A stretch of DNA of 64,000 bases from Kiritimatiellia bacterium (GTDB lineage Bacteria; Verrucomicrobiota; Kiritimatiellia; PWTM01): contig JAOACR010000017.1 of assembly GCA_026417735.1 (NCBI GenBank), positions 1 to 64,000 on the forward strand. Direction: 5' to 3'. Below are positions 1 to 64,000 of this stretch, piece by piece. A program made the translations under genes and the position numbers. The notes beneath the pieces were generated by a model. That model worked only from the letters and a program-made list of their open reading frames with translations, was not told the DNA's origin and did no database searches. The stretch's first letter is position 1. The number at the start of each line of letters is the position of its first letter.

Positions 1-19
1 GTTGCCGCGCTGTTCGCAT
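1..19 (-). CDS. 5' end of a gene running off the left edge
   Basis: Only the first six codons would lie in the window, reading M-R-T-A-R-Q. On the minus strand the ATG at 17-19 follows a strong ribosome binding site, GGAAGGAG (complement of 27-34), seven bases upstream. This is why I call a start here. It would be divergent from lexA. Product unknown. Confidence 0.35.
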
Positions 20-311
20 AAAAGGTCTCCTTCCCGAGGACCTCCCCGATGGCGATGGCACCCATCGGCCGGCCCTAACCCCACAGAAGACACCAGCCCC
101 CACCATTTCCGCACCCCTCCCAGAAAAAGCTCTGTCCCTACCAACTCACCACTGTTCCGCCACCTCCGTCCCTACTGATCCTGCCCTCACACAATCCCCA
201 CACACCGCCCCCTGCCCTGCCCCCCAAGGCCGTCTCCACCGATACCGACTTGAAAGTGAACGATCGTTCACTAAAGTATCATCGCGGGTGCCAAGATGGA
301 GAGTCAGTACG
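20..311. other. intergenic region upstream of lexA
   Basis: No open frame here looks like a real protein. The left part is pyrimidine-rich on the + strand and carries the ribosome binding site of the gene leaving the window to the left. The right part (250-277) holds the lexA promoter and operator annotated separately. Nothing else recognised. Confidence 0.5.
250..277 (+). promoter_or_regulatory. lexA-dinB promoter with embedded SOS operator
   Basis: A -35 element TTGAAA (250-255) and a -10 element TAAAGT (272-277) are separated by 16 bases. The interval 255-272 is a perfect 18-bp palindrome, AGTGAACGATCGTTCACT, containing GAAC-N4-GTTC. That is the core of the Gram-positive-type LexA box, not the CTG-N10-CAG box of E. 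coli. A repressor bound here would block RNA polymerase directly, so autoregulation by the adjacent LexA is the natural inference. Predicted transcription starts at about 284. Confidence 0.7.
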
Positions 312-902
312 ATGACCACTCGACGATTGAAGTGGGACGAGAAGCTTCGGCGGCTGCGCGAGTTCGTCCGTTCCAACGGCCGCCTGCCCGGTTACCAAGA
401 ACTGATGAAGTTGATGAGATTCCGATCCAGTCACTCCGCGTTCCGACTCTGGACACGACTCGTCCGCCTCGGCTACGTCCGCAAAGACTCCACCGGCAAG
501 CTCGCCCCCACCGTGCGACTGCGGGGCACCCTCCGCATGCTCGGCACCGTCGCCGCCGGATTTCCCTCCCCCGCCGAGGAGGAGCTCGCCGACATTCTCA
601 GCCTGGATGAATTTCTCATCCGCCGTCCTGAAGCGACATTTCTGCTGACCGTCACCGGCGATTCGATGATCGAAGCAGGTATCCACCCCGGTGATTTCGT
701 GCTGGTGGAACGCGGCGCCCAGCCCAAAAACAACGACATCGTCGTTGCACAAGTGGACGACGAATGGACCCTGAAGTATTTCATCCGCGACCAAGAGGGC
801 GTCCGATTGGATCCCGCCAACCGCAAGTACTCCCCCATCCGACCGCGCCGTTCCCTGGTCATCGGGGGCGTGGTCCGTGCCGTAATCCGAAAATATCGCT
901 GA
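312..902 (+). CDS. lexA: LexA-type SOS repressor
   Basis: Self-cleaving transcriptional repressor of the SOS regulon, 196 aa. Residues 1-70 form a LexA-like winged-helix DNA-binding domain; residues 80-196 are an S24 peptidase domain. The Ala82-Gly83 bond is the predicted self-cleavage site. Ser118 (in GDSM) and Lys155 (in WTLKY) are the catalytic dyad, at almost the same numbers as E. coli LexA (A84-G85, S119, K156). I chose ATG 312 because GGAGAG at 298-303 precedes it; a GTG at 288 lacks a ribosome binding site and sits at the predicted transcript 5' end. A LexA operator overlaps the promoter, and dinB follows four bases after the stop, so the pair is one damage-inducible operon. A UmuD-like role is less likely because the DNA-binding domain is complete. 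Confidence 0.85.
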   Translation: MTTRRLKWDEKLRRLREFVRSNGRLPGYQELMKLMRFRSSHSAFRLWTRLVRLGYVRKDSTGKLAPTVRLRGTLRMLGTVAAGFPSPAEEELADILSLDEFLIRRPEATFLLTVTGDSMIEAGIHPGDFVLVERGAQPKNNDIVVAQVDDEWTLKYFIRDQEGVRLDPANRKYSPIRPRRSLVIGGVVRAVIRKYR

Positions 903-906
903 GACG

Positions 907-2235
907 ATGAACCCCCCCGCCCTCTCATCCCTCCCCCCTCCCTGGCGGCTCGATGACTTTCCGCACGCAATCATCCATTTCGACGGCGACGCATTTTTCA
1001 CCTCTGTCGAACAAGCCCTCAACCCCGCCCTCCGCGGCCGGCCCGTCGTCACCGGCAAAGAGCGCGGCATCATCGCCTGCGCCTCCTATGAAGCCAAAGC
1101 GCTGGGCATCCGCCGCGGTCTGCCACTGTGGGAAGCACGCCGCCGTTGTCCCGACCTGGTCGTGCTCCCCAGCGACTACGAGACCTACAGCCTGATGTCG
1201 CTGCGAATGTTTGAGATCGTCCGCCGTTTCACGCCGATGGTGGAGGAGCACTCAATTGACGAGGGCTTTGCAGACCTCACCGGCCTTCGCCGTCTGTTCC
1301 GGGACGACTACCTCGGCATCGCGCGACGCATCCAAACTGCCATCGCCGATGAACTCGGCCTCACCGTCTCCATCGGACTGAGCCTCACCAAGAGTCTGGC
1401 CAAGCTCGCCTCAGACCTCCGCAAACCCGCCGGACTGACCGCTGTCCCGGGCATCGAGCTCCACCGCTTTCTCGCCGACCGACCCTTGGAGGAAGTGTGG
1501 GGCTTCGGTCCCAACACGGTGGCACTGTTGCACAAACACGGTCTGCGCACCGCGCTGGACTTCGTTCGACGACCCGCTACTTGGGCACAACGGCTCCTTG
1601 GAAAAATCGGCCTCGACATTTGGAACGAGCTCCGCGGCGATCTGGTCTATCCCGTCCAAACGGCGCCCAAACCACCGCAGGTCACCATCAGCAAGGGCAA
1701 AACCTTCACCGCCCCTTCCATCGACCGTGAATTCATCTACGCCCGCCTGATCCGCAACGCCGAGTCGGCCTTCATCAAACTGCGTCGCCACCATCTCCGG
1801 GCCCGCTCGCTGCTGGCGGTGCTGGTGCGCCAGGACTTCCGGCGGCGCGCCGCCGGCGCGCGGTTCGATCGTGCCACCGCCGCCATCCACGACGCGTTAC
1901 CCGCGCTGCGAACCCTATTCGACCAGCTCCACGAACCGAACGTGCCCTACCGAGCCACGATGGTGGTCCTCAGCGAACTGGAACCCGACCATATCGAGCA
2001 GCCGGAACTTTTCGAAGATCGCCCCCGCATCGAACGGATGACCGCTGCCTCGCGGGTGATGGACGCGGTCCGTGAACTGTACGGCAAACACCGCCTCGCC
2101 CTCGGCACCGCTCTGTTTCTGCCCCGCCACCCCCGCACCGACCGCGACGAGGAGCCTTGGCGCCACGCGCTGCGGCTGCCCGGCGAAACCGCCCGCCGCC
2201 GCCTCGGCATCCCCGTCTGGCGCATCACTGTCTGA
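907..2235 (+). CDS. dinB: Y-family DNA polymerase (DinB/UmuC type)
   Basis: Translesion DNA polymerase, 442 aa. The palm carries catalytic Asp26 in HFDGDAFF and the Asp118-Glu119 pair in HSIDEGF. The YEAKALGI fingers motif, a helix-hairpin-helix segment (GFGPNTVALLHKHGL) and a C-terminal little-finger domain follow. It lies four bases after lexA and shares its promoter, so expression should be SOS-controlled. Pairing an S24 protein with a Y-family polymerase recalls umuDC, but the partner is a full LexA. DinB (pol IV) versus UmuC (pol V catalytic subunit) cannot be fixed from sequence alone; the C-terminal 30 residues have no clear clamp-binding motif that I can identify. Confidence 0.9.
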   Translation: MNPPALSSLPPPWRLDDFPHAIIHFDGDAFFTSVEQALNPALRGRPVVTGKERGIIACASYEAKALGIRRGLPLWEARRRCPDLVVLPSDYETYSLMSLRMFEIVRRFTPMVEEHSIDEGFADLTGLRRLFRDDYLGIARRIQTAIADELGLTVSIGLSLTKSLAKLASDLRKPAGLTAVPGIELHRFLADRPLEEVWGFGPNTVALLHKHGLRTALDFVRRPATWAQRLLGKIGLDIWNELRGDLVYPVQTAPKPPQVTISKGKTFTAPSIDREFIYARLIRNAESAFIKLRRHHLRARSLLAVLVRQDFRRRAAGARFDRATAAIHDALPALRTLFDQLHEPNVPYRATMVVLSELEPDHIEQPELFEDRPRIERMTAASRVMDAVRELYGKHRLALGTALFLPRHPRTDRDEEPWRHALRLPGETARRRLGIPVWRITV

Positions 2236-2357
2236 CCTCCATCTCCCGTGCGGCTCCACTTTGCCCCCGCACTCCCCTCCGCCACCTCCCCAAGCCCCAC
2301 CACCTCTTTCGGCCACGGTTTGAATCCGCCCCCGATCTGGAGTACGAAGTTCCGACC

Positions 2358-3353
2358 ATGCTCGCGCTGCTCCGCATCTGCGCAACCCTGTCCGCCGGAC
2401 TGCTCGCCGGTGTCACCGTCGCCCCGGCGCAGAAATCCGAACGCGTGCTGCTGGATGGCTATGCGGCGTTCGTGAACGACCGGCCGATTCTGATCAGCGA
2501 TGTGCTGCGGTATGCGCAGAGCGCGGACCGACAGGCGGTAAAAACCCTCAGCGGCCCCGAACTGGAAGAGGCGCTCCAGCGCAACTACCAGGCCGGACTG
2601 CGCGCGTTGATCGAGCGCGAACTCATCCTGGCCGAAGCCGAGCGACGAAAACTGGACCTCCCCGACGCGGTGGTGGACGCCCACATCAACCAGCTCGTGC
2701 GAGAACGGTTTGAGGGGGGGCGAGCCGCGCTGCTTGCCGCGCTCGCCGCGGAAGGTCTCACCTACGAGGAATATCGCCGTCAGATCCGGGACGATCTGCG
2801 AGTGATGCTGCTACGGCGCCAAGAGGTGAACGACCGGGTAACGGTGCCGCCCGCGCAACTTTATTCGGCTTACCTCGCCCGATTGGCCTCCTACCAGCAG
2901 CCCGAACAGGTCCGCATTCGGCTGCTGGTGCTCCGTAAAGGGGCGACGCCGGAAGAGGCCGCGGCACGGCGGCGTCTCGCGGAAACTCTCGTCGAGCGTG
3001 TCCGCCGGGGCGAGTCGTTTGCCGACCTTGCCCGAGAGTTTTCCGAAGGGCCCGCCGCCGCGCAGGGCGGCGACCTCGGCTGGCGCCAACCTGCGGAACT
3101 GCGGCCGGAGATCGCCGCCACGGTGCGGACACTGCGTCCCGGCGAGGTGAGCCCCGTGATCGAACTGCCGGAAGAATTCCATCTCGTCGCCCTGGAGGCC
3201 CGACGCGAAGCGCGCGTGCGCCCCTTCACAGAGGTCGCGCCGGAACTGGAACGGGAACTCCTCAAACAGCAAACCGAGCAGCGGCTGGACGAATGGTTGA
3301 GCGAGCTGCGGGTCCGCCATTACGTTCGCGTGTTGCAGGAAACCCGCCCCTGA
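2358..3353 (+). CDS. surA: SurA-like periplasmic peptidyl-prolyl isomerase
   Basis: 331 aa exported protein with a signal peptide (MLALLRICATLSAGLLAGVT, ending near AQK). A SurA N-terminal helical domain covers about residues 33-160, and one parvulin-type PpiC domain about residues 175-280 (segments RIRLLVLRKG, FADLAREFSEG, GGDLGW). Proteins of this family chaperone outer-membrane proteins and isomerise prolyl bonds. E. coli SurA has two parvulin domains; only one is seen here. ATG 2358 was chosen because the upstream extension is Pro/Arg-rich and lacks a signal. The following genes, pdxA and rsmA, reproduce the E. coli surA-pdxA-rsmA order, which supports the name. Confidence 0.8.
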   Translation: MLALLRICATLSAGLLAGVTVAPAQKSERVLLDGYAAFVNDRPILISDVLRYAQSADRQAVKTLSGPELEEALQRNYQAGLRALIERELILAEAERRKLDLPDAVVDAHINQLVRERFEGGRAALLAALAAEGLTYEEYRRQIRDDLRVMLLRRQEVNDRVTVPPAQLYSAYLARLASYQQPEQVRIRLLVLRKGATPEEAAARRRLAETLVERVRRGESFADLAREFSEGPAAAQGGDLGWRQPAELRPEIAATVRTLRPGEVSPVIELPEEFHLVALEARREARVRPFTEVAPELERELLKQQTEQRLDEWLSELRVRHYVRVLQETRP

Positions 3354-3361
3354 GACTGAAG

Positions 3362-4360
3362 ATGAGCCGCCTCCTGCTCGCGATTACGCTCGGCGATCCC
3401 AACGGCATCGGCCCGGAAATTGTGCTGAAGGCTGCGAGGGATCGAAGATGGCCGCGCGCCGTGAGTGCGGTGGTGGTGGGCGAACCCGAGGTGCTCTGCG
3501 CGGCGGCGGCGGAACTCGGTTGCCCGCCGCCCCCCATCGCGGATGACCCTACACGTCCGCCTGGGACGCGCCTGTCAATCTGGAGGCCGCCCGATTCGCC
3601 CCCTGTGCGCCGCCGCCCCGGCCGCGTCTGCGCCGAGGCCGGCCGCGCGTCCGCCGCCTGGGTCCGCGCGGCCGCGGACGGCGTCCTCCGCGGCTGGTGG
3701 TCCGGCATCGTCACCGCGCCGATCCACAAGGCAGCATGGTCCGCGGCGGGACTTCGCGCCGGCGGTCACACCGAGTATCTCGCACGGCTGTGCGGTCGCG
3801 ACGACGCGGGCATGCTGCTGGTGGGCGGAAACCTGCGCGTGCTGCTCGCGACTCGCCACCTCCCGCTACGCGCGGTGCCGCGGATGATCAGCCGGCAGCG
3901 GTTGCTGACCACCTTCCGCATCGCCGCCGTAGCGCTCGAGTGGCTCGGGCTGCGCGGCGAAATCGCCGTTTGCGGTCTCAACCCTCATGCCGGCGATCGT
4001 GGCGCGCTGGGCACCGAGGAACAGCGGATCATTGCGCCCGCGGTGCGCGAAGGCCGCCGAAAAGGCTGGCCGCTGGTGGGCCCGCTGCCCGCCGATTCGG
4101 TCTTTCACTTCGCCCGCCTCGATCGTTACGCAATGGTGATCGCGATGTATCACGACCAGGGTCTCGGCCCCCTCAAAGCTCTCGCGATGGACACCGGTGT
4201 CAACCTCACGCTGGGACTACCGATCGTGCGGACCTCGCCGGACCACGGCACCGCGATGGACATCGCCGGCCGTGGCATCGCATCCCCCTCGTCGATGCTC
4301 GAGGCGATTCGTGTCGCCGCCGAGCTCGCTTCACGTCCCAATCCATGGGCAACGCGATGA
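3362..4360 (+). CDS. pdxA: 4-hydroxythreonine-4-phosphate dehydrogenase
   Basis: Oxidises 4-phosphohydroxy-L-threonine in the DXP-dependent pyridoxal phosphate pathway. 332 aa, the usual family length. The N-terminal motif GDPNGIGPEI and the C-terminal SPDHGTA and GRGIASP motifs are present. His136-Thr137 (GHTE, substrate) and metal ligands His166, His209 (NPHAG) and His264 (YHDQG) fall at or next to the E. coli positions 136/137, 166, 211 and 266. ATG 3362 lies eight bases after the surA-like stop; the end overlaps rsmA by ATGA, so the three are co-translated. Confidence 0.95.
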   Translation: MSRLLLAITLGDPNGIGPEIVLKAARDRRWPRAVSAVVVGEPEVLCAAAAELGCPPPPIADDPTRPPGTRLSIWRPPDSPPVRRRPGRVCAEAGRASAAWVRAAADGVLRGWWSGIVTAPIHKAAWSAAGLRAGGHTEYLARLCGRDDAGMLLVGGNLRVLLATRHLPLRAVPRMISRQRLLTTFRIAAVALEWLGLRGEIAVCGLNPHAGDRGALGTEEQRIIAPAVREGRRKGWPLVGPLPADSVFHFARLDRYAMVIAMYHDQGLGPLKALAMDTGVNLTLGLPIVRTSPDHGTAMDIAGRGIASPSSMLEAIRVAAELASRPNPWATR

Positions 4361-5232
4361 ACTCCACCCGTCCCACGGAGGTTCGACGGTGGCTCGCCGA
4401 GGCGAACATCCGCCCCTCGCGTCGACTTGGCCAAAACTTTCTCGTGGACGGGAACATCGCGCGGGTCGCAGTGAGCCTCGCCGGACTTTGCCCCGGCGAC
4501 GGCGTGCTCGAGATCGGCCCGGGCTGCGGCGCGCTCACCGAACTGTTGCTCGCCCAGCACTGCCGGGTCACCGCCGTCGAGGTGGACCGCCGGCTTGTCG
4601 ATCTTTTGCGCCAACGCTTCGGAGCTTCGCCCCGCCTCGCCCTCTACTGTGCGGACGCGCTGAACGCGGACCTCGGCCAATGGATCCGCGAGGGTTTTGA
4701 TGTCGTCGTCGCGAACCTCCCCTACTCCGTCGGCACGCGCATTCTCATTCGGTTGTTCGAGCTGCACCCCCCGCCCCGGCGGTTGGTGGTGACCCTGCAG
4801 CGCGAGGTGGTGGAGCGGCTCATCGCCATTCCACGCGCTCCCTCGTACGGTCTGCTCTCGATCGTCGCACAGCACCTCTACCAGATTTCTCGGCCCCGAG
4901 TGATTCCGCCGTCGTGTTTCCATCCCGCACCCGAGGTGGAGTCGGCACTCGTGCGGATGGATCTGCGTGACGCACCCCTTGGTGATCCGGTCGAGATCGC
5001 CCCGCTGGTGCGCCGACTCAAAGACGTGTTCGGGGCACGCCGCAAACAGCTTCGCCGGGCGCTCGAGCGGGCGAATCTCCACCCTGAACAGCTCGACCAC
5101 GACGACGGATGGCGGCGTCTTGGCATCTCGCCGACCGACCGGCCAGACGCACTGGACCCGGCGAAGTGGACGCGCCTGGCGCGCGCGCTGGGTGTGCCGC
5201 CACCCCGTGTGGGAGCCGGATCATGCGCGTGA
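4357..5232 (+). CDS. rsmA: 16S rRNA dimethyladenosine transferase
   Basis: Dimethylates the two adjacent adenines in the 3'-terminal hairpin of 16S rRNA (KsgA). 291 aa. Visible motifs are GQNFLVDGNIA, the SAM-binding VLEIGPGCGALTELLL, the acidic VEVD loop and the catalytic NLPYSVGT motif; the C-terminal part is the helical RNA-binding domain. The ATG at 4357 overlaps the pdxA stop (ATGA). An in-frame ATG at 4345 would add four residues. The C-terminal nine codons overlap the next gene. Confidence 0.93.
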   Translation: MNSTRPTEVRRWLAEANIRPSRRLGQNFLVDGNIARVAVSLAGLCPGDGVLEIGPGCGALTELLLAQHCRVTAVEVDRRLVDLLRQRFGASPRLALYCADALNADLGQWIREGFDVVVANLPYSVGTRILIRLFELHPPPRRLVVTLQREVVERLIAIPRAPSYGLLSIVAQHLYQISRPRVIPPSCFHPAPEVESALVRMDLRDAPLGDPVEIAPLVRRLKDVFGARRKQLRRALERANLHPEQLDHDDGWRRLGISPTDRPDALDPAKWTRLARALGVPPPRVGAGSCA

Positions 5233-5999
5233 CCTTTCTGGGCACTGGCACCTCGCACGGCGTGCCGGCGATCGGTTGCGACTGCACCGTCTGCCGCTCC
5301 CCCGATCCCCGTAACCAGCGGGACCGGAGCAGCCTGTATGTTCAGGCGATCTCGGGCGATGCGGTGGTGGTGGACGCCACCCCCGAATTTCGCCGCCAGT
5401 GTCTTCGCTGCGACGTCCGGCGCGTTGATGCGGTGTTGCTCACCCACGCGCACGCGGACCACATCATGGGGCTCGATGACCTGCGTCGCTTCAACGAACT
5501 CCAGGGTGGTCCCGTGCCCATCTTCGGCGCCGAAGCCACGCTGGCGGTGGTGCGGCGGGCATTCGCGTATGCGTTCGAGCGCGAACCAATCGGCCCCACC
5601 CGCCCAGCGCTGACGCTATGTCCGTTCCCCGATGGCATCATTCAGATCGGCCCGCTGCACATCACGCCGTTGCCCTGCCGACACGGCCCATTCGAGATCC
5701 ACGGCTTCCTCTTCGAAAGCGGCGGACGCCGTGCCGCCTACTTCCCGGACTGCAATCAGCTGCCCGACTCGACGCTCGCCCGGTTGTCCGATCTCGACCT
5801 CATGATTCTCGACGGCCTGCGGGATGAGCCGCACCCGACCCACTTCACCCTCTCGGAGTCTGTCGAGATGCTCCGCAGAATCGGTGCCCGCCGATCGTTC
5901 ATCACCCATATTTGCCACGCGCTCGAGCACGAGACCACCTGCCGCCGCCTACCCCCCGGTATTGAGGTGCCGTGGGACGGGCTGTCTCTCCAGCTCTGA
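5223..5999 (+). CDS. MBL-fold phosphodiesterase, PhnP-like
   Basis: 258 aa metallo-beta-lactamase-fold hydrolase. The active-site motif is His75-x-His77-x-Asp79-His80 in THAHADHIMG. A further His in CRHGPFEIHG, the Asp in YFPDCNQLP and a late ITHICH His complete the usual metal set. The N-terminal CDCTVC cluster followed by SPDPRNQRDRSS is typical of the PhnP/YcbC-like subgroup, which binds an extra structural zinc. These enzymes hydrolyse cyclic phosphodiesters; the actual substrate is unknown, and no phosphonate genes lie nearby. It starts inside rsmA and ends the surA-pdxA-rsmA operon. Confidence 0.85.
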   Translation: MRVTFLGTGTSHGVPAIGCDCTVCRSPDPRNQRDRSSLYVQAISGDAVVVDATPEFRRQCLRCDVRRVDAVLLTHAHADHIMGLDDLRRFNELQGGPVPIFGAEATLAVVRRAFAYAFEREPIGPTRPALTLCPFPDGIIQIGPLHITPLPCRHGPFEIHGFLFESGGRRAAYFPDCNQLPDSTLARLSDLDLMILDGLRDEPHPTHFTLSESVEMLRRIGARRSFITHICHALEHETTCRRLPPGIEVPWDGLSLQL

Positions 6000-6060
6000 G
6001 GTGCGCACCCTCCGGGTGTTGCCCGCAGCCCCCCGCGGGAGCGGTTTCAGGGCCGGCACA

Positions 6061-6483
6061 TCATCGCCGTGGCTGCGCGCGCTCGCCGCGGTAGGTCCAA
6101 TGCCGCTGCACCCAGAACGCGATGAATCCGGCGGTCAGCTCCGCCATCACCTTCACCGTCACCGGCCGGTCAGGGATCCATCGAAGATAGATCCAGATCA
6201 GCAGCTCGGTGGTCAGATACGCCCCCACCCAGACCAACCCGTAGCGCCACAACTGCCCCGCCAGAGTCCACGCGAAGCGGCGTCCACCGAACGTCCACCA
6301 TCGGTTCACCGAGAAACTCACCAGCCCGCCGACCGGCCGGCTGACCAGATGCGCGGCCAGCGGATGCCAGCCGAAATGGTTCAGCAGCACATACACCGTC
6401 AGGTCCGCGATCGCGGCCGTGATGCCAGCCATCGCGTACCGCACCAGGTCGCCCGTCCATGCCCAAGGGATCCGCAGCCGCAT
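6061..6483 (-). CDS. GtrA-family membrane protein
   Basis: 140 aa with four hydrophobic segments (about residues 11-32, 40-58, 75-95 and 105-125) and the GtrA-type features VRYAMAGITAAIADL, FSVNRWWTF near the second helix and FWVQRHWTY at the end. Family members are thought to help flip lipid-linked sugars or to assist polysaccharide glycosyltransferases. It is a single gene facing away from purD. Which glycan it serves is not visible from its neighbours. Confidence 0.8.
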   Translation of the reverse strand: MRLRIPWAWTGDLVRYAMAGITAAIADLTVYVLLNHFGWHPLAAHLVSRPVGGLVSFSVNRWWTFGGRRFAWTLAGQLWRYGLVWVGAYLTTELLIWIYLRWIPDRPVTVKVMAELTAGFIAFWVQRHWTYRGERAQPRR

Positions 6484-6587
6484 CGCCGCAGTCTAGCATG
6501 AGTAGCCGCACGGCTTGATCCCCACCGCGGCATCCGATATCAGTGCGCGGCGCCTGCGCTGCGCAGGGCGCGATGGGAGAGCAACCC

Positions 6588-7868
6588 ATGAAGGTGTTGG
6601 TGGTCGGCGGCGGTGGACGCGAACACGCGCTGGTCTGGCGACTGTCGCGCGACCCGTTACGCCCCCAGATCCTTGTCGCGCCCGGCAACGCGGGCACCGC
6701 CCGGCTTGCTCGAAACGTCCCCGTGGACGCCTCCGACATCGCCGCCCTGACAGACTTGGCACTGCGCGAGCAGCCGGACCTCGTCATCGTGGGACCCGAG
6801 GCGCCCCTCTGCGCGGGGCTCGCCGACGAGCTGCGCGCTCTCCACATCCCGGTGTTCGGCCCCGGTCGCGACGGCGCACGAATTGAAGGCAGCAAAGCGT
6901 TCTGCAAGGAAATTCTAGGTGCCGCCGGTGTGCCCACCGCCCGAGCCCAAACGTTCGTGCGGTCCGACGACGCGATCGCATGGATCCGACGCCATGGCGC
7001 ACCGTTGGTGGTCAAGGCGGACGGTCTGGCCGCCGGCAAGGGCGTCACCGTCTGCGACACCGTCGAGGAAGCGGAGCGGGCGGTGTGCGAGGCGCTCGAC
7101 CGCCGCGTGTTCGGCGAAGCGGGAGAGATGGTTCTTGTCGAGGAGCGGCTGGTGGGCGAGGAGGTCTCTGTCCTCGCGCTGGTGGATGGCGAGCGCATCG
7201 TGCTGCTGCCGTCCGCGCAGGACCACAAGCGACTGGCAGATGGCGACCGCGGCCCCAACACCGGCGGCATGGGCGCCTACTCGCCCGCACCGGTTGTCGC
7301 CGACCCGGAGGCGGCGGGGTTGCGCACATGCATCTTCGAGCCGGTCGTCCGCGAACTTCGACGACGCGGGATCGACTATCGCGGCGTGCTCTACGCGGGG
7401 TTGATGATCACCCGCGACGGGCCCAAGGTGCTCGAGTTCAATTGCCGCTTTGGCGCCCCCGAGACCCAGGCGATCCTCCCACGATGGGAAGGCCCGTTTC
7501 TTCAGCCGCTGCTCGATTGTGCGCTCGGCCGTCTCGACCCTGCGCCGATCCGGTGGCGACCCGACGCGTGCGTGTGCGTGGTGCTCGCCGCCGGCGGTTA
7601 TCCCGGCACGTACCGAAAAGGTGATCCGATCGAGGGAATCGCCGAGGCGGAGCGTTTGCCCGGCGTGATCGTGTTCCACGCCGGCACCGCGCTACGCGAC
7701 GGCCGGCCCGTGACGGCCGGCGGACGCGTGCTGGGTGTCACCGCGCTCGGCACCGATATCCGCGAGGCGGTTCAGCGCGCGTACGACGCCGTCGCCTGCA
7801 TTCGTTTTCCGGACGCGCACTACCGGCGGGACATCGCAGCCCGCGCCCTGGCCCGACCCGCCACCTGA
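6588..7868 (+). CDS. purD: phosphoribosylamine-glycine ligase
   Basis: GAR synthetase, the second step of purine synthesis, 426 aa. The start MKVLVVGGGGREHAL is the family N-terminus. The ATP-grasp core includes KADGLAAGKGV, VEERLVGEEVS and the metal-binding EFNCRFGAPETQ; the NTGGMGAYSP motif is complete. ATG 6588 was preferred over ATG 6573 because the conserved N-terminus begins there. purE-purK lie next to it on the opposite strand, so purine genes cluster here without forming one operon. Confidence 0.96.
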   Translation: MKVLVVGGGGREHALVWRLSRDPLRPQILVAPGNAGTARLARNVPVDASDIAALTDLALREQPDLVIVGPEAPLCAGLADELRALHIPVFGPGRDGARIEGSKAFCKEILGAAGVPTARAQTFVRSDDAIAWIRRHGAPLVVKADGLAAGKGVTVCDTVEEAERAVCEALDRRVFGEAGEMVLVEERLVGEEVSVLALVDGERIVLLPSAQDHKRLADGDRGPNTGGMGAYSPAPVVADPEAAGLRTCIFEPVVRELRRRGIDYRGVLYAGLMITRDGPKVLEFNCRFGAPETQAILPRWEGPFLQPLLDCALGRLDPAPIRWRPDACVCVVLAAGGYPGTYRKGDPIEGIAEAERLPGVIVFHAGTALRDGRPVTAGGRVLGVTALGTDIREAVQRAYDAVACIRFPDAHYRRDIAARALARPAT

Positions 7869-7882
7869 CCGCGAGCGGCAGC

Positions 7883-9031
7883 TCACTGCCGCGGTACCAG
7901 AGCTCGCCGCACCTCCACCACCCGCCGCAGCGCCTCCGTCGGCGTATCGGCCAATACCGTCAGATGGCCCATCTTGCGGCCAGGGCGCGGCTCGCGCTTA
8001 CCGTAGAGGTGCAAGGTGACCGCCGGGTCGTCCAGCACCCGCCGCCAGAGCGGTTCGCCCGCCGCCCACAGATCCCCCAGCAGATTCGCCATCGCGGCGG
8101 CCGGGGCGCGCGGCAAGGGTTCGACCGCCGGCCACCCGGCCGTCAATCGCGCCTGCAGCTCAAACTGACTGATCGAGAGCGCTTCAATCGTCAGATGCCC
8201 GGAGTTGTGCGGACGTGGCGCGAGCTCATTCACCATGATGCTACCATCCGTCGCGATGAACATCTCCACGCAGAGCAAACCGGTGAGGTCCAACGCCTCC
8301 GCCGCGGCGCGCGCGATCTCCCGAGCGGTGGCGGCCTCGGGCGAATGGTCGTTCGCGGACCACGTCGTGGTGTCAAGGATGTGTCGGCTGTGCACATTGC
8401 GAAACGGCCCCAGCAGCACCAGTTGGCCACGAACGTCCCGCGCCGCGATCACCGAACACTCACCGGCCAGATCGATGAGGCGTTCCGCGATGCAGGGGCC
8501 CCGGGGAGAAAGTCGTCGCCACGCCGCCGCGGGATCCTCGCCGCCGTCATACAGCGTCTGTCCTTTCCCGTCATATCCCCATTCGCTGGTCTTCACCACG
8601 ACCCGGCCACCCAGCGCAGCGGCGGCGGCCGGCAGCTCCTCGCTACAGAAGACCGGCCGGAATGGCGTCACCGGAATCCCATGCCGCTGCAAGAACTCTT
8701 TCTCGCGGATCCGGTGCTGCGCGATCGCCAGCACCGAGGGCGACGGCCGCAGCGGCACACGTTCCGCCAGTGCGGCCATCGCTCCCAACGGGAGATTCTC
8801 AAACTCGTACGTTGCCGCAGCGAGCCCGCGCGCGAACCTTTCGAGTCCGGCCGGGTCCTCGTACTGGGCGCAGACATGTTCGGCGGAAACCTGCGCAGCC
8901 GGCGCGTCGGTTTCGGGCGCCAACACGCGCACGCGGAACCCCAGCCGCGCGGCGGCCAGCGCCATCATCCGCCCCAACTGACCGCCGCCAACGACTCCAA
9001 TCGTCGCGCCGGGCTCCACGGTCGAGCTCAT
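7883..9031 (-). CDS. purK: 5-(carboxyamino)imidazole ribonucleotide synthase
   Basis: ATP-dependent carboxylation of AIR to N5-CAIR, 382 aa. The N-terminal nucleotide-binding [16 protein letters not shown]-grasp segments ([27 protein letters not shown]) and the C-terminal [13 protein letters not shown] match the PurK family. The start ATG overlaps the purE stop (ATGA at 9028-9031), so the two are translationally coupled. Convergent with purD, with only 14 bases between the stop codons. Confidence 0.95.
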
Positions 9032-9549
9032 TCCTCGAGCGGGCCGCTTTCCAGCACCGCGCGCGTCTGCGCCTCCCGAAACGCGCGCCAGCGTTCGCGC
9101 AGCGCCGGGTCGCCCAACGAGAGAATCGCGGCCGCCAGCAGCGCGGCATTGCGCGCGCCCGCCTCGCCAATCGCAACGGTGCCCACCGGCACACCCGCCG
9201 GCATCTGCACAATCGACAGCAGCGAGTCCAACCCTTGCAGCGCGCGCGTCTGCACTGGCACCCCGATCACGGGCAAGATCGTATGCGACGCCAACATGCC
9301 CGGCAGATGCGCCGCACCACCCGCCCCCGCAATCAAAACGCGCAGACCGCGCCGCTCCGCCTCGCGGCCATACTCCGCCATCCACAGCGGTGTGCGGTGC
9401 GCGGACACCACCCGCGCCTCATAGGGAATCTGCAGCTCTCGCAGCGTCGCCGCCGCGTGCCGCATCGTCTCCCAGTCCGAGCGGCTGCCCATCACCACGC
9501 CGACCAGCGGCGGTGCTGCCAAACCGTTCTCCGCAGCCGTACTCTGCAT
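9028..9549 (-). CDS. purE: N5-CAIR mutase
   Basis: Converts N5-CAIR to CAIR, 173 aa. It has the class I signature [21 protein letters not shown] and the Gly/Ala-rich [12 protein letters not shown]. The start at 9549 (MQSTAAEN) was chosen because GAGGGGAG stands six bases upstream; two earlier in-frame starts lack as good a site. First gene of a purEK operon whose promoter overlaps a dyad at 9599-9619. Confidence 0.93.
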
Positions 9550-9598
9550 CCCCGTCTCCCCTCGCGCCATCGTGGGGCGAACCACCTCGGCGCCGCCT

Positions 9599-9631
9599 GC
9601 GATGATAGGCCGTCATCGCACAACGGCTCAA
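9599..9631 (-). promoter_or_regulatory. purEK promoter with overlapping dyad
   Basis: On the minus strand, TTGAGC (9626-9631) and TATCAT (9602-9607) stand 18 bases apart as -35 and -10 elements. The -10 lies in an inverted repeat with perfect 7-bp arms, GCGATGA (9599-9605) and TCATCGC (9613-9619). The dyad is where a repressor would act, but it does not resemble the E. coli PurR box and no cognate regulator is visible. Confidence 0.45.
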
Positions 9632-9877
9632 GCATCGGTCAGCCACGCCACCCTGCCATTCCACCCCTCGGAGCCCAGCGCCCCGGCCACCTTCCCAAAA
9701 TTCGCGAGCCCCGTCCCCGGCCGTCTCGCCACCCCCCGCCGTTAGTTCCGCTGCCGGCCACCCACCCACGCGACCACCCTCGCCCCCCTCCTCCTTCTGC
9801 GGCCCACCGCGCGGCGGCACGCCCCAGCATTTTTCAGCGCCATCGTAGCGCAGACGTTCACCACCTCTCGAAGCGCA
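9632..9877. other. intergenic, pyrimidine-rich, no gene seen
   Basis: This segment lies between the divergent purE and 9935-10666 genes. It is C-rich on the + strand (many CCCCC runs) and holds no convincing frame, hairpin with a T-run, or repeat. Confidence 0.5.
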
Positions 9878-9905
9878 TTGAGTTCAACACAGGTCAGCCT
9901 AGAAT
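9878..9905 (+). promoter_or_regulatory. putative promoter of the ABC transporter operon
   Basis: TTGAGT (9878-9883) and TAGAAT (9900-9905), spaced 16 bases, give a reasonable sigma-70-like promoter with a start near 9912. It lies about 30 bases before the ATG at 9935. Confidence 0.4.
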
Positions 9906-9934
9906 CGGCCAGCTCCGCGGAGCAGAATCACACC

Positions 9935-10666
9935 ATGAAGGGTTTGATTTGGATGCCGCTCGTGCTCGTGATCGGTATGGCGTTCGGAGCTTGGCCCGCG
10001 CAGCGGGAAGCCGCACGGCTGAAGCGGGAGACTGAGGAGTTGCGCCAGCAGCTGCGCCAGCGACAGCGGCCGGGGGGGACCCTCTCGCAACTGACGCAGT
10101 TCATGCGCATCCCGGAATCACCTCGCGCCATCGCCACCACCAATGCGGCGGCCGCCGGGGCCCCTGCCCCCGCACCAGCCGCCGACACCGCCGCCGCGCC
10201 GACGAACCGCCCCCGCCGCCGTTTGCCGTTCTCCGAACTGCGCCCGCGCCCGGGTGACGAGCGACCGCTCCGCGAGCGCCTCAACGAGGCAATCGAGGCC
10301 TGGCGGGTACGCTCGGACATCGCACGCAACAACTTCCTTGCTCGCGCCGGTTTAGGGCCGGAGGAGGCCGCCAAATTCGACGTGCTCGTGCAGGCGATGA
10401 ACCTGCGGCTGCGCGACCACTTCGAGAAGTTCTCCGCGACGGTCCAGAGCGGCGCGCCCATCACGCCGGAGCTCGGCGCCCGGATGATCCGCAATCTTTC
10501 TGACGCCGTCGTGCTGACCTACGACGAAATGGACCGGCAGCTTCCCCGTTGGCGGCAGAACGCCGACGGCCTCGATCTCGGCGACCTGATCGATCCGGCC
10601 GTCGCGGAGCCGCTCCTCAGCATCGAGGACACGTTGCGCCGCGCGGACCGAGGCGGGCGCCCGTGA
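9935..10666 (+). CDS. membrane-anchored protein of unknown function
   Basis: 243 aa. An N-terminal hydrophobic segment (IWMPLVLVIGMAFGAW, residues 5-20) is followed by a charged coiled-coil stretch (about 24-48), an Ala/Pro-rich linker (about 68-95) and an alpha-helical C-terminal domain. I recognise no family. It starts the operon with an ABC permease (GTGA overlap at its end), an ABC ATPase and a GH5-like hydrolase, so it may be an accessory or sensing subunit of that transporter. That role is inference from position only. Confidence 0.6.
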   Translation: MKGLIWMPLVLVIGMAFGAWPAQREAARLKRETEELRQQLRQRQRPGGTLSQLTQFMRIPESPRAIATTNAAAAGAPAPAPAADTAAAPTNRPRRRLPFSELRPRPGDERPLRERLNEAIEAWRVRSDIARNNFLARAGLGPEEAAKFDVLVQAMNLRLRDHFEKFSATVQSGAPITPELGARMIRNLSDAVVLTYDEMDRQLPRWRQNADGLDLGDLIDPAVAEPLLSIEDTLRRADRGGRP

Positions 10667-11568
10667 ACCCGTTCGTACGAGCGCTCGCGGTCGTCACCGG
10701 CTACGAATTCCTCGAGGCGCTGCGCAGCCGCCGTGCGCTGATGGTGCTGATCCTGTACGTCGCGATGGGCGTACTGACAACCAATTCCTCCATCAACGTA
10801 CTGCAGAAGGTCGAAGAGGAACTCAGCGGCGCATTGCAGCTGGACGCGCCGGCGGTGGCCGGCTCCGTGAGCGCCTCGATCTGGAAATCCGACCGATTCC
10901 GCCGGATGGTCGCTCGCGCGGTCGGCGAGGACTCGCTGGTGAACGACCTCATCGGCACCCCGCCAATCGTACTGATCTACGGCGGGCTCGCGTTCTTCTA
11001 CACGCCGCTGTTGGTGGTACTGATCGCCTCGACACGCGTGTCGGAGGAGCTCGGTTCCGGCTCAGCCCGCTACCCCCTCCAGCGCACGTCACGGCTGGCA
11101 TGGAGCTTGGGCAAGTGGCTCGGCCAGTCGGTGCTCGTGGGGCTGGCGCTGCTGGCCGGCGGTCTGGGCGCCTGGCTCGTCGCGACCGTGCGAATGGCCG
11201 CGACGGAGGGTGTGGCGGTGATCGTCGGCATGACCCTCACCGCGATGCGAACGTGGGTGTACTCGCTCGTGTACGTGGGTCTGGCCACGGCCGTCTCGCA
11301 CTGCCTGCGCTCGGCGGGCCGGGCAACCGCGGTCGCGATGCTCGGCGCACTGGCGCTGAGCGTGCTGTCCTGGATGTGCGACCGATGGGCGGGGCCGGGG
11401 GGGCGTGAGCTCTGGCATCTTGTGCGCTGGCTCACGCCGCAGCATCAACGGCTCAATCTCTGGCGGCTCGATCCCGCGTACTGGATGGTGGCGGTGGTAC
11501 ACCTCGTCGCGTTGAGTCTGGCGTACTTCTCCGCCGGCTACGCAATGTTCCGGAGGCGCGACCTGTGA
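10663..11568 (+). CDS. ABC transporter permease (ABC-2 type)
   Basis: 301 aa integral membrane protein with about six hydrophobic segments (for example LMVLILYVAMGVLTT near residue 25 and the C-terminal YWMVAVVHLVALSLAYFSAG). A soluble loop lies between the first two. The layout, with a long first extracytoplasmic loop, resembles ABC-2/NosY-like permeases. The start is a GTG overlapping the previous stop. The ATPase follows with a 4-bp overlap. Substrate unknown. Confidence 0.8.
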   Translation: MNPFVRALAVVTGYEFLEALRSRRALMVLILYVAMGVLTTNSSINVLQKVEEELSGALQLDAPAVAGSVSASIWKSDRFRRMVARAVGEDSLVNDLIGTPPIVLIYGGLAFFYTPLLVVLIASTRVSEELGSGSARYPLQRTSRLAWSLGKWLGQSVLVGLALLAGGLGAWLVATVRMAATEGVAVIVGMTLTAMRTWVYSLVYVGLATAVSHCLRSAGRATAVAMLGALALSVLSWMCDRWAGPGGRELWHLVRWLTPQHQRLNLWRLDPAYWMVAVVHLVALSLAYFSAGYAMFRRRDL

Positions 11569-12500
11569 GCACCGCGATCGCTTGGCGCCGCGTCGTCAAA
11601 CACTATCGCCGCCTGCGGGCGCTGGACGGTCTCTCGCTCGAGGTGCCCGCTGGTTCGATTTTCGGGCTCGTCGGCAGCAACGGTGCGGGGAAGACCACCG
11701 CGTTCGCCATTGCAGCGGGCCTGACCCGCGCGGACGAGGGCACCGTGGACACCTTCGGCGGTCCGTTCGACCCCGGCCGTCACGCGGGCCGGCTGACGCT
11801 GCTGCCGCAGGATTCTGAGCTGCCGCGCGACAGCCGCCCGCGGGAGTTCCTCGCCTTCCTGGGGCGACTGCAGGGACTCTCCGCGCGCGCTGCCGCTTCG
11901 GAAGCAGACCGACTGCTCGAACTCGTGCATCTCACGGATCGCGCTCGCGTGCCCGCGCGAACCCTCTCCCATGGCATGCGCAAGCGCGTGATGATCGCGC
12001 AGTGCTTCATCGGTATGCCGCAGATCGTGCTGCTCGACGAACCCCTCAGCGGCCTCGACCCGCGCGAGGTCGCTCACATGCGGGAGTTCCTCGCCGCGCA
12101 GCGCGGCCGCCGGACGATCGTGATTTCCTCGCACAACCTGCACGAGATCGAGCTGCTCTGCGACGAGGTCGCCTTCATCGAGCGTGGGCGCGCGGTTCGG
12201 TCGGGCTCGCTCGCCTCGCTGACCGGCGCGCTCGACAGCGTCCATGTGCATCTCGGCCCGGGCGCAGAACCGCCGCTCGCCGCGGTGGAAGCCGCGCTGC
12301 CCGGCGCAGTCGTCGGCTGGGCCCCAGCGGAACGCATGCTGACCATTCGCTACGACCCGCGCCGCGACCGCGCCGAGCTGGTGCACGCCGTGCTCCTGCG
12401 CACGCTGCTTGATGCGCAGGTGCCCATCCTGGAGCTATCGCGCGGAGAACGGCTCGAGTCTGTCTACCTCGACGCCGCCGGTGATCCCCCCCGGAGGTAA
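11565..12500 (+). CDS. ABC transporter ATP-binding protein
   Basis: 311 aa. Walker A GSNGAGKTT (Lys43), signature LSHGMRKRVMIAQ (a degenerate LSGGQ, with H in place of the second-position G) and Walker B IVLLDEPLSGLD are followed by the switch region ISSHNLHEIE. A C-terminal domain of about 90 aa follows, as in ABC-2-type exporters. GTG start overlapping the permease stop. Together with the permease it forms a complete exporter core; substrate unknown. Confidence 0.9.
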   Translation: MSTAIAWRRVVKHYRRLRALDGLSLEVPAGSIFGLVGSNGAGKTTAFAIAAGLTRADEGTVDTFGGPFDPGRHAGRLTLLPQDSELPRDSRPREFLAFLGRLQGLSARAAASEADRLLELVHLTDRARVPARTLSHGMRKRVMIAQCFIGMPQIVLLDEPLSGLDPREVAHMREFLAAQRGRRTIVISSHNLHEIELLCDEVAFIERGRAVRSGSLASLTGALDSVHVHLGPGAEPPLAAVEAALPGAVVGWAPAERMLTIRYDPRRDRAELVHAVLLRTLLDAQVPILELSRGERLESVYLDAAGDPPRR

Positions 12501-12505
12501 TCCCG

Positions 12506-14629
12506 ATGAACCGATGGTCCCTCGTCGCCGCACCGCTGCTCACCGGCATCGCCTGCGCGAGCGAGCGCGTCCCATTCCCGATGGACTGGACCTCGTTGCC
12601 GCGCTGCGCGCTCGGCCTGGAACGTTACCTCGACCCTCCCGCCGGCCGCCACGGTTTCCTTCGCGAACGCGAAGGCCACCTCGCGTTCGAGGACGGCACC
12701 CCCTTCCGCATCTGGGGCGTGAATCTGACCGGGGCGGCCTGCGCACCGGAGCCCGAGCACGCCGCCGTGCTCGCTGACCGCCTCGCACGACTGGGCGTAA
12801 ACGCGGTCCGTTTTCACATGTTGGATGGCGGAGTGCTCTTCGTGCCGGGCGCCGCCGACACGCGCCGCCTCGATCCCCACGCGCTCGACCGGATGGATCG
12901 TCTGGTCGCCGAGCTGAAACGACGCGGCATCTACGTAAACCTGAACCTGAACGCCGGACGTCGATACCGCCCCGCTGACGGCGTGCGGGACGCTCCGCAG
13001 CTGCACTACGCGAAAGGGGCGACGTTTTTCAACCCGCGTCTGATCGAGCTCCAGCACGAGTTTGCGCGCCAGCTCCTCACCCACTCGAATCCGTACACCG
13101 GAGCCGAATACCGCGCCGAGCCGGCGGTCGCGACGATCGAGCTGGTCAACGAAAACTCGCTGCTGGAAGCCTGGGTCACCGGTCGGCTCGTGGGCCAGAC
13201 CGTCACCAACCCGCACACCTGGTCCCCCTTGCCCGTCTCCTATGCCGAGGAGCTCACCGCCCTGTACAACAACTGGCTCCGCGCGCACTGCGCCCCAGCC
13301 GAACTCGCCCGTCTTCGTCAGGAGGCGGGCGCCCCGGCCGACGCCCCGGTGCCGCGTCTGCGCCCCGCCGAGTTTGCATCCGCCTCCCCGCTGCGCTTCC
13401 GCACCGAGGCGAGATTCTATTTCGAAACCGAACTCTCTTTCTTTCGCGACATGCGGCGCCTGTTGAAGGAGGAGCTGCGCGTGCGTCCGCCGGTCGTCGC
13501 CACTGCCGACCACAACGACCGGTTCGCAGCCTATGCGCACATTCTCGCTAACGCCGAGCTCGACTGGATCGACGGGCACGGCTACTGGCAGCACCCCAAC
13601 GTGCGCGCCGATCCCCCCACCATCGCGAACACTCCAATGGTGAACGATCCGTTCGATTCGACGGTCGTCCAGTTCGCCCGCACGCCGCTGTTCGGCCGCG
13701 CGTTCACGATCTCCGAGGTGAACCATCCTTTTCCCCACGAGTTCGCTTGCGAGGGGGTACCCATCCTCGCCGCCTACGCGATGTTGCACGACTGGGACGG
13801 CGTCTACTGGTACACGTGGGACCACGGCCGCCCCGAGCCCTCGGAGGGCGGAATCGCACCGCGGTCCTACTTCGACCTCTGCCGCGATCCGATGAAAATC
13901 GCCAGCCTCGTTGTCGGCGCCGCGATGTGGCACGCCCGCGCAATCTCCCCGGCCCGGAGCACGCTCGTGCGGTGCTATTCGACAAACTGGATGCTGGATG
14001 CGCTCCGGATGGACCGCCGCGAGAGCCCGTTGTTCACGCCCGGCTGGGACCGCACGCTGACGCTCGTCCACGCGACGCGTTGGCGTCACGACGACGCTCC
14101 CACGCAGGCCCCTCCGCCACCTCCGCCGCCCGAACGGATCATCTCCGACACCGGCGAGCTGGGCTGGTTCGATGCGCCCGCGGGCCGCGGCGTGGTCACG
14201 GTGGACTCACCCGCCGCGCAGGCGGTGATCGGCCATCTCCGGGAGGGCGGTCCTGCCCCGCGCCATCTGCGCCCGCGCGTTCAGAACGCGTTTGCGGCCG
14301 TCACTCTGGTTTCGCTCGATCGCCACCCGCTTGGGGCGTCTCGTCGGCTGCTTCTCGGCGCCACCTCGTGGAGCGGCCACCCTGACATGCGCTGGAATGA
14401 GCGGCGCAACGCGATCCTTGAGTGGGGCCGGGGTCCGGTTCACATCGAGGTCGTCCGCGGCCACATCGAGCTGATCGGGCTCGCCGCTCACCACCTTGTG
14501 GCGACGCCGCTCACTGCCGCCGGCGCCCCTGTCGCTGCCACCCTGCCCGTGCGTCACGAGGGGGACCGGTTCATCCTCGAGCTGGGCGCTGTCCCAGCAC
14601 TGCTGTACCTGATCGAACTCGAGCGGTAA
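12506..14629 (+). CDS. exported GH5/clan GH-A-like glycoside hydrolase
   Basis: 707 aa. A short signal peptide (MNRWSLVAAPLLTGIACAS) precedes a (beta/alpha)8-type catalytic domain. Motifs IWGVNLTG and GVNAVRFHMLD are typical of cellulase-like clan A enzymes. Glu216 in ELVNENS is the likely acid/base and Glu404 in FTISEVNHP the likely nucleophile. A beta-rich C-terminal region follows from about residue 480, containing a poly-Pro linker near 535. GGAGG at 12493-12497 supports ATG 12506. It ends the ABC operon, suggesting the transporter and enzyme act on the same process. The polysaccharide is not predictable. Confidence 0.75.
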   Translation: MNRWSLVAAPLLTGIACASERVPFPMDWTSLPRCALGLERYLDPPAGRHGFLREREGHLAFEDGTPFRIWGVNLTGAACAPEPEHAAVLADRLARLGVNAVRFHMLDGGVLFVPGAADTRRLDPHALDRMDRLVAELKRRGIYVNLNLNAGRRYRPADGVRDAPQLHYAKGATFFNPRLIELQHEFARQLLTHSNPYTGAEYRAEPAVATIELVNENSLLEAWVTGRLVGQTVTNPHTWSPLPVSYAEELTALYNNWLRAHCAPAELARLRQEAGAPADAPVPRLRPAEFASASPLRFRTEARFYFETELSFFRDMRRLLKEELRVRPPVVATADHNDRFAAYAHILANAELDWIDGHGYWQHPNVRADPPTIANTPMVNDPFDSTVVQFARTPLFGRAFTISEVNHPFPHEFACEGVPILAAYAMLHDWDGVYWYTWDHGRPEPSEGGIAPRSYFDLCRDPMKIASLVVGAAMWHARAISPARSTLVRCYSTNWMLDALRMDRRESPLFTPGWDRTLTLVHATRWRHDDAPTQAPPPPPPPERIISDTGELGWFDAPAGRGVVTVDSPAAQAVIGHLREGGPAPRHLRPRVQNAFAAVTLVSLDRHPLGASRRLLLGATSWSGHPDMRWNERRNAILEWGRGPVHIEVVRGHIELIGLAAHHLVATPLTAAGAPVAATLPVRHEGDRFILELGAVPALLYLIELER

Positions 14630-14707
14630 ACACAAGGACCAGCCGCACCGGGCAGCCGGTGCCCCCGCGCGATCCCCTCACCCCGCCGCCTTCAGCACAC
14701 ACGCCTG

Positions 14708-14716
14708 TGCTATACT
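14708..14716 (+). promoter_or_regulatory. extended -10 element for the histidine kinase gene
   Basis: TGCTATACT (TG-n plus TATACT) lies 25 bases before the ATG. No good -35 stands at the expected distance, which fits an extended -10 promoter. GCACA (14695-14699) and TGTGC (14706-14710) form an imperfectly spaced inverted repeat over it. Confidence 0.35.
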
Positions 14717-14740
14717 GCCGGCGGTACGCGTGGACACACC

Positions 14741-16786
14741 ATGAATCCGGCCGACCGCCCAACCCGAGATCTCTGCCTGGACGCGCTGCTCGAGCACTCA
14801 CAGGACAACATTTACTTCAAAGACCTCGAAAGCCGCTTCGTGCTCGTCAGCCGCAGCATGGCCCGGTGGTGCGGCAAATCATCGCCCGATGAACTGATCG
14901 GCCGTACCGACGCCGACCTGTTCGCCCCCCCGCACGCGCAGGAGGCGCTCGCCGACGAGCAGCGCCTCATCCGCCGCGAGTGCGACGTGATCCGAAAGGA
15001 AGAGCGCGAAACCTGGCCCGACGGCCGGGAGACCTGGGTCTCGACGGTCAAGCACCCCCTGATCGCACCCGACGGCCGCGTGATCGGCACGTTCGGCATT
15101 TCCCGCGACATCACCGAACAGCGTCGCGCGCAGGCCGAGGCACAGGCCCACGCGCAGCACTACGCGCAGCTGATGGCGATCGTGAACCGGAGCCCCGCGG
15201 TCGTGTTCGAGTGGGGCCCTAGCGACGACTGGCCGGTGGTGCACGTGAGCGACAACGTAAGGCGCTTCGGCATCGAACCGGAGCAGCTGCTCAGCGGCCG
15301 CATGCCCTACGCCGCGCTGGTCCATCCGGAAGACATCGATCGAGTGCGCGCGGAGCTGGCTGCGGCGGTGGACTCGGGCGCCGACACCTACGACCTCGAA
15401 TACCGCTTCGTCGTACCGGGCGGGCCAGTCCGCTACGTCGAGGAAATGGGCATCATCCGACGCGATGAGGCCGGCCGCGTGGTGGGTTACCAGGGCATCG
15501 TCATCGACGTGACCCGCCGCCACGAGGCTGAAGAGGAGCTGGGTCGGTACCGCGCGCGGCTCGAAGACATGGTCGCGGACCGGACGCGCGATCTCGAAAT
15601 CGTCAACGGCCGCCTGCGGGAGGAAAACGCGCGCCGACGGGCCTCCGAGGCGGCGTTGTCGGAAAGTGAACAGCGCTACAAACGCCTGCTCGAGAGCGTG
15701 ACCGACTATGTCTACACCGTTGAGCTCCGCAACGGCCGGCCCGTCGCGACGCACCACGGACCCGGCTGCCTCGCGGTGACCGGCTACACGCCGGAAGAAT
15801 ATGCCGCCGATCCGTACCTCTGGATCGAAATGGTGCCGGAGGAAGACCGCGACCTCGTGCGGCGGCAGTCCGCGCAGGTGCTCGCCACCGGCACCGCAGA
15901 GCCCATCGAACACCGGCTGCGCCGAAAAGATGGCGCGATCCGATGGGTCCGCAGTCATGTCGCCGCGCGCCGCGATGCGGACGGCCGGCTGGTCGGCTAC
16001 GACGGACTTGTGAAGGACATCACCGAACCGCACGAGGCGCGCGAGGCCCAGATGCGCGCGGAGCTGGAGGCGATGCAGGCGCGCCAGCGGGCGGCGCTCG
16101 AGCGCGCCGACCGGCTCAGCTCGCTCGGCGTTCTCGCCGCAGGCCTCGCGCACGAAATCAGCAATCCGCTGCAGGGCATGTTGAGCCACCTCGACGCGGT
16201 CCGCCGTGCGCTGCCGCGAGATTTTCCGCGCGCAAAGAATCTCGAAATGATCGAACGCGGCATCGAGACGATCGCCTCGTTGGTCAAGGAGCTGCTGTGG
16301 CTCGGTGGACCGTCGGAGTCGACGGAAGAAAGTTGCGTGCTCGCCGACGGTATCGCCTTCGTGCGAGACCTCCTCGCGAATCAGTTCCAACGCAACGGCG
16401 TCGTGCTGCGTCTCGAGGCCCGCGAGCTGCACGTCCGCCTTGCGATGCCCGCCCGAGAGCTGATTCAAATCCTTCTCAACCTGCTGATGAACGCCCGTGA
16501 CGCAATGCCGCAGGGTGGCACCATCACCATCGGCGCCGAGGTGCGCGGTGATCGGGCGGTGCTCCACATCAGCGACACCGGCTGTGGCATCCCGGAAGAG
16601 CTGCTGCCGAAGATCTTTACCCCCTTTTTCACCACAAAAGGCGCGAAGGGCACGGGTCTGGGCCTGACTGTCGCGGAGTCCCTGGTGCGCCAGCGGAATG
16701 GTCGCATCGAGGTGCGCAGCCGCCCGGGCGTCGGAACCACGTTCTCCATTGAACTGCCCATCGCACACTCTGCGGACCCGAGGTGA
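14741..16786 (+). CDS. soluble three-PAS sensor histidine kinase
   Basis: 681 aa, no membrane segment or signal peptide, so cytoplasmic. Three PAS domains with PAC-like tails lie at about residues 10-130, 140-270 and 305-435. A linker coiled coil follows, then an HisKA domain with the phospho-acceptor in GLAHEISNPLQG, and an HATPase with N-box NLLMNARDAMPQGG, G1 DTGCGIPEE, F-box FTPFFTTK and G2 GTGLGL. The HEISNPL H-box resembles NtrB-type kinases. A response-regulator-like gene begins six bases after the stop, so the two form a signalling pair. The input ligand is unknown. Confidence 0.9.
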   Translation: MNPADRPTRDLCLDALLEHSQDNIYFKDLESRFVLVSRSMARWCGKSSPDELIGRTDADLFAPPHAQEALADEQRLIRRECDVIRKEERETWPDGRETWVSTVKHPLIAPDGRVIGTFGISRDITEQRRAQAEAQAHAQHYAQLMAIVNRSPAVVFEWGPSDDWPVVHVSDNVRRFGIEPEQLLSGRMPYAALVHPEDIDRVRAELAAAVDSGADTYDLEYRFVVPGGPVRYVEEMGIIRRDEAGRVVGYQGIVIDVTRRHEAEEELGRYRARLEDMVADRTRDLEIVNGRLREENARRRASEAALSESEQRYKRLLESVTDYVYTVELRNGRPVATHHGPGCLAVTGYTPEEYAADPYLWIEMVPEEDRDLVRRQSAQVLATGTAEPIEHRLRRKDGAIRWVRSHVAARRDADGRLVGYDGLVKDITEPHEAREAQMRAELEAMQARQRAALERADRLSSLGVLAAGLAHEISNPLQGMLSHLDAVRRALPRDFPRAKNLEMIERGIETIASLVKELLWLGGPSESTEESCVLADGIAFVRDLLANQFQRNGVVLRLEARELHVRLAMPARELIQILLNLLMNARDAMPQGGTITIGAEVRGDRAVLHISDTGCGIPEELLPKIFTPFFTTKGAKGTGLGLTVAESLVRQRNGRIEVRSRPGVGTTFSIELPIAHSADPR

Positions 16787-16792
16787 CGCGCC

Positions 16793-18388
16793 GTGACCAC
16801 CCGCCTGCTCATCGTGGACGATGATGATTTGGTGCTGACCGGCCTGGCGGCCAGCCTCGAGGACCTCGGCTATCAGGTCAGCGGCGCGAACACCGGCACC
16901 GCGGCGCTGGAACAGCTCGCCCGCGATCCGGTCGACGCCGTCATCGCCGACATGATCCTCGGTGAAATGGACGGTCTCGAACTGCTGCGCCGGATCCGCG
17001 CGCGCGACCCGAACATTCCGGTGTTGATCCTCACCGGCCACGGCACCGCCGCCAACGCGGTGGAGGCGCTCCGCCAGGGCGCCGCCGACTACATCCAAAA
17101 ACCAGCCCGCCCGGACGAAATCGCGCAGCGCGTTGAGGCGGCGATCGCCGCAGCGCGGCTGCGCCATCGGCTTGCCGCGGAACGTGAGGCGGCGCGGCAA
17201 GAAGCCACCATTCGGGAAACCCGCGCGGTGCGGATCGAAAGGTTTGAAGCCGCGCTCCGCCTTGCTCGCGGATTGGCCGCCGACCTGCAAGGGCTGATCC
17301 GACTGTTGGAAGGTCTGCCCGCAGAGCTTGTCCACGCCTGGCCGCCGGAATGGCGGGAAGCGCTCAATGCCGGGCTGGACCGCCTGCAGACGCTGCGCAG
17401 CGTAGTCACGGCTCCCCCGGAGACCCCGGAGACGTTCGATCTGTGCGACGCGCTTTACGCCGCCCTCGATGCGCCGGTGATTCACCATCTGCGTTCCGCA
17501 CGTCCGGGCGTGATTCTGGAAGTGGACCGCGCGCCCTCGCCGGTCCGCACCAGCGGCCACCCCGCGCTGTTCCGCGCCGCGCTCAGCCCGCTGGTCGCCG
17601 CGATGCTGCGCGCATTGCCCTCTGGAGGCCGCCTCGCAATCGCCATTGTCGAAGAAGAACACGTGCAGCCTTGGGGGCATCTGGTGCAGGGAGCCAGCGG
17701 AAACTACGGTGTGGTTCACCTGCACACGTCCGCCCGACTCACGGACGAAGAGCTGGACCACTTCTTCGAGCCCTACGCCGTCAAATCGGTGATCTCCGGC
17801 GACGGCTTCGCGCTGACGCGAATCCTGCTTTGCATGCGGGCGCATCGCGGACTGTCTCTCGTGCGGTTGACGCCGTCACCCGCCGGCACCGAGGTGCGGC
17901 TCCTTTTCCCGTTGGCCGCCTCATCCGCGCCGCGTCCCGGGCCGGACTCCGGCTCCGCACAGGGCACCTCCGCGCGGCCGCGATGGCGCGTATTGGTGGT
18001 GGACGACGCACCCCACCATCGTCGCCACGCGGTGGAGCTGCTGCGCTCCTTGAACTGCGAGCCCGACGAGGCCGACTCCTCGGCCACTGCACTCCGGAAA
18101 ATCAGCGAGCGCTGCGGCGGTGGCGCCCCCTACGATCTGGTGCTGGCGGACCTTGTGCTCGGTGAACCCACCGACGGCGTCGACCTTCTGCGACAGGTCA
18201 TCGAGTTCGGCCGCCCCTGCCCGGTGGCCCTGATGGGCGGGTTCGCAGATCTCGCTCGCATTACGGAGGGCCGCCGGGCCGGCGCTCTCGCCTACCTGCG
18301 AAAGCCGCTCACGGCGGAGGCGCTCGAGCACACGCTCGACGCTGCCGCCCGCCTGAAAGCCGGAGAAAATGCGAACCCCGGCGATTGA
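16793..18388 (+). CDS. REC / kinase-like / REC response regulator
   Basis: 531 aa. An N-terminal receiver (about 5-115) has the acidic DDDD patch, phospho-Asp53 in IADM and Lys103 in IQKP. A central region (about 140-375) looks like a DHp plus HATPase module. It keeps FEPYAVK and the GDGFALTRIL-like G2 position but lacks a recognisable H-box and N-box, so it is probably not a kinase. A second receiver (about 400-515) keeps VVDD, LADLVLG and LRKP. No DNA-binding output domain is present. GTG start. The receivers may shuttle phosphate from the preceding kinase. Confidence 0.8.
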   Translation: MTTRLLIVDDDDLVLTGLAASLEDLGYQVSGANTGTAALEQLARDPVDAVIADMILGEMDGLELLRRIRARDPNIPVLILTGHGTAANAVEALRQGAADYIQKPARPDEIAQRVEAAIAAARLRHRLAAEREAARQEATIRETRAVRIERFEAALRLARGLAADLQGLIRLLEGLPAELVHAWPPEWREALNAGLDRLQTLRSVVTAPPETPETFDLCDALYAALDAPVIHHLRSARPGVILEVDRAPSPVRTSGHPALFRAALSPLVAAMLRALPSGGRLAIAIVEEEHVQPWGHLVQGASGNYGVVHLHTSARLTDEELDHFFEPYAVKSVISGDGFALTRILLCMRAHRGLSLVRLTPSPAGTEVRLLFPLAASSAPRPGPDSGSAQGTSARPRWRVLVVDDAPHHRRHAVELLRSLNCEPDEADSSATALRKISERCGGGAPYDLVLADLVLGEPTDGVDLLRQVIEFGRPCPVALMGGFADLARITEGRRAGALAYLRKPLTAEALEHTLDAAARLKAGENANPGD

Positions 18389-18402
18389 TGCCGCCGGGGT
18401 TC
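18366..18402 (-). terminator. terminator of the PEP-CTERM gene
   Basis: A perfect 11-bp stem, GAACCCCGGCG (18373-18383) with CGCCGGGGTTC (18392-18402), has an 8-base loop. Read on the minus strand it is followed by a T4 run (AAAA at 18366-18369 on the + strand). The hairpin spans the stop codon of the convergent response-regulator gene. Confidence 0.55.
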
Positions 18403-18436
18403 CACCCAAACCCTCGGATAAACGAGTTCTCGTTCC

Positions 18437-19063
18437 TTAGGCGTTTTCCATCCGGCGCCGGCGGAACCAAATCGCGGCGCCCGCCCCCACCAGCACCATC
18501 ACCGCCGCCGACGGCTCCGGAATCAGCGACTGCGACGCCATATACGATATCCCCCCGTAGTTCACAACGTCAGGCGGCGGCGGCGGACCACCGCTGGGAT
18601 CCGCATCTGACAATCCCCCGAACGGGGTCAGTGGCGCAACGCCAAAATGCGTTCCGAGCGGAATGCTGCCCGGCCCCATGTATGAACTGTAAGGGAAGTT
18701 GAAGAAGACAATATACACGTAACCCGGCACAAACGCGTCGGGGGGAAGACTATACGACGACTCCTGGAAGTAGTCACCACTCGCGTAACCGGTGATTCGA
18801 CCGCTTGAGGTGCCCAGAAGGTTCATGTTCCGAGCGCCCAGAAAGATATCGCCGCCCGTCGGATTCTCAAGGCTGGCGGGGTTGACCCCCATCGTCGTGT
18901 CCGGGCTCCAGAACGCGAAAAACAGGCTTTGATTGGGAATCAACGTCACCCCATTTTGCTGATAAAACGTATTCGCCGGGCTGTTCCAATTAATCCGGAT
19001 ACCAGCCTCGCTCGCTCCCGCGATGGCCAATGCCACCACACACGACAACCCTCGTATCGTCAT
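18437..19063 (-). CDS. PEP-CTERM exported surface protein
   Basis: 208 aa. An N-terminal signal peptide (LSCVVALAIAGASEAG) leads into a beta-rich, Gly/Ser/Pro-rich body of no recognised family. The C-terminus has the sorting signal IPEPSAAVMVLVGAGAAI followed by WFRRRRM: a PEP box, a hydrophobic helix and an Arg cluster. Such proteins are cleaved and anchored by exosortase and often sit at the surface of biofilm-forming or polysaccharide-secreting bacteria. No exosortase gene lies in the window. Confidence 0.85.
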   Translation of the reverse strand: MTIRGLSCVVALAIAGASEAGIRINWNSPANTFYQQNGVTLIPNQSLFFAFWSPDTTMGVNPASLENPTGGDIFLGARNMNLLGTSSGRITGYASGDYFQESSYSLPPDAFVPGYVYIVFFNFPYSSYMGPGSIPLGTHFGVAPLTPFGGLSDADPSGGPPPPPDVVNYGGISYMASQSLIPEPSAAVMVLVGAGAAIWFRRRRMENA

Positions 19064-19096
19064 CAGATGGCCTCCCGCGAGCTCAAACCGAGCTGG

Positions 19097-19747
19097 CTAC
19101 GGATAAGTATAGTGCTTGTTCTTCGGCTCATTCCAGACTTTCGACGATCCCGATTTGTACCAATACGATTCGCCCACTCGGAGCTTGAAGTTGCCTGGCA
19201 TCCACCCATCACCCTCGATGTATTCGGCGGCCTGATACCCGCTGCCCGTGAACCGGAGAATCGCGTCACCGTCCTCCGCGACAACGTTCAGCACGCTGTT
19301 GGTGATGTCCACCTCGACAGGATAGGGGAACGAAATCAAACGATAGCCTGCGCCGATGTTGACGGCAGTGTTGGTTTCCGCAGGCACTTCGCCGGTAAGG
19401 TAGAGCGGAAATCCGACCGGAGCCCGGATCCAGAACCCAATCCCCCGTTGCAAGACATTCGTGCCTGGCAGCCAACCTTCGCCCTCCAGATACTCCTCGC
19501 CGACGTATTGGACACCATTGAACAGCAGCACAACGGTGCCATCCGGAATCCCATTCGTGCCCAGCACGTCCCCCACCCGATTGGAAGTGTTCAATGGATT
19601 TAGCTGGTAGGAGATGAGCGTCCACCGGTTCGTGGGTACGTCAATCCGGATCACGCCCACCGCGTTCTTGCTGTACACGTTGGTTTGCGCAAGCGCCGCC
19701 CCCGCCACCCCGACGCCGACCCCGATTGCGACCCACCGCATGTTCAT
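19097..19747 (-). CDS. exported protein with two internal repeats
   Basis: 216 aa. Signal peptide MNMRWVAIGVGVGVAGAALAQ, then a mature start NVYSKNAVGVIRIDVP. That kind of N-terminus recurs in exported proteins of Verrucomicrobia-like bacteria (my recollection, unchecked). Two related blocks follow: about residues 65-115 (VVLLFNGVQYVGEEYLEGEGW) and about 145-200 (AILRFTGSGYQAAEYIEGDGW). Each ends in a G-x-W/Y motif. AGGAG seven bases upstream fixes the start at 19747; an earlier in-frame start has no such site. No PEP-CTERM tail. Function unknown. Confidence 0.7.
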   Translation of the reverse strand: MNMRWVAIGVGVGVAGAALAQTNVYSKNAVGVIRIDVPTNRWTLISYQLNPLNTSNRVGDVLGTNGIPDGTVVLLFNGVQYVGEEYLEGEGWLPGTNVLQRGIGFWIRAPVGFPLYLTGEVPAETNTAVNIGAGYRLISFPYPVEVDITNSVLNVVAEDGDAILRFTGSGYQAAEYIEGDGWMPGNFKLRVGESYWYKSGSSKVWNEPKNKHYTYP

Positions 19748-19773
19748 GGTCGTTCTCCTGTGTGCCACCATAT

Positions 19774-19801
19774 CATGTACCCCGCGCCGCCGAGGTGTCA
19801 A
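19774..19801 (-). promoter_or_regulatory. putative promoter of the exported repeat protein
   Basis: A perfect -35 TTGACA lies on the minus strand (19796-19801). The -10 is poor: TACATG at 16 bases, inside TACATGATAT. The ribosome binding site AGGAG follows downstream. Confidence 0.3.
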
Positions 19802-19982
19802 GCGCATGGGCGATTTTCACCGCACCTCAAGCGCTCTTCTTCGCCCTTCGCACACACAGGGTTCATCGGCGCAGTTTGCTGCTGGCCCATCACTCTGTCA
19901 ATTCCTCGGCGCGTGCAACCTGCCCCCCCTGCCCAACCGACACAGAACCGAACTTCATCCTTGCCGATCCGGCCCGCACCCG

Positions 19983-20012
19983 TTCGCATTCCTGCACGGC
20001 CACCTCTATACT
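19983..20012 (+). promoter_or_regulatory. putative promoter of the zinc-ribbon/EIIA gene
   Basis: TTCGCA (19983-19988) and TATACT (20007-20012) are 18 bases apart, predicting a transcript start near 20019, about 26 bases before the ATG at 20045. Confidence 0.4.
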
Positions 20013-20044
20013 CAGTGCGGCCGGACCGCGGAGACCACCCGCGT

Positions 20045-20902
20045 ATGAACGCCGGATTTGCAATGAAAAAACTGATCAATGACCTGATCCAATTGCAGGA
20101 ACTTTTTGAGGCCCGCGCACAGCAGGAGATGCTGGCGGGGCGGGAACGACTCAGCGAGCTGGACGCCGCGATCGAACGGATGCTGGCCGGCATCCCCGCC
20201 GAATACGCTCACCGGTTCCGCCGCCTGCAGCAGCGCAGCCCGCCCGCGATCGTGCCCATGGTGAACAACGTGTGCGGCGGCTGTGGAATGGTGATTCCGA
20301 TCAGCGAGGTCCACGCGATTCACGCGGCGACCGCGCTGCACACCTGTCCGACATGTGCGCGGCTGCTGTACAACCTCGACAGCTCCGCACCGCGCCGCCT
20401 GCCGGACAAGCGCGCGGGTGCGGCGGGCGTGCGCGTGGGCATCGCGCGCTACACCTCGCCAGAGCTGATGATGCCCGAGCTGACCGCGAGCGATCGCGAC
20501 TCCGCGATCCGCGAAATCTGCCTGCAACTGGAGCGCCAAGGCTTCGTCACCAGCGGGGAAAGCCTCGCGGAAGCCGCGCTGCGGCGCGAAGCCATCGCCT
20601 GCACCGCGATGGAACACGGCATCGCATTCCCGCACGCCCGCGGCGTCGAGGGCGGCGGCCTGACCGTCGCGGTGGCGCTGAGCCGCCGCGGGTTGCGGTT
20701 CGAGCCCTCGCAGCGCACGCTGACGCGAATCATCTTCTTCGTCGTGATTCCGTCCGCTGCCAGCGCGTTCTATCTGCGTCTGCTCGCGGGCCTCACGCGC
20801 ACCTTCCAGGAGGCGGAAGCGCGCGAGAAGCTGCTCGACGCCGCCACGCCGGAGAAGATGTACCGCGCGCTCTGTCAGCTGACGCGCAAGACCGTCCTGT
20901 AG
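20045..20902 (+). CDS. zinc-ribbon / PTS EIIA (fructose-Ntr type) fusion
   Basis: 285 aa in two parts. Residues 10-65 form a probable coiled coil ([16 protein letters not shown] onward). A C4 zinc ribbon follows with Cys77-x2-Cys80 and Cys101-x2-Cys104, resembling the C4-type domain of DUF164/CT398-like proteins. Residues 135-285 are a PTS EIIA type 2 domain with His197 in GIAFPHARG, the usual phosphorylated histidine. No membrane EIIC/EIIB or HPr/EI gene is in the window, so a regulatory (EIIA-Ntr-like) role is likelier than sugar uptake. GGAG at 20030-20033 supports ATG 20045; ATG 20063 is an alternative. A sugar-isomerase-like gene follows. Confidence 0.8.
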
Positions 20903-21027
20903 ATCGCGGTCTTTCCGCCGTTGGCCGCCCCCGGACGTCCCCGTCCCCATTGCGGAGGGAACCGCCCGTTGCTATTGTCGGCGGCACACCTCAGCACGGA
21001 CGGCGGCCAGCAGGTGGAGGTATTGCG

Positions 21028-22554
21028 GTGAGGAGCGAGCCGAGGAAACGGAGCGCCGCACCCACAGCGTGCACGCCTCGAATTGGACTGTTCGGCATCG
21101 GTCTGGACACCTACTGGGGCCAGTTCGAGGGACTTCACGAACGTCTCACCGGCTATCAGCGACGGATTGCGGCGCGATTGAGGGACTGCGGCGCAGTCGT
21201 CGTGGACGCCGGTCTGGTCGACTCGCCCAACGCCGCCCGCGCTGCGGCCGCCACGCTGCGACGCGGCGAGGTGGATCTCGTCTTCCTCTACGTCTCGACC
21301 TATGCGCTTTCGTCCACGGTGCTGCCCGTCGCACAGCAGGCCGGCGCGCCGATCGTTGTACTCAACCTGCAGCCGGTACCACAGCTCGACTATGCCGTAT
21401 TGAATTCGCTGGGCGACCGTGGCCGCATGACCGGCGCCTGGCTCGAACACTGCCAGGCCTGTGCCTGCCCCGAGATCGCGTGCGTGTTCCGCCGTGCGGG
21501 CATCCCATTTCAGATGATCACCGGCGTGCTCGAGGAGCCCCTCGTCTGGCGCGAGATCGGCGAATGGGTGGACGCGGCGGCGCTGGCGCGCACGCTGCGG
21601 GCCACTCGCATCGGCGTGCTCGGGCACTACTACGGTGGAATGCTCGACGTCTACAGCGACCTGACGCGCCTCTCTGCCGCGTTCGGATGTCACTTTGAGC
21701 TGCTCGAGATGTGCGAACTGCATGCGCTGCGCGAAGGCGTGCGCGCCGCCGAGGTCCGAGCCAAAATCGCAGAGTTCCGCCGGGAGTTCGACGTCTCGCC
21801 CGAGTGCGCCCGTGCGGAACTCGACCGCGCGGCAAGGACGGCGGTGGCGCTGGACCGACTCGTCGAGGCCCATCAGCTCGGTGCGTTGGCCTACTACTAC
21901 GAGGGCGTCGAAGGGCACCCCTACCAGGAGGTCGTCACGTCGCTGATTCCGGGACTCACTCTGCTCACGGGCCGGCACGTGCCGGCGGCGGGCGAGTGCG
22001 AGATCAAAAACGCGATCGCGATGAAACTGCTCGACGCGCTCGACGCGGGCGGCTCCTTCTCGGAGTTTTACCTGATGGACTTCGTGGATGACGTGGTGCT
22101 GCTGGGACATGACGGCCCTGCTCATTTTGCGATTGCGGAGGGCCGGGTGGGACTGGTGCCGCTGCCGGTGTACCACGGCAAACCGGGCCGCGGCCTCTCG
22201 ATCCAAATGACCGTCCGGCACGGCCCGGTGACGCTCTTGTCCGTGGTGGAGCGCGGCGAGGCCGGGGCGGGCCTACTGATCGCGGAAGGCGAATCGGTGC
22301 CCGGCCCGACGCTGCAGATCGGCAACACAAATAGCCGCTACCGTTTCGCGATCGGCGCACGACAATTCGTTCAGGCGTGGTCCGCTGCGGGTCCCGCCCA
22401 CCACTGCGCAATCGGCGTTGGCCATCGGGCGGGCTCGCTCGCGAAGCTGGCGTACCTGCGCGGATTGGCGGTGGAGCGCGTGGCGACCCCGCCGGCCGCG
22501 CCGGAGGGACGCCCCACCGCGGCGCGCGAGGGTTGCACCTCGGGTGGCAGTTGA
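21028..22554 (+). CDS. L-fucose/L-arabinose isomerase family-like protein
   Basis: 508 aa cytoplasmic protein. The fold-like features are an N-terminal Rossmann-type region ([18 protein letters not shown]), [20 protein letters not shown], a middle [20 protein letters not shown] domain and the C-terminal metal-site-like stretch ([35 protein letters not shown]). In this family Glu and His residues of such segments bind a divalent metal for aldose-ketose isomerisation. The true sugar is not predictable. GTG 21028 is chosen because GGAGG lies seven bases upstream (21016-21020). It follows the EIIA fusion by 125 bases, possibly with its own promoter. Confidence 0.75.
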
Positions 22555-22664
22555 GGTAGTCTGCTCAACGGTGGCGGTTGCGTCGGTTCGGGCCGCGGGC
22601 CCCGCAGCACGCGCCGAAGAGAGTGACGGTAAGGCGGCCGACAGTCGAGGAAAGCGACAGAGGA

Positions 22665-22988
22665 ATGAATATATTCGTGGGCAACCTCTCCTACCAGGCG
22701 GGGGATGAGGATCTTCGCGCGGCGTTCGCCCGGTTTGGCCAGGTCACGTCCGCGAACGTCATTGTGGACCGGACCACCGGGCGCTCCCGTGGGTTCGGCT
22801 TTGTGGAAATGCCGAACCGGGAAGAGGCGCTGCGGGCCATCCAGGCATTGAACGACAGCGATTTGCTGGGCCGGCCGATTAAGGTGAACGAGGCGCGTCC
22901 GCGCGAGGATCGGCCGCCTCGCCGCGAAGGGGGCGGTTACGGGCGCGAGTCGGGAGGCGGAGGCCGGAGGTACGAGAACCGCTTCTGA
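22665..22988 (+). CDS. RNA-binding protein with one RRM domain
   Basis: 107 aa. A single RNA recognition motif covers residues 1-80, with RNP2 IFVGNL and RNP1 RGFGFVEM intact. A short Arg/Gly-rich tail follows (GGGYGRESGGGGRRYENRF). Such small RRM proteins occur in several bacterial phyla, including cyanobacteria and PVC bacteria, and are often cold- or stress-linked. AGAGGA precedes the ATG at close range. A strong terminator follows, so it is probably monocistronic, with a 110-base leader after the preceding stop. Confidence 0.9.
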   Translation: MNIFVGNLSYQAGDEDLRAAFARFGQVTSANVIVDRTTGRSRGFGFVEMPNREEALRAIQALNDSDLLGRPIKVNEARPREDRPPRREGGGYGRESGGGGRRYENRF

Positions 22989-23017
22989 TCCGCTCCGGAG
23001 TCGATCGCGTTGAGATA

Positions 23018-23054
23018 CGACGCCGCGGGGAGATCCCGCGGCGTCGCCCGTTTT
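23018..23054 (+). terminator. rho-independent terminator after the RRM gene
   Basis: A perfect 12-bp stem (CGACGCCGCGGG at 23018-23029 with its complement at 23035-23046) with a 5-base loop is followed by CCCGTTTT. It lies between the convergent RRM gene and the transglutaminase-like gene. Confidence 0.75.
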
Positions 23055-23076
23055 GACCACCGCCCACGCGGCCATC

Positions 23077-24828
23077 TCAGAACCGGATTCGTCCGCGCAA
23101 CCCTTTCCGGGAAGGCCATACTGTCGTGACGCCGTCCACAGTGAGCCGGACGCAGTCCGGTTCCACTTCAATCTCAAATGCGGCATCCGGATGACGTGCG
23201 TAAAGGATGTTCGCCGCACACAGCGCTTTCTCGAACCCGTCCCCGCGGCCGAAGTTCCAAACCTCGTCTGGCTGTGCGCAGCGTGCCCCGTCGTAGATGG
23301 ACTCGTCCGGCAGCAAACGAAGACGTTCCACCACCGATTCGTCGTCCAGCTCGCGCGCGCCTGCAATCGAGACCGGGCTGCGTTCAATGGCCGCCTTCAC
23401 GAACGGCCGCCAGTCCGTCGTGGAGAGGTCCCGGTAGGCGTAGAACGCCAAGTCCGCGATAGGATGCGTAGCCCGTAGCCGCGCGATCTCCGCGCAGAGC
23501 TCCTCGCGGCTCATCTCGGGGCGCAGACGGATCCCAGGCCCCCCCACCCATCGCTTCGGCTCTCCCGCTCGGTCGGGCAGCCGGGGCTCCACATGCGCAA
23601 AGGCGACGAGTTCCTCGATCGCTCGCTGTGCCTGAAAACGGCGGCAGCCAATCCGCCCGATCAGCCGCCGCACCGCCTCCGCGTCAGTCGGGTCCACCGA
23701 CTGCCCACGGAACGCCGCCTCCACGTCGTCGAGCAACACCCGGTCCGGCAGCGGCTCGGGGAAGAACTCGTCGTCCTCAATCTCTGCCAGCAACGATTCG
23801 CGCGTCCGATCGCTGATCCGGCACGACGACGACGCCTCGTATCGGTACGCGGTCTCCGCGGGCAGGTACACCGTGCGGCCGTGCCGTGTGTGCCGGAGTT
23901 GAAAGCAGGTCTGCCGTTCGGGCGCTTCCCGCAAGAAGTTCAGCAGCACCTCCATCGTGATGTCGGTGTGCAGGAAGGCCCGCAGCGCCGCCGCGAAGCG
24001 GCGGTACTCCGCCTCGTCCATCGTCGCCTCCGGATACACGCAGTGAATCCACCCGCTGCAGTGCGCCACCACCGTCACTTGTTCGTGCCGCAGCGCACGC
24101 TGGGCCTTCCGCGTGAGTTCGGTGCCGTTGAACCACATCGCGCGCGTGACGACCCGCCGGTTGTTCGTCAGCAGCCCGTCGCCCAGCAGCACGAAGTTCT
24201 GCGAGTGCAGCGGCGTCCCCATCAAAAAAATGTCCTCCAGCGGCACGCCACAGATCAGGAACAGCCCCGCCACATACAGCGTCGAGAGCGACACGCATTC
24301 GCCGGCCCCTTTCGTGTAGCCAGGCCGATACCGAAATGCCTCCATCGCCTCGACCGTCTCCGTTTTCCAATACGGAATCGTGTCGCTGGAGTACTTGTCG
24401 AGCCCGAAGTGCCGACGGATGTCGAGATCGAAGTAGTACCGGTCACCCTCGTAACCGAACAGCGCGTTGCTGCGCGCGATCGTTTCCTCATCCATGTAGC
24501 GGCGGAAGCGCGCCAGCTCCCTCGCCTGTGTGGTCAACCCCCATGTGTCGAGGTCGAGATTGAACTCGAAGCGGTCCATGATGAACTGCCGCAGTCGCAG
24601 CACCCGCCGGTACGGCGTCAAACGCTCGCGATGCTGAAACCAGGGATCCTCCCGCCAGCTCCATACGCGCGGCGACATGAGGTTCGCCAGCACCAGCGAA
24701 TAGAGTAGCTCCGGAAACACGAAGATCTCCATGTCCGAGAGCGTCGCGGCAGACGAATACTTCTCGAGCTGCTCATCCGGAACCCGCGGGGCACCGGGAA
24801 TGTCCGTTTCGATCGGGCGCATCGGCAT
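23077..24828 (-). CDS. large protein with transglutaminase-like motif, function unknown
   Basis: 583 aa, no signal peptide or membrane helix. I do not recognise the whole protein. The segment with Cys178 (in KGAGECVSLS) and His208 (in TPLHSQNFV), followed by Asp214, has the spacing and flanking hydrophobic helix (LYVAGLFLICGVP) of a transglutaminase-like Cys-His-Asp core. Residues 380-470 are helical and charged; the C-terminus is a small beta-rich domain (IEVEPDCVRLTVDGVTTVWP). It lies alone, divergent from the zinc-finger/sigma operon. A protease or amidase activity is possible but is inference. Confidence 0.6.
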   Translation of the reverse strand: MPMRPIETDIPGAPRVPDEQLEKYSSAATLSDMEIFVFPELLYSLVLANLMSPRVWSWREDPWFQHRERLTPYRRVLRLRQFIMDRFEFNLDLDTWGLTTQARELARFRRYMDEETIARSNALFGYEGDRYYFDLDIRRHFGLDKYSSDTIPYWKTETVEAMEAFRYRPGYTKGAGECVSLSTLYVAGLFLICGVPLEDIFLMGTPLHSQNFVLLGDGLLTNNRRVVTRAMWFNGTELTRKAQRALRHEQVTVVAHCSGWIHCVYPEATMDEAEYRRFAAALRAFLHTDITMEVLLNFLREAPERQTCFQLRHTRHGRTVYLPAETAYRYEASSSCRISDRTRESLLAEIEDDEFFPEPLPDRVLLDDVEAAFRGQSVDPTDAEAVRRLIGRIGCRRFQAQRAIEELVAFAHVEPRLPDRAGEPKRWVGGPGIRLRPEMSREELCAEIARLRATHPIADLAFYAYRDLSTTDWRPFVKAAIERSPVSIAGARELDDESVVERLRLLPDESIYDGARCAQPDEVWNFGRGDGFEKALCAANILYARHPDAAFEIEVEPDCVRLTVDGVTTVWPSRKGLRGRIRF

Positions 24829-25009
24829 CTCCGCTGCCCAGCGTAGGAATCTCTCGCCGGTGAAGCAATCCGCTACCCCACTCCTGCCAATCGTGGAGCC
24901 CTCTCGGGGACGATCGCCAATACGCCCCTCCCGGGAGCTCGCCCGCTCCGATGCAACTCACTAAAATGGCGTGGGCTGGGACCGCACCAGCGGGCGGAAG
25001 CCAGAATTC

Positions 25010-26461
25010 ATGGACCCGACACGACCGGACGACGCGCAGGAAGACCTGCTGCTTCACCTGACCTTTGTGCCGAGCTGGGCACGGCGGCCGCCCACGGAAT
25101 ACGGGTCGACCGAGGCGGCGTCGACCGCCGATGAGAATGCCCTCCCCGCCGGGACCGACGAGCCCGAGACCGAGCGTCGGCATGGGGAACGGCGACCGCC
25201 ACCGCGGCAGCGCCGGGACTATCGACGAGGGCACGAGCGCTCCACTGGGGCACCTCCGCGACAGAGCGAACCGCGTCCGCGTGACGCCGGCCGATCACCG
25301 CGATCCACCCGAGAGCGGCGCGATGAGGCACGTCCACAGCTTCGCCCGCCGTTGCCGCTCAGCATCGCGTTTCTTCCCGAGCGCCACAGTCTGTCGGTCG
25401 TGGCCCACCGCATTCAGGCCAGTCACCGCGCCTATCCGCTACTGCAGTTGGCAGAGTTCTTCCTCAGCCGTCCTGAGTTCCACCTGGTCCGCATCGAGGT
25501 CGCGCCTTCTGCTCCCTCGCCGAATGACCCCGATCGACCGGCCGAGGTTACGTTGTTTCAGTGCGCTGAATGCGGCGTGGTGTATTCAACGGCGGGAGCT
25601 GCCCAGGCGCATGTGGTGGAATCCCACGCGGAGGTGTGGTTCGAGACGCGCGAGCTCTCCGAAGAACCTCCTCCTGGCCAGTTCACCTGCGTCGCCCGTT
25701 GCCCGTTTACCGGCCGGCTGATCGGTCCGCCCAATCATCACTCGTTTGCCAGCGCAGTGACGGAGGCCGCGGCCGGGGCGGGGAGGGAGAGGAAAATGAC
25801 GGTCGCCGAGTACCAGCTACAGCTCGAGATGGTCCGCGATCCGGCGGCGATCGAGCAGTGGCGGCACGAATACGCGCACCGCCGCGCCTACTTCCGACGC
25901 GATCAGTCGCCGGCTGAACCTCTGAGCTGGGCCGAAGCACGAAGGACACTCGAGCTTGAGCTCGCGCCAACGCGCGTGAAGAGCGTTTCGCGCGCGATCA
26001 TTCCCGGTCGGATCGCAGAGCAAATTAACGACCCGGGAATCCGTGCATCCCTCCGCGCCGCTTGGCACAAAGAACAGCGTTTTCCGCATACCATGATGGA
26101 CGCGCTGCGGCCCGCGCTGCGCCACATGCGCCTTCACTTTTTCAAGACGGACGGCCACCACACCTATGTCACCGCGATCCGTCCCTGCCCGCTCGCGCCG
26201 GACCACGCGGTGGCGCCGATTCGGGAGGCGCTGACCTATCTCGCCGCTCATCCGGGTATCCACCGCGAGGCAGTAGCGGCGGACGTGCTTCGCGAGCGCG
26301 CCCACGACTCGGCCGCGCGCACCGAACTGTTTGGCCACATCGCCTGGCTCGTCGAACGAGGCCATGTGATCGAATACTTCGATGGCTCACTGGCGGTGCC
26401 CGCTGTCCACCGCGGCGGCCACGGGCCCGCCGAACCGACCAGCCCCTCCCCCGCTCAATGA
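25010..26461 (+). CDS. zinc-finger-containing protein of unknown function
   Basis: 483 aa. An Arg/Pro/Glu-rich, probably disordered N-terminus covers about residues 1-125. A C2H2-like finger follows near residues 182-205 (CAECGVVYST, then HVVESH, so C-x2-C and H-x4-H). A second Cys/His region is FTCVARCPFTGRLIGPPNHH. The C-terminal half is helical with a winged-helix-like end (about 405-465). The family is not one I can name. ATG 25010 was preferred over GTG 24971. Its stop overlaps the sigma factor start (ATGA), so the two are coupled. Confidence 0.65.
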   Translation: MDPTRPDDAQEDLLLHLTFVPSWARRPPTEYGSTEAASTADENALPAGTDEPETERRHGERRPPPRQRRDYRRGHERSTGAPPRQSEPRPRDAGRSPRSTRERRDEARPQLRPPLPLSIAFLPERHSLSVVAHRIQASHRAYPLLQLAEFFLSRPEFHLVRIEVAPSAPSPNDPDRPAEVTLFQCAECGVVYSTAGAAQAHVVESHAEVWFETRELSEEPPPGQFTCVARCPFTGRLIGPPNHHSFASAVTEAAAGAGRERKMTVAEYQLQLEMVRDPAAIEQWRHEYAHRRAYFRRDQSPAEPLSWAEARRTLELELAPTRVKSVSRAIIPGRIAEQINDPGIRASLRAAWHKEQRFPHTMMDALRPALRHMRLHFFKTDGHHTYVTAIRPCPLAPDHAVAPIREALTYLAAHPGIHREAVAADVLRERAHDSAARTELFGHIAWLVERGHVIEYFDGSLAVPAVHRGGHGPAEPTSPSPAQ

Positions 26462-27087
26462 GCGACCCGTCCCCCACCTCCTCCAACGCACCGGCCGCCC
26501 AGTCCACCGCGGCCGACCCCCCGGATGAAGTACTCGTCCGTCGGGCGCGCGATGGCGACACGGCCGCCTTCGACCAGCTGGTTCACCGGTATTTCGACCG
26601 GGTGTTCGGCCTCGTTTACCACATGATCGGCCATCGGCAGGATGCCGAGGACCTCGTCCAGACCATTTTTTTGCGTGCGTATCGTGCGCTGCGGCGCTTT
26701 CGCGGCGACGCCGCCTTTTCCACCTGGCTCTATCGCATCGCGTTGAACACCTCCTACACCGCCGCCGCCCGCCGGCACCGACGCCCGGACGACGTCAGTC
26801 TCGCCGACCTCGGTGAGGACGTCGGACGGGAGGCCTCGGAGCTCCTCGCCAGTGGGGGGCAGTCCCCCCCGCGGCAGGTTGGCCTCAAAGAGTTGCAGCA
26901 GCGGTTGAACGAAGCGCTCCAAACGTTGTCTGAAGAACATAGACAGGTGGTGGTGCTGCACGACATCCAAGGTTGGCGTCACGAGGACATTGCCCGGGTA
27001 CTCCAGCTGCCGGTCGGCACGGTCCGGTCGCGGTTGTTCTACGCCCGCCGCCGCCTGCAAGAGCTGCTCGCGGAGTTCGCGCCATGA
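26458..27087 (+). CDS. ECF-type RNA polymerase sigma factor
   Basis: 209 aa. Sigma region 2 covers about residues 35-100 (FDQLVHRYFDRVFGLVYHM, DAEDLVQTIFLRAYRAL, AFSTWLYRIALN), and region 4 about 145-205 (LPVGTVRSRLFYARRRL). It begins inside the stop of the zinc-finger gene and ends inside the start of an anti-sigma gene, so three genes form one operon. The promoter it recognises is unknown. Confidence 0.93.
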   Translation: MSDPSPTSSNAPAAQSTAADPPDEVLVRRARDGDTAAFDQLVHRYFDRVFGLVYHMIGHRQDAEDLVQTIFLRAYRALRRFRGDAAFSTWLYRIALNTSYTAAARRHRRPDDVSLADLGEDVGREASELLASGGQSPPRQVGLKELQQRLNEALQTLSEEHRQVVVLHDIQGWRHEDIARVLQLPVGTVRSRLFYARRRLQELLAEFAP

Positions 27088-27626
27088 ACTGCGACGACAT
27101 TCAGCAGCAAATCGTCGAGCAAGAGCCGCCGTTCGCGGCCTTCGTCACCGACCATCTGGCCCACTGCGGCAGATGCCGCGTGTTTGCGGAGCACGACCTT
27201 CGGGTGCGCGCCTGGCTGAGACTGAAGTCGCGCGAGACGGCCGGGCCAACAGCGGCCGAACGGGTGGCCCTCAAGATCCGACTGGCCATCGCGGACGCAC
27301 GGCCGGTTCCGGTCTGGCGGCTGTGGCTCGAAGAAACCGCGCTGCCGGCCGCCGCGCGGGCCGCCGCCGCTCTCGCGCTGGTCGCAGGCATCGCGGTGCT
27401 GTGGCGCGCGCTCGCTCACGCTCCGTCGCCCTCCGGACGCCTGTCCCGCGACGCGCTATCACAGCCCTATTCCCTCACTCCGACAGATGAGTTTTTGCCC
27501 GACCATCGTTTGGCGCTGCAACCGGAGCTGCCCACCAACCCTCCCCACTCCGTGATTCGGCTTGCACCTGCCACCGGAATTCAGTACGGTGCTCCCGGTT
27601 CTCGGCTGGTGAACTGGGAGCAGTGA
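27084..27626 (+). CDS. membrane anti-sigma factor with zinc-binding motif
   Basis: 180 aa. N-terminal zf-HC2/ZAS-type motif (Cys3, then His-x3-Cys-x2-Cys in DHLAHCGRC), a cytoplasmic linker, one transmembrane helix (about residues 93-115) and an extracytoplasmic tail of about 65 aa. Such proteins bind and hold the partner ECF sigma factor at the membrane until a signal releases it. ATGA overlap with the sigma gene. A strong terminator closes the operon. Confidence 0.8.
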   Translation: MNCDDIQQQIVEQEPPFAAFVTDHLAHCGRCRVFAEHDLRVRAWLRLKSRETAGPTAAERVALKIRLAIADARPVPVWRLWLEETALPAAARAAAALALVAGIAVLWRALAHAPSPSGRLSRDALSQPYSLTPTDEFLPDHRLALQPELPTNPPHSVIRLAPATGIQYGAPGSRLVNWEQ

Positions 27627-27635
27627 TCTCTTTCG

Positions 27636-27703
27636 GGCCCTGGTGTGCGCCCCGCCCTCCAACCGAGCCTCCCTCCAAAGGGGCGCACCACCAGGGCCTT
27701 TTT
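27636..27703 (+). terminator. terminator of the sigma/anti-sigma operon
   Basis: Long inverted repeat: left arm 27636-27653 (GGCCCTGGTGTGCGCCCC), right arm 27680-27698, pairing over 18 positions with one bulged base. A TTTTT run (27699-27703) follows. The loop is 26 bases, longer than usual. Confidence 0.75.
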
Positions 27704-27793
27704 GCCCGGCCACTGAGATGGCCGCGGCCGGCGTCCGCGCCCCAAACAACCGGTCGCACCGCCAAGTTTCCCGTCCCGCGCCGCCTCACTCAT

Positions 27794-27823
27794 TTGACGC
27801 TCGCGACCCCGCAGGTCTAGACT
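27794..27823 (+). promoter_or_regulatory. guaB promoter
   Basis: TTGACG (27794-27799) and TAGACT (27818-27823) are 18 bases apart, giving a predicted transcript start near 27830. This would place the first in-frame ATG (27828) outside the message and supports the ATG at 27846, which has AAAGGA just upstream. Confidence 0.45.
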
Positions 27824-27845
27824 CCTCATGCCAAAAGGACGTGCG

Positions 27846-29336
27846 ATGAGCATCAATCCCGAAATGGACGCCTTCATGGCCGCATTTCCTCATGAGGCGC
27901 TCACATTCGACGACGTTTCGCTGATCACCCAGTACAGCGACTTCCTCCCCCCCGAAGCGGACATCCGCACCCGGCTGACCTCCCGCATCACAATGAGCAT
28001 CCCGTTCATCAGTGCCGCGATGGACACCGTCACCGAAAGCCGGATGGCCATCGGCATGGCAATGCTGGGCGGCCTGGGTGTCATTCACAAAAACCTCTCG
28101 ATCGCCGAGCAGGTCGAGATGGTCGACGCGGTGAAACGCCACCTCAACGGCCTGATCGCGAAGCCGGTGACGTTTCGCGACCACCAGACGCTGCGCGACG
28201 TCCGCGAAACGTGCGAGAAGGCGGGATACGGATTCTCCGGCTTCCCGATCCTCGACCGGAATGACCGGCTGGTCGGCATCCTCACCGCGCGGGATGTGAA
28301 GTTCGCCCCCTCCCCCGACGCCCCCATCCGCGAGGTGATGACCCGAAACGTGATCACCGCGCCGCCCAACACGACCCTGCAGGAAGCCTACGAGATCATG
28401 ACCCGCCATCGGATCGGCAAGCTCCCGCTGGTCCGCGGCCGCAAACTCGTCGGCCTGTACTCCTATTCCGACGTCGCCACGCTCGTGCGGAACGTAAAGC
28501 CACAGTACAACCGCGATGCGCACTACCGGCTGCGGGTGGGCGCAGCGGTCGGCCCCGGCGACTACGAGCGGGTCGAAGCGCTCGCGGAACACCATGCGGA
28601 TGTGATCGTGATCGACACCGCGCACGGTCACAGCCGCGGTGTGATTGAGATGACCCGCTGGACGAAGACACGCTTTCCCGACCTCGACGTGATCGCCGGG
28701 AACATCGCGACCGGCGAGGCCGCGATCGCCCTGCGCGATGCCGGAGCGGACGCGGTGAAGGTGGGGATCGGTCCCGGCTCCATCTGCACCACTCGCGTCG
28801 TCGCCGGCGTGGGCGTACCGCAGATCACCGCGATCTATGAGTGCGCGCGCGCGCTGAACGATTCGATCCCGGTGATTGCCGACGGCGGTATCCGGCACTC
28901 CGGCGACGTGCCAAAAGCGATCGCGGCCGGTGCCGAGTCGGTCATGATGGGCGGCGTGCTCGCCGGCACGGATGAAAGCCCCGGCGAAAAGATCATCCAC
29001 CAGGGCCGCCAGTATGTCGCCTATCGGGGAATGGGCAGCTTGGATGCGATGCGGGCGCGAGAGGGCAGCCGACAGCGCTATGGGCTGGCTGGCGCCAGCG
29101 AAGAGGAGCTGGTGCCGCAGGGCATTGAAGGCATGGTCCCCTACGCCGGCTCGCTCGACAAGGTGATTGCGCAGTTCTGCGGAGGTCTCCGCGCCGCGAT
29201 GGGCTATTGCGGATGCCGCACGATCGCCGAGCTCCGTCGCCGCGGCCGGTTCGTGCGCATCACACAGGCCGGCGTCATCGAGTCGCACCCCCATGACGTG
29301 AAGATCACGAAGGAATCCCCCAACTACCGATTGTGA
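27846..29336 (+). CDS. guaB: IMP dehydrogenase
   Basis: Oxidises IMP to XMP, the committed step of GMP synthesis. 496 aa, typical length. The N-terminal barrel start ([14 protein letters not shown]), two CBS domains inserted at about residues 95-215, catalytic Cys314 in GPGSICTTR, the DGGIRHSGD phosphate loop and the GMGS flap/YGL segments are all present. ATG 27846 follows AAAGGA. It is 14 bases upstream of a Tat-exported oxidoreductase whose ribosome binding site lies just after the guaB stop. Confidence 0.96.
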
Positions 29337-29350
29337 ACAAGGAGGTTCTC

Positions 29351-30697
29351 ATGCTCTCACGCCGAGAATTCCTCGCGACGGCGGTTGCTGCCGCGGCGAC
29401 CGCTCAGATCGTGCCGCGCCGCGTGTTCGGTGGGCCCGGCCAGCCCTCCGCCAATTCGAAGCTGCGACTTGCGGCGATCGGCTGCGGCGGCCAGGGCTGG
29501 AGCGACCTGAAAAACATGCTCAGCGAGGACGTGGTCGCCCTGTGCGACGTGGACGACCGTCGCGCCGCGAACGCGTTCAAAGAGCTCCCCCAGGCGAAAC
29601 GCTACCGCGATTTTCGGCGCATGTTCGACGAGATGAGCGACCAAATCGATGCAGTGCTGGTCGCCACTCCCGACCACACCCATGCGGTCGCCGCGATGGC
29701 CGCCATGCGCCATGGCAAACACGTGTTTTGCGAAAAACCGCTCGCACACTCGGTCGCGGAAGCTCGCGCGCTCGCGCGCGAGGCCCGCACACGCCGGCTG
29801 ATCACCCAGATGGGCAACCAGGGCCATTCCAGCGAATCGATCCGCGTGTTCGTGGAGATGGTCCGTGCCGGTGCGATCGGCGAGGTGACCGAGGTCCACT
29901 GCGCCTGTGATGCCTTCCCGGACGTGTACTGCCAGTACGCGAAGCTGGCGGCGGTGCGTTCGGAGCGCCCAACGATCCCCCGCGAGCTCGATTGGGAGCT
30001 CTGGCTTGGCCCCGCGCCGGAGCGCCCCTACCACCCTGCCTACGTGCCGTGGGGCTGGCGCGGCTGGATGCCGTTCGGCACCGGTGCGATCGGCGACTGG
30101 GCCTGCCACGTCGTCGACCCCGTGTTCTGGGCGCTTGAGCTCGATGCACCGATTGCGGTGCAAGCGGAGTGCATGAACTATGACCCCCGCGAACATGCGG
30201 ATCTCTACCCGCCCGGCACCCGGATCACCTTCGAGTTTCCTGCGCGGGGCAATCGCGGACCGGTGCGGCTGATCTGGCACGATGGCAAGATCCGGCCTCC
30301 CCGACCGGAGGAGCTGGAGCCGGATCGTAACGTGCCCGGCGTTGGCGCGATCGTGATCGGCACGCGCGGCAAGATCATGTACGGATCCCACGGCGCAGGC
30401 GGATGCCGGATCATCCCGGAGGCGAAGATGAAGGAGTACGGCGCGCCGCCGAAATCCCTTCCCCGCATCCCGCACGGCCATTACCGCGACTGGCTGGACG
30501 CGGTACGCGAAGGCCGCCCGGCCAATGCAGATTTCGAATACGGTGCTCGACTGAGCGAGGTCGGCCTGCTGGGCGCGATTGCGGTCCGTTATCCCGGCAT
30601 CCGCCTGGAATACGACGCCGCCGCGATGCGTTTCACAAACCACGACGACGCGAACCGCTGGCTTGCGCCGCCCTACCGCAGCGGGTGGACGCTCTAA
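29351..30697 (+). CDS. Tat-exported Gfo/Idh/MocA family oxidoreductase
   Basis: 448 aa. The N-terminus SRREFLATAVAAAATAQIV is a twin-arginine signal. A Rossmann NAD(P)-binding domain follows (RLAAIGCGGQGWSDL, DHTHAVAAMAAMRHGKHVFCEKPLA, with the EKP motif) and then the alpha/beta C-terminal dehydrogenase domain. Family members oxidise or rearrange sugars and cyclitols. AAGGAGG at 29339-29345 gives an excellent start at 29351. The next gene is also Tat-signalled and sugar-related. Substrate unknown. tatA and tatC lie about 9 kb away. Confidence 0.88.
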   Translation: MLSRREFLATAVAAAATAQIVPRRVFGGPGQPSANSKLRLAAIGCGGQGWSDLKNMLSEDVVALCDVDDRRAANAFKELPQAKRYRDFRRMFDEMSDQIDAVLVATPDHTHAVAAMAAMRHGKHVFCEKPLAHSVAEARALAREARTRRLITQMGNQGHSSESIRVFVEMVRAGAIGEVTEVHCACDAFPDVYCQYAKLAAVRSERPTIPRELDWELWLGPAPERPYHPAYVPWGWRGWMPFGTGAIGDWACHVVDPVFWALELDAPIAVQAECMNYDPREHADLYPPGTRITFEFPARGNRGPVRLIWHDGKIRPPRPEELEPDRNVPGVGAIVIGTRGKIMYGSHGAGGCRIIPEAKMKEYGAPPKSLPRIPHGHYRDWLDAVREGRPANADFEYGARLSEVGLLGAIAVRYPGIRLEYDAAAMRFTNHDDANRWLAPPYRSGWTL

Positions 30698-30711
30698 CCC
30701 CCTCGCGTCCG

Positions 30712-31656
30712 ATGCGGCTCAACCGTCGCGAAGTGCTGGTCTCGCTCGGCGCGGCGATGTTCTCGCCACTTGGCGCCGCGCCCAGTACGGCCCTGCGGAC
30801 TTCGGCGCCCGCCGTCCGCTTCCAATACGCCCTCAATGCGGCGACGATCCGCTCCCATCGACTGCCCCTGCCCGAACAACTCCGGTTGGCGGCCGCCACC
30901 GGCTACCAGGGCTACGAGCCATGGCTCAGCGACATTGAAGCATTCGTCGCCGGCGGTGGCTCGCTTCGCGACCTCGCGCGCGAGTGCGCAGACCGAGGCC
31001 TGCGGATCGTCAACGCGATTGGTTTTGCCAAATGGATCGTAGAGGATGCCGCAGAAAGGGCCCGCGCCCTCGAACAGCTCCGCCGCGAAATGGGCATGAT
31101 CGCTGCGCTCGGCGGACAGTGCATCGCCGCCCCGCCGGCGGGCGGCACGAAAGCGGAACCGCGGATTGGCCTGGATGTGATCGCGGAACGATTCGCCGCG
31201 GTTTCCGCCATCGGCACCTCGGAGGGCGTTACGCCACTTCTCGAAATCTGGGGGGCATCTGCACATCTGAGCACGCTCGCAGAGGCCGCATACGTGCTGG
31301 TTCGCTCGGGGAGGGCGAACGCCGGGCTTCTCGCGGATGTTTACCACATTGTGCGGGGAGGAAGCCCCGTGTCGGGACTGCGGGCGTTCAATGGCGCGAT
31401 GCTCCGCTGCTTCCACATGAACGATGTCCCCGCCGAACCGCCGCGAGAGCAGCTGCGAGATGCGCACCGGGTTTGGCCCGGCGATGGCGCCGCTCCGCTC
31501 GCGGAAATCCTCCGGATCCTCGCCGATAGCGGGGCAGAAGTCACGCTCTCGCTCGAGTTGTTCAACGAAGAGTACTGGAAGCTGCCGGCGGCAGAGATCG
31601 CCCGCATCGGCCTCGAGAAAATGCGAACAGCGGTCCGGGCGGCCGGCCTGGCCTAG
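30712..31656 (+). CDS. Tat-exported xylose-isomerase-like TIM barrel protein
   Basis: 314 aa. Twin-arginine-type start (NRREVLVSLGAAMFSPLGAA). The body is an AP endonuclease family 2 / hydroxypyruvate isomerase-like barrel with candidate metal ligands at Glu in LLEIWG, Asp/His in LLADVYHI, His in CFHMNDVP, Asp in HRVWPGDG and Glu in LSLELFNEE. The last two match the end of such barrels. It follows the oxidoreductase by 14 bases, probably in one operon; the two may act together on a sugar derivative outside the inner membrane. Confidence 0.8.
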   Translation: MRLNRREVLVSLGAAMFSPLGAAPSTALRTSAPAVRFQYALNAATIRSHRLPLPEQLRLAAATGYQGYEPWLSDIEAFVAGGGSLRDLARECADRGLRIVNAIGFAKWIVEDAAERARALEQLRREMGMIAALGGQCIAAPPAGGTKAEPRIGLDVIAERFAAVSAIGTSEGVTPLLEIWGASAHLSTLAEAAYVLVRSGRANAGLLADVYHIVRGGSPVSGLRAFNGAMLRCFHMNDVPAEPPREQLRDAHRVWPGDGAAPLAEILRILADSGAEVTLSLELFNEEYWKLPAAEIARIGLEKMRTAVRAAGLA

Positions 31657-31956
31657 CACCGTGGGTGGCTGCGAGGCTGCCGACCGCGGTTCGTGGTGTC
31701 TTGCCGCCCGGTCAGTAGACCCGCGTTGGAATCGCGGGAGACGCCACAACCGCCGTCCCTACCCCCTCTCCCCAACCTCTGTTCCCCTCTTACCGACCGC
31801 GCCGGACTTCTCCCGCACGCTGAGCAGTCCCGCCGCCTCAAGTCCGTACGGCCTGATGGATCCAGCCACGCCGCGAGCAAGGGACTCCCTTCTTGCGGGA
31901 ACAACGCCCGACCACGGCTATTGATCCCGTGCCGTCATACCCCCACAATCCCTCCC
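31657..31956. other. intergenic, no gene recognised
   Basis: About 300 bases between the TIM-barrel gene and the radical SAM gene. The + strand frame stays open but its translation is Pro/Ser-rich and not protein-like. One short hairpin (CCCGCG/CGCGGG near 31730) has no T-run. No good promoter seen. Confidence 0.5.
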
Positions 31957-32922
31957 GTGGTGCTCGACGCCTACGCCTGCTGCCGGCTCTGCCCACGCGA
32001 CTGCGGGGTCGACCGCCGCGCCGGCCACCGCGGTCGATGCGGGGAGACCGCGCAATTGCGAGTGGCCTCCATCGTTGCGCACTTCGGTGAGGAGCCACCG
32101 ATCAGCTCGTCGCGGGGCTCCGGCACGATCTTCTTTTCGGGCTGTTCCAGCCGCTGCATGTTCTGCCAGAACTGGCAGATTTCTCTCGAGCACCTGGGCG
32201 ACATCCTCACGCCCGACGAGTTTGAGGAGCAGGTTCGGCACCTTCTGAGCCGTCATCGCGTCCACAACCTCAATTTTGTGACGCCCGACCACTTTTGGCC
32301 CCACATCGCCGAACTGTGCGAGCGCCTTCGTAGGTCCGGCGAGGCCGTCCCCTTCCTCTTCAATTCCTCCGGCTATCACCGTCCCGAAATGGTCGAGGAA
32401 TATGCGCGCTGGATCGACATCTTCCTGCCCGATTTCAAGTTCGCCTCGCCGGATCTCGCTCAGCACGTGATGGGCGATCGCCGGTACACCGATCTGGCGC
32501 TCGAATCGCTGCGCCGCATGGTGGATGCCCGCGGTTTTCTCGAACCGTGGGATCCGAGCGGCGAACGGCCCGCCCAACGCGGCGTGCTGGTACGCCACCT
32601 TGTGCTGCCGGGTCACGTACACAACAGTCTCGATGTGTTGCGGCTGCTGCGCCGTGAGTTCGGACGGTTCCTTCCCATTTCCGTGATGAGCCAGTTCCGG
32701 CCGACGCCTCGCTGCCACGAACGTCAATTTCTCAACCGGCGCGTGACCCCGGCGGAGTACGAGGAAGTTCTGAACGAAGTCGAACGTCTCGGTTTCGAGA
32801 ACGTGCTGATCCAGCCAGAGCCGCTCTCGGACGAGTTCACGCCGGACTTCCGGCTGGACCGACCTTTCGCAGCCAACCCCCCGTCCGTGGTGGCCCCGAA
32901 AGACCGGGGGCCCGCCCCATGA
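31957..32922 (+). CDS. radical SAM protein, PflA/PflX-like
   Basis: 321 aa. An N-terminal Cys-rich segment (CCRLCPRDCGVDRRAGHRGR, then CG) is typical of COG1313-type proteins. The radical SAM cluster Cys-x3-Cys-x2-Cys is in GCSSRCMFCQNW. Downstream are PDHFWP, FNSSGY and LPDFKFASPDLA, as in glycyl-radical-activating-like enzymes. The biological target is unknown. The start is uncertain: GTG 31957 has no clear ribosome binding site; TTG 31921 is an alternative. The 3' end overlaps the next gene by four bases. Confidence 0.82.
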   Translation: MVLDAYACCRLCPRDCGVDRRAGHRGRCGETAQLRVASIVAHFGEEPPISSSRGSGTIFFSGCSSRCMFCQNWQISLEHLGDILTPDEFEEQVRHLLSRHRVHNLNFVTPDHFWPHIAELCERLRRSGEAVPFLFNSSGYHRPEMVEEYARWIDIFLPDFKFASPDLAQHVMGDRRYTDLALESLRRMVDARGFLEPWDPSGERPAQRGVLVRHLVLPGHVHNSLDVLRLLRREFGRFLPISVMSQFRPTPRCHERQFLNRRVTPAEYEEVLNEVERLGFENVLIQPEPLSDEFTPDFRLDRPFAANPPSVVAPKDRGPAP

Positions 32923-34718
32923 GCATCCTTGCCCGCCACGCTGCGCACCGGCTCGGTCTCGCCTGGCTCGTCGCCGGTTCGCTCACGATCGGCGTTGCCG
33001 CGTTCGGGCGCGTGTGGGTACGGGCAAGCGGCGAGACCTTCGAGGCAACATTCCTGCAGCTGACCGGACGCCGCGTCATCATGGCCGGCCCCGGTGGCAC
33101 ACGCTTCGCGATCACACTGGACGAACTCTGCGACGAGGACCAGCGCCGGATCCTCGCGCTCGCCTCCGGCCGCACCCCGCCTCCCGAAACACCGCCGGAA
33201 GCGCGTGCAACCCAACGACCCGCGACGTCGCTGCCTCCATCACCCCCCGCCCCGCCCTCCCCCGCCGCTCCCTCACCGCGCCGCCGCGGGGAGCCGTCCC
33301 GCCTGTGGGGCGCCAGCGGCGAACTGTGGCGCGCAACCAGCCGCCTGCCGGACTTCTCGTTCGCAGGCTATCGTCACGGCGAAGCCACGATTCCCACAGT
33401 ACCGGTGACGACGGACGTCCGTCGCCACGGCGCTCGGGGGGACGGCGTCACCGACGATACCGCCGCATTTCGCCGCGCGATCGACGCAACCCCACACGGC
33501 GCGATCCTCGTGCCCGCAGGCCGGTACGTGTTGACCGACGTGGTCACACTGCGTCGTGGGGGCGTGGTGCTGCGCGGCGAGGGGCCGGATCGCAGTGTAC
33601 TGGTCTGCCCAAAGTCATTCACCGAAATCCGCGGCCGCTCCGTTGTGGACGGTTTCAAATCGCGCTGGGCGTTCAGCGGGGGCTTCGTCACGCTGGAGGG
33701 AGGTGCGGCGTCCGCACCGGCGGCGAAGGTCGTCGCGCCCGCCCGCCGGGGCGAGCGCACCCTCGTGCTGGATGACGCCTCCGCGTTCCCGACCGGTTCG
33801 TATCTTCGCCTGACGATGGCGAGCGAGCGCTCGCTCGGCCGCCATCTCCACGGCGATCGTTTCGAGGCGGGCGCGGCGACGTTTGAGGAGATGCAGTATT
33901 TCATGGACTGGGTCGCGCGGATCGTCGCGCGCGAGGACTCGCGCGTTACGCTGGACCGGCCACTTCGGCTCGACGTGCGGCCCGAGTGGGATCCGCGCGC
34001 GTGGGTCTGGCAGCCGACCGCGGAGGACATGGGCGTCGAGCACCTCTCATTCGAATTTCCAGGCACGCCGAAGAAAGCGCACTTGCTCGAGGAAGGTTTC
34101 AACGCGCTGCAGCTTCGCGGCGTCGTAAATGGCTGGGTCCGCAACGTCAGCTTCGTGGACTGCGACAACGGAGTGATCCTCTCCGGCTGCCGGTTCGTCG
34201 AAGTCAGCGATGTTCGTTTCGTCGCCCGCCGTCGCAAGGATCCCAGCGGCCATCACGCGCTGTGGGTGACCGGCTATTCTCAGGACTGCCTGCTGACTCG
34301 TTTCGAGATCGCGACGGTGTTCGAACACGATCTCAGCGTGGAGGGCCTCGCCAATGGCAACGTCTTCTCGGCGGGCCGCGCACGTCGGCTGACCTGCGAC
34401 CATCATGCGAACATTCCGTACGAAAATCTCTTCACCGACATCGACGCGGGTGACCCCCAGCAGCTGTACCGAAGCGGCGGCCGGGACGACCGTGGTCCGA
34501 AAACCGGCGTTCGGACGACGTTTTGGAACATCCGCGGCTCGGGAGAGTTCCCGAGAGCGCCGGACTGGCCGTTGATCAACCTGATTGGGGTCGGATCGGG
34601 ACCGAAGCTGCTGAACGCAGAAGACGGCCCATGGATCGAGCCGCTCAAGCCGGTCTGGCCGCCCAATCTGCACACCGCCCAGCGGGAGCGGCGGCTGACG
34701 CAGCGCGCCTCCCCCTGA
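32919..34718 (+). CDS. SHD1-domain / pectate-lyase-like beta-helix protein
   Basis: 599 aa. Signal-like N-terminus (RLGLAWLVAGSLTIGVAAFG). Residues about 30-80 resemble the SHD1 (SLA1 homology) domain common in planctomycetes and relatives (RVWVRASGETFEATFLQL, ITLDELCDEDQRRIL). A Pro-rich linker follows, then from about 165 a Pectate_lyase_3-type right-handed beta-helix (DVRRHGARGDGVTDDTAAF, VPAGRYVL). It reads as a polysaccharide lyase or glycoside hydrolase; no catalytic residue is certain. ATGA overlap with the radical SAM gene. Confidence 0.75.
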   Translation: MSILARHAAHRLGLAWLVAGSLTIGVAAFGRVWVRASGETFEATFLQLTGRRVIMAGPGGTRFAITLDELCDEDQRRILALASGRTPPPETPPEARATQRPATSLPPSPPAPPSPAAPSPRRRGEPSRLWGASGELWRATSRLPDFSFAGYRHGEATIPTVPVTTDVRRHGARGDGVTDDTAAFRRAIDATPHGAILVPAGRYVLTDVVTLRRGGVVLRGEGPDRSVLVCPKSFTEIRGRSVVDGFKSRWAFSGGFVTLEGGAASAPAAKVVAPARRGERTLVLDDASAFPTGSYLRLTMASERSLGRHLHGDRFEAGAATFEEMQYFMDWVARIVAREDSRVTLDRPLRLDVRPEWDPRAWVWQPTAEDMGVEHLSFEFPGTPKKAHLLEEGFNALQLRGVVNGWVRNVSFVDCDNGVILSGCRFVEVSDVRFVARRRKDPSGHHALWVTGYSQDCLLTRFEIATVFEHDLSVEGLANGNVFSAGRARRLTCDHHANIPYENLFTDIDAGDPQQLYRSGGRDDRGPKTGVRTTFWNIRGSGEFPRAPDWPLINLIGVGSGPKLLNAEDGPWIEPLKPVWPPNLHTAQRERRLTQRASP

Positions 34719-34743
34719 CGGCGCAGGCGATCAGCTGCGCGAT

Positions 34744-35652
34744 TCAGCCGTGGCCATCCGCCAGTTCCTTCGCGGGGGGCGAGACGGTTACCTCGGCAGC
34801 TGGTTCGGTCACGGGCGGCGGAGAGGGCGCCGGGGATTCCGGCTGATTCATCGGCGCGGCTGACGCGGAGCCCGAGGCGGCCGCGGCGCGACGGGCGAGA
34901 AACTCCTTCGCAAGCAGTCGGTAGGCGGCCGCTCCGATGCCGCCACTGTCATACACGATGATCGGCTTCGCGAAACTGGGTGCCTCACCGAGTCGCACGG
35001 TCCGCGGAATCAGACTCTCATAGACACGACCCGGAAAATGATTGACGACCTCCTGAACCACCTGCTGGCCGAGCCTGGTTCGACTCGAGTACATCGTCAT
35101 CACAATGCCATCCAGCTCGAGGCGCGGGTTCGCACCGCGGCGGAGGTCCTCGATCACACGCGTGATCACGCTCAACCCCTCCAGCGCGAAGTACTCGCAC
35201 TGCAACGGCACCAGCACCCGGTCCGCCGCGCAGAGCGCATTCACCGTGAGGATGCCGAGCGAGGGTGGGCAGTCGATCAGCACGAACTCGTGCGGTGTCG
35301 CGGCGAGATACGGTGCCATCGCACGTCGAAGTGCGAGGGCCGGCTCGGGCAGCCGCAAGAGCTCCACTTCGGCTCCGGCCAGATCCAACTCGGACGGGAC
35401 GATATCAAAGTTCCGGTAGTCCGTCGGACGTATGCACTCCGCGAAGGGACGCTCGCCAAATAGCGCCCGATAGATGCTCCCACCGCGGGCGGGCGAGCAC
35501 CCCAGGCCGCTGGTCGCGTTCGCCTGAGGATCGAGGTCCACCAGCAACACCGACCGGCGTCGCTCCACCAGACAGGCAGCGAGATTGATCGCAGTGGTGG
35601 TCTTCCCCACCCCGCCCTTTTGATTCGCGATGGCGACCACTTCCGTCGGCAT
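34744..35652 (-). CDS. parA: ParA/Soj-type ATPase
   Basis: 302 aa. Deviant Walker A (NQKGGVGKTTTAINLAACL), Walker A' / switch (LVDLDPQANATSGLG), Walker B (FVLIDCPPSLGILTVNA) and the QCEYFALEGL signature identify a chromosomal-type ParA/Soj. The last 45 residues form a Pro/Ala/Ser tail. Soj proteins work with ParB at parS in segregation. No parB follows here: downstream is the convergent beta-helix gene. Start taken at MPTEVVAIANQKGG (35652). Confidence 0.9.
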   Translation of the reverse strand: MPTEVVAIANQKGGVGKTTTAINLAACLVERRRSVLLVDLDPQANATSGLGCSPARGGSIYRALFGERPFAECIRPTDYRNFDIVPSELDLAGAEVELLRLPEPALALRRAMAPYLAATPHEFVLIDCPPSLGILTVNALCAADRVLVPLQCEYFALEGLSVITRVIEDLRRGANPRLELDGIVMTMYSSRTRLGQQVVQEVVNHFPGRVYESLIPRTVRLGEAPSFAKPIIVYDSGGIGAAAYRLLAKEFLARRAAAASGSASAAPMNQPESPAPSPPPVTEPAAEVTVSPPAKELADGHG

Positions 35653-35662
35653 GAGAAGCAGC

Positions 35663-35719
35663 CTAGCGGACTTTCCCTTCCGCTCCAAACTGCTTGTCGA
35701 CGGCTTCGGATTCCGCTAG
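35663..35719. repeat. 8-bp inverted repeat between parA and 35786
   Basis: CTAGCGGA (35663-35670) and TCCGCTAG (35712-35719) form perfect arms 41 bases apart in the divergent region. On the + strand, TTGTCG (35694-35699) and TAGCGT (35717-35722), 17 bases apart, could be a weak promoter. It is not a parS consensus. Possible operator; function not shown. Confidence 0.3.
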
Positions 35720-35785
35720 CGTCCGCCCCGACGGGCGTGCACACGTTACGGCGGAAGCGATACGACCAATCAAGGGAGCGTGATC

Positions 35786-37495
35786 GTGATACGAAAAACC
35801 ACCACAGCGCTGCTGGTGTTGTACAGTGTGGCGTGGTCTCAGGCCGCCTTCGCGCAAAGTGTCACCGACCTGGCAAGCGGCCAGCTCATCGAGCCGGTCA
35901 CGCTGCCGCGCTTCGGCCATCAGTTCTATCGACTGGTCGTGCCGGCCGGCGCCAGCCGCCTGGTGTTCGCCAGTTTCGGCGGGACTGGTGATGCGGACCT
36001 CTACGTCCGCCGCGGCGGGCTGCCCAATGGCAAACAGTTCGACGCTCGTTCCATGCGCCCTGGCAATGCGGAGTGGGTGGATTTGCGCAACCCGCCGCCG
36101 GGAGAGTGGTATCTCCTCATCTTCGCGAAGACGGCGGTTAGCCGGGCAAAAGCGTGGGCGGTCCTGGAGGGAACGCCGCCATCCTCACCGGCCGTTGCGC
36201 CGCCCGTTTTTTCCCCCCCGGCGGGCATGTACACCGGGAGCGTGCGGGTGGTGCTGGGCTGCGCCACGCCGGGGGCGGTGGTTCGTGCGACAACCGACGG
36301 CTCCGACCCTCACCTCAACTCCCCCGCGGTGCAAACCGCGCTGGTCAGTGCGACCACCACGCTGCGTGCGCGTGCATTCGTCGGCAGCCAGTCCAGCGCA
36401 GTCGCCAGCGCACGATATGAGATCGTGCCGCAACCCCCGCAACCGCCGCCCTCGCCGCCGGCGGCCGGCGTGATCGAGCTCGTCAACGGCCAGGTCCTCA
36501 GGCAGCAGTCGAACCCAAAGCACAAGTTCAGCCTCTACCGTTTGGTCGTCCCCAACGGTCCAACACATCTGGTGTTCGGAATGACCGGCGGCGCCGGCGA
36601 CGCAGACATGTACGTGCGCCACGGCGCCCCCCCGTCGCTCACGCAATACGACTACCGGCCCTACAAGCCTGGAAATACCGAGTTGGTCCAAGTGATGTAT
36701 CCCGCCGCGGGCGAATGGTACCTGATGATTTACGCCCGCGCCGCCTATCATGGACTGCAGGTCTGGGGCATTCACTGGCGTGACGCTACGCTGACGACCG
36801 TCGCGACGCCAACGATTCAGCCCGCCGGTGGCACCTTCCGGGCACCAGTGGAAGTTCGACTGAGCTGCACCACGCCCGGCGCAACGATCCGTTACACGCT
36901 GGACGGTTCCCCCCCCACGCTCACCTCGCCGACCAACCAGCCATTCATCCTCCACCAAAATACCGTCGTCAGCGCCCGCGCATTTCGGGACGATTGGACA
37001 CCCAGCGCAATCGCGACCGCCACCTTCCACGTCAACACCAACGCGCCGCCCGCTCCCGGCTTGCCGCCACTCGGCCGCATCGTGGATCTCGAGCGATTCT
37101 CCTGGACGCCGCTGGACGCCAGCGGCACGAAGGGCGTGCTCACCGTGCCGCTGAGGTGGGCCTACCGGTTCGTCAACCTGAGTGGCGACTATTCACGGGA
37201 CCTGCTGGGTGTGCTGCAACCTCGGACGGATGGGACCTACCTGGTCAACATCCAGCCGCGCACCAAGCTGATTGTGCAGCTCCCCGGCCTCGTGCGTCCC
37301 GACCCCGCGCTGCCCAAGCAGAGCGTGGTGCTGGAATATTCGTTCGACCCACGAGTTCCCCAGAACCTGCGCTCTGCGCGCGTGCTGCACTACTCTTATC
37401 GAGGTGTGTGGTCGCAGTTCCGCGACTGGCAGTGGCTGACCCGCGGGTCTGCCGCCCCGCACTGGAACGGCTTCGAGCTGATCAAGCGGTGGTGA
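35786..37495 (+). CDS. exported protein with PPC and chitobiase-like repeats
   Basis: 569 aa. Signal peptide (TTALLVLYSVAWSQAAFAQ). Then, in order: a PPC domain (about 30-120, DADLYVRRGGLP, EWYLLIF), a CHB_HEX_C-type domain (about 145-215, PAGMYTGSVRVVLGCATPGA), a second PPC (about 230-325, DADMYVRHGAPP, EWYLMIY) and a second CHB_HEX_C (about 345-415, PAGGTFRAPVEVRLSCTTPGA). A beta-rich C-terminal region follows. Such modules are usually accessory and bind polysaccharide or other surface ligands. GTG 35786 has GGGAG seven bases upstream; GTG 35780 does not. No catalytic domain seen. Confidence 0.75.
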   Translation: MIRKTTTALLVLYSVAWSQAAFAQSVTDLASGQLIEPVTLPRFGHQFYRLVVPAGASRLVFASFGGTGDADLYVRRGGLPNGKQFDARSMRPGNAEWVDLRNPPPGEWYLLIFAKTAVSRAKAWAVLEGTPPSSPAVAPPVFSPPAGMYTGSVRVVLGCATPGAVVRATTDGSDPHLNSPAVQTALVSATTTLRARAFVGSQSSAVASARYEIVPQPPQPPPSPPAAGVIELVNGQVLRQQSNPKHKFSLYRLVVPNGPTHLVFGMTGGAGDADMYVRHGAPPSLTQYDYRPYKPGNTELVQVMYPAAGEWYLMIYARAAYHGLQVWGIHWRDATLTTVATPTIQPAGGTFRAPVEVRLSCTTPGATIRYTLDGSPPTLTSPTNQPFILHQNTVVSARAFRDDWTPSAIATATFHVNTNAPPAPGLPPLGRIVDLERFSWTPLDASGTKGVLTVPLRWAYRFVNLSGDYSRDLLGVLQPRTDGTYLVNIQPRTKLIVQLPGLVRPDPALPKQSVVLEYSFDPRVPQNLRSARVLHYSYRGVWSQFRDWQWLTRGSAAPHWNGFELIKRW

Positions 37496-38559
37496 CCAAC
37501 GCTTCGCTCAGCGGAATCGTGCTTGCGATTGCCGGCTGGATTGCCAGCGTACCGTCGCCGGCCACCCCGGCCGGTCCGTCCGCGGAGCCCGTCGGACTGC
37601 GCCTCGATGGGGATCGTGTCTGGATCGAGCCCGGACAGCGGAACCGTCGCATCCTGATCGACGCGCTCGCCCGTGCGCTGGGTGCGCGGCTGAACTGGCC
37701 GGCCGATCTGCCCGATCGCACCGCCGACTACGCAATGAGCGGCGTGCCGGTCGAGCGCGCGCTCGTCCATCTTCTGTACGGCGTCGATTGGACGGTGGTC
37801 TGGCGCGCCGAACAGCTGCCGGACCGGGTCCGATGGTGGCCGGCAGAGATCCGAGTCGGCGCGGCAGCGCGCACACCCGGAGCCACCGGCGGACACAACG
37901 ATTTGCCGTCGGACACGCTCGGCGAAAGCACCTCCGCTGGGGCGGCCAGTCCCTCGGTTCTGCGGGAGGCCGCCGCCCGGTGGCTAGATCCCGCAGAGCC
38001 GGAGCAGGCGCGCACGGCCGCGATCGACACGCTCGCCCGACTCGCCGATGCCCCGTTGCTCGCCGAGCTGGAAGCCGCGCATCGCGTGGACGGCGATGTG
38101 GCGGCCTACACCAGGGTTCTCGAAATCGTCCGGCGTTGCCGCTCTGAAGCGGCCGTCCCCCTGCTCTCCCAGTGGGCCGCCGAAATTGTGAACCAGCCCG
38201 GCTCACCGCGCGCCCGCGCGGCGCTGCAGGGGCTGGCCTCCGTCGGAAGCGCGCCGGCGCTCGATCAGATCCTCGATCAGTTCGACACGGCGTCTGACGA
38301 CGTGCGGGCCGCGCTGCGCGACGCGCTGCTCGCGGCAACCCCCACCGCGCCGGCGCTCGCCGCGCTGCGATCCGCGGCGGAAGGCCGGCGCGGAGCCGCC
38401 GGCGACGACGTGCGGCTTGCCGCGTTGGACAGCCTGGCGCGCTTCCCGGACGCTCTCGCCGTGGAGCTCGTCCGCCGACTGAGCCGCAGCGATCTATCGC
38501 CGGCGGTCCGGGCGCGGGCTGCCGAGCTGGCGCAGGAATGGACGCAGCCTCTGCCCTGA
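37492..38559 (+). CDS. exported STN-like / HEAT-like repeat protein
   Basis: 355 aa. N-terminal hydrophobic signal (GIVLAIAGWIASVP). Residues 30-120 resemble a secretin/TonB short N-terminal (STN) domain (RRILIDALARALGARLNWP, AMSGVPVERALVHLL). From about 155 to the end it is built of helical repeats (SVLREAAARWLDP, RAALQGLASVGSAPALDQIL) of HEAT/PBS type. GTG start overlaps the stop of the PPC protein (GTGA), so both are made together. Function unknown. Confidence 0.65.
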   Translation: MTNASLSGIVLAIAGWIASVPSPATPAGPSAEPVGLRLDGDRVWIEPGQRNRRILIDALARALGARLNWPADLPDRTADYAMSGVPVERALVHLLYGVDWTVVWRAEQLPDRVRWWPAEIRVGAAARTPGATGGHNDLPSDTLGESTSAGAASPSVLREAAARWLDPAEPEQARTAAIDTLARLADAPLLAELEAAHRVDGDVAAYTRVLEIVRRCRSEAAVPLLSQWAAEIVNQPGSPRARAALQGLASVGSAPALDQILDQFDTASDDVRAALRDALLAATPTAPALAALRSAAEGRRGAAGDDVRLAALDSLARFPDALAVELVRRLSRSDLSPAVRARAAELAQEWTQPLP

Positions 38560-38567
38560 CCTCTGGC

Positions 38568-38610
38568 GCAGCGGCACCGGTTTTGCCGGCGCCCCCCTAG
38601 GCACCGCTGC
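38568..38610. terminator. nested hairpin between convergent genes
   Basis: GCAGCGG (38568-38574) pairs with CCGCTGC (38604-38610), enclosing a second short hairpin around TTTT (38581-38584). It lies at the junction of the HEAT-like gene and the response regulator and may end both transcripts. No T-run outside the stem, so support is modest. Confidence 0.3.
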
Positions 38611-39013
38611 CCCCTGCGCCCGGCTCGGCCGGCACCTCCAACATGCGCCGCACCACCTCCAGCAGGTCCGCGATGGTAAACGGCTTCAGCAGCGCGGACT
38701 CCGCGCCCAGAAACCGGGCAGACTGCAGGATCGTCATGTCATAGGTGGGGCCACCGCCGGACATCGTGATCAGTCGCGGCATTGGCCGCATCGCTCGCAG
38801 TTCCCGCAGCGTCTCCAGCCCGTCCTTCTCCGGCATGTACAGATCCAAGATGACCAGGTCCGGGGCCCACTCGCGCACGCGCCTCAGACACTCCACCCCG
38901 TTCGCGGCTTCCTCCACTGTGTATCCGTGCTCCTCGAGCGCCCGGCGCACGACCGCTCGAATGCCGGCATCGTCATCCGTGACGAGGATCCGCCGCTGTC
39001 CTGCCTCGCTCAT
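38597..39013 (-). CDS. single-domain response regulator
   Basis: 138 aa, one receiver domain only: RILVTDDDAG, phospho-Asp in LVILDLYMPEKDG, Thr/Ser in LITMSGGG, Lys in LLKPF. No output domain. The ATG at 39013 overlaps the tatC stop (ATGA), so it is the last gene of the tolB-pal-tatA-tatC series. Likely a CheY/Spo0F-type phosphoacceptor; its kinase is not identified. Confidence 0.88.
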   Translation of the reverse strand: MSEAGQRRILVTDDDAGIRAVVRRALEEHGYTVEEAANGVECLRRVREWAPDLVILDLYMPEKDGLETLRELRAMRPMPRLITMSGGGPTYDMTILQSARFLGAESALLKPFTIADLLEVVRRMLEVPAEPGAGGSGA

Positions 39014-39828
39014 CCTGCTCCTCCCGGCGGCCGCGCCGCAGGCGGGCTCGTCTCCGCCGCCTCCCGCTCGCGTTCCGTCGCCGCGATCAGCACGATGCAC
39101 GCCTCATACAGCAGCACCAGCGGTATCCCCATCAACAGCTGACTGAACACGTCCGGCGGCGTCAGTACCGCCGCCACAATGAACAGCGCGACATAGACGT
39201 GGCGGCGGTAGGTCCGCAACGTGCTGGCCGAAATCAATCCCAGCCGCCCCAGAATGAACAACACAATCGGCAGTTCGAACACCAGTCCGAACGCGAGAAG
39301 AAACTGCAGCGTGAACGCGATGTAGCTGGTGATCGTCCACTGCGGGCGCACCCCCAGCCACCGGTTCATCGCCCACATCGCCCGCAGTCCCACCGGCAGA
39401 CAAAACCGGTAGGCCAGAAACACCCCGGCCGCAAATAGCCCGACCGCCGCCCCGGCGCTGCGGCGAATCACGTACTTTTCCTTTGCGGTCAGCCCCGGAA
39501 ACACAAACTGTGCGACGAACAGCACGATGAAGGGGGCCGCGAAGACCAGTCCGGCCCAGAACATGATTTTCATCGCCAGCGCAAATGCGCCGGTGACGTC
39601 CCACGTCCAGAGAAATTGATCCACCTCCTCCGGCTTCGAGAACACCAGAAACAACGGCCGTTTCAGCCACCGCAGGATCGTGGGCGCGAGCGGAGCGGCC
39701 ACCAGCATCCCGATCGCGAGCGCACCAATGCTGCGCAGGATCGTCTGCCGCAAATCCTCCAAATGTTCGAGAAACGGCTTGCTGACGTCCTCGCTGTCAA
39801 TACTGAACTTAAACGGGCCGAGTTTCAC
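39010..39828 (-). CDS. tatC: Sec-independent protein translocase TatC
   Basis: 272 aa, six predicted membrane helices. The N-terminal FLEHLEDLRQTILRS is the TatC signature that binds twin-arginine signals; helices include AFALAMKIMFWAGLVFAAPF and LQFLLAFGLVFELPIVLFIL. GTG start (39828) overlaps the tatA end by 20 bases. TatC and TatA export folded proteins; two genes in this window (29351 and 30712) have twin-arginine signals. Confidence 0.94.
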   Translation of the reverse strand: MKLGPFKFSIDSEDVSKPFLEHLEDLRQTILRSIGALAIGMLVAAPLAPTILRWLKRPLFLVFSKPEEVDQFLWTWDVTGAFALAMKIMFWAGLVFAAPFIVLFVAQFVFPGLTAKEKYVIRRSAGAAVGLFAAGVFLAYRFCLPVGLRAMWAMNRWLGVRPQWTITSYIAFTLQFLLAFGLVFELPIVLFILGRLGLISASTLRTYRRHVYVALFIVAAVLTPPDVFSQLLMGIPLVLLYEACIVLIAATEREREAAETSPPAARPPGGAG

Positions 39829-40249
39829 CGTCCGGTTCCGTCGGCGCCGGCGTGTCGGCCGGCACCCCCGCGTCGGCAGGCGCAGTTTCGGTGGTCGGTG
39901 TCGCAGACGCGTCCGCCGGCGCGGCACTGCTCCCTCCGTCCTCGGCGGGGGGCTCGGACGGTGGCGGATAACCGTAGGCTTCCATGTCCGGATGCCACTC
40001 GCCACCTTCCGGCGGCGTCGCCTCCGGCGCGGGCGGCAGGGAGGACGCGGGCGGGGGCGAATTCAGCTCACGGTCGGCGTTGAGAAACTCCTCCCGAACC
40101 TCCCGCGCGGCACGCTGCAGTTCGGCCATGGTCCGCCCCAGATTTCGCGCAATGCCAGGCAGCTTCTTCGAGCCGAACAACAGCAGGAAGATCACCATGA
40201 TGATCAGCAGCTCTCCGCCGCCGATCCCGCTGATGAACGCCAGCGCCAC
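39809..40249 (-). CDS. tatA: TatA/TatE-type translocase subunit
   Basis: 146 aa. One N-terminal transmembrane helix (GGGELLIIMVIFLLLFGSKK) is followed by the amphipathic helix with LPGIARNLGRTMAELQRAAR. A long Pro/Ala/Thr-rich acidic tail (about residues 60-146) is longer than in most TatA. Just upstream of tatC; a separate tatB is not seen, as in minimal TatAC systems. Confidence 0.9.
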   Translation of the reverse strand: MALAFISGIGGGELLIIMVIFLLLFGSKKLPGIARNLGRTMAELQRAAREVREEFLNADRELNSPPPASSLPPAPEATPPEGGEWHPDMEAYGYPPPSEPPAEDGGSSAAPADASATPTTETAPADAGVPADTPAPTEPDGETRPV

Positions 40250-40313
40250 GTGCCGACTCCTTCGAACCGACGGACCTGGCGTGCCGCCGCCGCGTGCCCG
40301 TCCGCGCGGGCCG

Positions 40314-40844
40314 CTATTCGATGATCACAAACTCCCCACGCCGGTTCAGACGCCACGCCTCCTCGTTGTGCCCGAACGCCACCGGCTGTTCCTCGCCAAA
40401 GCTCTTTGTTTGAATGCGGTCCGCCGCAATGCCCAGCCCGATCAGATACGCGCGGATCGCCAACGCCCGCCGTTCGCCGAGCGCCAGGTTGTACTCGTTG
40501 CTCCCCCGCTCGTCGCAATGCCCCTCAATGATCAGCCGTTTCGAGGGCGCCGCGCGCAGCGCGTCGGCGACCGCTTCGATCTTCGAACGCTCCGAGCTCT
40601 CGATCGCCGAGCTGTCGTAGGCAAAGTACACCGGCTGGAATGCCCCGCGCCGCTCGGTGCCGGAGAACGGCTCGCCCGTCATGCCCACCTCGCCCGCCCC
40701 CACCTGCACCGGCGCCACGCCGAGCGGGTTGACGCCCGAATCGCCCGCGGCCCCCGCCTTCGGACGCGAACGGCACCCGCCGCCCACCACCAGCGCCGCC
40801 GCCATCAGCACCGCGCACCAACGAATTGCTCGCGCCATGACCAT
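40314..40844 (-). CDS. pal: peptidoglycan-associated lipoprotein
   Basis: 176 aa. Signal with a lipobox-like VVGGGC, so lipid-anchored. The C-terminal OmpA-like domain has YFAYDSSAIESSE, IIEGHCDERGSNEYN and GEERRALAIRAYL-type motifs (here GERRALAIRAYL), which bind peptidoglycan. Pal links outer membrane and wall and works with TolB. Start at 40844 because AAAGGA stands five bases upstream; ATG 40838 is an alternative. Confidence 0.92.
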   Translation of the reverse strand: MVMARAIRWCAVLMAAALVVGGGCRSRPKAGAAGDSGVNPLGVAPVQVGAGEVGMTGEPFSGTERRGAFQPVYFAYDSSAIESSERSKIEAVADALRAAPSKRLIIEGHCDERGSNEYNLALGERRALAIRAYLIGLGIAADRIQTKSFGEEQPVAFGHNEEAWRLNRRGEFVIIE

Positions 40845-40886
40845 CACGTCCTTTCCCTGTCCCTCGTCGCCGTCGCGCACCACCGT

Positions 40887-42092
40887 CTATTTCGACCAGT
40901 CCGGCGAAAACCAATCGCCGGAACCGCTCACCAACGGTATCTGTTCCCGGCTCACCGTGTCAATCAGAACAATCGAGCTGCGATGCGCCGAGGTCCGCGC
41001 GCAGGCAATGTGCCGGCCGTTCCGCGCCCAGCTCGGATCCTCGTAGTCGGCATCCTCCGGCGTGACCACGTCCACCGCGCCGGTCGCGGGGTCCACCACA
41101 CAAATCTGAAAGCGCGCGCCCAGCCGGCACGCGTACGCAATCCGGCCGTCCGGTCCCCAGCAGGGAGCGACGTTCTCAATGCCTCGTGACGTCACGCGTT
41201 GCGGTGCGCCGCCGGCACGGGACACCACGTACACCTGCGGCTTGCCCGATAGGTCCGAGACAAACGCAATCCGAGAACCGTCCGGGCTCCACGTCGGGCT
41301 CGATTCCGCCGCGTTGGGCGTCCGGGTGATTCGCGTGGCCGGCCCCCCCGGCGGCGTCTGTACGTAGAGCTCCGGATTCCCCTCGCGAGATAAGATCAGC
41401 GCACAACTGCGGCCGTCCGGGGAGAGCACCGCACCCGTGTTGAGGCCCGGAAACCCGGCGAGCATCTCGCGGCGGCCGCTGGCCAGTTCGATGCGGAACG
41501 CGGCCGGGTAGCCCCGCAGATAACTCGTGTAGGTGATTGCCGCGTTGTTGGCCCCCCATCGGGGATAGAGACTGATCGACCGGTCCTGCGTCAACTGCAG
41601 CAGATTGTGGCCGTCGCTGTCGCAGACATACAGCTCTTTGCGGCCGGTGCGATTGCCGACCAGCACCAGCCGCGAGGATGCAAACCCCTCCCGACCGGTC
41701 GCCGCCTTCACAATGTCGTCGGCGATCCGGTGCGCAAGCGCGCGCGCCTGACCCGCCTCCGCCGAGTACGTGCGGCTCAGCGCCACCGCTCCCCGCCCCG
41801 CATCCGTCAGCACCACCGATGCCGCCAGCTGCCCGCCCCGCTCCGCACATTCGCCGGATATCCGGAACTCGGCGCCGGCGCTCACCGTGCGAAACCAACC
41901 CGACCGTTCCAGATCCTGCCGCGCCACTTGCAACAACGTCGCGGCCGCACCGGAAGACGGCGCGGAGAACCCGCTCCAGTCCACCGTCGCCTTCGCCGCC
42001 GCGCCCTTGCGCACCACAATGTCCTGCGCCACCGCCGACATCGCGACCGCGGCAAGCAGCGCCCCAAACCATCCCGTCACTTTCCCGCCCAC
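40887..42092 (-). CDS. tolB: Tol-Pal system protein TolB
   Basis: 401 aa. Signal peptide (FGALLAAVAMSAVAQ), an N-terminal TolB domain (about 25-135, with TLLQVARQDLERSGWF and AHRIADDIVKAATG), then a six-bladed propeller of TolB/PD40 repeats (KELYVCDSDGHNLLQLT, ELYVQTPPGGPATRIT, SPTWSPDGSRIAFVSD). Periplasmic partner of Pal for outer-membrane constriction and integrity. GTG 42092 has GGAGG seven bases upstream. tolQ, tolR and tolA are not adjacent. Confidence 0.92.
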   Translation of the reverse strand: MGGKVTGWFGALLAAVAMSAVAQDIVVRKGAAAKATVDWSGFSAPSSGAAATLLQVARQDLERSGWFRTVSAGAEFRISGECAERGGQLAASVVLTDAGRGAVALSRTYSAEAGQARALAHRIADDIVKAATGREGFASSRLVLVGNRTGRKELYVCDSDGHNLLQLTQDRSISLYPRWGANNAAITYTSYLRGYPAAFRIELASGRREMLAGFPGLNTGAVLSPDGRSCALILSREGNPELYVQTPPGGPATRITRTPNAAESSPTWSPDGSRIAFVSDLSGKPQVYVVSRAGGAPQRVTSRGIENVAPCWGPDGRIAYACRLGARFQICVVDPATGAVDVVTPEDADYEDPSWARNGRHIACARTSAHRSSIVLIDTVSREQIPLVSGSGDWFSPDWSK

Positions 42093-42164
42093 ATCCTGTC
42101 CTCCAGCCCGCCCCGGCGCCACGTGCGTCTGGCGCGCCCGCGGCGGCCCGCCTAGGATAGCGGA

Positions 42165-42722
42165 ATGCACGAATGGACAACACTCGATCGCCGTCGGATC
42201 GCGGATTTTTCCCCTTTCCTGATGCTGGAGGCGCGCCGCGTGCGCACGCCGGACGGCCGTCTCGTTGACCCCTGGACTTGGATCGACACCCCGGACTACG
42301 TGAACGTCTTCGCGGTCACCACCATTTGCCAGCTCGTCGCGCTAGAGGTTCACAAGTACGCGGTCGGTTGCAGCTCGCTGGCGCTGCCCGGCGGATTCAT
42401 CGAACCGCACGAGCAGCCCGAGACCGCAGCGCGCCGCGAACTGCAGGAAGAGACCGGCTATGGCGGCGGACGATGGCGGCCGCTCGGCACATATGTGGTG
42501 GACGCGAACCGTGGCGCCGGCCGCGCACACTTCTTCCTCGCCCTCGATGTGGTGCCGCAGGGGCCCACGGTCGACGACGATCTCGAGCATCCATCGGTGC
42601 GCTTGCTCAGCCCCGCGGAACTTGATGAGGCATTGTCCCACGCCGCCTTTCGTGCGCTCCCTTGGGCGGCCTGCGCGGCGCTCGGCCGCGCCGCGTGGGA
42701 GGCCGACCGGCGAGCCGACTGA
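42165..42722 (+). CDS. Nudix hydrolase
   Basis: 185 aa. Full Nudix box: G-x5-E-x7-R-E-x-x-E-E-x-G in GGFIEPHEQPE then RRELQEETGY. The preceding Pro/Gly-rich CSSLALPGGF is typical of ADP-ribose or NDP-sugar pyrophosphatases. AGGA lies seven bases before ATG 42165. It stands alone, divergent from tolB (72-base gap). Substrate not predictable. Confidence 0.88.
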   Translation: MHEWTTLDRRRIADFSPFLMLEARRVRTPDGRLVDPWTWIDTPDYVNVFAVTTICQLVALEVHKYAVGCSSLALPGGFIEPHEQPETAARRELQEETGYGGGRWRPLGTYVVDANRGAGRAHFFLALDVVPQGPTVDDDLEHPSVRLLSPAELDEALSHAAFRALPWAACAALGRAAWEADRRAD

Positions 42723-43511
42723 CCCGGGCGCGGTGCACCGCCTCTCGAAGCAGCTGATCACCTGCCCCGCCCTACCGCAAGGGGCAGCTCGGCCCGTGTT
42801 GCGCGCAGCGCGCCGGCCCGACCGCCAGCAAAGGCTCGACTTCCCCTGAGGGCGACGAGCCACCGACCGGCGCGCACCGCAGGTTCCCTCGATGCCCGGC
42901 CAACCAGGTGCGCTTTGCGGCCGCTGACCGTTCTCGGCCGCAAACGCTGCGGTCACAACAATGCCTCGGGCTCACTAGATCCGGCCCATCGACGAGGTGG
43001 TGCGGCTCAGAGACGACGCCGCTCCCCACTTCCTGCGGATCGCCCCCGCCTGACGGACAGCCGAACTCGCGGTATTGCCGGCCGCGCGAGCGCTTCGCAC
43101 CGCGCACAGGTCCACCACCGCTGGCAGAAAACCCGGCATTCCGTGGTCTCCGGCATCGCGACGTCATCGCCGTGGTTGGATTCGACCCGTCCCACCGCTG
43201 AGTGGCTGCTCGAGATCGCGAGCGCTGGCCGGCCTCGGTAGCTCGCGCCAGGCACAAGCGGCGCGCACCTGCCGGCGACACCGCCCGATGAGGCAGCAGA
43301 TGGCCTCCAACGGTTGGACCGCATGACGCCGCACCCCTCCAGCGTTTGGAGTTGGTCCTCATCCAGATCGTCCCACATTCCGCGATACCCGGCCATCATT
43401 CCGCATCCGCAAAGCCGCGGAGCTGACGCCTGCAACCCGCGCGAACATCGAATGCCGGAGGGCATCGTCCTCGTCGTCGCCGCTCCGCCGGAACTCCGCG
43501 ACGGCCGGGCC
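42723..43511. other. 789-bp region without a recognisable gene
   Basis: All frames are open for short stretches only and their translations are Arg/Ser/Gly-rich without family features. Two dyads are seen: CTGCCCC/GGGGCAG (42762-42768 and 42781-42787, possible Nudix terminator without a T-run) and TGCGGCCG/CGGCCGCA (42916-42923 and 42935-42942). No tRNA, IS end or CRISPR-like repeat found. Could be a decayed gene or a spacer. Confidence 0.55.
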
Positions 43512-45419
43512 TCAGGCCGTGGTCGGTGACGAGCCGGCCACAGCGGTGCAGTCCCGCATTCCGCGCCGACGCGCCCTTCGCTCCACCCTCAACAGCAGCC
43601 TGCGCAGTCGGACCACTGACCATCCGCGCGCGCACGCATAGGCCGCACAAAAGCGGCGCCATTCGTCGAAGCCAAGATCCTGTTCGAACGAACGGCGAAA
43701 CTGCGCAAAGTTGCGCACTATGTCCCGATGCAATGGCGGTCGCGCGGTGGTGCAGTTGTCGAGGTCCAACAGCACAAAGTCCAGCGGTGGCGCGGTGCGC
43801 ACGAGGATGTTGCTGGCCTTCAAATCGTGCGGAATGACCCAGTTCTCATGCAGCGCGGCCAGCCAGCGGCCGGCCGCCACCGCCACATGCCGTCGCATGC
43901 GTGGCTCCGCGAGGATGGAGCGGACCCACACGTCCATCCGTACCGTGTTCGGCACCGCGCACGTCAGCAGCACCGACTCGATCCCGCCGCCTGCGCCGCG
44001 TCTCCAGGTTGCGGCCAGATGCGGCACGGTTTCAAACCCCCGCAGGGCCAGCCGCTGCGCGGTGCGGTAGTTCGCCCACGCGCGGGGCCGCCGAACCCAC
44101 GAGCCGACCCGGTCGCGCCATCGAACCGCCAGAAAGCTCTTCGCGTAGAGCTCCGTGCCCTCCCCGCCGGACCGGCGATGAACCATCACTCGCCGCGTCG
44201 CTTTGACGAGATTCCATTCCTCCTGGCGGCCATCGGCGGGCAACCATCCGCCGGCGCCCGGCACCGCTTCCACCAAAGCGCTGCGATCCGGTCGCTGAAC
44301 CGGCCGTCGGACGAGCCGCCGCCGCAGCGCGACGACCTCGCCCATCGCGCACCGAATCGCGCGCACCATGCCCGGCACCGTAAACCGCTCCCGCACGCGG
44401 GCCGCACCCGCCGCTCCGAGGCGGCTCGCCAACGCGCGATCGCGCAGCAGCTCCCCGATCGCCGCCGCCATCGCGGCGCGATCACCGCAGTCCACCAACC
44501 GCCCCGTCAGGCCGTCCTCAACCGCCTCCGCCGTGCCGCCGCTCTTCGTCGCGACCACCGGCAGACCCGCGGCCATCGCCTCCAGGATCGCGTTGCTGAG
44601 CCCCTCCCGCTCACTGGCGTGAATCAAAAGGTCGGCTCCCCACATCAGCTCGGCCGCGTCGTCGCGCCAGCCGAGCAGTTCCACCCGCTCCTGCACCCCG
44701 AAGGATCGCACCAACGCCTGAATCCGTTCACGGTCGGGACCATCACCGATCACCACAAGCCGCGCCGCCACGTCCGCCCCCACCGCCGCAAACGCCCCCA
44801 GCACATCGTCCACCCGCTTCGCGGCGTCGAGCCGTCCAACAACCACCGCGATCGGGCCCACGTCGCTCCGATTGCCGAGCAGCACTGTGCGCGCACGCCG
44901 CCTGAGCGCTTCGTCCGGCCAATGCGAGATCGGCGTTACGCCGTTGTATGCGACGACCACGCGCGCCGGCCGCAGCCAGCGACGTCGCAACAGCTCCGCT
45001 CGCGTCGCATGGCAGTCGGTCAGAATCCGGTCCACCACCGACCGCACCGTCCAGCGGTCCGCCAACGTGTCCCGCAATTCGCCGCCGGCCGGCAGCTTCA
45101 CCGCGATCGCCGCACTCGGTGCCGTCAGCCGGGCCCAGCGCGCTTGCCGAAATCCCTTCACGATGACCACATCGGGCCGGCGCCGTCGCATGATGCGCGC
45201 CAACGAGAGCCACGCCCATGGCGCCGCATCGCCGCCGAAGCAGAGCGGCTCGAACTCGATGCCCGCGCGCGCGCAGCGAGCCGGCCACGGGCTGCGAATC
45301 CTGCCGGCGATCGCACACTCCTCCCCCTGCGCGGCCAGTTCGCTGGCCAGCCGCAGCATCCAACCCTCCATGCCGCCCCAACCCGCCGACTTGATCGGAT
45401 TGATCAGTAACCAACGCAT
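43512..45419 (-). CDS. glycosyltransferase (GT4-like) fused to an LPS-core-kinase-like domain
   Basis: 635 aa. Residues 1-350 are a GT-B glycosyltransferase: LLINPIKSAGWGGMEGWML, VVVGRLDAAKRVDDVL, GWRDDAAELMWGADLLIHAS, EGLSNAILEAMAAGLPVV. Residues about 385-620 resemble KdkA/RfaP (lipopolysaccharide kinase) proteins, with the catalytic H-D-L-K-x2-N in VIPHDLKASNILV and the metal-binding D-L-D in LLDLDN. One protein may both add a sugar and phosphorylate the core. Start codon shares a base with the stop of the upstream GT9 gene. Third gene of the lpxK operon. Confidence 0.85.
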   Translation of the reverse strand: MRWLLINPIKSAGWGGMEGWMLRLASELAAQGEECAIAGRIRSPWPARCARAGIEFEPLCFGGDAAPWAWLSLARIMRRRRPDVVIVKGFRQARWARLTAPSAAIAVKLPAGGELRDTLADRWTVRSVVDRILTDCHATRAELLRRRWLRPARVVVAYNGVTPISHWPDEALRRRARTVLLGNRSDVGPIAVVVGRLDAAKRVDDVLGAFAAVGADVAARLVVIGDGPDRERIQALVRSFGVQERVELLGWRDDAAELMWGADLLIHASEREGLSNAILEAMAAGLPVVATKSGGTAEAVEDGLTGRLVDCGDRAAMAAAIGELLRDRALASRLGAAGAARVRERFTVPGMVRAIRCAMGEVVALRRRLVRRPVQRPDRSALVEAVPGAGGWLPADGRQEEWNLVKATRRVMVHRRSGGEGTELYAKSFLAVRWRDRVGSWVRRPRAWANYRTAQRLALRGFETVPHLAATWRRGAGGGIESVLLTCAVPNTVRMDVWVRSILAEPRMRRHVAVAAGRWLAALHENWVIPHDLKASNILVRTAPPLDFVLLDLDNCTTARPPLHRDIVRNFAQFRRSFEQDLGFDEWRRFCAAYACARGWSVVRLRRLLLRVERRARRRGMRDCTAVAGSSPTTA

Positions 45420-46489
45420 CAGTTCGCCGTGCTCAGCGCACCACGCAGCCCAGAGATCGCGAGGCGTTGCCGGCATGCGCACACGACCTCGTCGACACTC
45501 ACCGCGCGGAGCCGCCGGATCGCGTCGCGATCACACCGCCGGAGATCCCGCCTGCCGGCTCCCGGCGCCCGCACCACCGTCCAAACCGGCGACAGCGGTC
45601 CGGTAACCTCGGGATCCGTGCGACCGAAAATCGCGACACCGGCCACACCGGCCGCCGCCGCCAGGTGCATGCCGCCACTGTCGTTCGCGAGCGCCAGATC
45701 GCATCGTGACAGAATTGCCGCCCACAGTTCCACCGAGGTCTCGCCGGCGAGGTTGTGACCGTGCGAGCCGGCCGCCGCCGCGACAAGCGCCGCCGCCGCC
45801 CGGTCCTCCCCACTGCCCAGCACGATGATGTCCGCACCGTCCTCCCCCGCCAACCGTCGGGCCGTCTCCGCAAAACGCTCTGCGGGCCACCGCTTCGCCG
45901 GCCCCCTGGCCGCCCCGGGCATGACCGCGATGCGCGGGCCGCGGGCGCGCCCCAATCGCGCTTCCGCCTCGTCCACCAGTGGCGCGGGGATCTTCAGACG
46001 CGGTGGCTCCAAGGACACCTCCGCGCCCGGCCCCAAGAGCAGATCCACATATTCGAACTGCTGATGCCGCCGGCCCGGACGAAGCGCCGGTCGGACCACA
46101 TCGATCCCAAACCACCGGCGCATTGGGCCCGGCAGGCCGACCACTTTAGGCGCGCCCGACACCGCCGCCATCCATGACGACCGCACCGAGTGGGGACACA
46201 CCGCGACCAGCTCCGCCCTCCATGCCCGCAGCGCCACCGCCGCACGCCAGGACCCCAGAGCGCCCGGCGCGATCACCTCCACCTCGTCGCCGAGACCCAG
46301 CAGCCGCCAGACCGCCGCCGGCGCCGCCCGCGCAAGGATGAGCAGTCGCGCCGAAGGATACCGTCGCCGCCAGACCGCCACCGCCGGCGCACTCATCAGC
46401 GTGTCGCCGATCCAGTTAACTCCCAGGATCGCCGCCCGCCGCGGCCAGTCCCCTCCCTCAGCGGAAGCAGATGCGTTCAATCCACTCAC
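45419..46489 (-). CDS. GT9 heptosyltransferase-like protein
   Basis: 356 aa. GT-B fold of ADP-heptose:LPS heptosyltransferases: N-terminal AAILGVNWIGDTLMSAPA, AVMPGAARGPAKRWP and the C-terminal donor site ALANDSGGMHLAAAAGV, followed by FGRTDPEVTGP. Probably WaaF/WaaC-type but the acceptor is not resolved. GTG start overlaps lpxK by 32 bases. Belongs to the LPS core operon. Confidence 0.88.
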   Translation of the reverse strand: MSGLNASASAEGGDWPRRAAILGVNWIGDTLMSAPAVAVWRRRYPSARLLILARAAPAAVWRLLGLGDEVEVIAPGALGSWRAAVALRAWRAELVAVCPHSVRSSWMAAVSGAPKVVGLPGPMRRWFGIDVVRPALRPGRRHQQFEYVDLLLGPGAEVSLEPPRLKIPAPLVDEAEARLGRARGPRIAVMPGAARGPAKRWPAERFAETARRLAGEDGADIIVLGSGEDRAAAALVAAAAGSHGHNLAGETSVELWAAILSRCDLALANDSGGMHLAAAAGVAGVAIFGRTDPEVTGPLSPVWTVVRAPGAGRRDLRRCDRDAIRRLRAVSVDEVVCACRQRLAISGLRGALSTAN

Positions 46490-47621
46490 GAAACGCCTCG
46501 GATCCGGAAAGCATCTCGATCTCCACCCGGAGGTAGTAAATCGGCAGATCGCGCCGCTCGATGTGCGGGAAACGCACTGCGTCCTTCTCCGTTGTGATCA
46601 GCGCTTTCGCACCCCGCGCAAGAGACTTGTTGATCGCCCAGATGATCTCCTGCTGCGTGTAGCGGTGGTGATCCGCGTAGCGCTTGTGGTACAGCACCCG
46701 GGCGCCGAGCTTCACCAGTGTGTCCTCAAATCCTTTCGGCGCCGCAATCCCGGAGACCGCCCCGACGTCCAGCCCGCGCAGAAACTCCAACGGTTTCACC
46801 TCCCGCGTGTAGACCTCGCGCAAATAACGGGGACAATGACGACACTCGGAAATCTCCGCGTCGGGATTGTACCGTCGCAACTGCGGCAGCAGCTCGCCCG
46901 CGCCCCCACCGTCGCACTTCGTCACGAAAATGAAACCGGCCCGCCGGATGTTGCGCACCGGCTCCCGCAAGATGCCGGCCGGCAATAGTCGCCGGTTGCC
47001 GAACGGATTGGTGCGGTCCACCAGCACGATGTCGAGCCGGTGCTTCAGCCGCAGATGCTGAAAACCATCGTCGAGGATCAGCGTGTCACAGCCAAAATCA
47101 CGGATCGCCATCCGCCCGCTCTTCACGCGGTCCCTCCCGACCAGCACAACGACGTCCGGCAGGTTCGAAGCGAGCATAAACGGCTCGTCCCCTCCCTGCG
47201 TCGAATCAAGCAGGAGCCGGCGCCCGTCCGACACCACCAGCGGTTCGTGCCGCGGTCGGCGGCCGCGAAGCACTTCCCTCAATCGTCGCGTGAGCGGCGG
47301 TGGCTTCTTCTTGTATCCGCGGCTCAGAATCGCGACCTTGCGGCCCCGCCGCTGCAACTCCCGCGCCAGCGTCTCCACGATCGGCGTTTTCCCAGTGCCC
47401 CCCACCGTCAGATTGCCGACGCTGATCACCTGGCAGCCAAGCTCGTGCGGGCGCAACACACCACGCCGATACAACCATAACCGCAGCTGAACCCCCGCCC
47501 CGAACAGAACCGAGAGCACCCGCAGCACCGCCCGCAACACCGCGGGGCCGGTCCCCGTGCGCCGCCCCTCGATGACGGCCAGGACGTAACTTTCAAGTTT
47601 CTCGCGGCGATTCTGCGCCAT
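46458..47621 (-). CDS. lpxK: tetraacyldisaccharide 4'-kinase
   Basis: Phosphorylates the lipid A precursor at position 4'. 387 aa, slightly longer than usual. N-terminal helical segment, then ISVGNLTVGGTGKTP (Walker A), ILSRGYK, GDEPFMLA, LILDDGFQHLRL and LLPAGILREP, all LpxK hallmarks. Start ATG 47621 or GTG 47630; neither has a good ribosome binding site. First gene of a three-gene LPS operon. Shows that the cell makes lipid A. Confidence 0.95.
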   Translation of the reverse strand: MAQNRREKLESYVLAVIEGRRTGTGPAVLRAVLRVLSVLFGAGVQLRLWLYRRGVLRPHELGCQVISVGNLTVGGTGKTPIVETLARELQRRGRKVAILSRGYKKKPPPLTRRLREVLRGRRPRHEPLVVSDGRRLLLDSTQGGDEPFMLASNLPDVVVLVGRDRVKSGRMAIRDFGCDTLILDDGFQHLRLKHRLDIVLVDRTNPFGNRRLLPAGILREPVRNIRRAGFIFVTKCDGGGAGELLPQLRRYNPDAEISECRHCPRYLREVYTREVKPLEFLRGLDVGAVSGIAAPKGFEDTLVKLGARVLYHKRYADHHRYTQQEIIWAINKSLARGAKALITTEKDAVRFPHIERRDLPIYYLRVEIEMLSGSEAFREWIERICFR

Positions 47622-47817
47622 GAACGTCACGCCCGCGCAGTGGGAGTCGCCGCGGACGTGTCCTCATCATCGCGTCCACACCAGCCCCTCGCAAGCGACT
47701 CTCCGCCGGCCACACCGAACCGGCCCGCATCGCGCGGCGCCTCCCGCCGGCTTAACGACATCAGCCTGCTGGACTTGAAACCGGTTTGCGCTAGTCTGAA
47801 GCGACACGATTTGGGCG

Positions 47818-48474
47818 ATGACCCGGGTTTTTCGTCACATTCGCGCGCGCATCGTCTCCGGCATCCTTTTGCTGGTGCCGCTGGCCGTGACGTTCCTCGT
47901 GCTGCGGTTCCTCTTCCGGTTTCTGCTGGGGTACCTACGGCCGATCGTCGCCCTGATGCCGCACGGATGGCTGCCCGAATACGCGGTCGGCGCCCTCGCG
48001 GTGTTCGCGCTGCTGTTGTTCCTCTACCTGGTGGGTCTGCTGACCGGTTGGGTCGTGGGCCGACGGCTGCTGGCGTTCGGCGAGTCACTCCTCGGCCGTA
48101 TCCCCGTGGTGAAGTCGGTTTACTCGTGGACAAAGAACCTCGTCGAGATGCTTTCCTCCCGCGACCGGCATGCGTTCAATTCGGTGGTGCTGGTGAACTT
48201 CCCGCGGCCCGGCTGCCAGGCGTTGGGCTTCGTGAGCGGCATCGGCAGGCGAGCGGATGGCCGGCGCCAGTACCGGGTGTTTCTGCCGACCACGCCCAAC
48301 CCCACCTCCGGCTACCTGCTGTTGGTCGACGAAGACCAGCTTTCGGAGACCACCCTGAGTGTCGAGGAGGGTATCCGGATGGTCATCTCCGGCGGCGTGC
48401 TGGCGCCGGAATCGCTGCCCGTTGGCCCGCCGCCGTCCTCGCACGAAACCGGTTCAAACCTGCCTGCACCATGA
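47818..48474 (+). CDS. DUF502 family membrane protein
   Basis: 218 aa. Two hydrophobic helices (about 13-38 and 55-80, GILLLVPLAVTFLVLRFL and ALAVFALLLFLYLVGLLTG), then the DUF502 core (RIPVVKSVYSWTKNLVEML, GFVSGIG, VFLPTTPNPTSGYLLLV). Function unknown in the family. ATGA overlap with the GH57 gene, so the two are co-expressed. Confidence 0.88.
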   Translation: MTRVFRHIRARIVSGILLLVPLAVTFLVLRFLFRFLLGYLRPIVALMPHGWLPEYAVGALAVFALLLFLYLVGLLTGWVVGRRLLAFGESLLGRIPVVKSVYSWTKNLVEMLSSRDRHAFNSVVLVNFPRPGCQALGFVSGIGRRADGRRQYRVFLPTTPNPTSGYLLLVDEDQLSETTLSVEEGIRMVISGGVLAPESLPVGPPPSSHETGSNLPAP

Positions 48475-49931
48475 GCATCCCGCACGACATCATCGATGGC
48501 TGGCCCAACGTTTGTGGCGATGAGGATCGCCTCTGCCGCTGGCCGGTGGCCGGCGAACTCTACGCGCCGGAAAGCCCGATCGCGTTCGACCGCGTCGAGG
48601 CGGCCTGTGCGATTGCGCTGCACATGCACCAGCCCCAGATTCCGGCCGGGGGCGACCATCTCGAAACCGCCGCGATCATCAGCAACCTGCAGTACATGAT
48701 GGAGCACCAGCACATCGGCGATAACCACAACGCGCCGGTGTTTCGGTGGTGCTATCAGCGTATGGGCGAGTTTGTCCCGTCGCTGCTGGACGAGGGCCGG
48801 GAGCCCCGCGTGATGCTGGACTACTCCGGCACGCTGCTGTGGGGCCTTCGGCAGATGGGCGCGGAGGACGTGTTCGATGCGCTGCGGCGCATCACCACCG
48901 ATCCCCGCCGGCGCCGCGCGGTGGAGTGGTTGGGCACCGCGTGGGGGCATGCAGTCGCGCCGTCCACGCCGGTTCAGGATTTCCGGCTTCACGTCGCCGC
49001 CTGGCGGCACCACTTCGCCGCAATTTTTGGCCCGGAGGCCCTCGCACGCGTCCGCGGTTTCTCCCCACCGGAAATGGCGTTACCGAACCACCCCGATGTC
49101 GCCTATGAGTTCGTCCGCACATTGCTCGATCACGGGTACGAGTGGGTGCTCGTGCAGGAGCACACCGTCGAACACCCCGACAGCGGCGCCCACCCCGCGG
49201 AGCCGCACCAGCCGCACCGACTGGTCTGCCACAACAGCGTCGGCCAGACGGCGTCGATCCTCGCGATCATAAAGACGAAGGGCAGCGATACAAAGCTCGT
49301 CGGCCAGATGCAACCATGGTACGAGGCGCGAGCACTGCGGCGCCGCTTTTTCGGTGGCCGCTCGCGCCCGCCGCTGGTCACGCAGATTTCGGACGGCGAA
49401 AACGGCGGGGTGATGATGAACGAATTCCCGCCGAAGTACCACGAGGTCGTGCGCGAGGCGTCCGGCAGCCCTTGGCCATTGATGAACGTGACCGAATACC
49501 TCGAGTTCCTCCGGCGCGACGGATGGTCGCCCGACCAGGCACCCGTGATCCAGCCGGTCTTTCAAAAGCGCATCTGGGACCGGGTGGCGCCAGGCTCGGG
49601 TCCGGAACGGGTCGCCGCAGCCATCGAGGATGCACGCCGAGAAGACCACCGTTTCCACATGGAGGGCGGAAGTTGGACCGCGAACATCTCATGGGTGCGC
49701 GGTTACGAGAACGTTCTCGGCCCAATTGAACGGGTGAGCGCCCTGTTCCATCAGCGCGTCGCCTCCGCTGGGGTGCCGTCCGCAGACCCTCGCTACCGGC
49801 GCGCGCTGGTGCTGTTGATGCTGTGCGAGACGTCCTGCTTCCGCTACTGGGGGCAGGGCGTCTGGACCGACTACGCCCGCGAGCTCTGCCGCCGCGCCGA
49901 AGAGGCCATTCTGCGCGACTTTCCTACCTGA
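48471..49931 (+). CDS. glycoside hydrolase family 57 protein
   Basis: 486 aa cytoplasmic protein. Conserved region 1 is ALHMHQPQIP (HQP). Region 3 contains Glu201 in GFSPPEMALP, the likely nucleophile, and region 4 Asp308 in QISDGENGG, the likely acid/base; both are assigned by motif position. GH57 members act on alpha-glucans (amylase, branching enzyme, 4-alpha-glucanotransferase). No glycogen genes adjoin, so the specific activity is open. Confidence 0.85.
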   Translation: MSIPHDIIDGWPNVCGDEDRLCRWPVAGELYAPESPIAFDRVEAACAIALHMHQPQIPAGGDHLETAAIISNLQYMMEHQHIGDNHNAPVFRWCYQRMGEFVPSLLDEGREPRVMLDYSGTLLWGLRQMGAEDVFDALRRITTDPRRRRAVEWLGTAWGHAVAPSTPVQDFRLHVAAWRHHFAAIFGPEALARVRGFSPPEMALPNHPDVAYEFVRTLLDHGYEWVLVQEHTVEHPDSGAHPAEPHQPHRLVCHNSVGQTASILAIIKTKGSDTKLVGQMQPWYEARALRRRFFGGRSRPPLVTQISDGENGGVMMNEFPPKYHEVVREASGSPWPLMNVTEYLEFLRRDGWSPDQAPVIQPVFQKRIWDRVAPGSGPERVAAAIEDARREDHRFHMEGGSWTANISWVRGYENVLGPIERVSALFHQRVASAGVPSADPRYRRALVLLMLCETSCFRYWGQGVWTDYARELCRRAEEAILRDFPT

Positions 49932-49973
49932 GGGCGCCGCAGCAACCGTTGCGCCCTCCGCGGAACCCCGCGG
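49931..49973. terminator. double hairpin between convergent GH57 and 50041 genes
   Basis: AGGGCGC (49931-49937) pairs with GCGCCCT (49951-49957). It is followed at once by CCGCGG-AACC-CCGCGG (49958-49973). No T-run, so this is only a possible transcription barrier. Confidence 0.35.
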
Positions 49974-50040
49974 TGCGCCACAAGCTCCCGTCCCGTTCAG
50001 GTGATCTTCCGCAGGCGAGGGCGAGAGCGTTCGTTGGCAC

Positions 50041-51960
50041 TCACCGGAGGCGGGGCGCGTTCGTTGGGGTGGCCGTGCCAGCCATGCGGTCGGTCCCCTG
50101 CCGCATGTCCTCCTCAAGCGCTCTGGCCAATTCCGACTGTGGATCGCGGCGGCGGAAGCGCTCGAGCGCAACCCTCGCCCCCTCTCGGTCGCCAATCTTC
50201 CAGCGTGCGCGGGCCAGGTGCAGATCCAGCACGCCGGCATTCGGCCGCGCCTGCGCCGCCAGCTCGAGCGCTGCCGCAGCCGCCCGCCAACGCCCTGTCG
50301 CCTCATAAAAGGCGGCCGCGCCCAGCAGGCGAACCGGCGTTGGTGGCCGGCGGCCCCGCAAACGCGCCGTTTGCACCTCCATCGCTTCGCGCCTCAGCAG
50401 GTCCAACCCCTGCTGCTGCAACCGCTCGTCCCCGCCCCAACGCCGCGCCGTCTCGGAGCCCTGCATCGCGAGCAGCGCGGATACGCCGTCGAAATAAATC
50501 AACTGCCAGCGGCCGTCCGCCAGCCACTGTCCCGCCATCGCCACCGCGCTGGGCTGCAGGCAGCTGAGAAGCGCGACATCGAGACGCCAGGTGTTCAGAA
50601 TTTCCCGCTCCACCTGCTCGCGCGAACGTAGCCAGACCTTTGGATCATACTGTGCGGCGGCCCGGCACCCCACGCGCAGGTCCGCAAACACCGTCTGGTC
50701 CGGCCACGCCCAGCCCAACCACGCGCCGTCCACAGGCGAGCAATAGAAACGCATCGGCAGCAGCCGTTCCGCGACCGCTGACGCCGCCGCAACCGGCATC
50801 GTGCGCGATTCGAGCCCCAACCCCCATCGCGACAGCGGATCCACCCGCACCGCCTGGAGCACGGCCATACCGGCGGCGGTCCCCGCAATCGGCACGGCGA
50901 CCGCCAGCGCCGACAGCCGCGCGCGCTCGCTCCCGCCGTGCTGTAGCCGACGAAACGACGCCATCAAATCCTCCACCACCCACGCCAGCAGCGGTCCCGC
51001 CGCAATCACCAGCAACGGCATCCACCGCCAGGACAGCATCCCCAGCAGCAGCCCGACCGCGCCCAACAAGCTTTCCCGAGCCGGTGGCGGACGACGGCTG
51101 ATCGCCAGACCGACCGCACAGATCCCCGCCGACACGTAGAACGCGATCATCCGTGGCGGTCCGGCCACCCCCAACCAAACCGCCGGCAGACAGGGCTCCT
51201 CCGCCAACGGCCCGAAAAGCTGCGCGCGATGACGGCTCACCCACGCGATTCCCGCCGCGCCATAGGGCTGAATCAGAAACACCAGCGCCATCGCCAACGG
51301 CAACGCGAACCGCAGCACGCGATCGCGCGGCGAAGCCCCACGCCGCTCGCCTCGGCGATATGCCCATTCATCGCCCGCCGCACCCGCCAGCGCCACCAAC
51401 GGTGCGGCGACGGCGGAGGGGTCGAGGTTGATCCATACCAATTGTGCGAGCAACGACACCGCAGCCCGCAACCGTAGCGATTCTTGCCGGGCGGCGAGCA
51501 CCACCGCCGCCGCCGGCGCAATGCCGGCAATCCACGGCTGCACGTGCCACCGCCCCGCGCCCAACCACACCAGGAGCGCCAGGCTCACCAGCGCCCCCGG
51601 CGCTCCCCGTCGCCATTCGGGCCACAACGCCACGCCCATTGCCGCCACGACCGCCGCGAGCACGCCACCCGAGACCGCCGCCGCGCCTCCCCCCTGCCAC
51701 AGCAGCCAGAGCAGCGCGTGATAGAGCCACTGCACATCTAGCCACCGCTCTCCGCCGCTGGTGAACGTGAACGCATCGGTGCGCGGAATGCCGCCCTGGA
51801 CAATCGCGCGCCCCACCGCCAGATCAGTCCAGACCGCCGGGTGCGTCGTCGTGCGGCACACCACCAACAGCAACAGCGCCAGCGCAAGACCACGAACCAG
51901 CCACGCCTGCCAGCGCACCGGTTCAACTCCCTCCGCGGCGGTCGTCTGCACGAGCGTCAT
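50041..51960 (-). CDS. polytopic membrane protein with C-terminal TPR-like region
   Basis: 639 aa. About ten hydrophobic helices up to residue 390. Near the N-terminus, after helix 1, is WTDLAVGRAIVQGGIPRTDA followed by FTFTSGGERWLDVQWL. That motif recurs in GT-C-like membrane proteins of unclear function (my recollection, unchecked). A soluble C-terminal part includes TPR-like helices (about 555-620, ALELAAQARPNAGVLDLHLA). A glycosyltransferase or lipid-linked sugar role is possible. ATGA overlap with the beta-barrel gene. Confidence 0.65.
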   Translation of the reverse strand: MTLVQTTAAEGVEPVRWQAWLVRGLALALLLLVVCRTTTHPAVWTDLAVGRAIVQGGIPRTDAFTFTSGGERWLDVQWLYHALLWLLWQGGGAAAVSGGVLAAVVAAMGVALWPEWRRGAPGALVSLALLVWLGAGRWHVQPWIAGIAPAAAVVLAARQESLRLRAAVSLLAQLVWINLDPSAVAAPLVALAGAAGDEWAYRRGERRGASPRDRVLRFALPLAMALVFLIQPYGAAGIAWVSRHRAQLFGPLAEEPCLPAVWLGVAGPPRMIAFYVSAGICAVGLAISRRPPPARESLLGAVGLLLGMLSWRWMPLLVIAAGPLLAWVVEDLMASFRRLQHGGSERARLSALAVAVPIAGTAAGMAVLQAVRVDPLSRWGLGLESRTMPVAAASAVAERLLPMRFYCSPVDGAWLGWAWPDQTVFADLRVGCRAAAQYDPKVWLRSREQVEREILNTWRLDVALLSCLQPSAVAMAGQWLADGRWQLIYFDGVSALLAMQGSETARRWGGDERLQQQGLDLLRREAMEVQTARLRGRRPPTPVRLLGAAAFYEATGRWRAAAAALELAAQARPNAGVLDLHLARARWKIGDREGARVALERFRRRDPQSELARALEEDMRQGTDRMAGTATPTNAPRLR

Positions 51961-52646
51961 CCGAAGCGATACACCACCCCCAGCATTAGCACCGGCCACC
52001 ACTGCGGCAATTCTTCCGCGATCTGCCGTTCCTCCTCGCGCAACGCCTCGCGAAACACCCACAGGCCCGACGCGGTGCCATCTCCGCTCAACCGCACGTC
52101 CGGCTCCGAGAAGAACCACCACGCGCCCACGTCGAGCGTCACCGTCCAGCGGCCACCGGCAAAGGGATTGCCGAAACCGACGCCGGCATAGCCCGCCGAC
52201 GCGGGAACCTCGGCCTCGGCGCGGAGCGTGCCGATTTCCGCGGGACTGAACCGGATTCCACCAAGCCGAACTGAACGGCTCGGCCGCGCGCGACCCACCC
52301 ACTCATTGGCGTGGTAAAAATAGCCGAGCGTGATCCGAAATGCGGCTTGCGGCGCGTGCAGATCCGCAAGGATCCCCACGTTCGCAAAATCGAGCTCCGC
52401 CCCGTACTCAACGTCCCCGATGCGGTCCTCTAGCTCGAGACGTCCGCCGTGCCCAACCAACCGCAGCGTACTCCAGTCCGCCGCCGCCCACGCCACCTCG
52501 CCGCCCAACCCGATCGTCCCGGCGCGCACGCCGGCGGCCCAGCCGCGGGGCTCCGCCGCCGGCAGACGCAGTGCATGCGCGATCGCCGCGATCCAGACCG
52601 CGGCGGCACCCCGGCACCACCATCCCCGCGGCGCTCCCTTCCGCAC
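51957..52646 (-). CDS. probable outer-membrane beta-barrel protein
   Basis: 229 aa. Hydrophobic signal-like N-terminus (GAAAVWIAAIAHALRLPAAE), then alternating polar/hydrophobic strands (GHGGRLELEDRIGDVEYGAEL, ITLGYFYHANEW, WTVTLDVGAWWFF). It ends in LMLGVVYRFG, close to the aromatic C-terminal signature of porin-type barrels. GTG start 52646. Cotranscribed with the 50041 gene and perhaps with the sensor kinase upstream. Function unknown. Confidence 0.65.
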   Translation of the reverse strand: MRKGAPRGWWCRGAAAVWIAAIAHALRLPAAEPRGWAAGVRAGTIGLGGEVAWAAADWSTLRLVGHGGRLELEDRIGDVEYGAELDFANVGILADLHAPQAAFRITLGYFYHANEWVGRARPSRSVRLGGIRFSPAEIGTLRAEAEVPASAGYAGVGFGNPFAGGRWTVTLDVGAWWFFSEPDVRLSGDGTASGLWVFREALREEERQIAEELPQWWPVLMLGVVYRFG

Positions 52647-52694
52647 GTGCTCGACCCCCCGCGACCTCCTCGATGCGGACCGCTGCGCGTCCTC

Positions 52695-53639
52695 TCAAAT
52701 GCCGACCCGCAGTCGGGACGGCAGTCTGATCCGGAACCGGGCTCCGCCGAGGTCCGAAATGTCATACTCCGCGGTGCCGCCGTGCAGCTCCGCCGCCGCG
52801 CGCACCGAGACCAGCCCAAGGCCAGTCCCCTGCGGCCGCGTCGTGAAGAATGGTTCAAAAAGCCGCGCCCGATATGCCGGCGACACACCCGGTCCGTTGT
52901 CGTCCACATCCACGCAGATCACCCCATCCGGTGCGCTCACCACCCGCACGCGAATATGGCCCACCCCGCCGGTCGCCTCCGCCGCGTTCAGGATCAGGTT
53001 CAACAACGATTGCCGCATCAATCCGGGATGTCCCCGGCACACCAATCGCTCCGGAACCTCGACCTCGATCCGGCAGCTCCGGCACCGCGAATGAATCCGC
53101 GCCAGGTCCACCATCTCCCGCACCAGCGCCGGGAGGTCGAACTCCTCAGGATCCCCCACCCGGCTGTCCCGGCCCGCCTGCAGCAGCAGCCGCGTCATCC
53201 GGTCGAGCATCGCTAGCGCAACGCGCAACCGCTCGAGGTCCGCCGGCGAGGGGGCATGGTCCCCCAGCACCTCATGGAACACCGAGAGCGCATTGTTGAT
53301 GTCGTGCGCAACCGCCGACGCAAACACGCCCGCCACCGCGCGCCGCTCCGCCGCCAACAGCGCCTCCCGATGGCGCGCCAGCTCTCGCTCGCGCTCGGTC
53401 ACCCTCTGCAGCAACACCAGCGAAAAGAAGAACACCAGCGCGGTCGAAATCGCGACGAACGCGATGCCCTTCCAGAACTCGAGCTCGGTGAGCTGCACCC
53501 GCGAGACAGACAGCAGGCTCACCAGATAGCTCGACAGCAAGATCACCGCCAGACAGAACCCGCCGTACGAGACCGCGATCATGACCGCGGTGCGCAGCGG
53601 CGGCGCGTCCGGGGGCAGGAACGGCCGCGACGACGCCAT
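52695..53639 (-). CDS. membrane sensor histidine kinase
   Basis: 314 aa. Two membrane helices (about 20-45 and 56-80), a coiled coil (ERERELARHREALLAAERRA), H-box AVAHDINNALSVFHEV, N-box NLILNAAEATGG, G1 VDDNGPGVS, F-box FEPFFTT and G2 GTGLGL. The extracytoplasmic part is almost absent, so it probably senses within the membrane. A partner regulator is not adjacent. 92 bases downstream of the RND gene. Confidence 0.88.
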   Translation of the reverse strand: MASSRPFLPPDAPPLRTAVMIAVSYGGFCLAVILLSSYLVSLLSVSRVQLTELEFWKGIAFVAISTALVFFFSLVLLQRVTERERELARHREALLAAERRAVAGVFASAVAHDINNALSVFHEVLGDHAPSPADLERLRVALAMLDRMTRLLLQAGRDSRVGDPEEFDLPALVREMVDLARIHSRCRSCRIEVEVPERLVCRGHPGLMRQSLLNLILNAAEATGGVGHIRVRVVSAPDGVICVDVDDNGPGVSPAYRARLFEPFFTTRPQGTGLGLVSVRAAAELHGGTAEYDISDLGGARFRIRLPSRLRVGI

Positions 53640-53731
53640 ACCGGAAGTTCCGCAAGTCCGCATGATGAGCCAGAGCCTACTTCATCGCACCCCCCCGCGC
53701 AAATGTCTGGGTTTCGCGACAGTCTCCGGCG

Positions 53732-56700
53732 TCAGTCCACGCCGATCTCGGCGCCATTCGCTGTCGGCGCTGAGGTTGCGGGGGAAACGCTCCGTCGGGC
53801 TCCGCGAATGTAGAGCAGCGGCACCACATAGAGCGAAAGCACACTCGAGACCACCAGCCCGGCAAACGAACCCGTACCGATCGCCGCCCGCAGTTCGCTG
53901 CCCGCACCGCGCCCGAACGCCATCGGCAGCATGCCCAGCGCGGCCGCGACCGTCGTCATCACCACCGGGCGGAACTTGTCTCGTGCCGCGCGCAGCATCG
54001 CCTCACGCTTCGCCATCGCCCGGGTCCGGCGCAGCGCGTTCACCTCGTCCATGATCAGGATCGCATTGTTCACCACCACGCCGATCAGCATGACCCCGCC
54101 CAGCAGCCCGAGGATCGAAAGCGGCTGGCGGGTCAGCCACAGGCCCACAAACAGGCCGGAATATGCCAGCGGTACGGTGGTCAGAATCAGCAGCGGCTGG
54201 GTCCACGACTCCAGGATCGCGGCCAGCAACAGGTACGTCAGCGCGATCGCCAGCAGCGTCGCCTCTCGAAACTCGTCGAACGCCTCGGCCATTTTCTCCC
54301 ACATGCCGGTGAACTCGAGGCGGTACCCCCGCGGCACCACCGGTTCCAGCCGCTGTCGCAGCGACTCAGCGGCGGTCCCGAGACCGGCACCTGGCGCAAG
54401 GTCCGCAAACATCCGAACCACCCGGCGCTTGTCGCTGCGCGTGATCTGAATGGCCTGCTCACCGCGCTCCACCCGCGCCGCCGCAGTAAGCGGCACGACC
54501 TGCCCCTCCCCCGCCGGCAACCGCACGACGCGGCCGACCCCTCCCGCCGCCTCCGCGGTGGACACCACGCGGATCGGGTAGCTTCGGTCACCCTGCGTGA
54601 ACGTACCCGCCGGCAGGCCTTCCAAATGCCCCCGCACCACCCGGCCAACGGCCGCAGCCGGCCATCCCAGGTCCAGCAACGCCGCCCGGTCCGGGCGGAT
54701 TCTCACCTCCGGGCGGCCCTGCCGCACCGTGTGCTCGACGTCCACCAGCATGCGCTCCGCCTCGGCCGCGCGCGCCGCGCGCAGCCCCACCTCCGCGAGC
54801 CCCGCGAGGTCCTCGCCGGAAATCTTCACCTCCAGCATCTTCGAGGCCCCGCCCACTGTCGCCGGGATCATCACGCTGGCGCGGCATCCGACCACCTCGC
54901 GGAGCACCCGGCGACAGCGCGCGCGCACTTCCTCAATGCCCGCGGTCCGCTCACCTCGGGGCGCCAGCTTGAGCAGAATTTCCGCCAGATGCGCTCCCTC
55001 CGACACCTGCCCGAGGATCCCCTGCACCTTGCCCGCAATCACGAGCGCGTCGCGCACTTCGGGCACACCGCGCAGTCGGCGCTCCGCGTCCGCCGCGCGC
55101 CGCAGCGTTTCCGCCAGTGCAAGATCGGGCGAAAACTCGAGCTTCACCGCGAGCTCGCCCAGATCGGACTGCGGCACAAAGGTCGTCGTCACCCGGGGTG
55201 CGGTCCACAGTGTCGCACCAGCGAGCACCGCGGCGATCAGCAGCACCGCACGGCCGCTGCGATGCGATAGCCGCTCGAGCGAACGTCCGTAGGCCTCCGC
55301 CAGCGCCTCGAACGCGCTCGTCCACCCCCGCAGCGCACGCTCGACCACTCGGTTCACACCCCATTCGCGACGGAACAGGCGGGCGGCCAACATCGGCGTG
55401 AGCGTAAAGCTGACCGCCAACGACGCCAGCGTCGCTGCGGTCACCACCCCGCCAAACGGCGAGAGAAAGCGGCCGCTCAGACTGCGCATCATCGCGACCG
55501 GCAGAAACACCGCGATGTTCGTCAGGGCGCTGGCGGCGACCGCCATCGCGATCGCAACGGTCGCGCGCTCCACGTCCTCCGCCAGCCGCTCCGGACGGCC
55601 CGACCGCCGCGCCGCGATGCTCTCGAGCACCACGATCGAATTGGTGACGAGAATCCCGACCGAGATGCCAAACGCCGTGAGCGTGGGCGTGTTCAGCGTG
55701 TAGCCGAGCCACGACATCGCCAGAAACGCGGCGACGATCGCGACCGGCAGGCTCAGCAACGCGATCATCGCGGCTCGCAGTTCACCCAGAAACAGCACCA
55801 GCACCCCACCGGTCAGCGCGATGCCCTGCGCGACGTTCCTCCACGCGTCGCGGACTGTCGCCTCGATGAAGTCACCATCGTCACGGAACCACTCCAGCTC
55901 GACACCCGGCGGCAATTCCGCGCGAACCTCCGCGTACCGGCGCCGCAATTCCCGCACAACCCTGACGGCGTTGGCCTCTCCCCGCTTCACCACCCGGAGC
56001 ACGACGGCGGGCCGCCCGTTGCGCATCGCCGCGGTGGTGGGCCGCTCGGTTCCCCACTCGACCATCGCGACATCCCGCACGCGCACGCGGTCGCCGGGTG
56101 CGCGCCCGATCTGCAGCTCGCCGAGTTCCGCGAACGTTCCCGCCTCCGCATCAAACGTGACGGCCGCCTCCCGGCTGCCCCCGCTCTCCGGCGCGCTGCC
56201 CGCAGGCAATTTCGCATGCGCGGCGGCGACCGCCTGGGCCAGATCCAGCGGCGTCAGCCCCTTCGCCGCGAGCCGCGCCGGGTCGGCGCGAATGTGCACT
56301 TCGCGCCGCGCACCGCCCAGCACCTCCACCTCCGCGACTCCCTCCACCACGCTGAACCGGTCGCGCAAGCGCTGGTCGGCCAGATCGTAAAGCTCGTCCA
56401 CCGGACGCGCGCCGGTGAGCACCAGCGTCGCAATCGCCCGCGCGTTGATGTCAAACTTCAGCACACGGGGCTCCTCCGCGGCCGCCGGTAGATCGCGCCG
56501 AATCAGTGCAATCCTCTCCCGCACATCCGTTGCCGCCGCGTCCACGTCCCGATGCAGCTCAAACTCAATCAGCGTCTGGCACAGACCCGGCATGCACATC
56601 GAATCGAGATGCCGCACGCCGTCGATTGCGCTGACCGCATCCTCGATCTTTCGCGCCACCGCGGTTTCGATGTCCTCCGCGGAGGCGCCGGGGTAGACGG

Positions 56701-56845
56701 TCAACACCGTCACAAATGGAAAGTTCACCTGCGGCATCAGGTCGAGGCCGAGCCGGCGGTAGGCGAGCGCACCGAGCACCAGCACGACCAGCACCGCGGT
56801 CCACGTCGCCACCGGCCGGCGAATGGAGCTGCGAATCGTGCTCAT
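53732..56845 (-). CDS. RND efflux pump inner-membrane subunit
   Basis: 1037 aa, HAE1/AcrB-like. N-terminal helix (TAVLVVLVLGALAYRRLGLD), the porter segment DLMPQVNFPFVTVLTVYPGA, and the transmembrane motif GISVGILVTNSIVVLESIAA. A second half follows with GLLGGVMLIGVVVNNAILIMDEVNA and TTVAAALGMLPMAFG. Proton-driven exporter that works with the adaptor and outer-membrane factor upstream. The proton-relay acidic residues were not aligned. Start codon overlaps the adaptor stop (ATGA). Probably exports drugs or lipophilic compounds. Confidence 0.9.
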   Translation of the reverse strand: MSTIRSSIRRPVATWTAVLVVLVLGALAYRRLGLDLMPQVNFPFVTVLTVYPGASAEDIETAVARKIEDAVSAIDGVRHLDSMCMPGLCQTLIEFELHRDVDAAATDVRERIALIRRDLPAAAEEPRVLKFDINARAIATLVLTGARPVDELYDLADQRLRDRFSVVEGVAEVEVLGGARREVHIRADPARLAAKGLTPLDLAQAVAAAHAKLPAGSAPESGGSREAAVTFDAEAGTFAELGELQIGRAPGDRVRVRDVAMVEWGTERPTTAAMRNGRPAVVLRVVKRGEANAVRVVRELRRRYAEVRAELPPGVELEWFRDDGDFIEATVRDAWRNVAQGIALTGGVLVLFLGELRAAMIALLSLPVAIVAAFLAMSWLGYTLNTPTLTAFGISVGILVTNSIVVLESIAARRSGRPERLAEDVERATVAIAMAVAASALTNIAVFLPVAMMRSLSGRFLSPFGGVVTAATLASLAVSFTLTPMLAARLFRREWGVNRVVERALRGWTSAFEALAEAYGRSLERLSHRSGRAVLLIAAVLAGATLWTAPRVTTTFVPQSDLGELAVKLEFSPDLALAETLRRAADAERRLRGVPEVRDALVIAGKVQGILGQVSEGAHLAEILLKLAPRGERTAGIEEVRARCRRVLREVVGCRASVMIPATVGGASKMLEVKISGEDLAGLAEVGLRAARAAEAERMLVDVEHTVRQGRPEVRIRPDRAALLDLGWPAAAVGRVVRGHLEGLPAGTFTQGDRSYPIRVVSTAEAAGGVGRVVRLPAGEGQVVPLTAAARVERGEQAIQITRSDKRRVVRMFADLAPGAGLGTAAESLRQRLEPVVPRGYRLEFTGMWEKMAEAFDEFREATLLAIALTYLLLAAILESWTQPLLILTTVPLAYSGLFVGLWLTRQPLSILGLLGGVMLIGVVVNNAILIMDEVNALRRTRAMAKREAMLRAARDKFRPVVMTTVAAALGMLPMAFGRGAGSELRAAIGTGSFAGLVVSSVLSLYVVPLLYIRGARRSVSPATSAPTANGAEIGVD

Positions 56846-58023
56846 CGCATTCGCTCCGGCGTAGCGACCCTCACCGGGTCGCCATCGCGCACCAGTCCGC
56901 GGCCGTCCACAATCACCTCGGCCGCGTGGATGTCCTCCGTTGCGATCTCCATCAGATCGTCCGTCTCCGCCCCCAGCCGGACCTCCTTGGCTTGCGCGCG
57001 CCCCTCCGCCACCACCCACAGCGTGGCTCGGTCGCCCCGCCGGGCGACGGCGACCGCGGGGACCGCCCACCCTTCGCGCTCCTCGAGCAGAATCTCCGCC
57101 TCCACCGCCTCACCGGGGGCCGGCGCCCCTGGCACCCGCGCAAAGGTGGCCCGCACCTCAAACGTGCGGGTCCTCGGATCCACTGTCGGCGCCACATAGT
57201 CCACCGGCGCCTCGAGGGATGGCCCCTGCGCACGGAGCAGGCGCATCCGCGCCCGGCCCGCCGCCACACGGCCGTGCATCGAGGCGTCCAGCGTGGCGGC
57301 CACTTCGATCCGGTCCGGCGATTCGATCTGCAGCACCGGCACGCCGGGGGCCGCGTATTCGCCCGCGCGCAAAAACCGGCGCGTCACCACGCCCGCCAGC
57401 GGCGCGTTGACCGTGGAATCCGCCAACTGCCGGCGCGCCACCGCCAGCGAGGACTCCGCCTGCTGCACCCGCGCCGCCGCGAGCTCCGCCGCCGCGACCG
57501 CCCGCTCCACCGCGGCCCGCGCCCGATCGCGCCCGGTCGTCGCCAACTCAAGCGCGTCCAGCGGAATCGCGCCATCCTGCTCGAACATCCGCGCCGCCCT
57601 CTCGTGGTCCGCCTCCGCCTTGCGCAGGGAGGCCCGCGCATCCTCCACCGCCGCGTCTGCCTCGCGGCGACCGGCGACCGCCACCCGCACCGCGTCTTCC
57701 GCGATGCGCACCTGATGCTCCAGCGTTTCCCGATCGATCTGAAAAAGCTTCTGCCCCGCCGCCACCTCGGCGCCCTCCTCCACCCACATCGCCTCAATCG
57801 TCCCCGGCACGCGCGCGGCGACGCGCACGACGTCTTTCGCTCGTACGACGCCCTGCGCCCGCACCGTCTCCCGAAAGCGGTGCCGGACGGGGCGCACGGT
57901 GCCCACCAGCACCGGCGGCTCCGCCGCTTCTTCCACCGCCCGCCGTCCGCAACCGCTGGCGGCCACAGCCAGTAGCGCGGCCGCACAACGCCACTTGAAC
58001 CGCCCAAAACGCACCGATCTCAT
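56842..58023 (-). CDS. RND periplasmic adaptor (membrane fusion) lipoprotein
   Basis: 393 aa. Lipobox VAASGC at about residue 25. Lipoyl/barrel-sandwich halves (VRVAARVPGTIEAMWVEEGA; VNAPLAGVVTRRFLRAGEY) flank a long helical hairpin (about 105-195, Ala/Glu/Arg-rich), with beta-barrel and membrane-proximal domains after. Bridges the RND pump to the outer-membrane factor. Overlaps neighbours on both sides by ATGA. Confidence 0.9.
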   Translation of the reverse strand: MRSVRFGRFKWRCAAALLAVAASGCGRRAVEEAAEPPVLVGTVRPVRHRFRETVRAQGVVRAKDVVRVAARVPGTIEAMWVEEGAEVAAGQKLFQIDRETLEHQVRIAEDAVRVAVAGRREADAAVEDARASLRKAEADHERAARMFEQDGAIPLDALELATTGRDRARAAVERAVAAAELAAARVQQAESSLAVARRQLADSTVNAPLAGVVTRRFLRAGEYAAPGVPVLQIESPDRIEVAATLDASMHGRVAAGRARMRLLRAQGPSLEAPVDYVAPTVDPRTRTFEVRATFARVPGAPAPGEAVEAEILLEEREGWAVPAVAVARRGDRATLWVVAEGRAQAKEVRLGAETDDLMEIATEDIHAAEVIVDGRGLVRDGDPVRVATPERMR

Positions 58024-59432
58024 TGCCGATCCTCCGCCCGGGCGCCCACCACGTCGCGGAACACCTCCACGGCCAGCGCCAGCGCGGTCTCCGCGACCTC
58101 CACCGCCGCCTCCGCATCCACAAGCGCGGCGCGAGCGCGGTCCCGCACCGAGAGGGCGGCTCGGCCGTTCGCGTACGCCGACTCCGCCTCCGCCGCCGCC
58201 AGCCGCGCCGCCTCCGCCACACGAGTGGTCAGCCGCCACTGGTCCAGCGCGTCCGCGAGCGCACGCCGGGCTTCGATCACCTGCACCATCGCTGCCAGCG
58301 CAGTCAGATCGCGCATCGTGCGCGCCTCGCGCCACTCCGCGCGCGCGATCCGTACCGCCTGAACGTTCCGAAATCCGCTGAACAGCGAGAGCGTCGCCTG
58401 CAGGCCGCTCGCCCAGTACTCGTCATGGACCACAAAGCTGTCGCTGGTGGTGTAGTGATCCGCGAATCCGTATAGCCGCGGCAGAAAGAGCGCGATCGCT
58501 CGCAGGATCTCCGTCCGGCGGGCCTCCACGTTCTCATCCGCAATCTGCAGATCGCGTCGATGGCGCAGCGCGTCGTAAAGCCATTCCTCCACCGGCCGCT
58601 CCAAGGTCTGGGCGGCGGTCTCCGCCGGTGTCGGCGGGCCGCCGGTGAGCGACGCGACATCCAGTTCCGGCTCGATCGTCGGCGGCAGCCCCATCGTCTC
58701 CAGCAGCCGGGCGAGCGCCGCGCGCCGGTTGCGTTCCAGCGCCGCCACCTCGAACCGTCGCGCCGCCTCCGCGGCGTCCGCGGCGGCGACCTCGGCGGCG
58801 GTCGCCAGGCCGTTGCGTCCCCGCGCCGCCGCTTCCCGGGCCGCCGTGGTCGCGCTCGCGAGCGCCCGCCGCGCCGCATGCAGCCGGACCTCCGCGATCG
58901 CGCAGTGCGCGAAACGGTCCGCGACCGCCAGATCCAGCCACTCGCCCGCCCGCTCCCGCGCCAAACGCTGCGCGTTCGCGCCACGGCGCGCCACCGCATG
59001 GAGCAACCACGCCTCCGGCGCAAAGAGCGGTTGCACGATCCGCAACGTCGTCTGCCGCACGCTCTGGTCCTGAAAAGCGACGGTCATCTCACCGAGCCGT
59101 CGCAGCGGCGGTTCGTCCATCGAGACCGTCTGCAGCTGGAGCTCCACCTGCGGCAGAAACGCGCTGAAGGACGCCCACGCTCGCGCTCGCGCCGCCTGCT
59201 CAACGAGCCGGGCCCGCGTGAGCTCCAGCGACTGTTCGCGAGCGATCGCGCGGCAGTCCCGCAGGGTCCAGCGCCGGCCGCCGGTGCGCTCGAGCGCGGT
59301 GCGCACCGCCGCGGCCGCGCGCCGTTCCCAGTCCGCCGCCTCGCGATGGCGCATCTCCGCCGGCGGCGTGTGGCAGCCCGCCGCCACCGACAGCACCAGC
59401 ATCGCCGCGGCCGGGCCGGCCGTCCGTTTCAT
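58020..59432 (-). CDS. TolC/NodT-like outer-membrane efflux lipoprotein
   Basis: 470 aa. Lipobox LSVAAGC at about residue 20. Two outer-membrane efflux repeats of long amphipathic helices (LTRARLVEQAARARAWASF, ALFLPRLYGFADHYTTSDSF with a strand, ADALDQWRLTTRVAEAARLA). Channel component of the tripartite pump. Start at MKRTAGPAAAM (59432) overlapping the tetR stop. Confidence 0.85.
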   Translation of the reverse strand: MKRTAGPAAAMLVLSVAAGCHTPPAEMRHREAADWERRAAAAVRTALERTGGRRWTLRDCRAIAREQSLELTRARLVEQAARARAWASFSAFLPQVELQLQTVSMDEPPLRRLGEMTVAFQDQSVRQTTLRIVQPLFAPEAWLLHAVARRGANAQRLARERAGEWLDLAVADRFAHCAIAEVRLHAARRALASATTAAREAAARGRNGLATAAEVAAADAAEAARRFEVAALERNRRAALARLLETMGLPPTIEPELDVASLTGGPPTPAETAAQTLERPVEEWLYDALRHRRDLQIADENVEARRTEILRAIALFLPRLYGFADHYTTSDSFVVHDEYWASGLQATLSLFSGFRNVQAVRIARAEWREARTMRDLTALAAMVQVIEARRALADALDQWRLTTRVAEAARLAAAEAESAYANGRAALSVRDRARAALVDAEAAVEVAETALALAVEVFRDVVGARAEDRQ

Positions 59433-60130
59433 CGCAACCCCTCCGCGCCACCAGCCCGAGCGGGCCGACCGGCGAAGCTCAGCCGCGCGAAGAGCATCGC
59501 GGCGATATGCTCGACCACCCGGCGGCGCCAGCGCGCCGCGCCGACACCGCGCGGCCGCAGCAGTTCTCCCCACGGCGGCTCACGCTGCGCGTAGAACAGC
59601 AGCTGCGCCATGGCGGTGTTCACCCACAGCTGCACCTCCGCCTCGTCCGCGGGCGCCGATAGCCCCATCCGCACCAGCTCCGCAAACGACTCGCGAACGG
59701 GTTCGAACACGTGCCGGATCAGATAGCCGCACATCGGCGATGGCGAGGCGCGCTCCTGCACGACCAGCCGCGTGATCCACCGCCACGGTGCCCGCTCGTC
59801 CATCAGCCAGCCGAGCGCCAGCTCGAGCCACCGCCGCACCGCCCGCCGCCAGCTGGTCTCGGAATCCACCCCGTTCGCGAGCCGTCGCAGCGGCGTACCG
59901 TAATCGTCCAACAAACGCCGAAAGACCGCGGTGTAGAGCCCGCCCTTGGACCCGTAGTAGTAGTTCACCGCTGCGACGTTCGCGCCGGCGCGCGCGCAGA
60001 TCCGGCGCACACTTGCGCCATCGAACCCGCGCGCCGCAAACTCCTCGATCGCGGCCGCCAGCAGCCGGTCCCGAACGCCCACGCGGGCCGTTTGCGATCG
60101 CACTGACCGACGAGGGTGGTTGGTGCCCAT
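59429..60130 (-). CDS. TetR/AcrR family regulator of the RND operon
   Basis: 233 aa. TetR DNA-binding domain (about 25-75: RLLAAAIEEFAARGFDGASV, VNYYYGSKGGLY). The C-terminal ligand domain resembles the CecR/CerR-like type (VQERASPSPMCGYLIRHVFE). First gene of the operon tetR-omf-mfp-rnd. Two tandem operator-like repeats overlap its promoter, so it probably represses itself and the pump and is released by a pump substrate. Confidence 0.9.
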   Translation of the reverse strand: MGTNHPRRSVRSQTARVGVRDRLLAAAIEEFAARGFDGASVRRICARAGANVAAVNYYYGSKGGLYTAVFRRLLDDYGTPLRRLANGVDSETSWRRAVRRWLELALGWLMDERAPWRWITRLVVQERASPSPMCGYLIRHVFEPVRESFAELVRMGLSAPADEAEVQLWVNTAMAQLLFYAQREPPWGELLRPRGVGAARWRRRVVEHIAAMLFARLSFAGRPARAGGAEGLR

Positions 60131-60136
60131 GAAATA

Positions 60137-60166
60137 AAACATACGTTTGAAACATGTGTTTGTCAA
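60137..60166 (-). promoter_or_regulatory. tetR/RND promoter with tandem operators
   Basis: On the minus strand a perfect -35 TTGACA (60161-60166), a 17-base spacer and a -10 TATGTT (60138-60143) form a strong promoter. On the + strand two abutting 13-bp repeats, AAACATACGTTTG (60137-60149) and AAACATGTGTTTG (60150-60162), fill the spacer and the -10; each contains the dyad AAAC-N4-GTTT. The predicted transcript starts at about 60131, one base before the tetR ATG. Confidence 0.7.
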
Positions 60167-60226
60167 GCGCCGCGCGGCGAGGGCTCGGGATCCATCGCGG
60201 AAACGCTCGGAGCCGGTGTCCGGGAG

Positions 60227-62773
60227 TCAGCGGGACGCCCGTACTGGCCGACCGGCGCGAATGGCGGGCAGGAACCGGTCGCGCAGATCCCGCGCAAGCG
60301 GCGAGCCCTCCGGCGCCAGCTGCATCGCGCGCGCCGCCGCCTCCAACGCGCCGGCGGCATCCCCCGTCTCCGCGCGCGCCGCGGCCAGCGCCGCCCACGC
60401 CTGGGGCGAGCGGTCGCCGGCCAGCTCCACCGCCGCCCTTGCCGCGCGCAACGCCTCCGAACCGTTGCGCACCCGCGGGTCGGTGGCGGTCGCCAGCAGC
60501 AATCCGAGGGCGGCCTGCGCCGGCGCGTGGCGCGGGTCCGCGGCGACCGCGCGGCGCAGCAGCTCTGCTGCCTCCGACTCATCGCCGTCACGAAATCGCA
60601 TCAGGCCAAGGTTCGCGAGCGCAGAGGCGAAGTCGGGCCGGTGCCGGATCGCTTCGCGCAGGTGTGCGGCGGCTCCGGCGCTGTCACCCCGCGCAGCCAG
60701 CAGCAGCGCCAGGTTGTTGTGGGCTTCCGCACCGCCCGGCGCGCGCGCGATCGCGCCACGGTAGGCGCGCTCCGCCTCCTCCGCGCGCCCCAGTGCCACC
60801 AACGCATCACCGAGCAAGCGGTAACTGAGCGCATCTTCCGGATCCGCCGCCAACGCCTCCCGCAGATGTCCGAGCGCCTCCGCCGGCCGGCCGCGCCGAT
60901 TCAGCGCCATCGCCCAGTAGCGGTGCGCCCGCGGATGGCCGGGCATCAGCTGGAGCGCGCGACGGAACGCCGCGTCCGCCGCGTCCGGCCGCCCGCACAT
61001 CTCGTTCAGCCAGCCGAGCACCACGTGCGTCTCCGCGAAGTCCTCTTTCAGCGCCAGCGACTCGCGGATGAACTCTTCCGCGGCCGCGTACTCCCCCGCC
61101 TCCACCGCGGCCAGCGCGCGCTCCATCAGCCGCCGATAGTCCACCGCCGGCATCTCTATGCGGCTGATCGCCGGCGCGCCGGCAGGCAGAAACTCCGGCA
61201 GGTTCACCGCCCGGTTCGCCGGCGTGCAGTCGGCCAGCAGCACCGGCACAGCGTCATTCCCGTCTTCGTCCACGTGCGCCAAAAACAGCTTCGTGTAGGC
61301 GCCAAACGCCTTGCTCGAGAAGGCCAGCCACCGTCCGTTGGGCGACCACGAATGCCACGAGTTCATCGGCGCCAGATTGCAGGTCATCCGCCGCGCCTCG
61401 CCGCCCTCCGCCGGCACGATCCACAGCTCCGAATCGGGCCGCAGCAACATCCCGTTGGCCGCCTGCACGAATACAATCCAACGGCCGTCGGGCGAGAACT
61501 TTGGGAAGAAGTTGCTGCGCCCGTTGCGCGAGGCACCCGCAAGCGGCATCGCCTCGCCGCCGCGCCCCTCGTTGAACGGGATGCGATAGAGATCGAACCG
61601 AATTTGTGTTTCGTTCGGGTCGTTCGCGTACCGGGCCGCCGGCCCGCGGCCGTAGGGATCGCGGGCCTCGGCCCGCGCAAACACCAACCAGCGACCGTCC
61701 GGACTCCAGACGGGGTTCGCCTGCACGTAGCGGGGATCATCTGCTCCGGCCAGTGTCCAGATCCGGCGGGACTCCACCTCGCAGACCGCCAACACGCCCC
61801 GGGTCGGGTAAAACGTCTGCAGAAACCGCCAATCGGGATAATTCTGTACGTACAGCGCCTCCCGGATACTGGCGGCGACCAAGCGGCCGTCGGGCGAAAC
61901 CTGCGGGAACAGGCCGTAGGAGTCGGGTCCCCGCCCTTCGCGGCGGGCAGGGGCGTTCCAGCTGAACACGTGGTCGCGGTCCACCACCACCTGCTCCGCA
62001 AGTGGCACCACCGCGTGCGCACCCTTGTCTCCGTCCGGCCCGTCCACATCCAGCGCGAGGCGCCGGCCGGCGGCCGCAAACGAGTGGCAGTTCGCGCAGG
62101 TCGGCAGATCGCGCAACACCACGCGCGACTCCCGCTCGTCGACGCGGCGCACGCGCCAACAGATCATCGGCAGCGCGTTTGGCGCGATCGGCTGGATCAC
62201 CCCCTCGCGGGTTCGCGACGGCATCAGCGGCACGTCGCGATAGAACAGCGGCGCCCCGACCGGATCGCGCGACGTTCGAAACCGCACTTCGCCTCGAGAT
62301 GCAGTTCCAACCCCCTCCACCACGATCCGCGCCTCGCGCTCCAGCGACCGCCGCCGGATCACCGCCCACTCCGCCTCCGCCGGCCGCCAGCCCTTCGCGC
62401 TCGCGATCAGCGCGGGCAGCTCCGGCGCATTGTCCTCGCGCAGGCACATGGGATCGAGCTGTGGCTCCGCGCGACGGCCATCGCACTCAAACTGCATCTC
62501 ACTGGGATCGTCGCCGAACCGGAAGGTGATCCGCCACCGCGTCGCGGGCGATTCGTCGTTCCAGAGCACTTCCGGCGCGACAATGTCACACGGGAACACC
62601 GCGCCGGGCAGCGGGTAGACGATGCGGAGCACCGAAGCGGTCGGCGACGATGCGCCCACGCCCACCGCCCACATCATCGCCGCCGTGACCACCGCGCCCA
62701 CCGCTGCGCACCGCCGCCGACGACGTGCACCCGCGGCTGCGGTGCACCCTCTCGCTCCGGCCAATCGTCGCAT
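60227..62773 (-). CDS. haem-motif / TolB-like propeller / TPR protein
   Basis: 848 aa. N-terminal hydrophobic signal (VGAVVTAAMMWAVGVGAS), a beta-rich domain, a c-type haem motif Cys226-x2-Cys229-His230 (TCANCHSFAA), a propeller of PD40/TolB-like repeats (about 275-520: FPQVSPDGRLVAAS, NPVWSPDGRWLVFA, FPKFSPDGRWIVFV, HSWSPNGRWLAFS), then TPR repeats (about 560-820). An architecture of exported proteins seen in planctomycetes and relatives; role unknown. Start 62773 is tentative. Confidence 0.8.
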   Translation of the reverse strand: MRRLAGARGCTAAAGARRRRRCAAVGAVVTAAMMWAVGVGASSPTASVLRIVYPLPGAVFPCDIVAPEVLWNDESPATRWRITFRFGDDPSEMQFECDGRRAEPQLDPMCLREDNAPELPALIASAKGWRPAEAEWAVIRRRSLEREARIVVEGVGTASRGEVRFRTSRDPVGAPLFYRDVPLMPSRTREGVIQPIAPNALPMICWRVRRVDERESRVVLRDLPTCANCHSFAAAGRRLALDVDGPDGDKGAHAVVPLAEQVVVDRDHVFSWNAPARREGRGPDSYGLFPQVSPDGRLVAASIREALYVQNYPDWRFLQTFYPTRGVLAVCEVESRRIWTLAGADDPRYVQANPVWSPDGRWLVFARAEARDPYGRGPAARYANDPNETQIRFDLYRIPFNEGRGGEAMPLAGASRNGRSNFFPKFSPDGRWIVFVQAANGMLLRPDSELWIVPAEGGEARRMTCNLAPMNSWHSWSPNGRWLAFSSKAFGAYTKLFLAHVDEDGNDAVPVLLADCTPANRAVNLPEFLPAGAPAISRIEMPAVDYRRLMERALAAVEAGEYAAAEEFIRESLALKEDFAETHVVLGWLNEMCGRPDAADAAFRRALQLMPGHPRAHRYWAMALNRRGRPAEALGHLREALAADPEDALSYRLLGDALVALGRAEEAERAYRGAIARAPGGAEAHNNLALLLAARGDSAGAAAHLREAIRHRPDFASALANLGLMRFRDGDESEAAELLRRAVAADPRHAPAQAALGLLLATATDPRVRNGSEALRAARAAVELAGDRSPQAWAALAAARAETGDAAGALEAAARAMQLAPEGSPLARDLRDRFLPAIRAGRPVRASR

Positions 62774-62850
62774 CGGTCCGCAGGCTGCCACAGCATCTCT
62801 TCGCTCTCAACCAGGCCGGAGGCCGCGGGCGATCCGCCGCGCGCAGCGGA

Positions 62851-64000
62851 TCACTCGCGATACGCGCGGATCTCGTACAGCCGGGCCTGCGGTGCGCCGC
62901 GGGCGGCGGCCACCTCGACGCGAAGACGCCGCGCGATCACCGGCGCGAAGGCATGACGACGAAAACGTCGCCAGTTTTCCGTCTCGTGCACGAGCTCCCG
63001 CCACTGCCCGCCTCCGACCTCCGCCAGAACCCGGTACTCCTTCGCGGTCGCGGCGGCGCGAGGCTCGGGCGACGGGAAGCGACCGAAGATGTCTGTGTCC
63101 CATGTCAAGTGAACCACGTTGAGTTCCACGGGCCGCGGAAACTCCACCTCCAACCACTGGGGCAGCAGTGCGCGCCGGTCGCTGCGCCACTGGTGAAGCT
63201 GGTCGCCCTCAGGAACGCCCCATCCGTCCACCGCCGCGGCGGCGCCGCCGCCTCGCATCCGATGCGGAATGCCCACCGGCCGCACCAGATAGCTGCCCAC
63301 CGCCTCCGTCCACTCTCCCGGCCGTCCGTACCAGCGCCGGCCCCGCGTGCGATCGGTGAGACACCAGCTCAACCCCCGCGCCGCGCGCAGCTGCAGCCGG
63401 TAGGAAACGTGCGGTTCGAGCGCCTGCGGCAGCTCGAACGCCACCCAGCGGAAGTCGCGGTTGGTCACCGCCGTGCTCGTCACCATCGGCGGCGAGCCGG
63501 TGCAACTCAGCTCGAGCGCGGCCACCACGGGCACCTCCGCGGAAAGGCGCAGGACGATCCGCCGCACGCCGGAGCTCGCGGTCGCGATCTCCATTGCCCG
63601 GTCCACCGTCATCGGCGCCGGTTTCGGATCGGCGTCGGGGATCTCGAGCACTTCGAAGTCCTCCGCCTGCTCGCTGGAAGCCAGGACGCGTGCGCCGCGG
63701 CAGAGATTCGCGGGATCGTCGTCCGGAATCCCCGGGATCCAGCTATCCCATTTCACCAACAGCCGCTGAAGTTCGCGGATGCGGTGGGGGTGAAGGCCCC
63801 GCGGACCGACACGATCGCGATGGCACAGCGCCGCCGCAGCCCCCACCGCCTGCCCCATCAGGCCAATTGTCTGCATCAGGCGTGTCGAGCCGAGAGCGAC
63901 GTGCGTGACGCTGATGTGCCGCCCCGCCAGCAGCAGGTTGTGCACATCCTTCGCGTACAAGCAGCGATACGGAATCGTGTACGGCTGTTTCAGACGCGTA
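62851..64000 (-). CDS. C-terminal part of an FAD-dependent oxidoreductase
   Basis: The reading frame runs past the right edge; 382 codons are present. The first part (PYTIPYRCLYAKDVHNLLLA, GRHISVTHVALGSTRLMQT, GQAVGAAAALC) is the FAD-binding C-terminal region of FAD_oxidored (pfam12831-type) proteins. A linker and beta domain follow, ending in a discoidin/F5-8-type-C-like domain (about the last 110 residues, LPQWLEVEFPRPVELNVVHL). Substrate unknown. Such proteins are abundant in Verrucomicrobia-like genomes. Confidence 0.85.
   Translation of the reverse strand, partial: TRLKQPYTIPYRCLYAKDVHNLLLAGRHISVTHVALGSTRLMQTIGLMGQAVGAAAALCHRDRVGPRGLHPHRIRELQRLLVKWDSWIPGIPDDDPANLCRGARVLASSEQAEDFEVLEIPDADPKPAPMTVDRAMEIATASSGVRRIVLRLSAEVPVVAALELSCTGSPPMVTSTAVTNRDFRWVAFELPQALEPHVSYRLQLRAARGLSWCLTDRTRGRRWYGRPGEWTEAVGSYLVRPVGIPHRMRGGGAAAAVDGWGVPEGDQLHQWRSDRRALLPQWLEVEFPRPVELNVVHLTWDTDIFGRFPSPEPRAAATAKEYRVLAEVGGGQWRELVHETENWRRFRRHAFAPVIARRLRVEVAAARGAPQARLYEIRAYRE

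Follow-up and report, generated by a model that had tools for sequence, protein, structure and literature searches.

The fusion gene found in the window, that is the whole stretch of 64,000 nucleotides analysed here, codes for a short CdsZ-like zinc ribbon module followed by a PTS EIIA domain. Both domains are known, and what is new is the joining of an EIIA output to this short module; fused, or paired as two adjacent genes in relatives, the short zinc ribbon and the EIIA probably represent an undescribed phospho-controlled regulator. No description of a zinc ribbon-EIIA fusion, nor of Kiritimatiellae with PtsN, was found in the literature searched, which covered few subscription papers. When 349 DUF164 proteins were surveyed in 2011 (PMC3372290), the DUF164 domain was located near the C-terminus in every one, and of the three proteins excepted from the usual architecture only a NIF3 fusion was named; this supports the remark, made in a sequence-only reading of the same DNA, that the domain order is unusual.

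The gene consists of one stop-free frame coding for 285 aa, whose features are collected in Table 1. Translation may start instead at the ATG at 20063, corresponding to Met7 and giving a protein of 279 aa, because several orthologues begin at the equivalent of this residue in the alignment. Residue numbers such as His197 refer to the 285-aa frame used in the sequence-only reading, and the structure model is numbered on the 279-aa form.

Table 1. Position of the fusion gene and of its parts in the window, with the evidence for each.
Feature	Position	Strand	Evidence
Mini-CdsZ zinc ribbon-EIIA fusion gene	20045..20902	+	Open frame; full-length orthologues in 35/38 relatives
Short helical hairpin corresponding to the CdsZ/HP0958 coiled-coil base	20063..20269	+	AlphaFold model; superposition on 3na7 and 4ilo
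C4 zinc ribbon PF02591, Cys77/Cys80/Cys101/Cys104	20270..20368	+	Pfam; invariant Cys
Basic low-confidence linker	20369..20458	+	pLDDT minimum near model residues 110-120
PTS EIIA domain, fructose/mannitol/Ntr type, PF00359	20459..20872	+	Pfam; EIIANtr fold match
His197 codon, predicted phospho-acceptor	20633..20635	+	Invariant FPHxR; aligns with the active-site His of PtsN-type EIIAs
Tyr243 codon, where PtsN has its second conserved His	20771..20773	+	Tyr invariant in the fused family; His in PtsN sequences

Pfam assigned residues 76-108 to Zn_ribbon_9 (37.2 bits, cut-off 29.1) and residues 139-276 to PTS_EIIA_2 (76.8 bits, cut-off 27), in agreement with the two domains, a C4 zinc ribbon and an EIIA of fructose/Ntr type, and with the order that had been proposed from the sequence. 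PF02591 was matched by 30/30 orthologues at E values up to 0.01. Thus, with this score and its two CxxC pairs the protein contains a genuine DUF164 zinc ribbon, and with the PF00359 score and an invariant FPHxR it contains a PTS EIIA of type 2; the invariance of this motif in 30 orthologues also upholds, as a prediction, the earlier choice of His197 as the phosphorylatable residue.

The AlphaFold model of the 279-aa form, built with 30 orthologues, had a pLDDT of 86.9 and a pTM of 0.78. Its C-terminal half resembles EIIANtr (1a6j, Z 21.0), while the N-terminal half starts with helices at residues 2-23, 30-43 and 46-58. Sequence profiles matched CT398 (E 3e-12), HP0958 (1.5e-8) and EIIANtr (1.5e-8), the first two being the best matches of the N-terminal half among solved structures. 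In the superposition on HP0958, residues 1-106 of the model span residues 1 to 234 of that chain with Z 15.1 and 1.5 Å over only 106 aligned positions, and the N-terminal half superposes on CT398 with Z 14.8 and 1.7 Å over 105 positions, in a match spanning chain residues 1 to about 234. Since so few positions are aligned over so long a span, the modelled N-terminal module looks like a CdsZ from which most of the coiled coil has been removed; the coil absent from the superposed model amounts to about 130 residues. The long coiled coil that had been expected upstream of the ribbon is therefore replaced, in the model, by a short helical hairpin.

The zinc ribbon and the base of the hairpin are common, in sequence and fold, to the fusion protein and to the DUF164 proteins CdsZ/CT398 of Chlamydia and FlgZ/HP0958 of Helicobacter. 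Unlike CdsZ and FlgZ, however, which have a long N-terminal coil and a C-terminal zinc ribbon, the fusion has a short hairpin and a central ribbon to which the EIIA is appended; consistently, it scored 18.2 bits with the NCBIfam CdsZ model, against a cut-off of 275.

The fusion, whose spread the sequence-only reading had suggested examining, was matched at full length in 35 of 38 related genomes; no match was obtained in G012 (69% complete), G025 and G037. A wider draw comprised 289 genomes of the phylum, 97 of them belonging to the class Kiritimatiellia: the fusion was counted in 89 of these 97, those without it being six genomes of family f18, G281 and G249. Outside the class it is carried by nine genomes, which belong to two families, f56 and f63, and several family f23 genomes have two copies. 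Four Cys, R-E, FPHxR, GGGL, IP and FYLxLL are invariant across 30 orthologues, and the two outside families, at 31-36% identity, retain the four Cys, R-E, FPHxR and FY; the doubt, raised earlier, that the Cys pairs might not be conserved is thus removed. On one contig (G018:C1), partial copies of the fusion gene lie near both ends at a spacing of about 11,511 bp, which looks like an assembly repeat.

The two halves also occur as neighbouring genes, an arrangement first seen at two loci outside the class; in all, split pairs were found in five more of the phylum's families. When a profile built on the N-terminal half was run over 80 further genomes, the proteins it matched fell into two kinds: full-length CdsZ, with frames of about 236-300 aa, and a short form. 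An EIIA gene is located directly downstream on the same strand in 12 of the 13 short zinc-ribbon loci examined (the exception being L167), and none was present within 1.5 kb at any of 17 full-length CdsZ loci. The gap between zinc ribbon and EIIA in the split pairs is mostly 1-80 bp or an overlap, with one of about 300 bp. A two-gene unit outside the class points to a functional link of the halves rather than to chance.

In the EIIA tree, the fused EIIAs form a single clade (support 99/95) having the split EIIA of G040 as its sister (91/73), and a 98/94 branch parts PtsN from the fused and split EIIAs together; one long-branched host EIIA groups with the split ones, but its placement is unsure. 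In the zinc-ribbon tree, which is based on 74 columns only and leaves many forks unresolved, a 96/95 branch keeps the full-length CdsZ ribbons to one side. A recent origin from the host's own CdsZ or PtsN was rejected, since PtsN is elsewhere in the EIIA tree and full-length CdsZ, which the host also encodes, forms its own group. Most likely, on these moderately supported trees, a short zinc ribbon and an EIIA long ago formed a two-gene unit that was fused once, which is the simplest reading; the fusion gene would thus have arisen by the joining of a two-gene operon.

EI (a 602-aa frame) and HPr are each encoded once in the host, in a row of genes comprising an LptB-like ABC gene, hpf, hprK, ptsH and ptsI; the search for a PtsP-length EI, which the sequence-only reading had proposed, gave none there. 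Six EIIA type 2 domains are distributed across five host genes, coding for the fusion, PtsN, a CPA2-like antiporter (two domains), an HTH-EIIA protein and a 273-aa protein. The ptsN gene is directly downstream of the gene for enolase (L126:8053-10273, G000:C9), the enzyme that makes PEP, the phosphoryl donor of the PTS. The antiporter is a 1034-aa frame in which a CPA2-like cation/proton antiporter is combined with two EIIA domains (G000:C13:41651-42592; L032, L036), and in the HTH-EIIA protein a helix-turn-helix, of excisionase type by eye, precedes an EIIA with a long branch in the tree (G000:C23:159364-159780; L035). As in the zinc ribbon fusion, an effector is joined in these proteins to an EIIA, presumably as regulatory input; the effectors, however, are different and the genes are others.

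A search confined to the PF02378 permease family found no PTS_EIIC in the host nor in 37 of 38 genomes searched. Because the host combines an operon for EI, HPr and HPr kinase with no detected PF02378 permease, the EIIA of the fusion most likely acts as a regulatory output. An EI of about 550-640 aa is present in nearly all the fusion-bearing genomes examined, and for five f18 genomes with a PtsP-length EI only, the fusion is absent or the family is one in which it was unseen. In f18, where the fusion was unseen, four genomes carry an EI of about 595 aa; the presence of this EI does not require the fusion, so the association is one-directional, and strict co-occurrence of the fusion with a non-PtsP EI was rejected.

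The EIIA fold, the context of the phospho-His, a relay with no detected EIIC permease and, at some loci, a divergent ptsN neighbour liken the fusion to PtsN/EIIANtr. Its EIIA nevertheless differs from PtsN in forming a separate clade, in having Tyr in place of the second active-site His and in being attached to a zinc ribbon; in line with these differences, it scored 39.2 bits with the PtsN/EIIANtr equivalog TIGR01419 (cut-off 138.7).

That the relay runs from EI through HPr to EIIA has been established for the protein families concerned. In the mechanism that we propose with moderate confidence, the fusion protein would be a soluble output regulator of the PTS phosphorelay: EI would phosphorylate HPr, HPr would hand the phosphoryl group to His197, and the phosphorylation state of His197 would gate the binding of a partner, protein or nucleic acid, deciding whether or how the short zinc-ribbon module engages it. 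The conserved architecture, the adjacency of the split pairs, the separation of these EIIAs from PtsN and the presence of the relay genes argue for this gating model. The earlier idea of a regulator coupling binding to phosphotransfer gains from the class-wide architecture and the two-gene relatives; its metal-sensing part is unsupported, a structural zinc ribbon needing no such role. Since the second PtsN active-site His is Tyr in all the fused members aligned, the chemistry of phosphotransfer may differ.

The partners of related CdsZ/FlgZ proteins are sigma-54/RNA polymerase, regulators of secretion ATPases or an mRNA, and those of EIIANtr are often K+ transport proteins; candidate partners of the fusion are sigma-54/RNA polymerase and K+ transport proteins, each with counter-evidence. 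It is possible, and we put it forward only tentatively, that short CdsZ-like zinc ribbons with a dedicated EIIA, two-gene or fused, make up a distinct regulator family of the phylum, through which the PTS would act directly on RNA polymerase/sigma-54 or on RNA.

A more specific form of the gating model would have the zinc-ribbon module bind RpoN or its holoenzyme, EIIA phosphorylation tuning the stability or activity of sigma-54. The nearest solved relatives, CT398 and HP0958, both bind RpoN, FlgZ Cys mutants lose it, sigma-54 is present in 102 of 107 class genomes, and rpoN precedes the fusion by 2.7-9.5 kb on the same strand in one group of about 9 loci. We nonetheless consider this form doubtful: according to what PMC5947703 relates of Barta 2015, mapping placed the RpoN binding of CT398 in the coiled coil alone, of which the fusion lacks the greater part, and the host has a full-length CdsZ as well. 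Moreover, family f18 keeps sigma-54 without the fusion and G040 (94% completeness) has the split pair with no sigma-54 match, so that strict co-occurrence with sigma-54 was not found. Regulation of K+ or other ion transport, in which the EIIA would bind TrkA/KtrA-type proteins as PtsN does in Proteobacteria and the zinc ribbon would be an anchor, draws on published work tying PtsN to K+ transport and on convergent TrkA and TrkH genes directly downstream of the fusion in 5 of 81 loci; it is improbable, because four of these five loci are much alike, such neighbours are absent from the window and from other clades, and the zinc ribbon is left unexplained.

In another reading, the EIIA would no longer be a phospho-acceptor and would serve only as a scaffold beside a structural zinc ribbon. 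The Tyr found in every aligned fused member at the position of the second active-site His speaks for this reading, to which we give a small chance; on the other hand, the phospho-His, the preceding Arg-Glu pair and the surrounding residues are invariant, and at the second position one split relative has Tyr too, whereas another keeps His. Participation of the EIIA in a sugar-transporting PTS is very unlikely: the domain is PF00359 and, among NCBIfam models, scores best with that for fructose IIA, TIGR00848, but the 58.8 bits are under the cut-off of 103.5 and the PF02378 permease is missing as described above. As to a chance frame fusion or an assembly error, homologues with separate genes, which the sequence-only reading had regarded as a sign of chance, do exist outside the class; they form, however, a tight two-gene unit, and the same fused frame is highly conserved in dozens of independent assemblies, which rules this explanation out for practical purposes.

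The targets on which the EIIA ends of regulatory PTS chains act are largely unknown outside Proteobacteria, and the pair, fused or in two genes, offers a concrete candidate effector; the existence of both forms makes the question of EIIA targets directly testable. The same pair may also shed light on the binding partners of the widespread CdsZ/FlgZ zinc ribbon.

A survey of 81 fusion loci showed that recurrent neighbours are clade-specific, none being conserved class-wide. Besides the rpoN and Trk genes mentioned above, ptsN lies divergently 160-240 bp upstream of the fusion in 11 loci, a protein-kinase-like gene is convergent with it in about 14, aroK is mostly downstream in the loci with rpoN, and a gene resembling that of ribosomal protein S1 is upstream in four f56 loci. 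None of the informative neighbours is present in the window, which contains, at 18437-19063 on the minus strand, a gene for a secreted protein whose C-terminal tail resembles a sorting signal, of PEP-CTERM type by eye, and, at 22578-22988 on the plus strand, one for a short protein that appears by eye to be of RNA-recognition-motif type with a glycine/arginine-rich tail.
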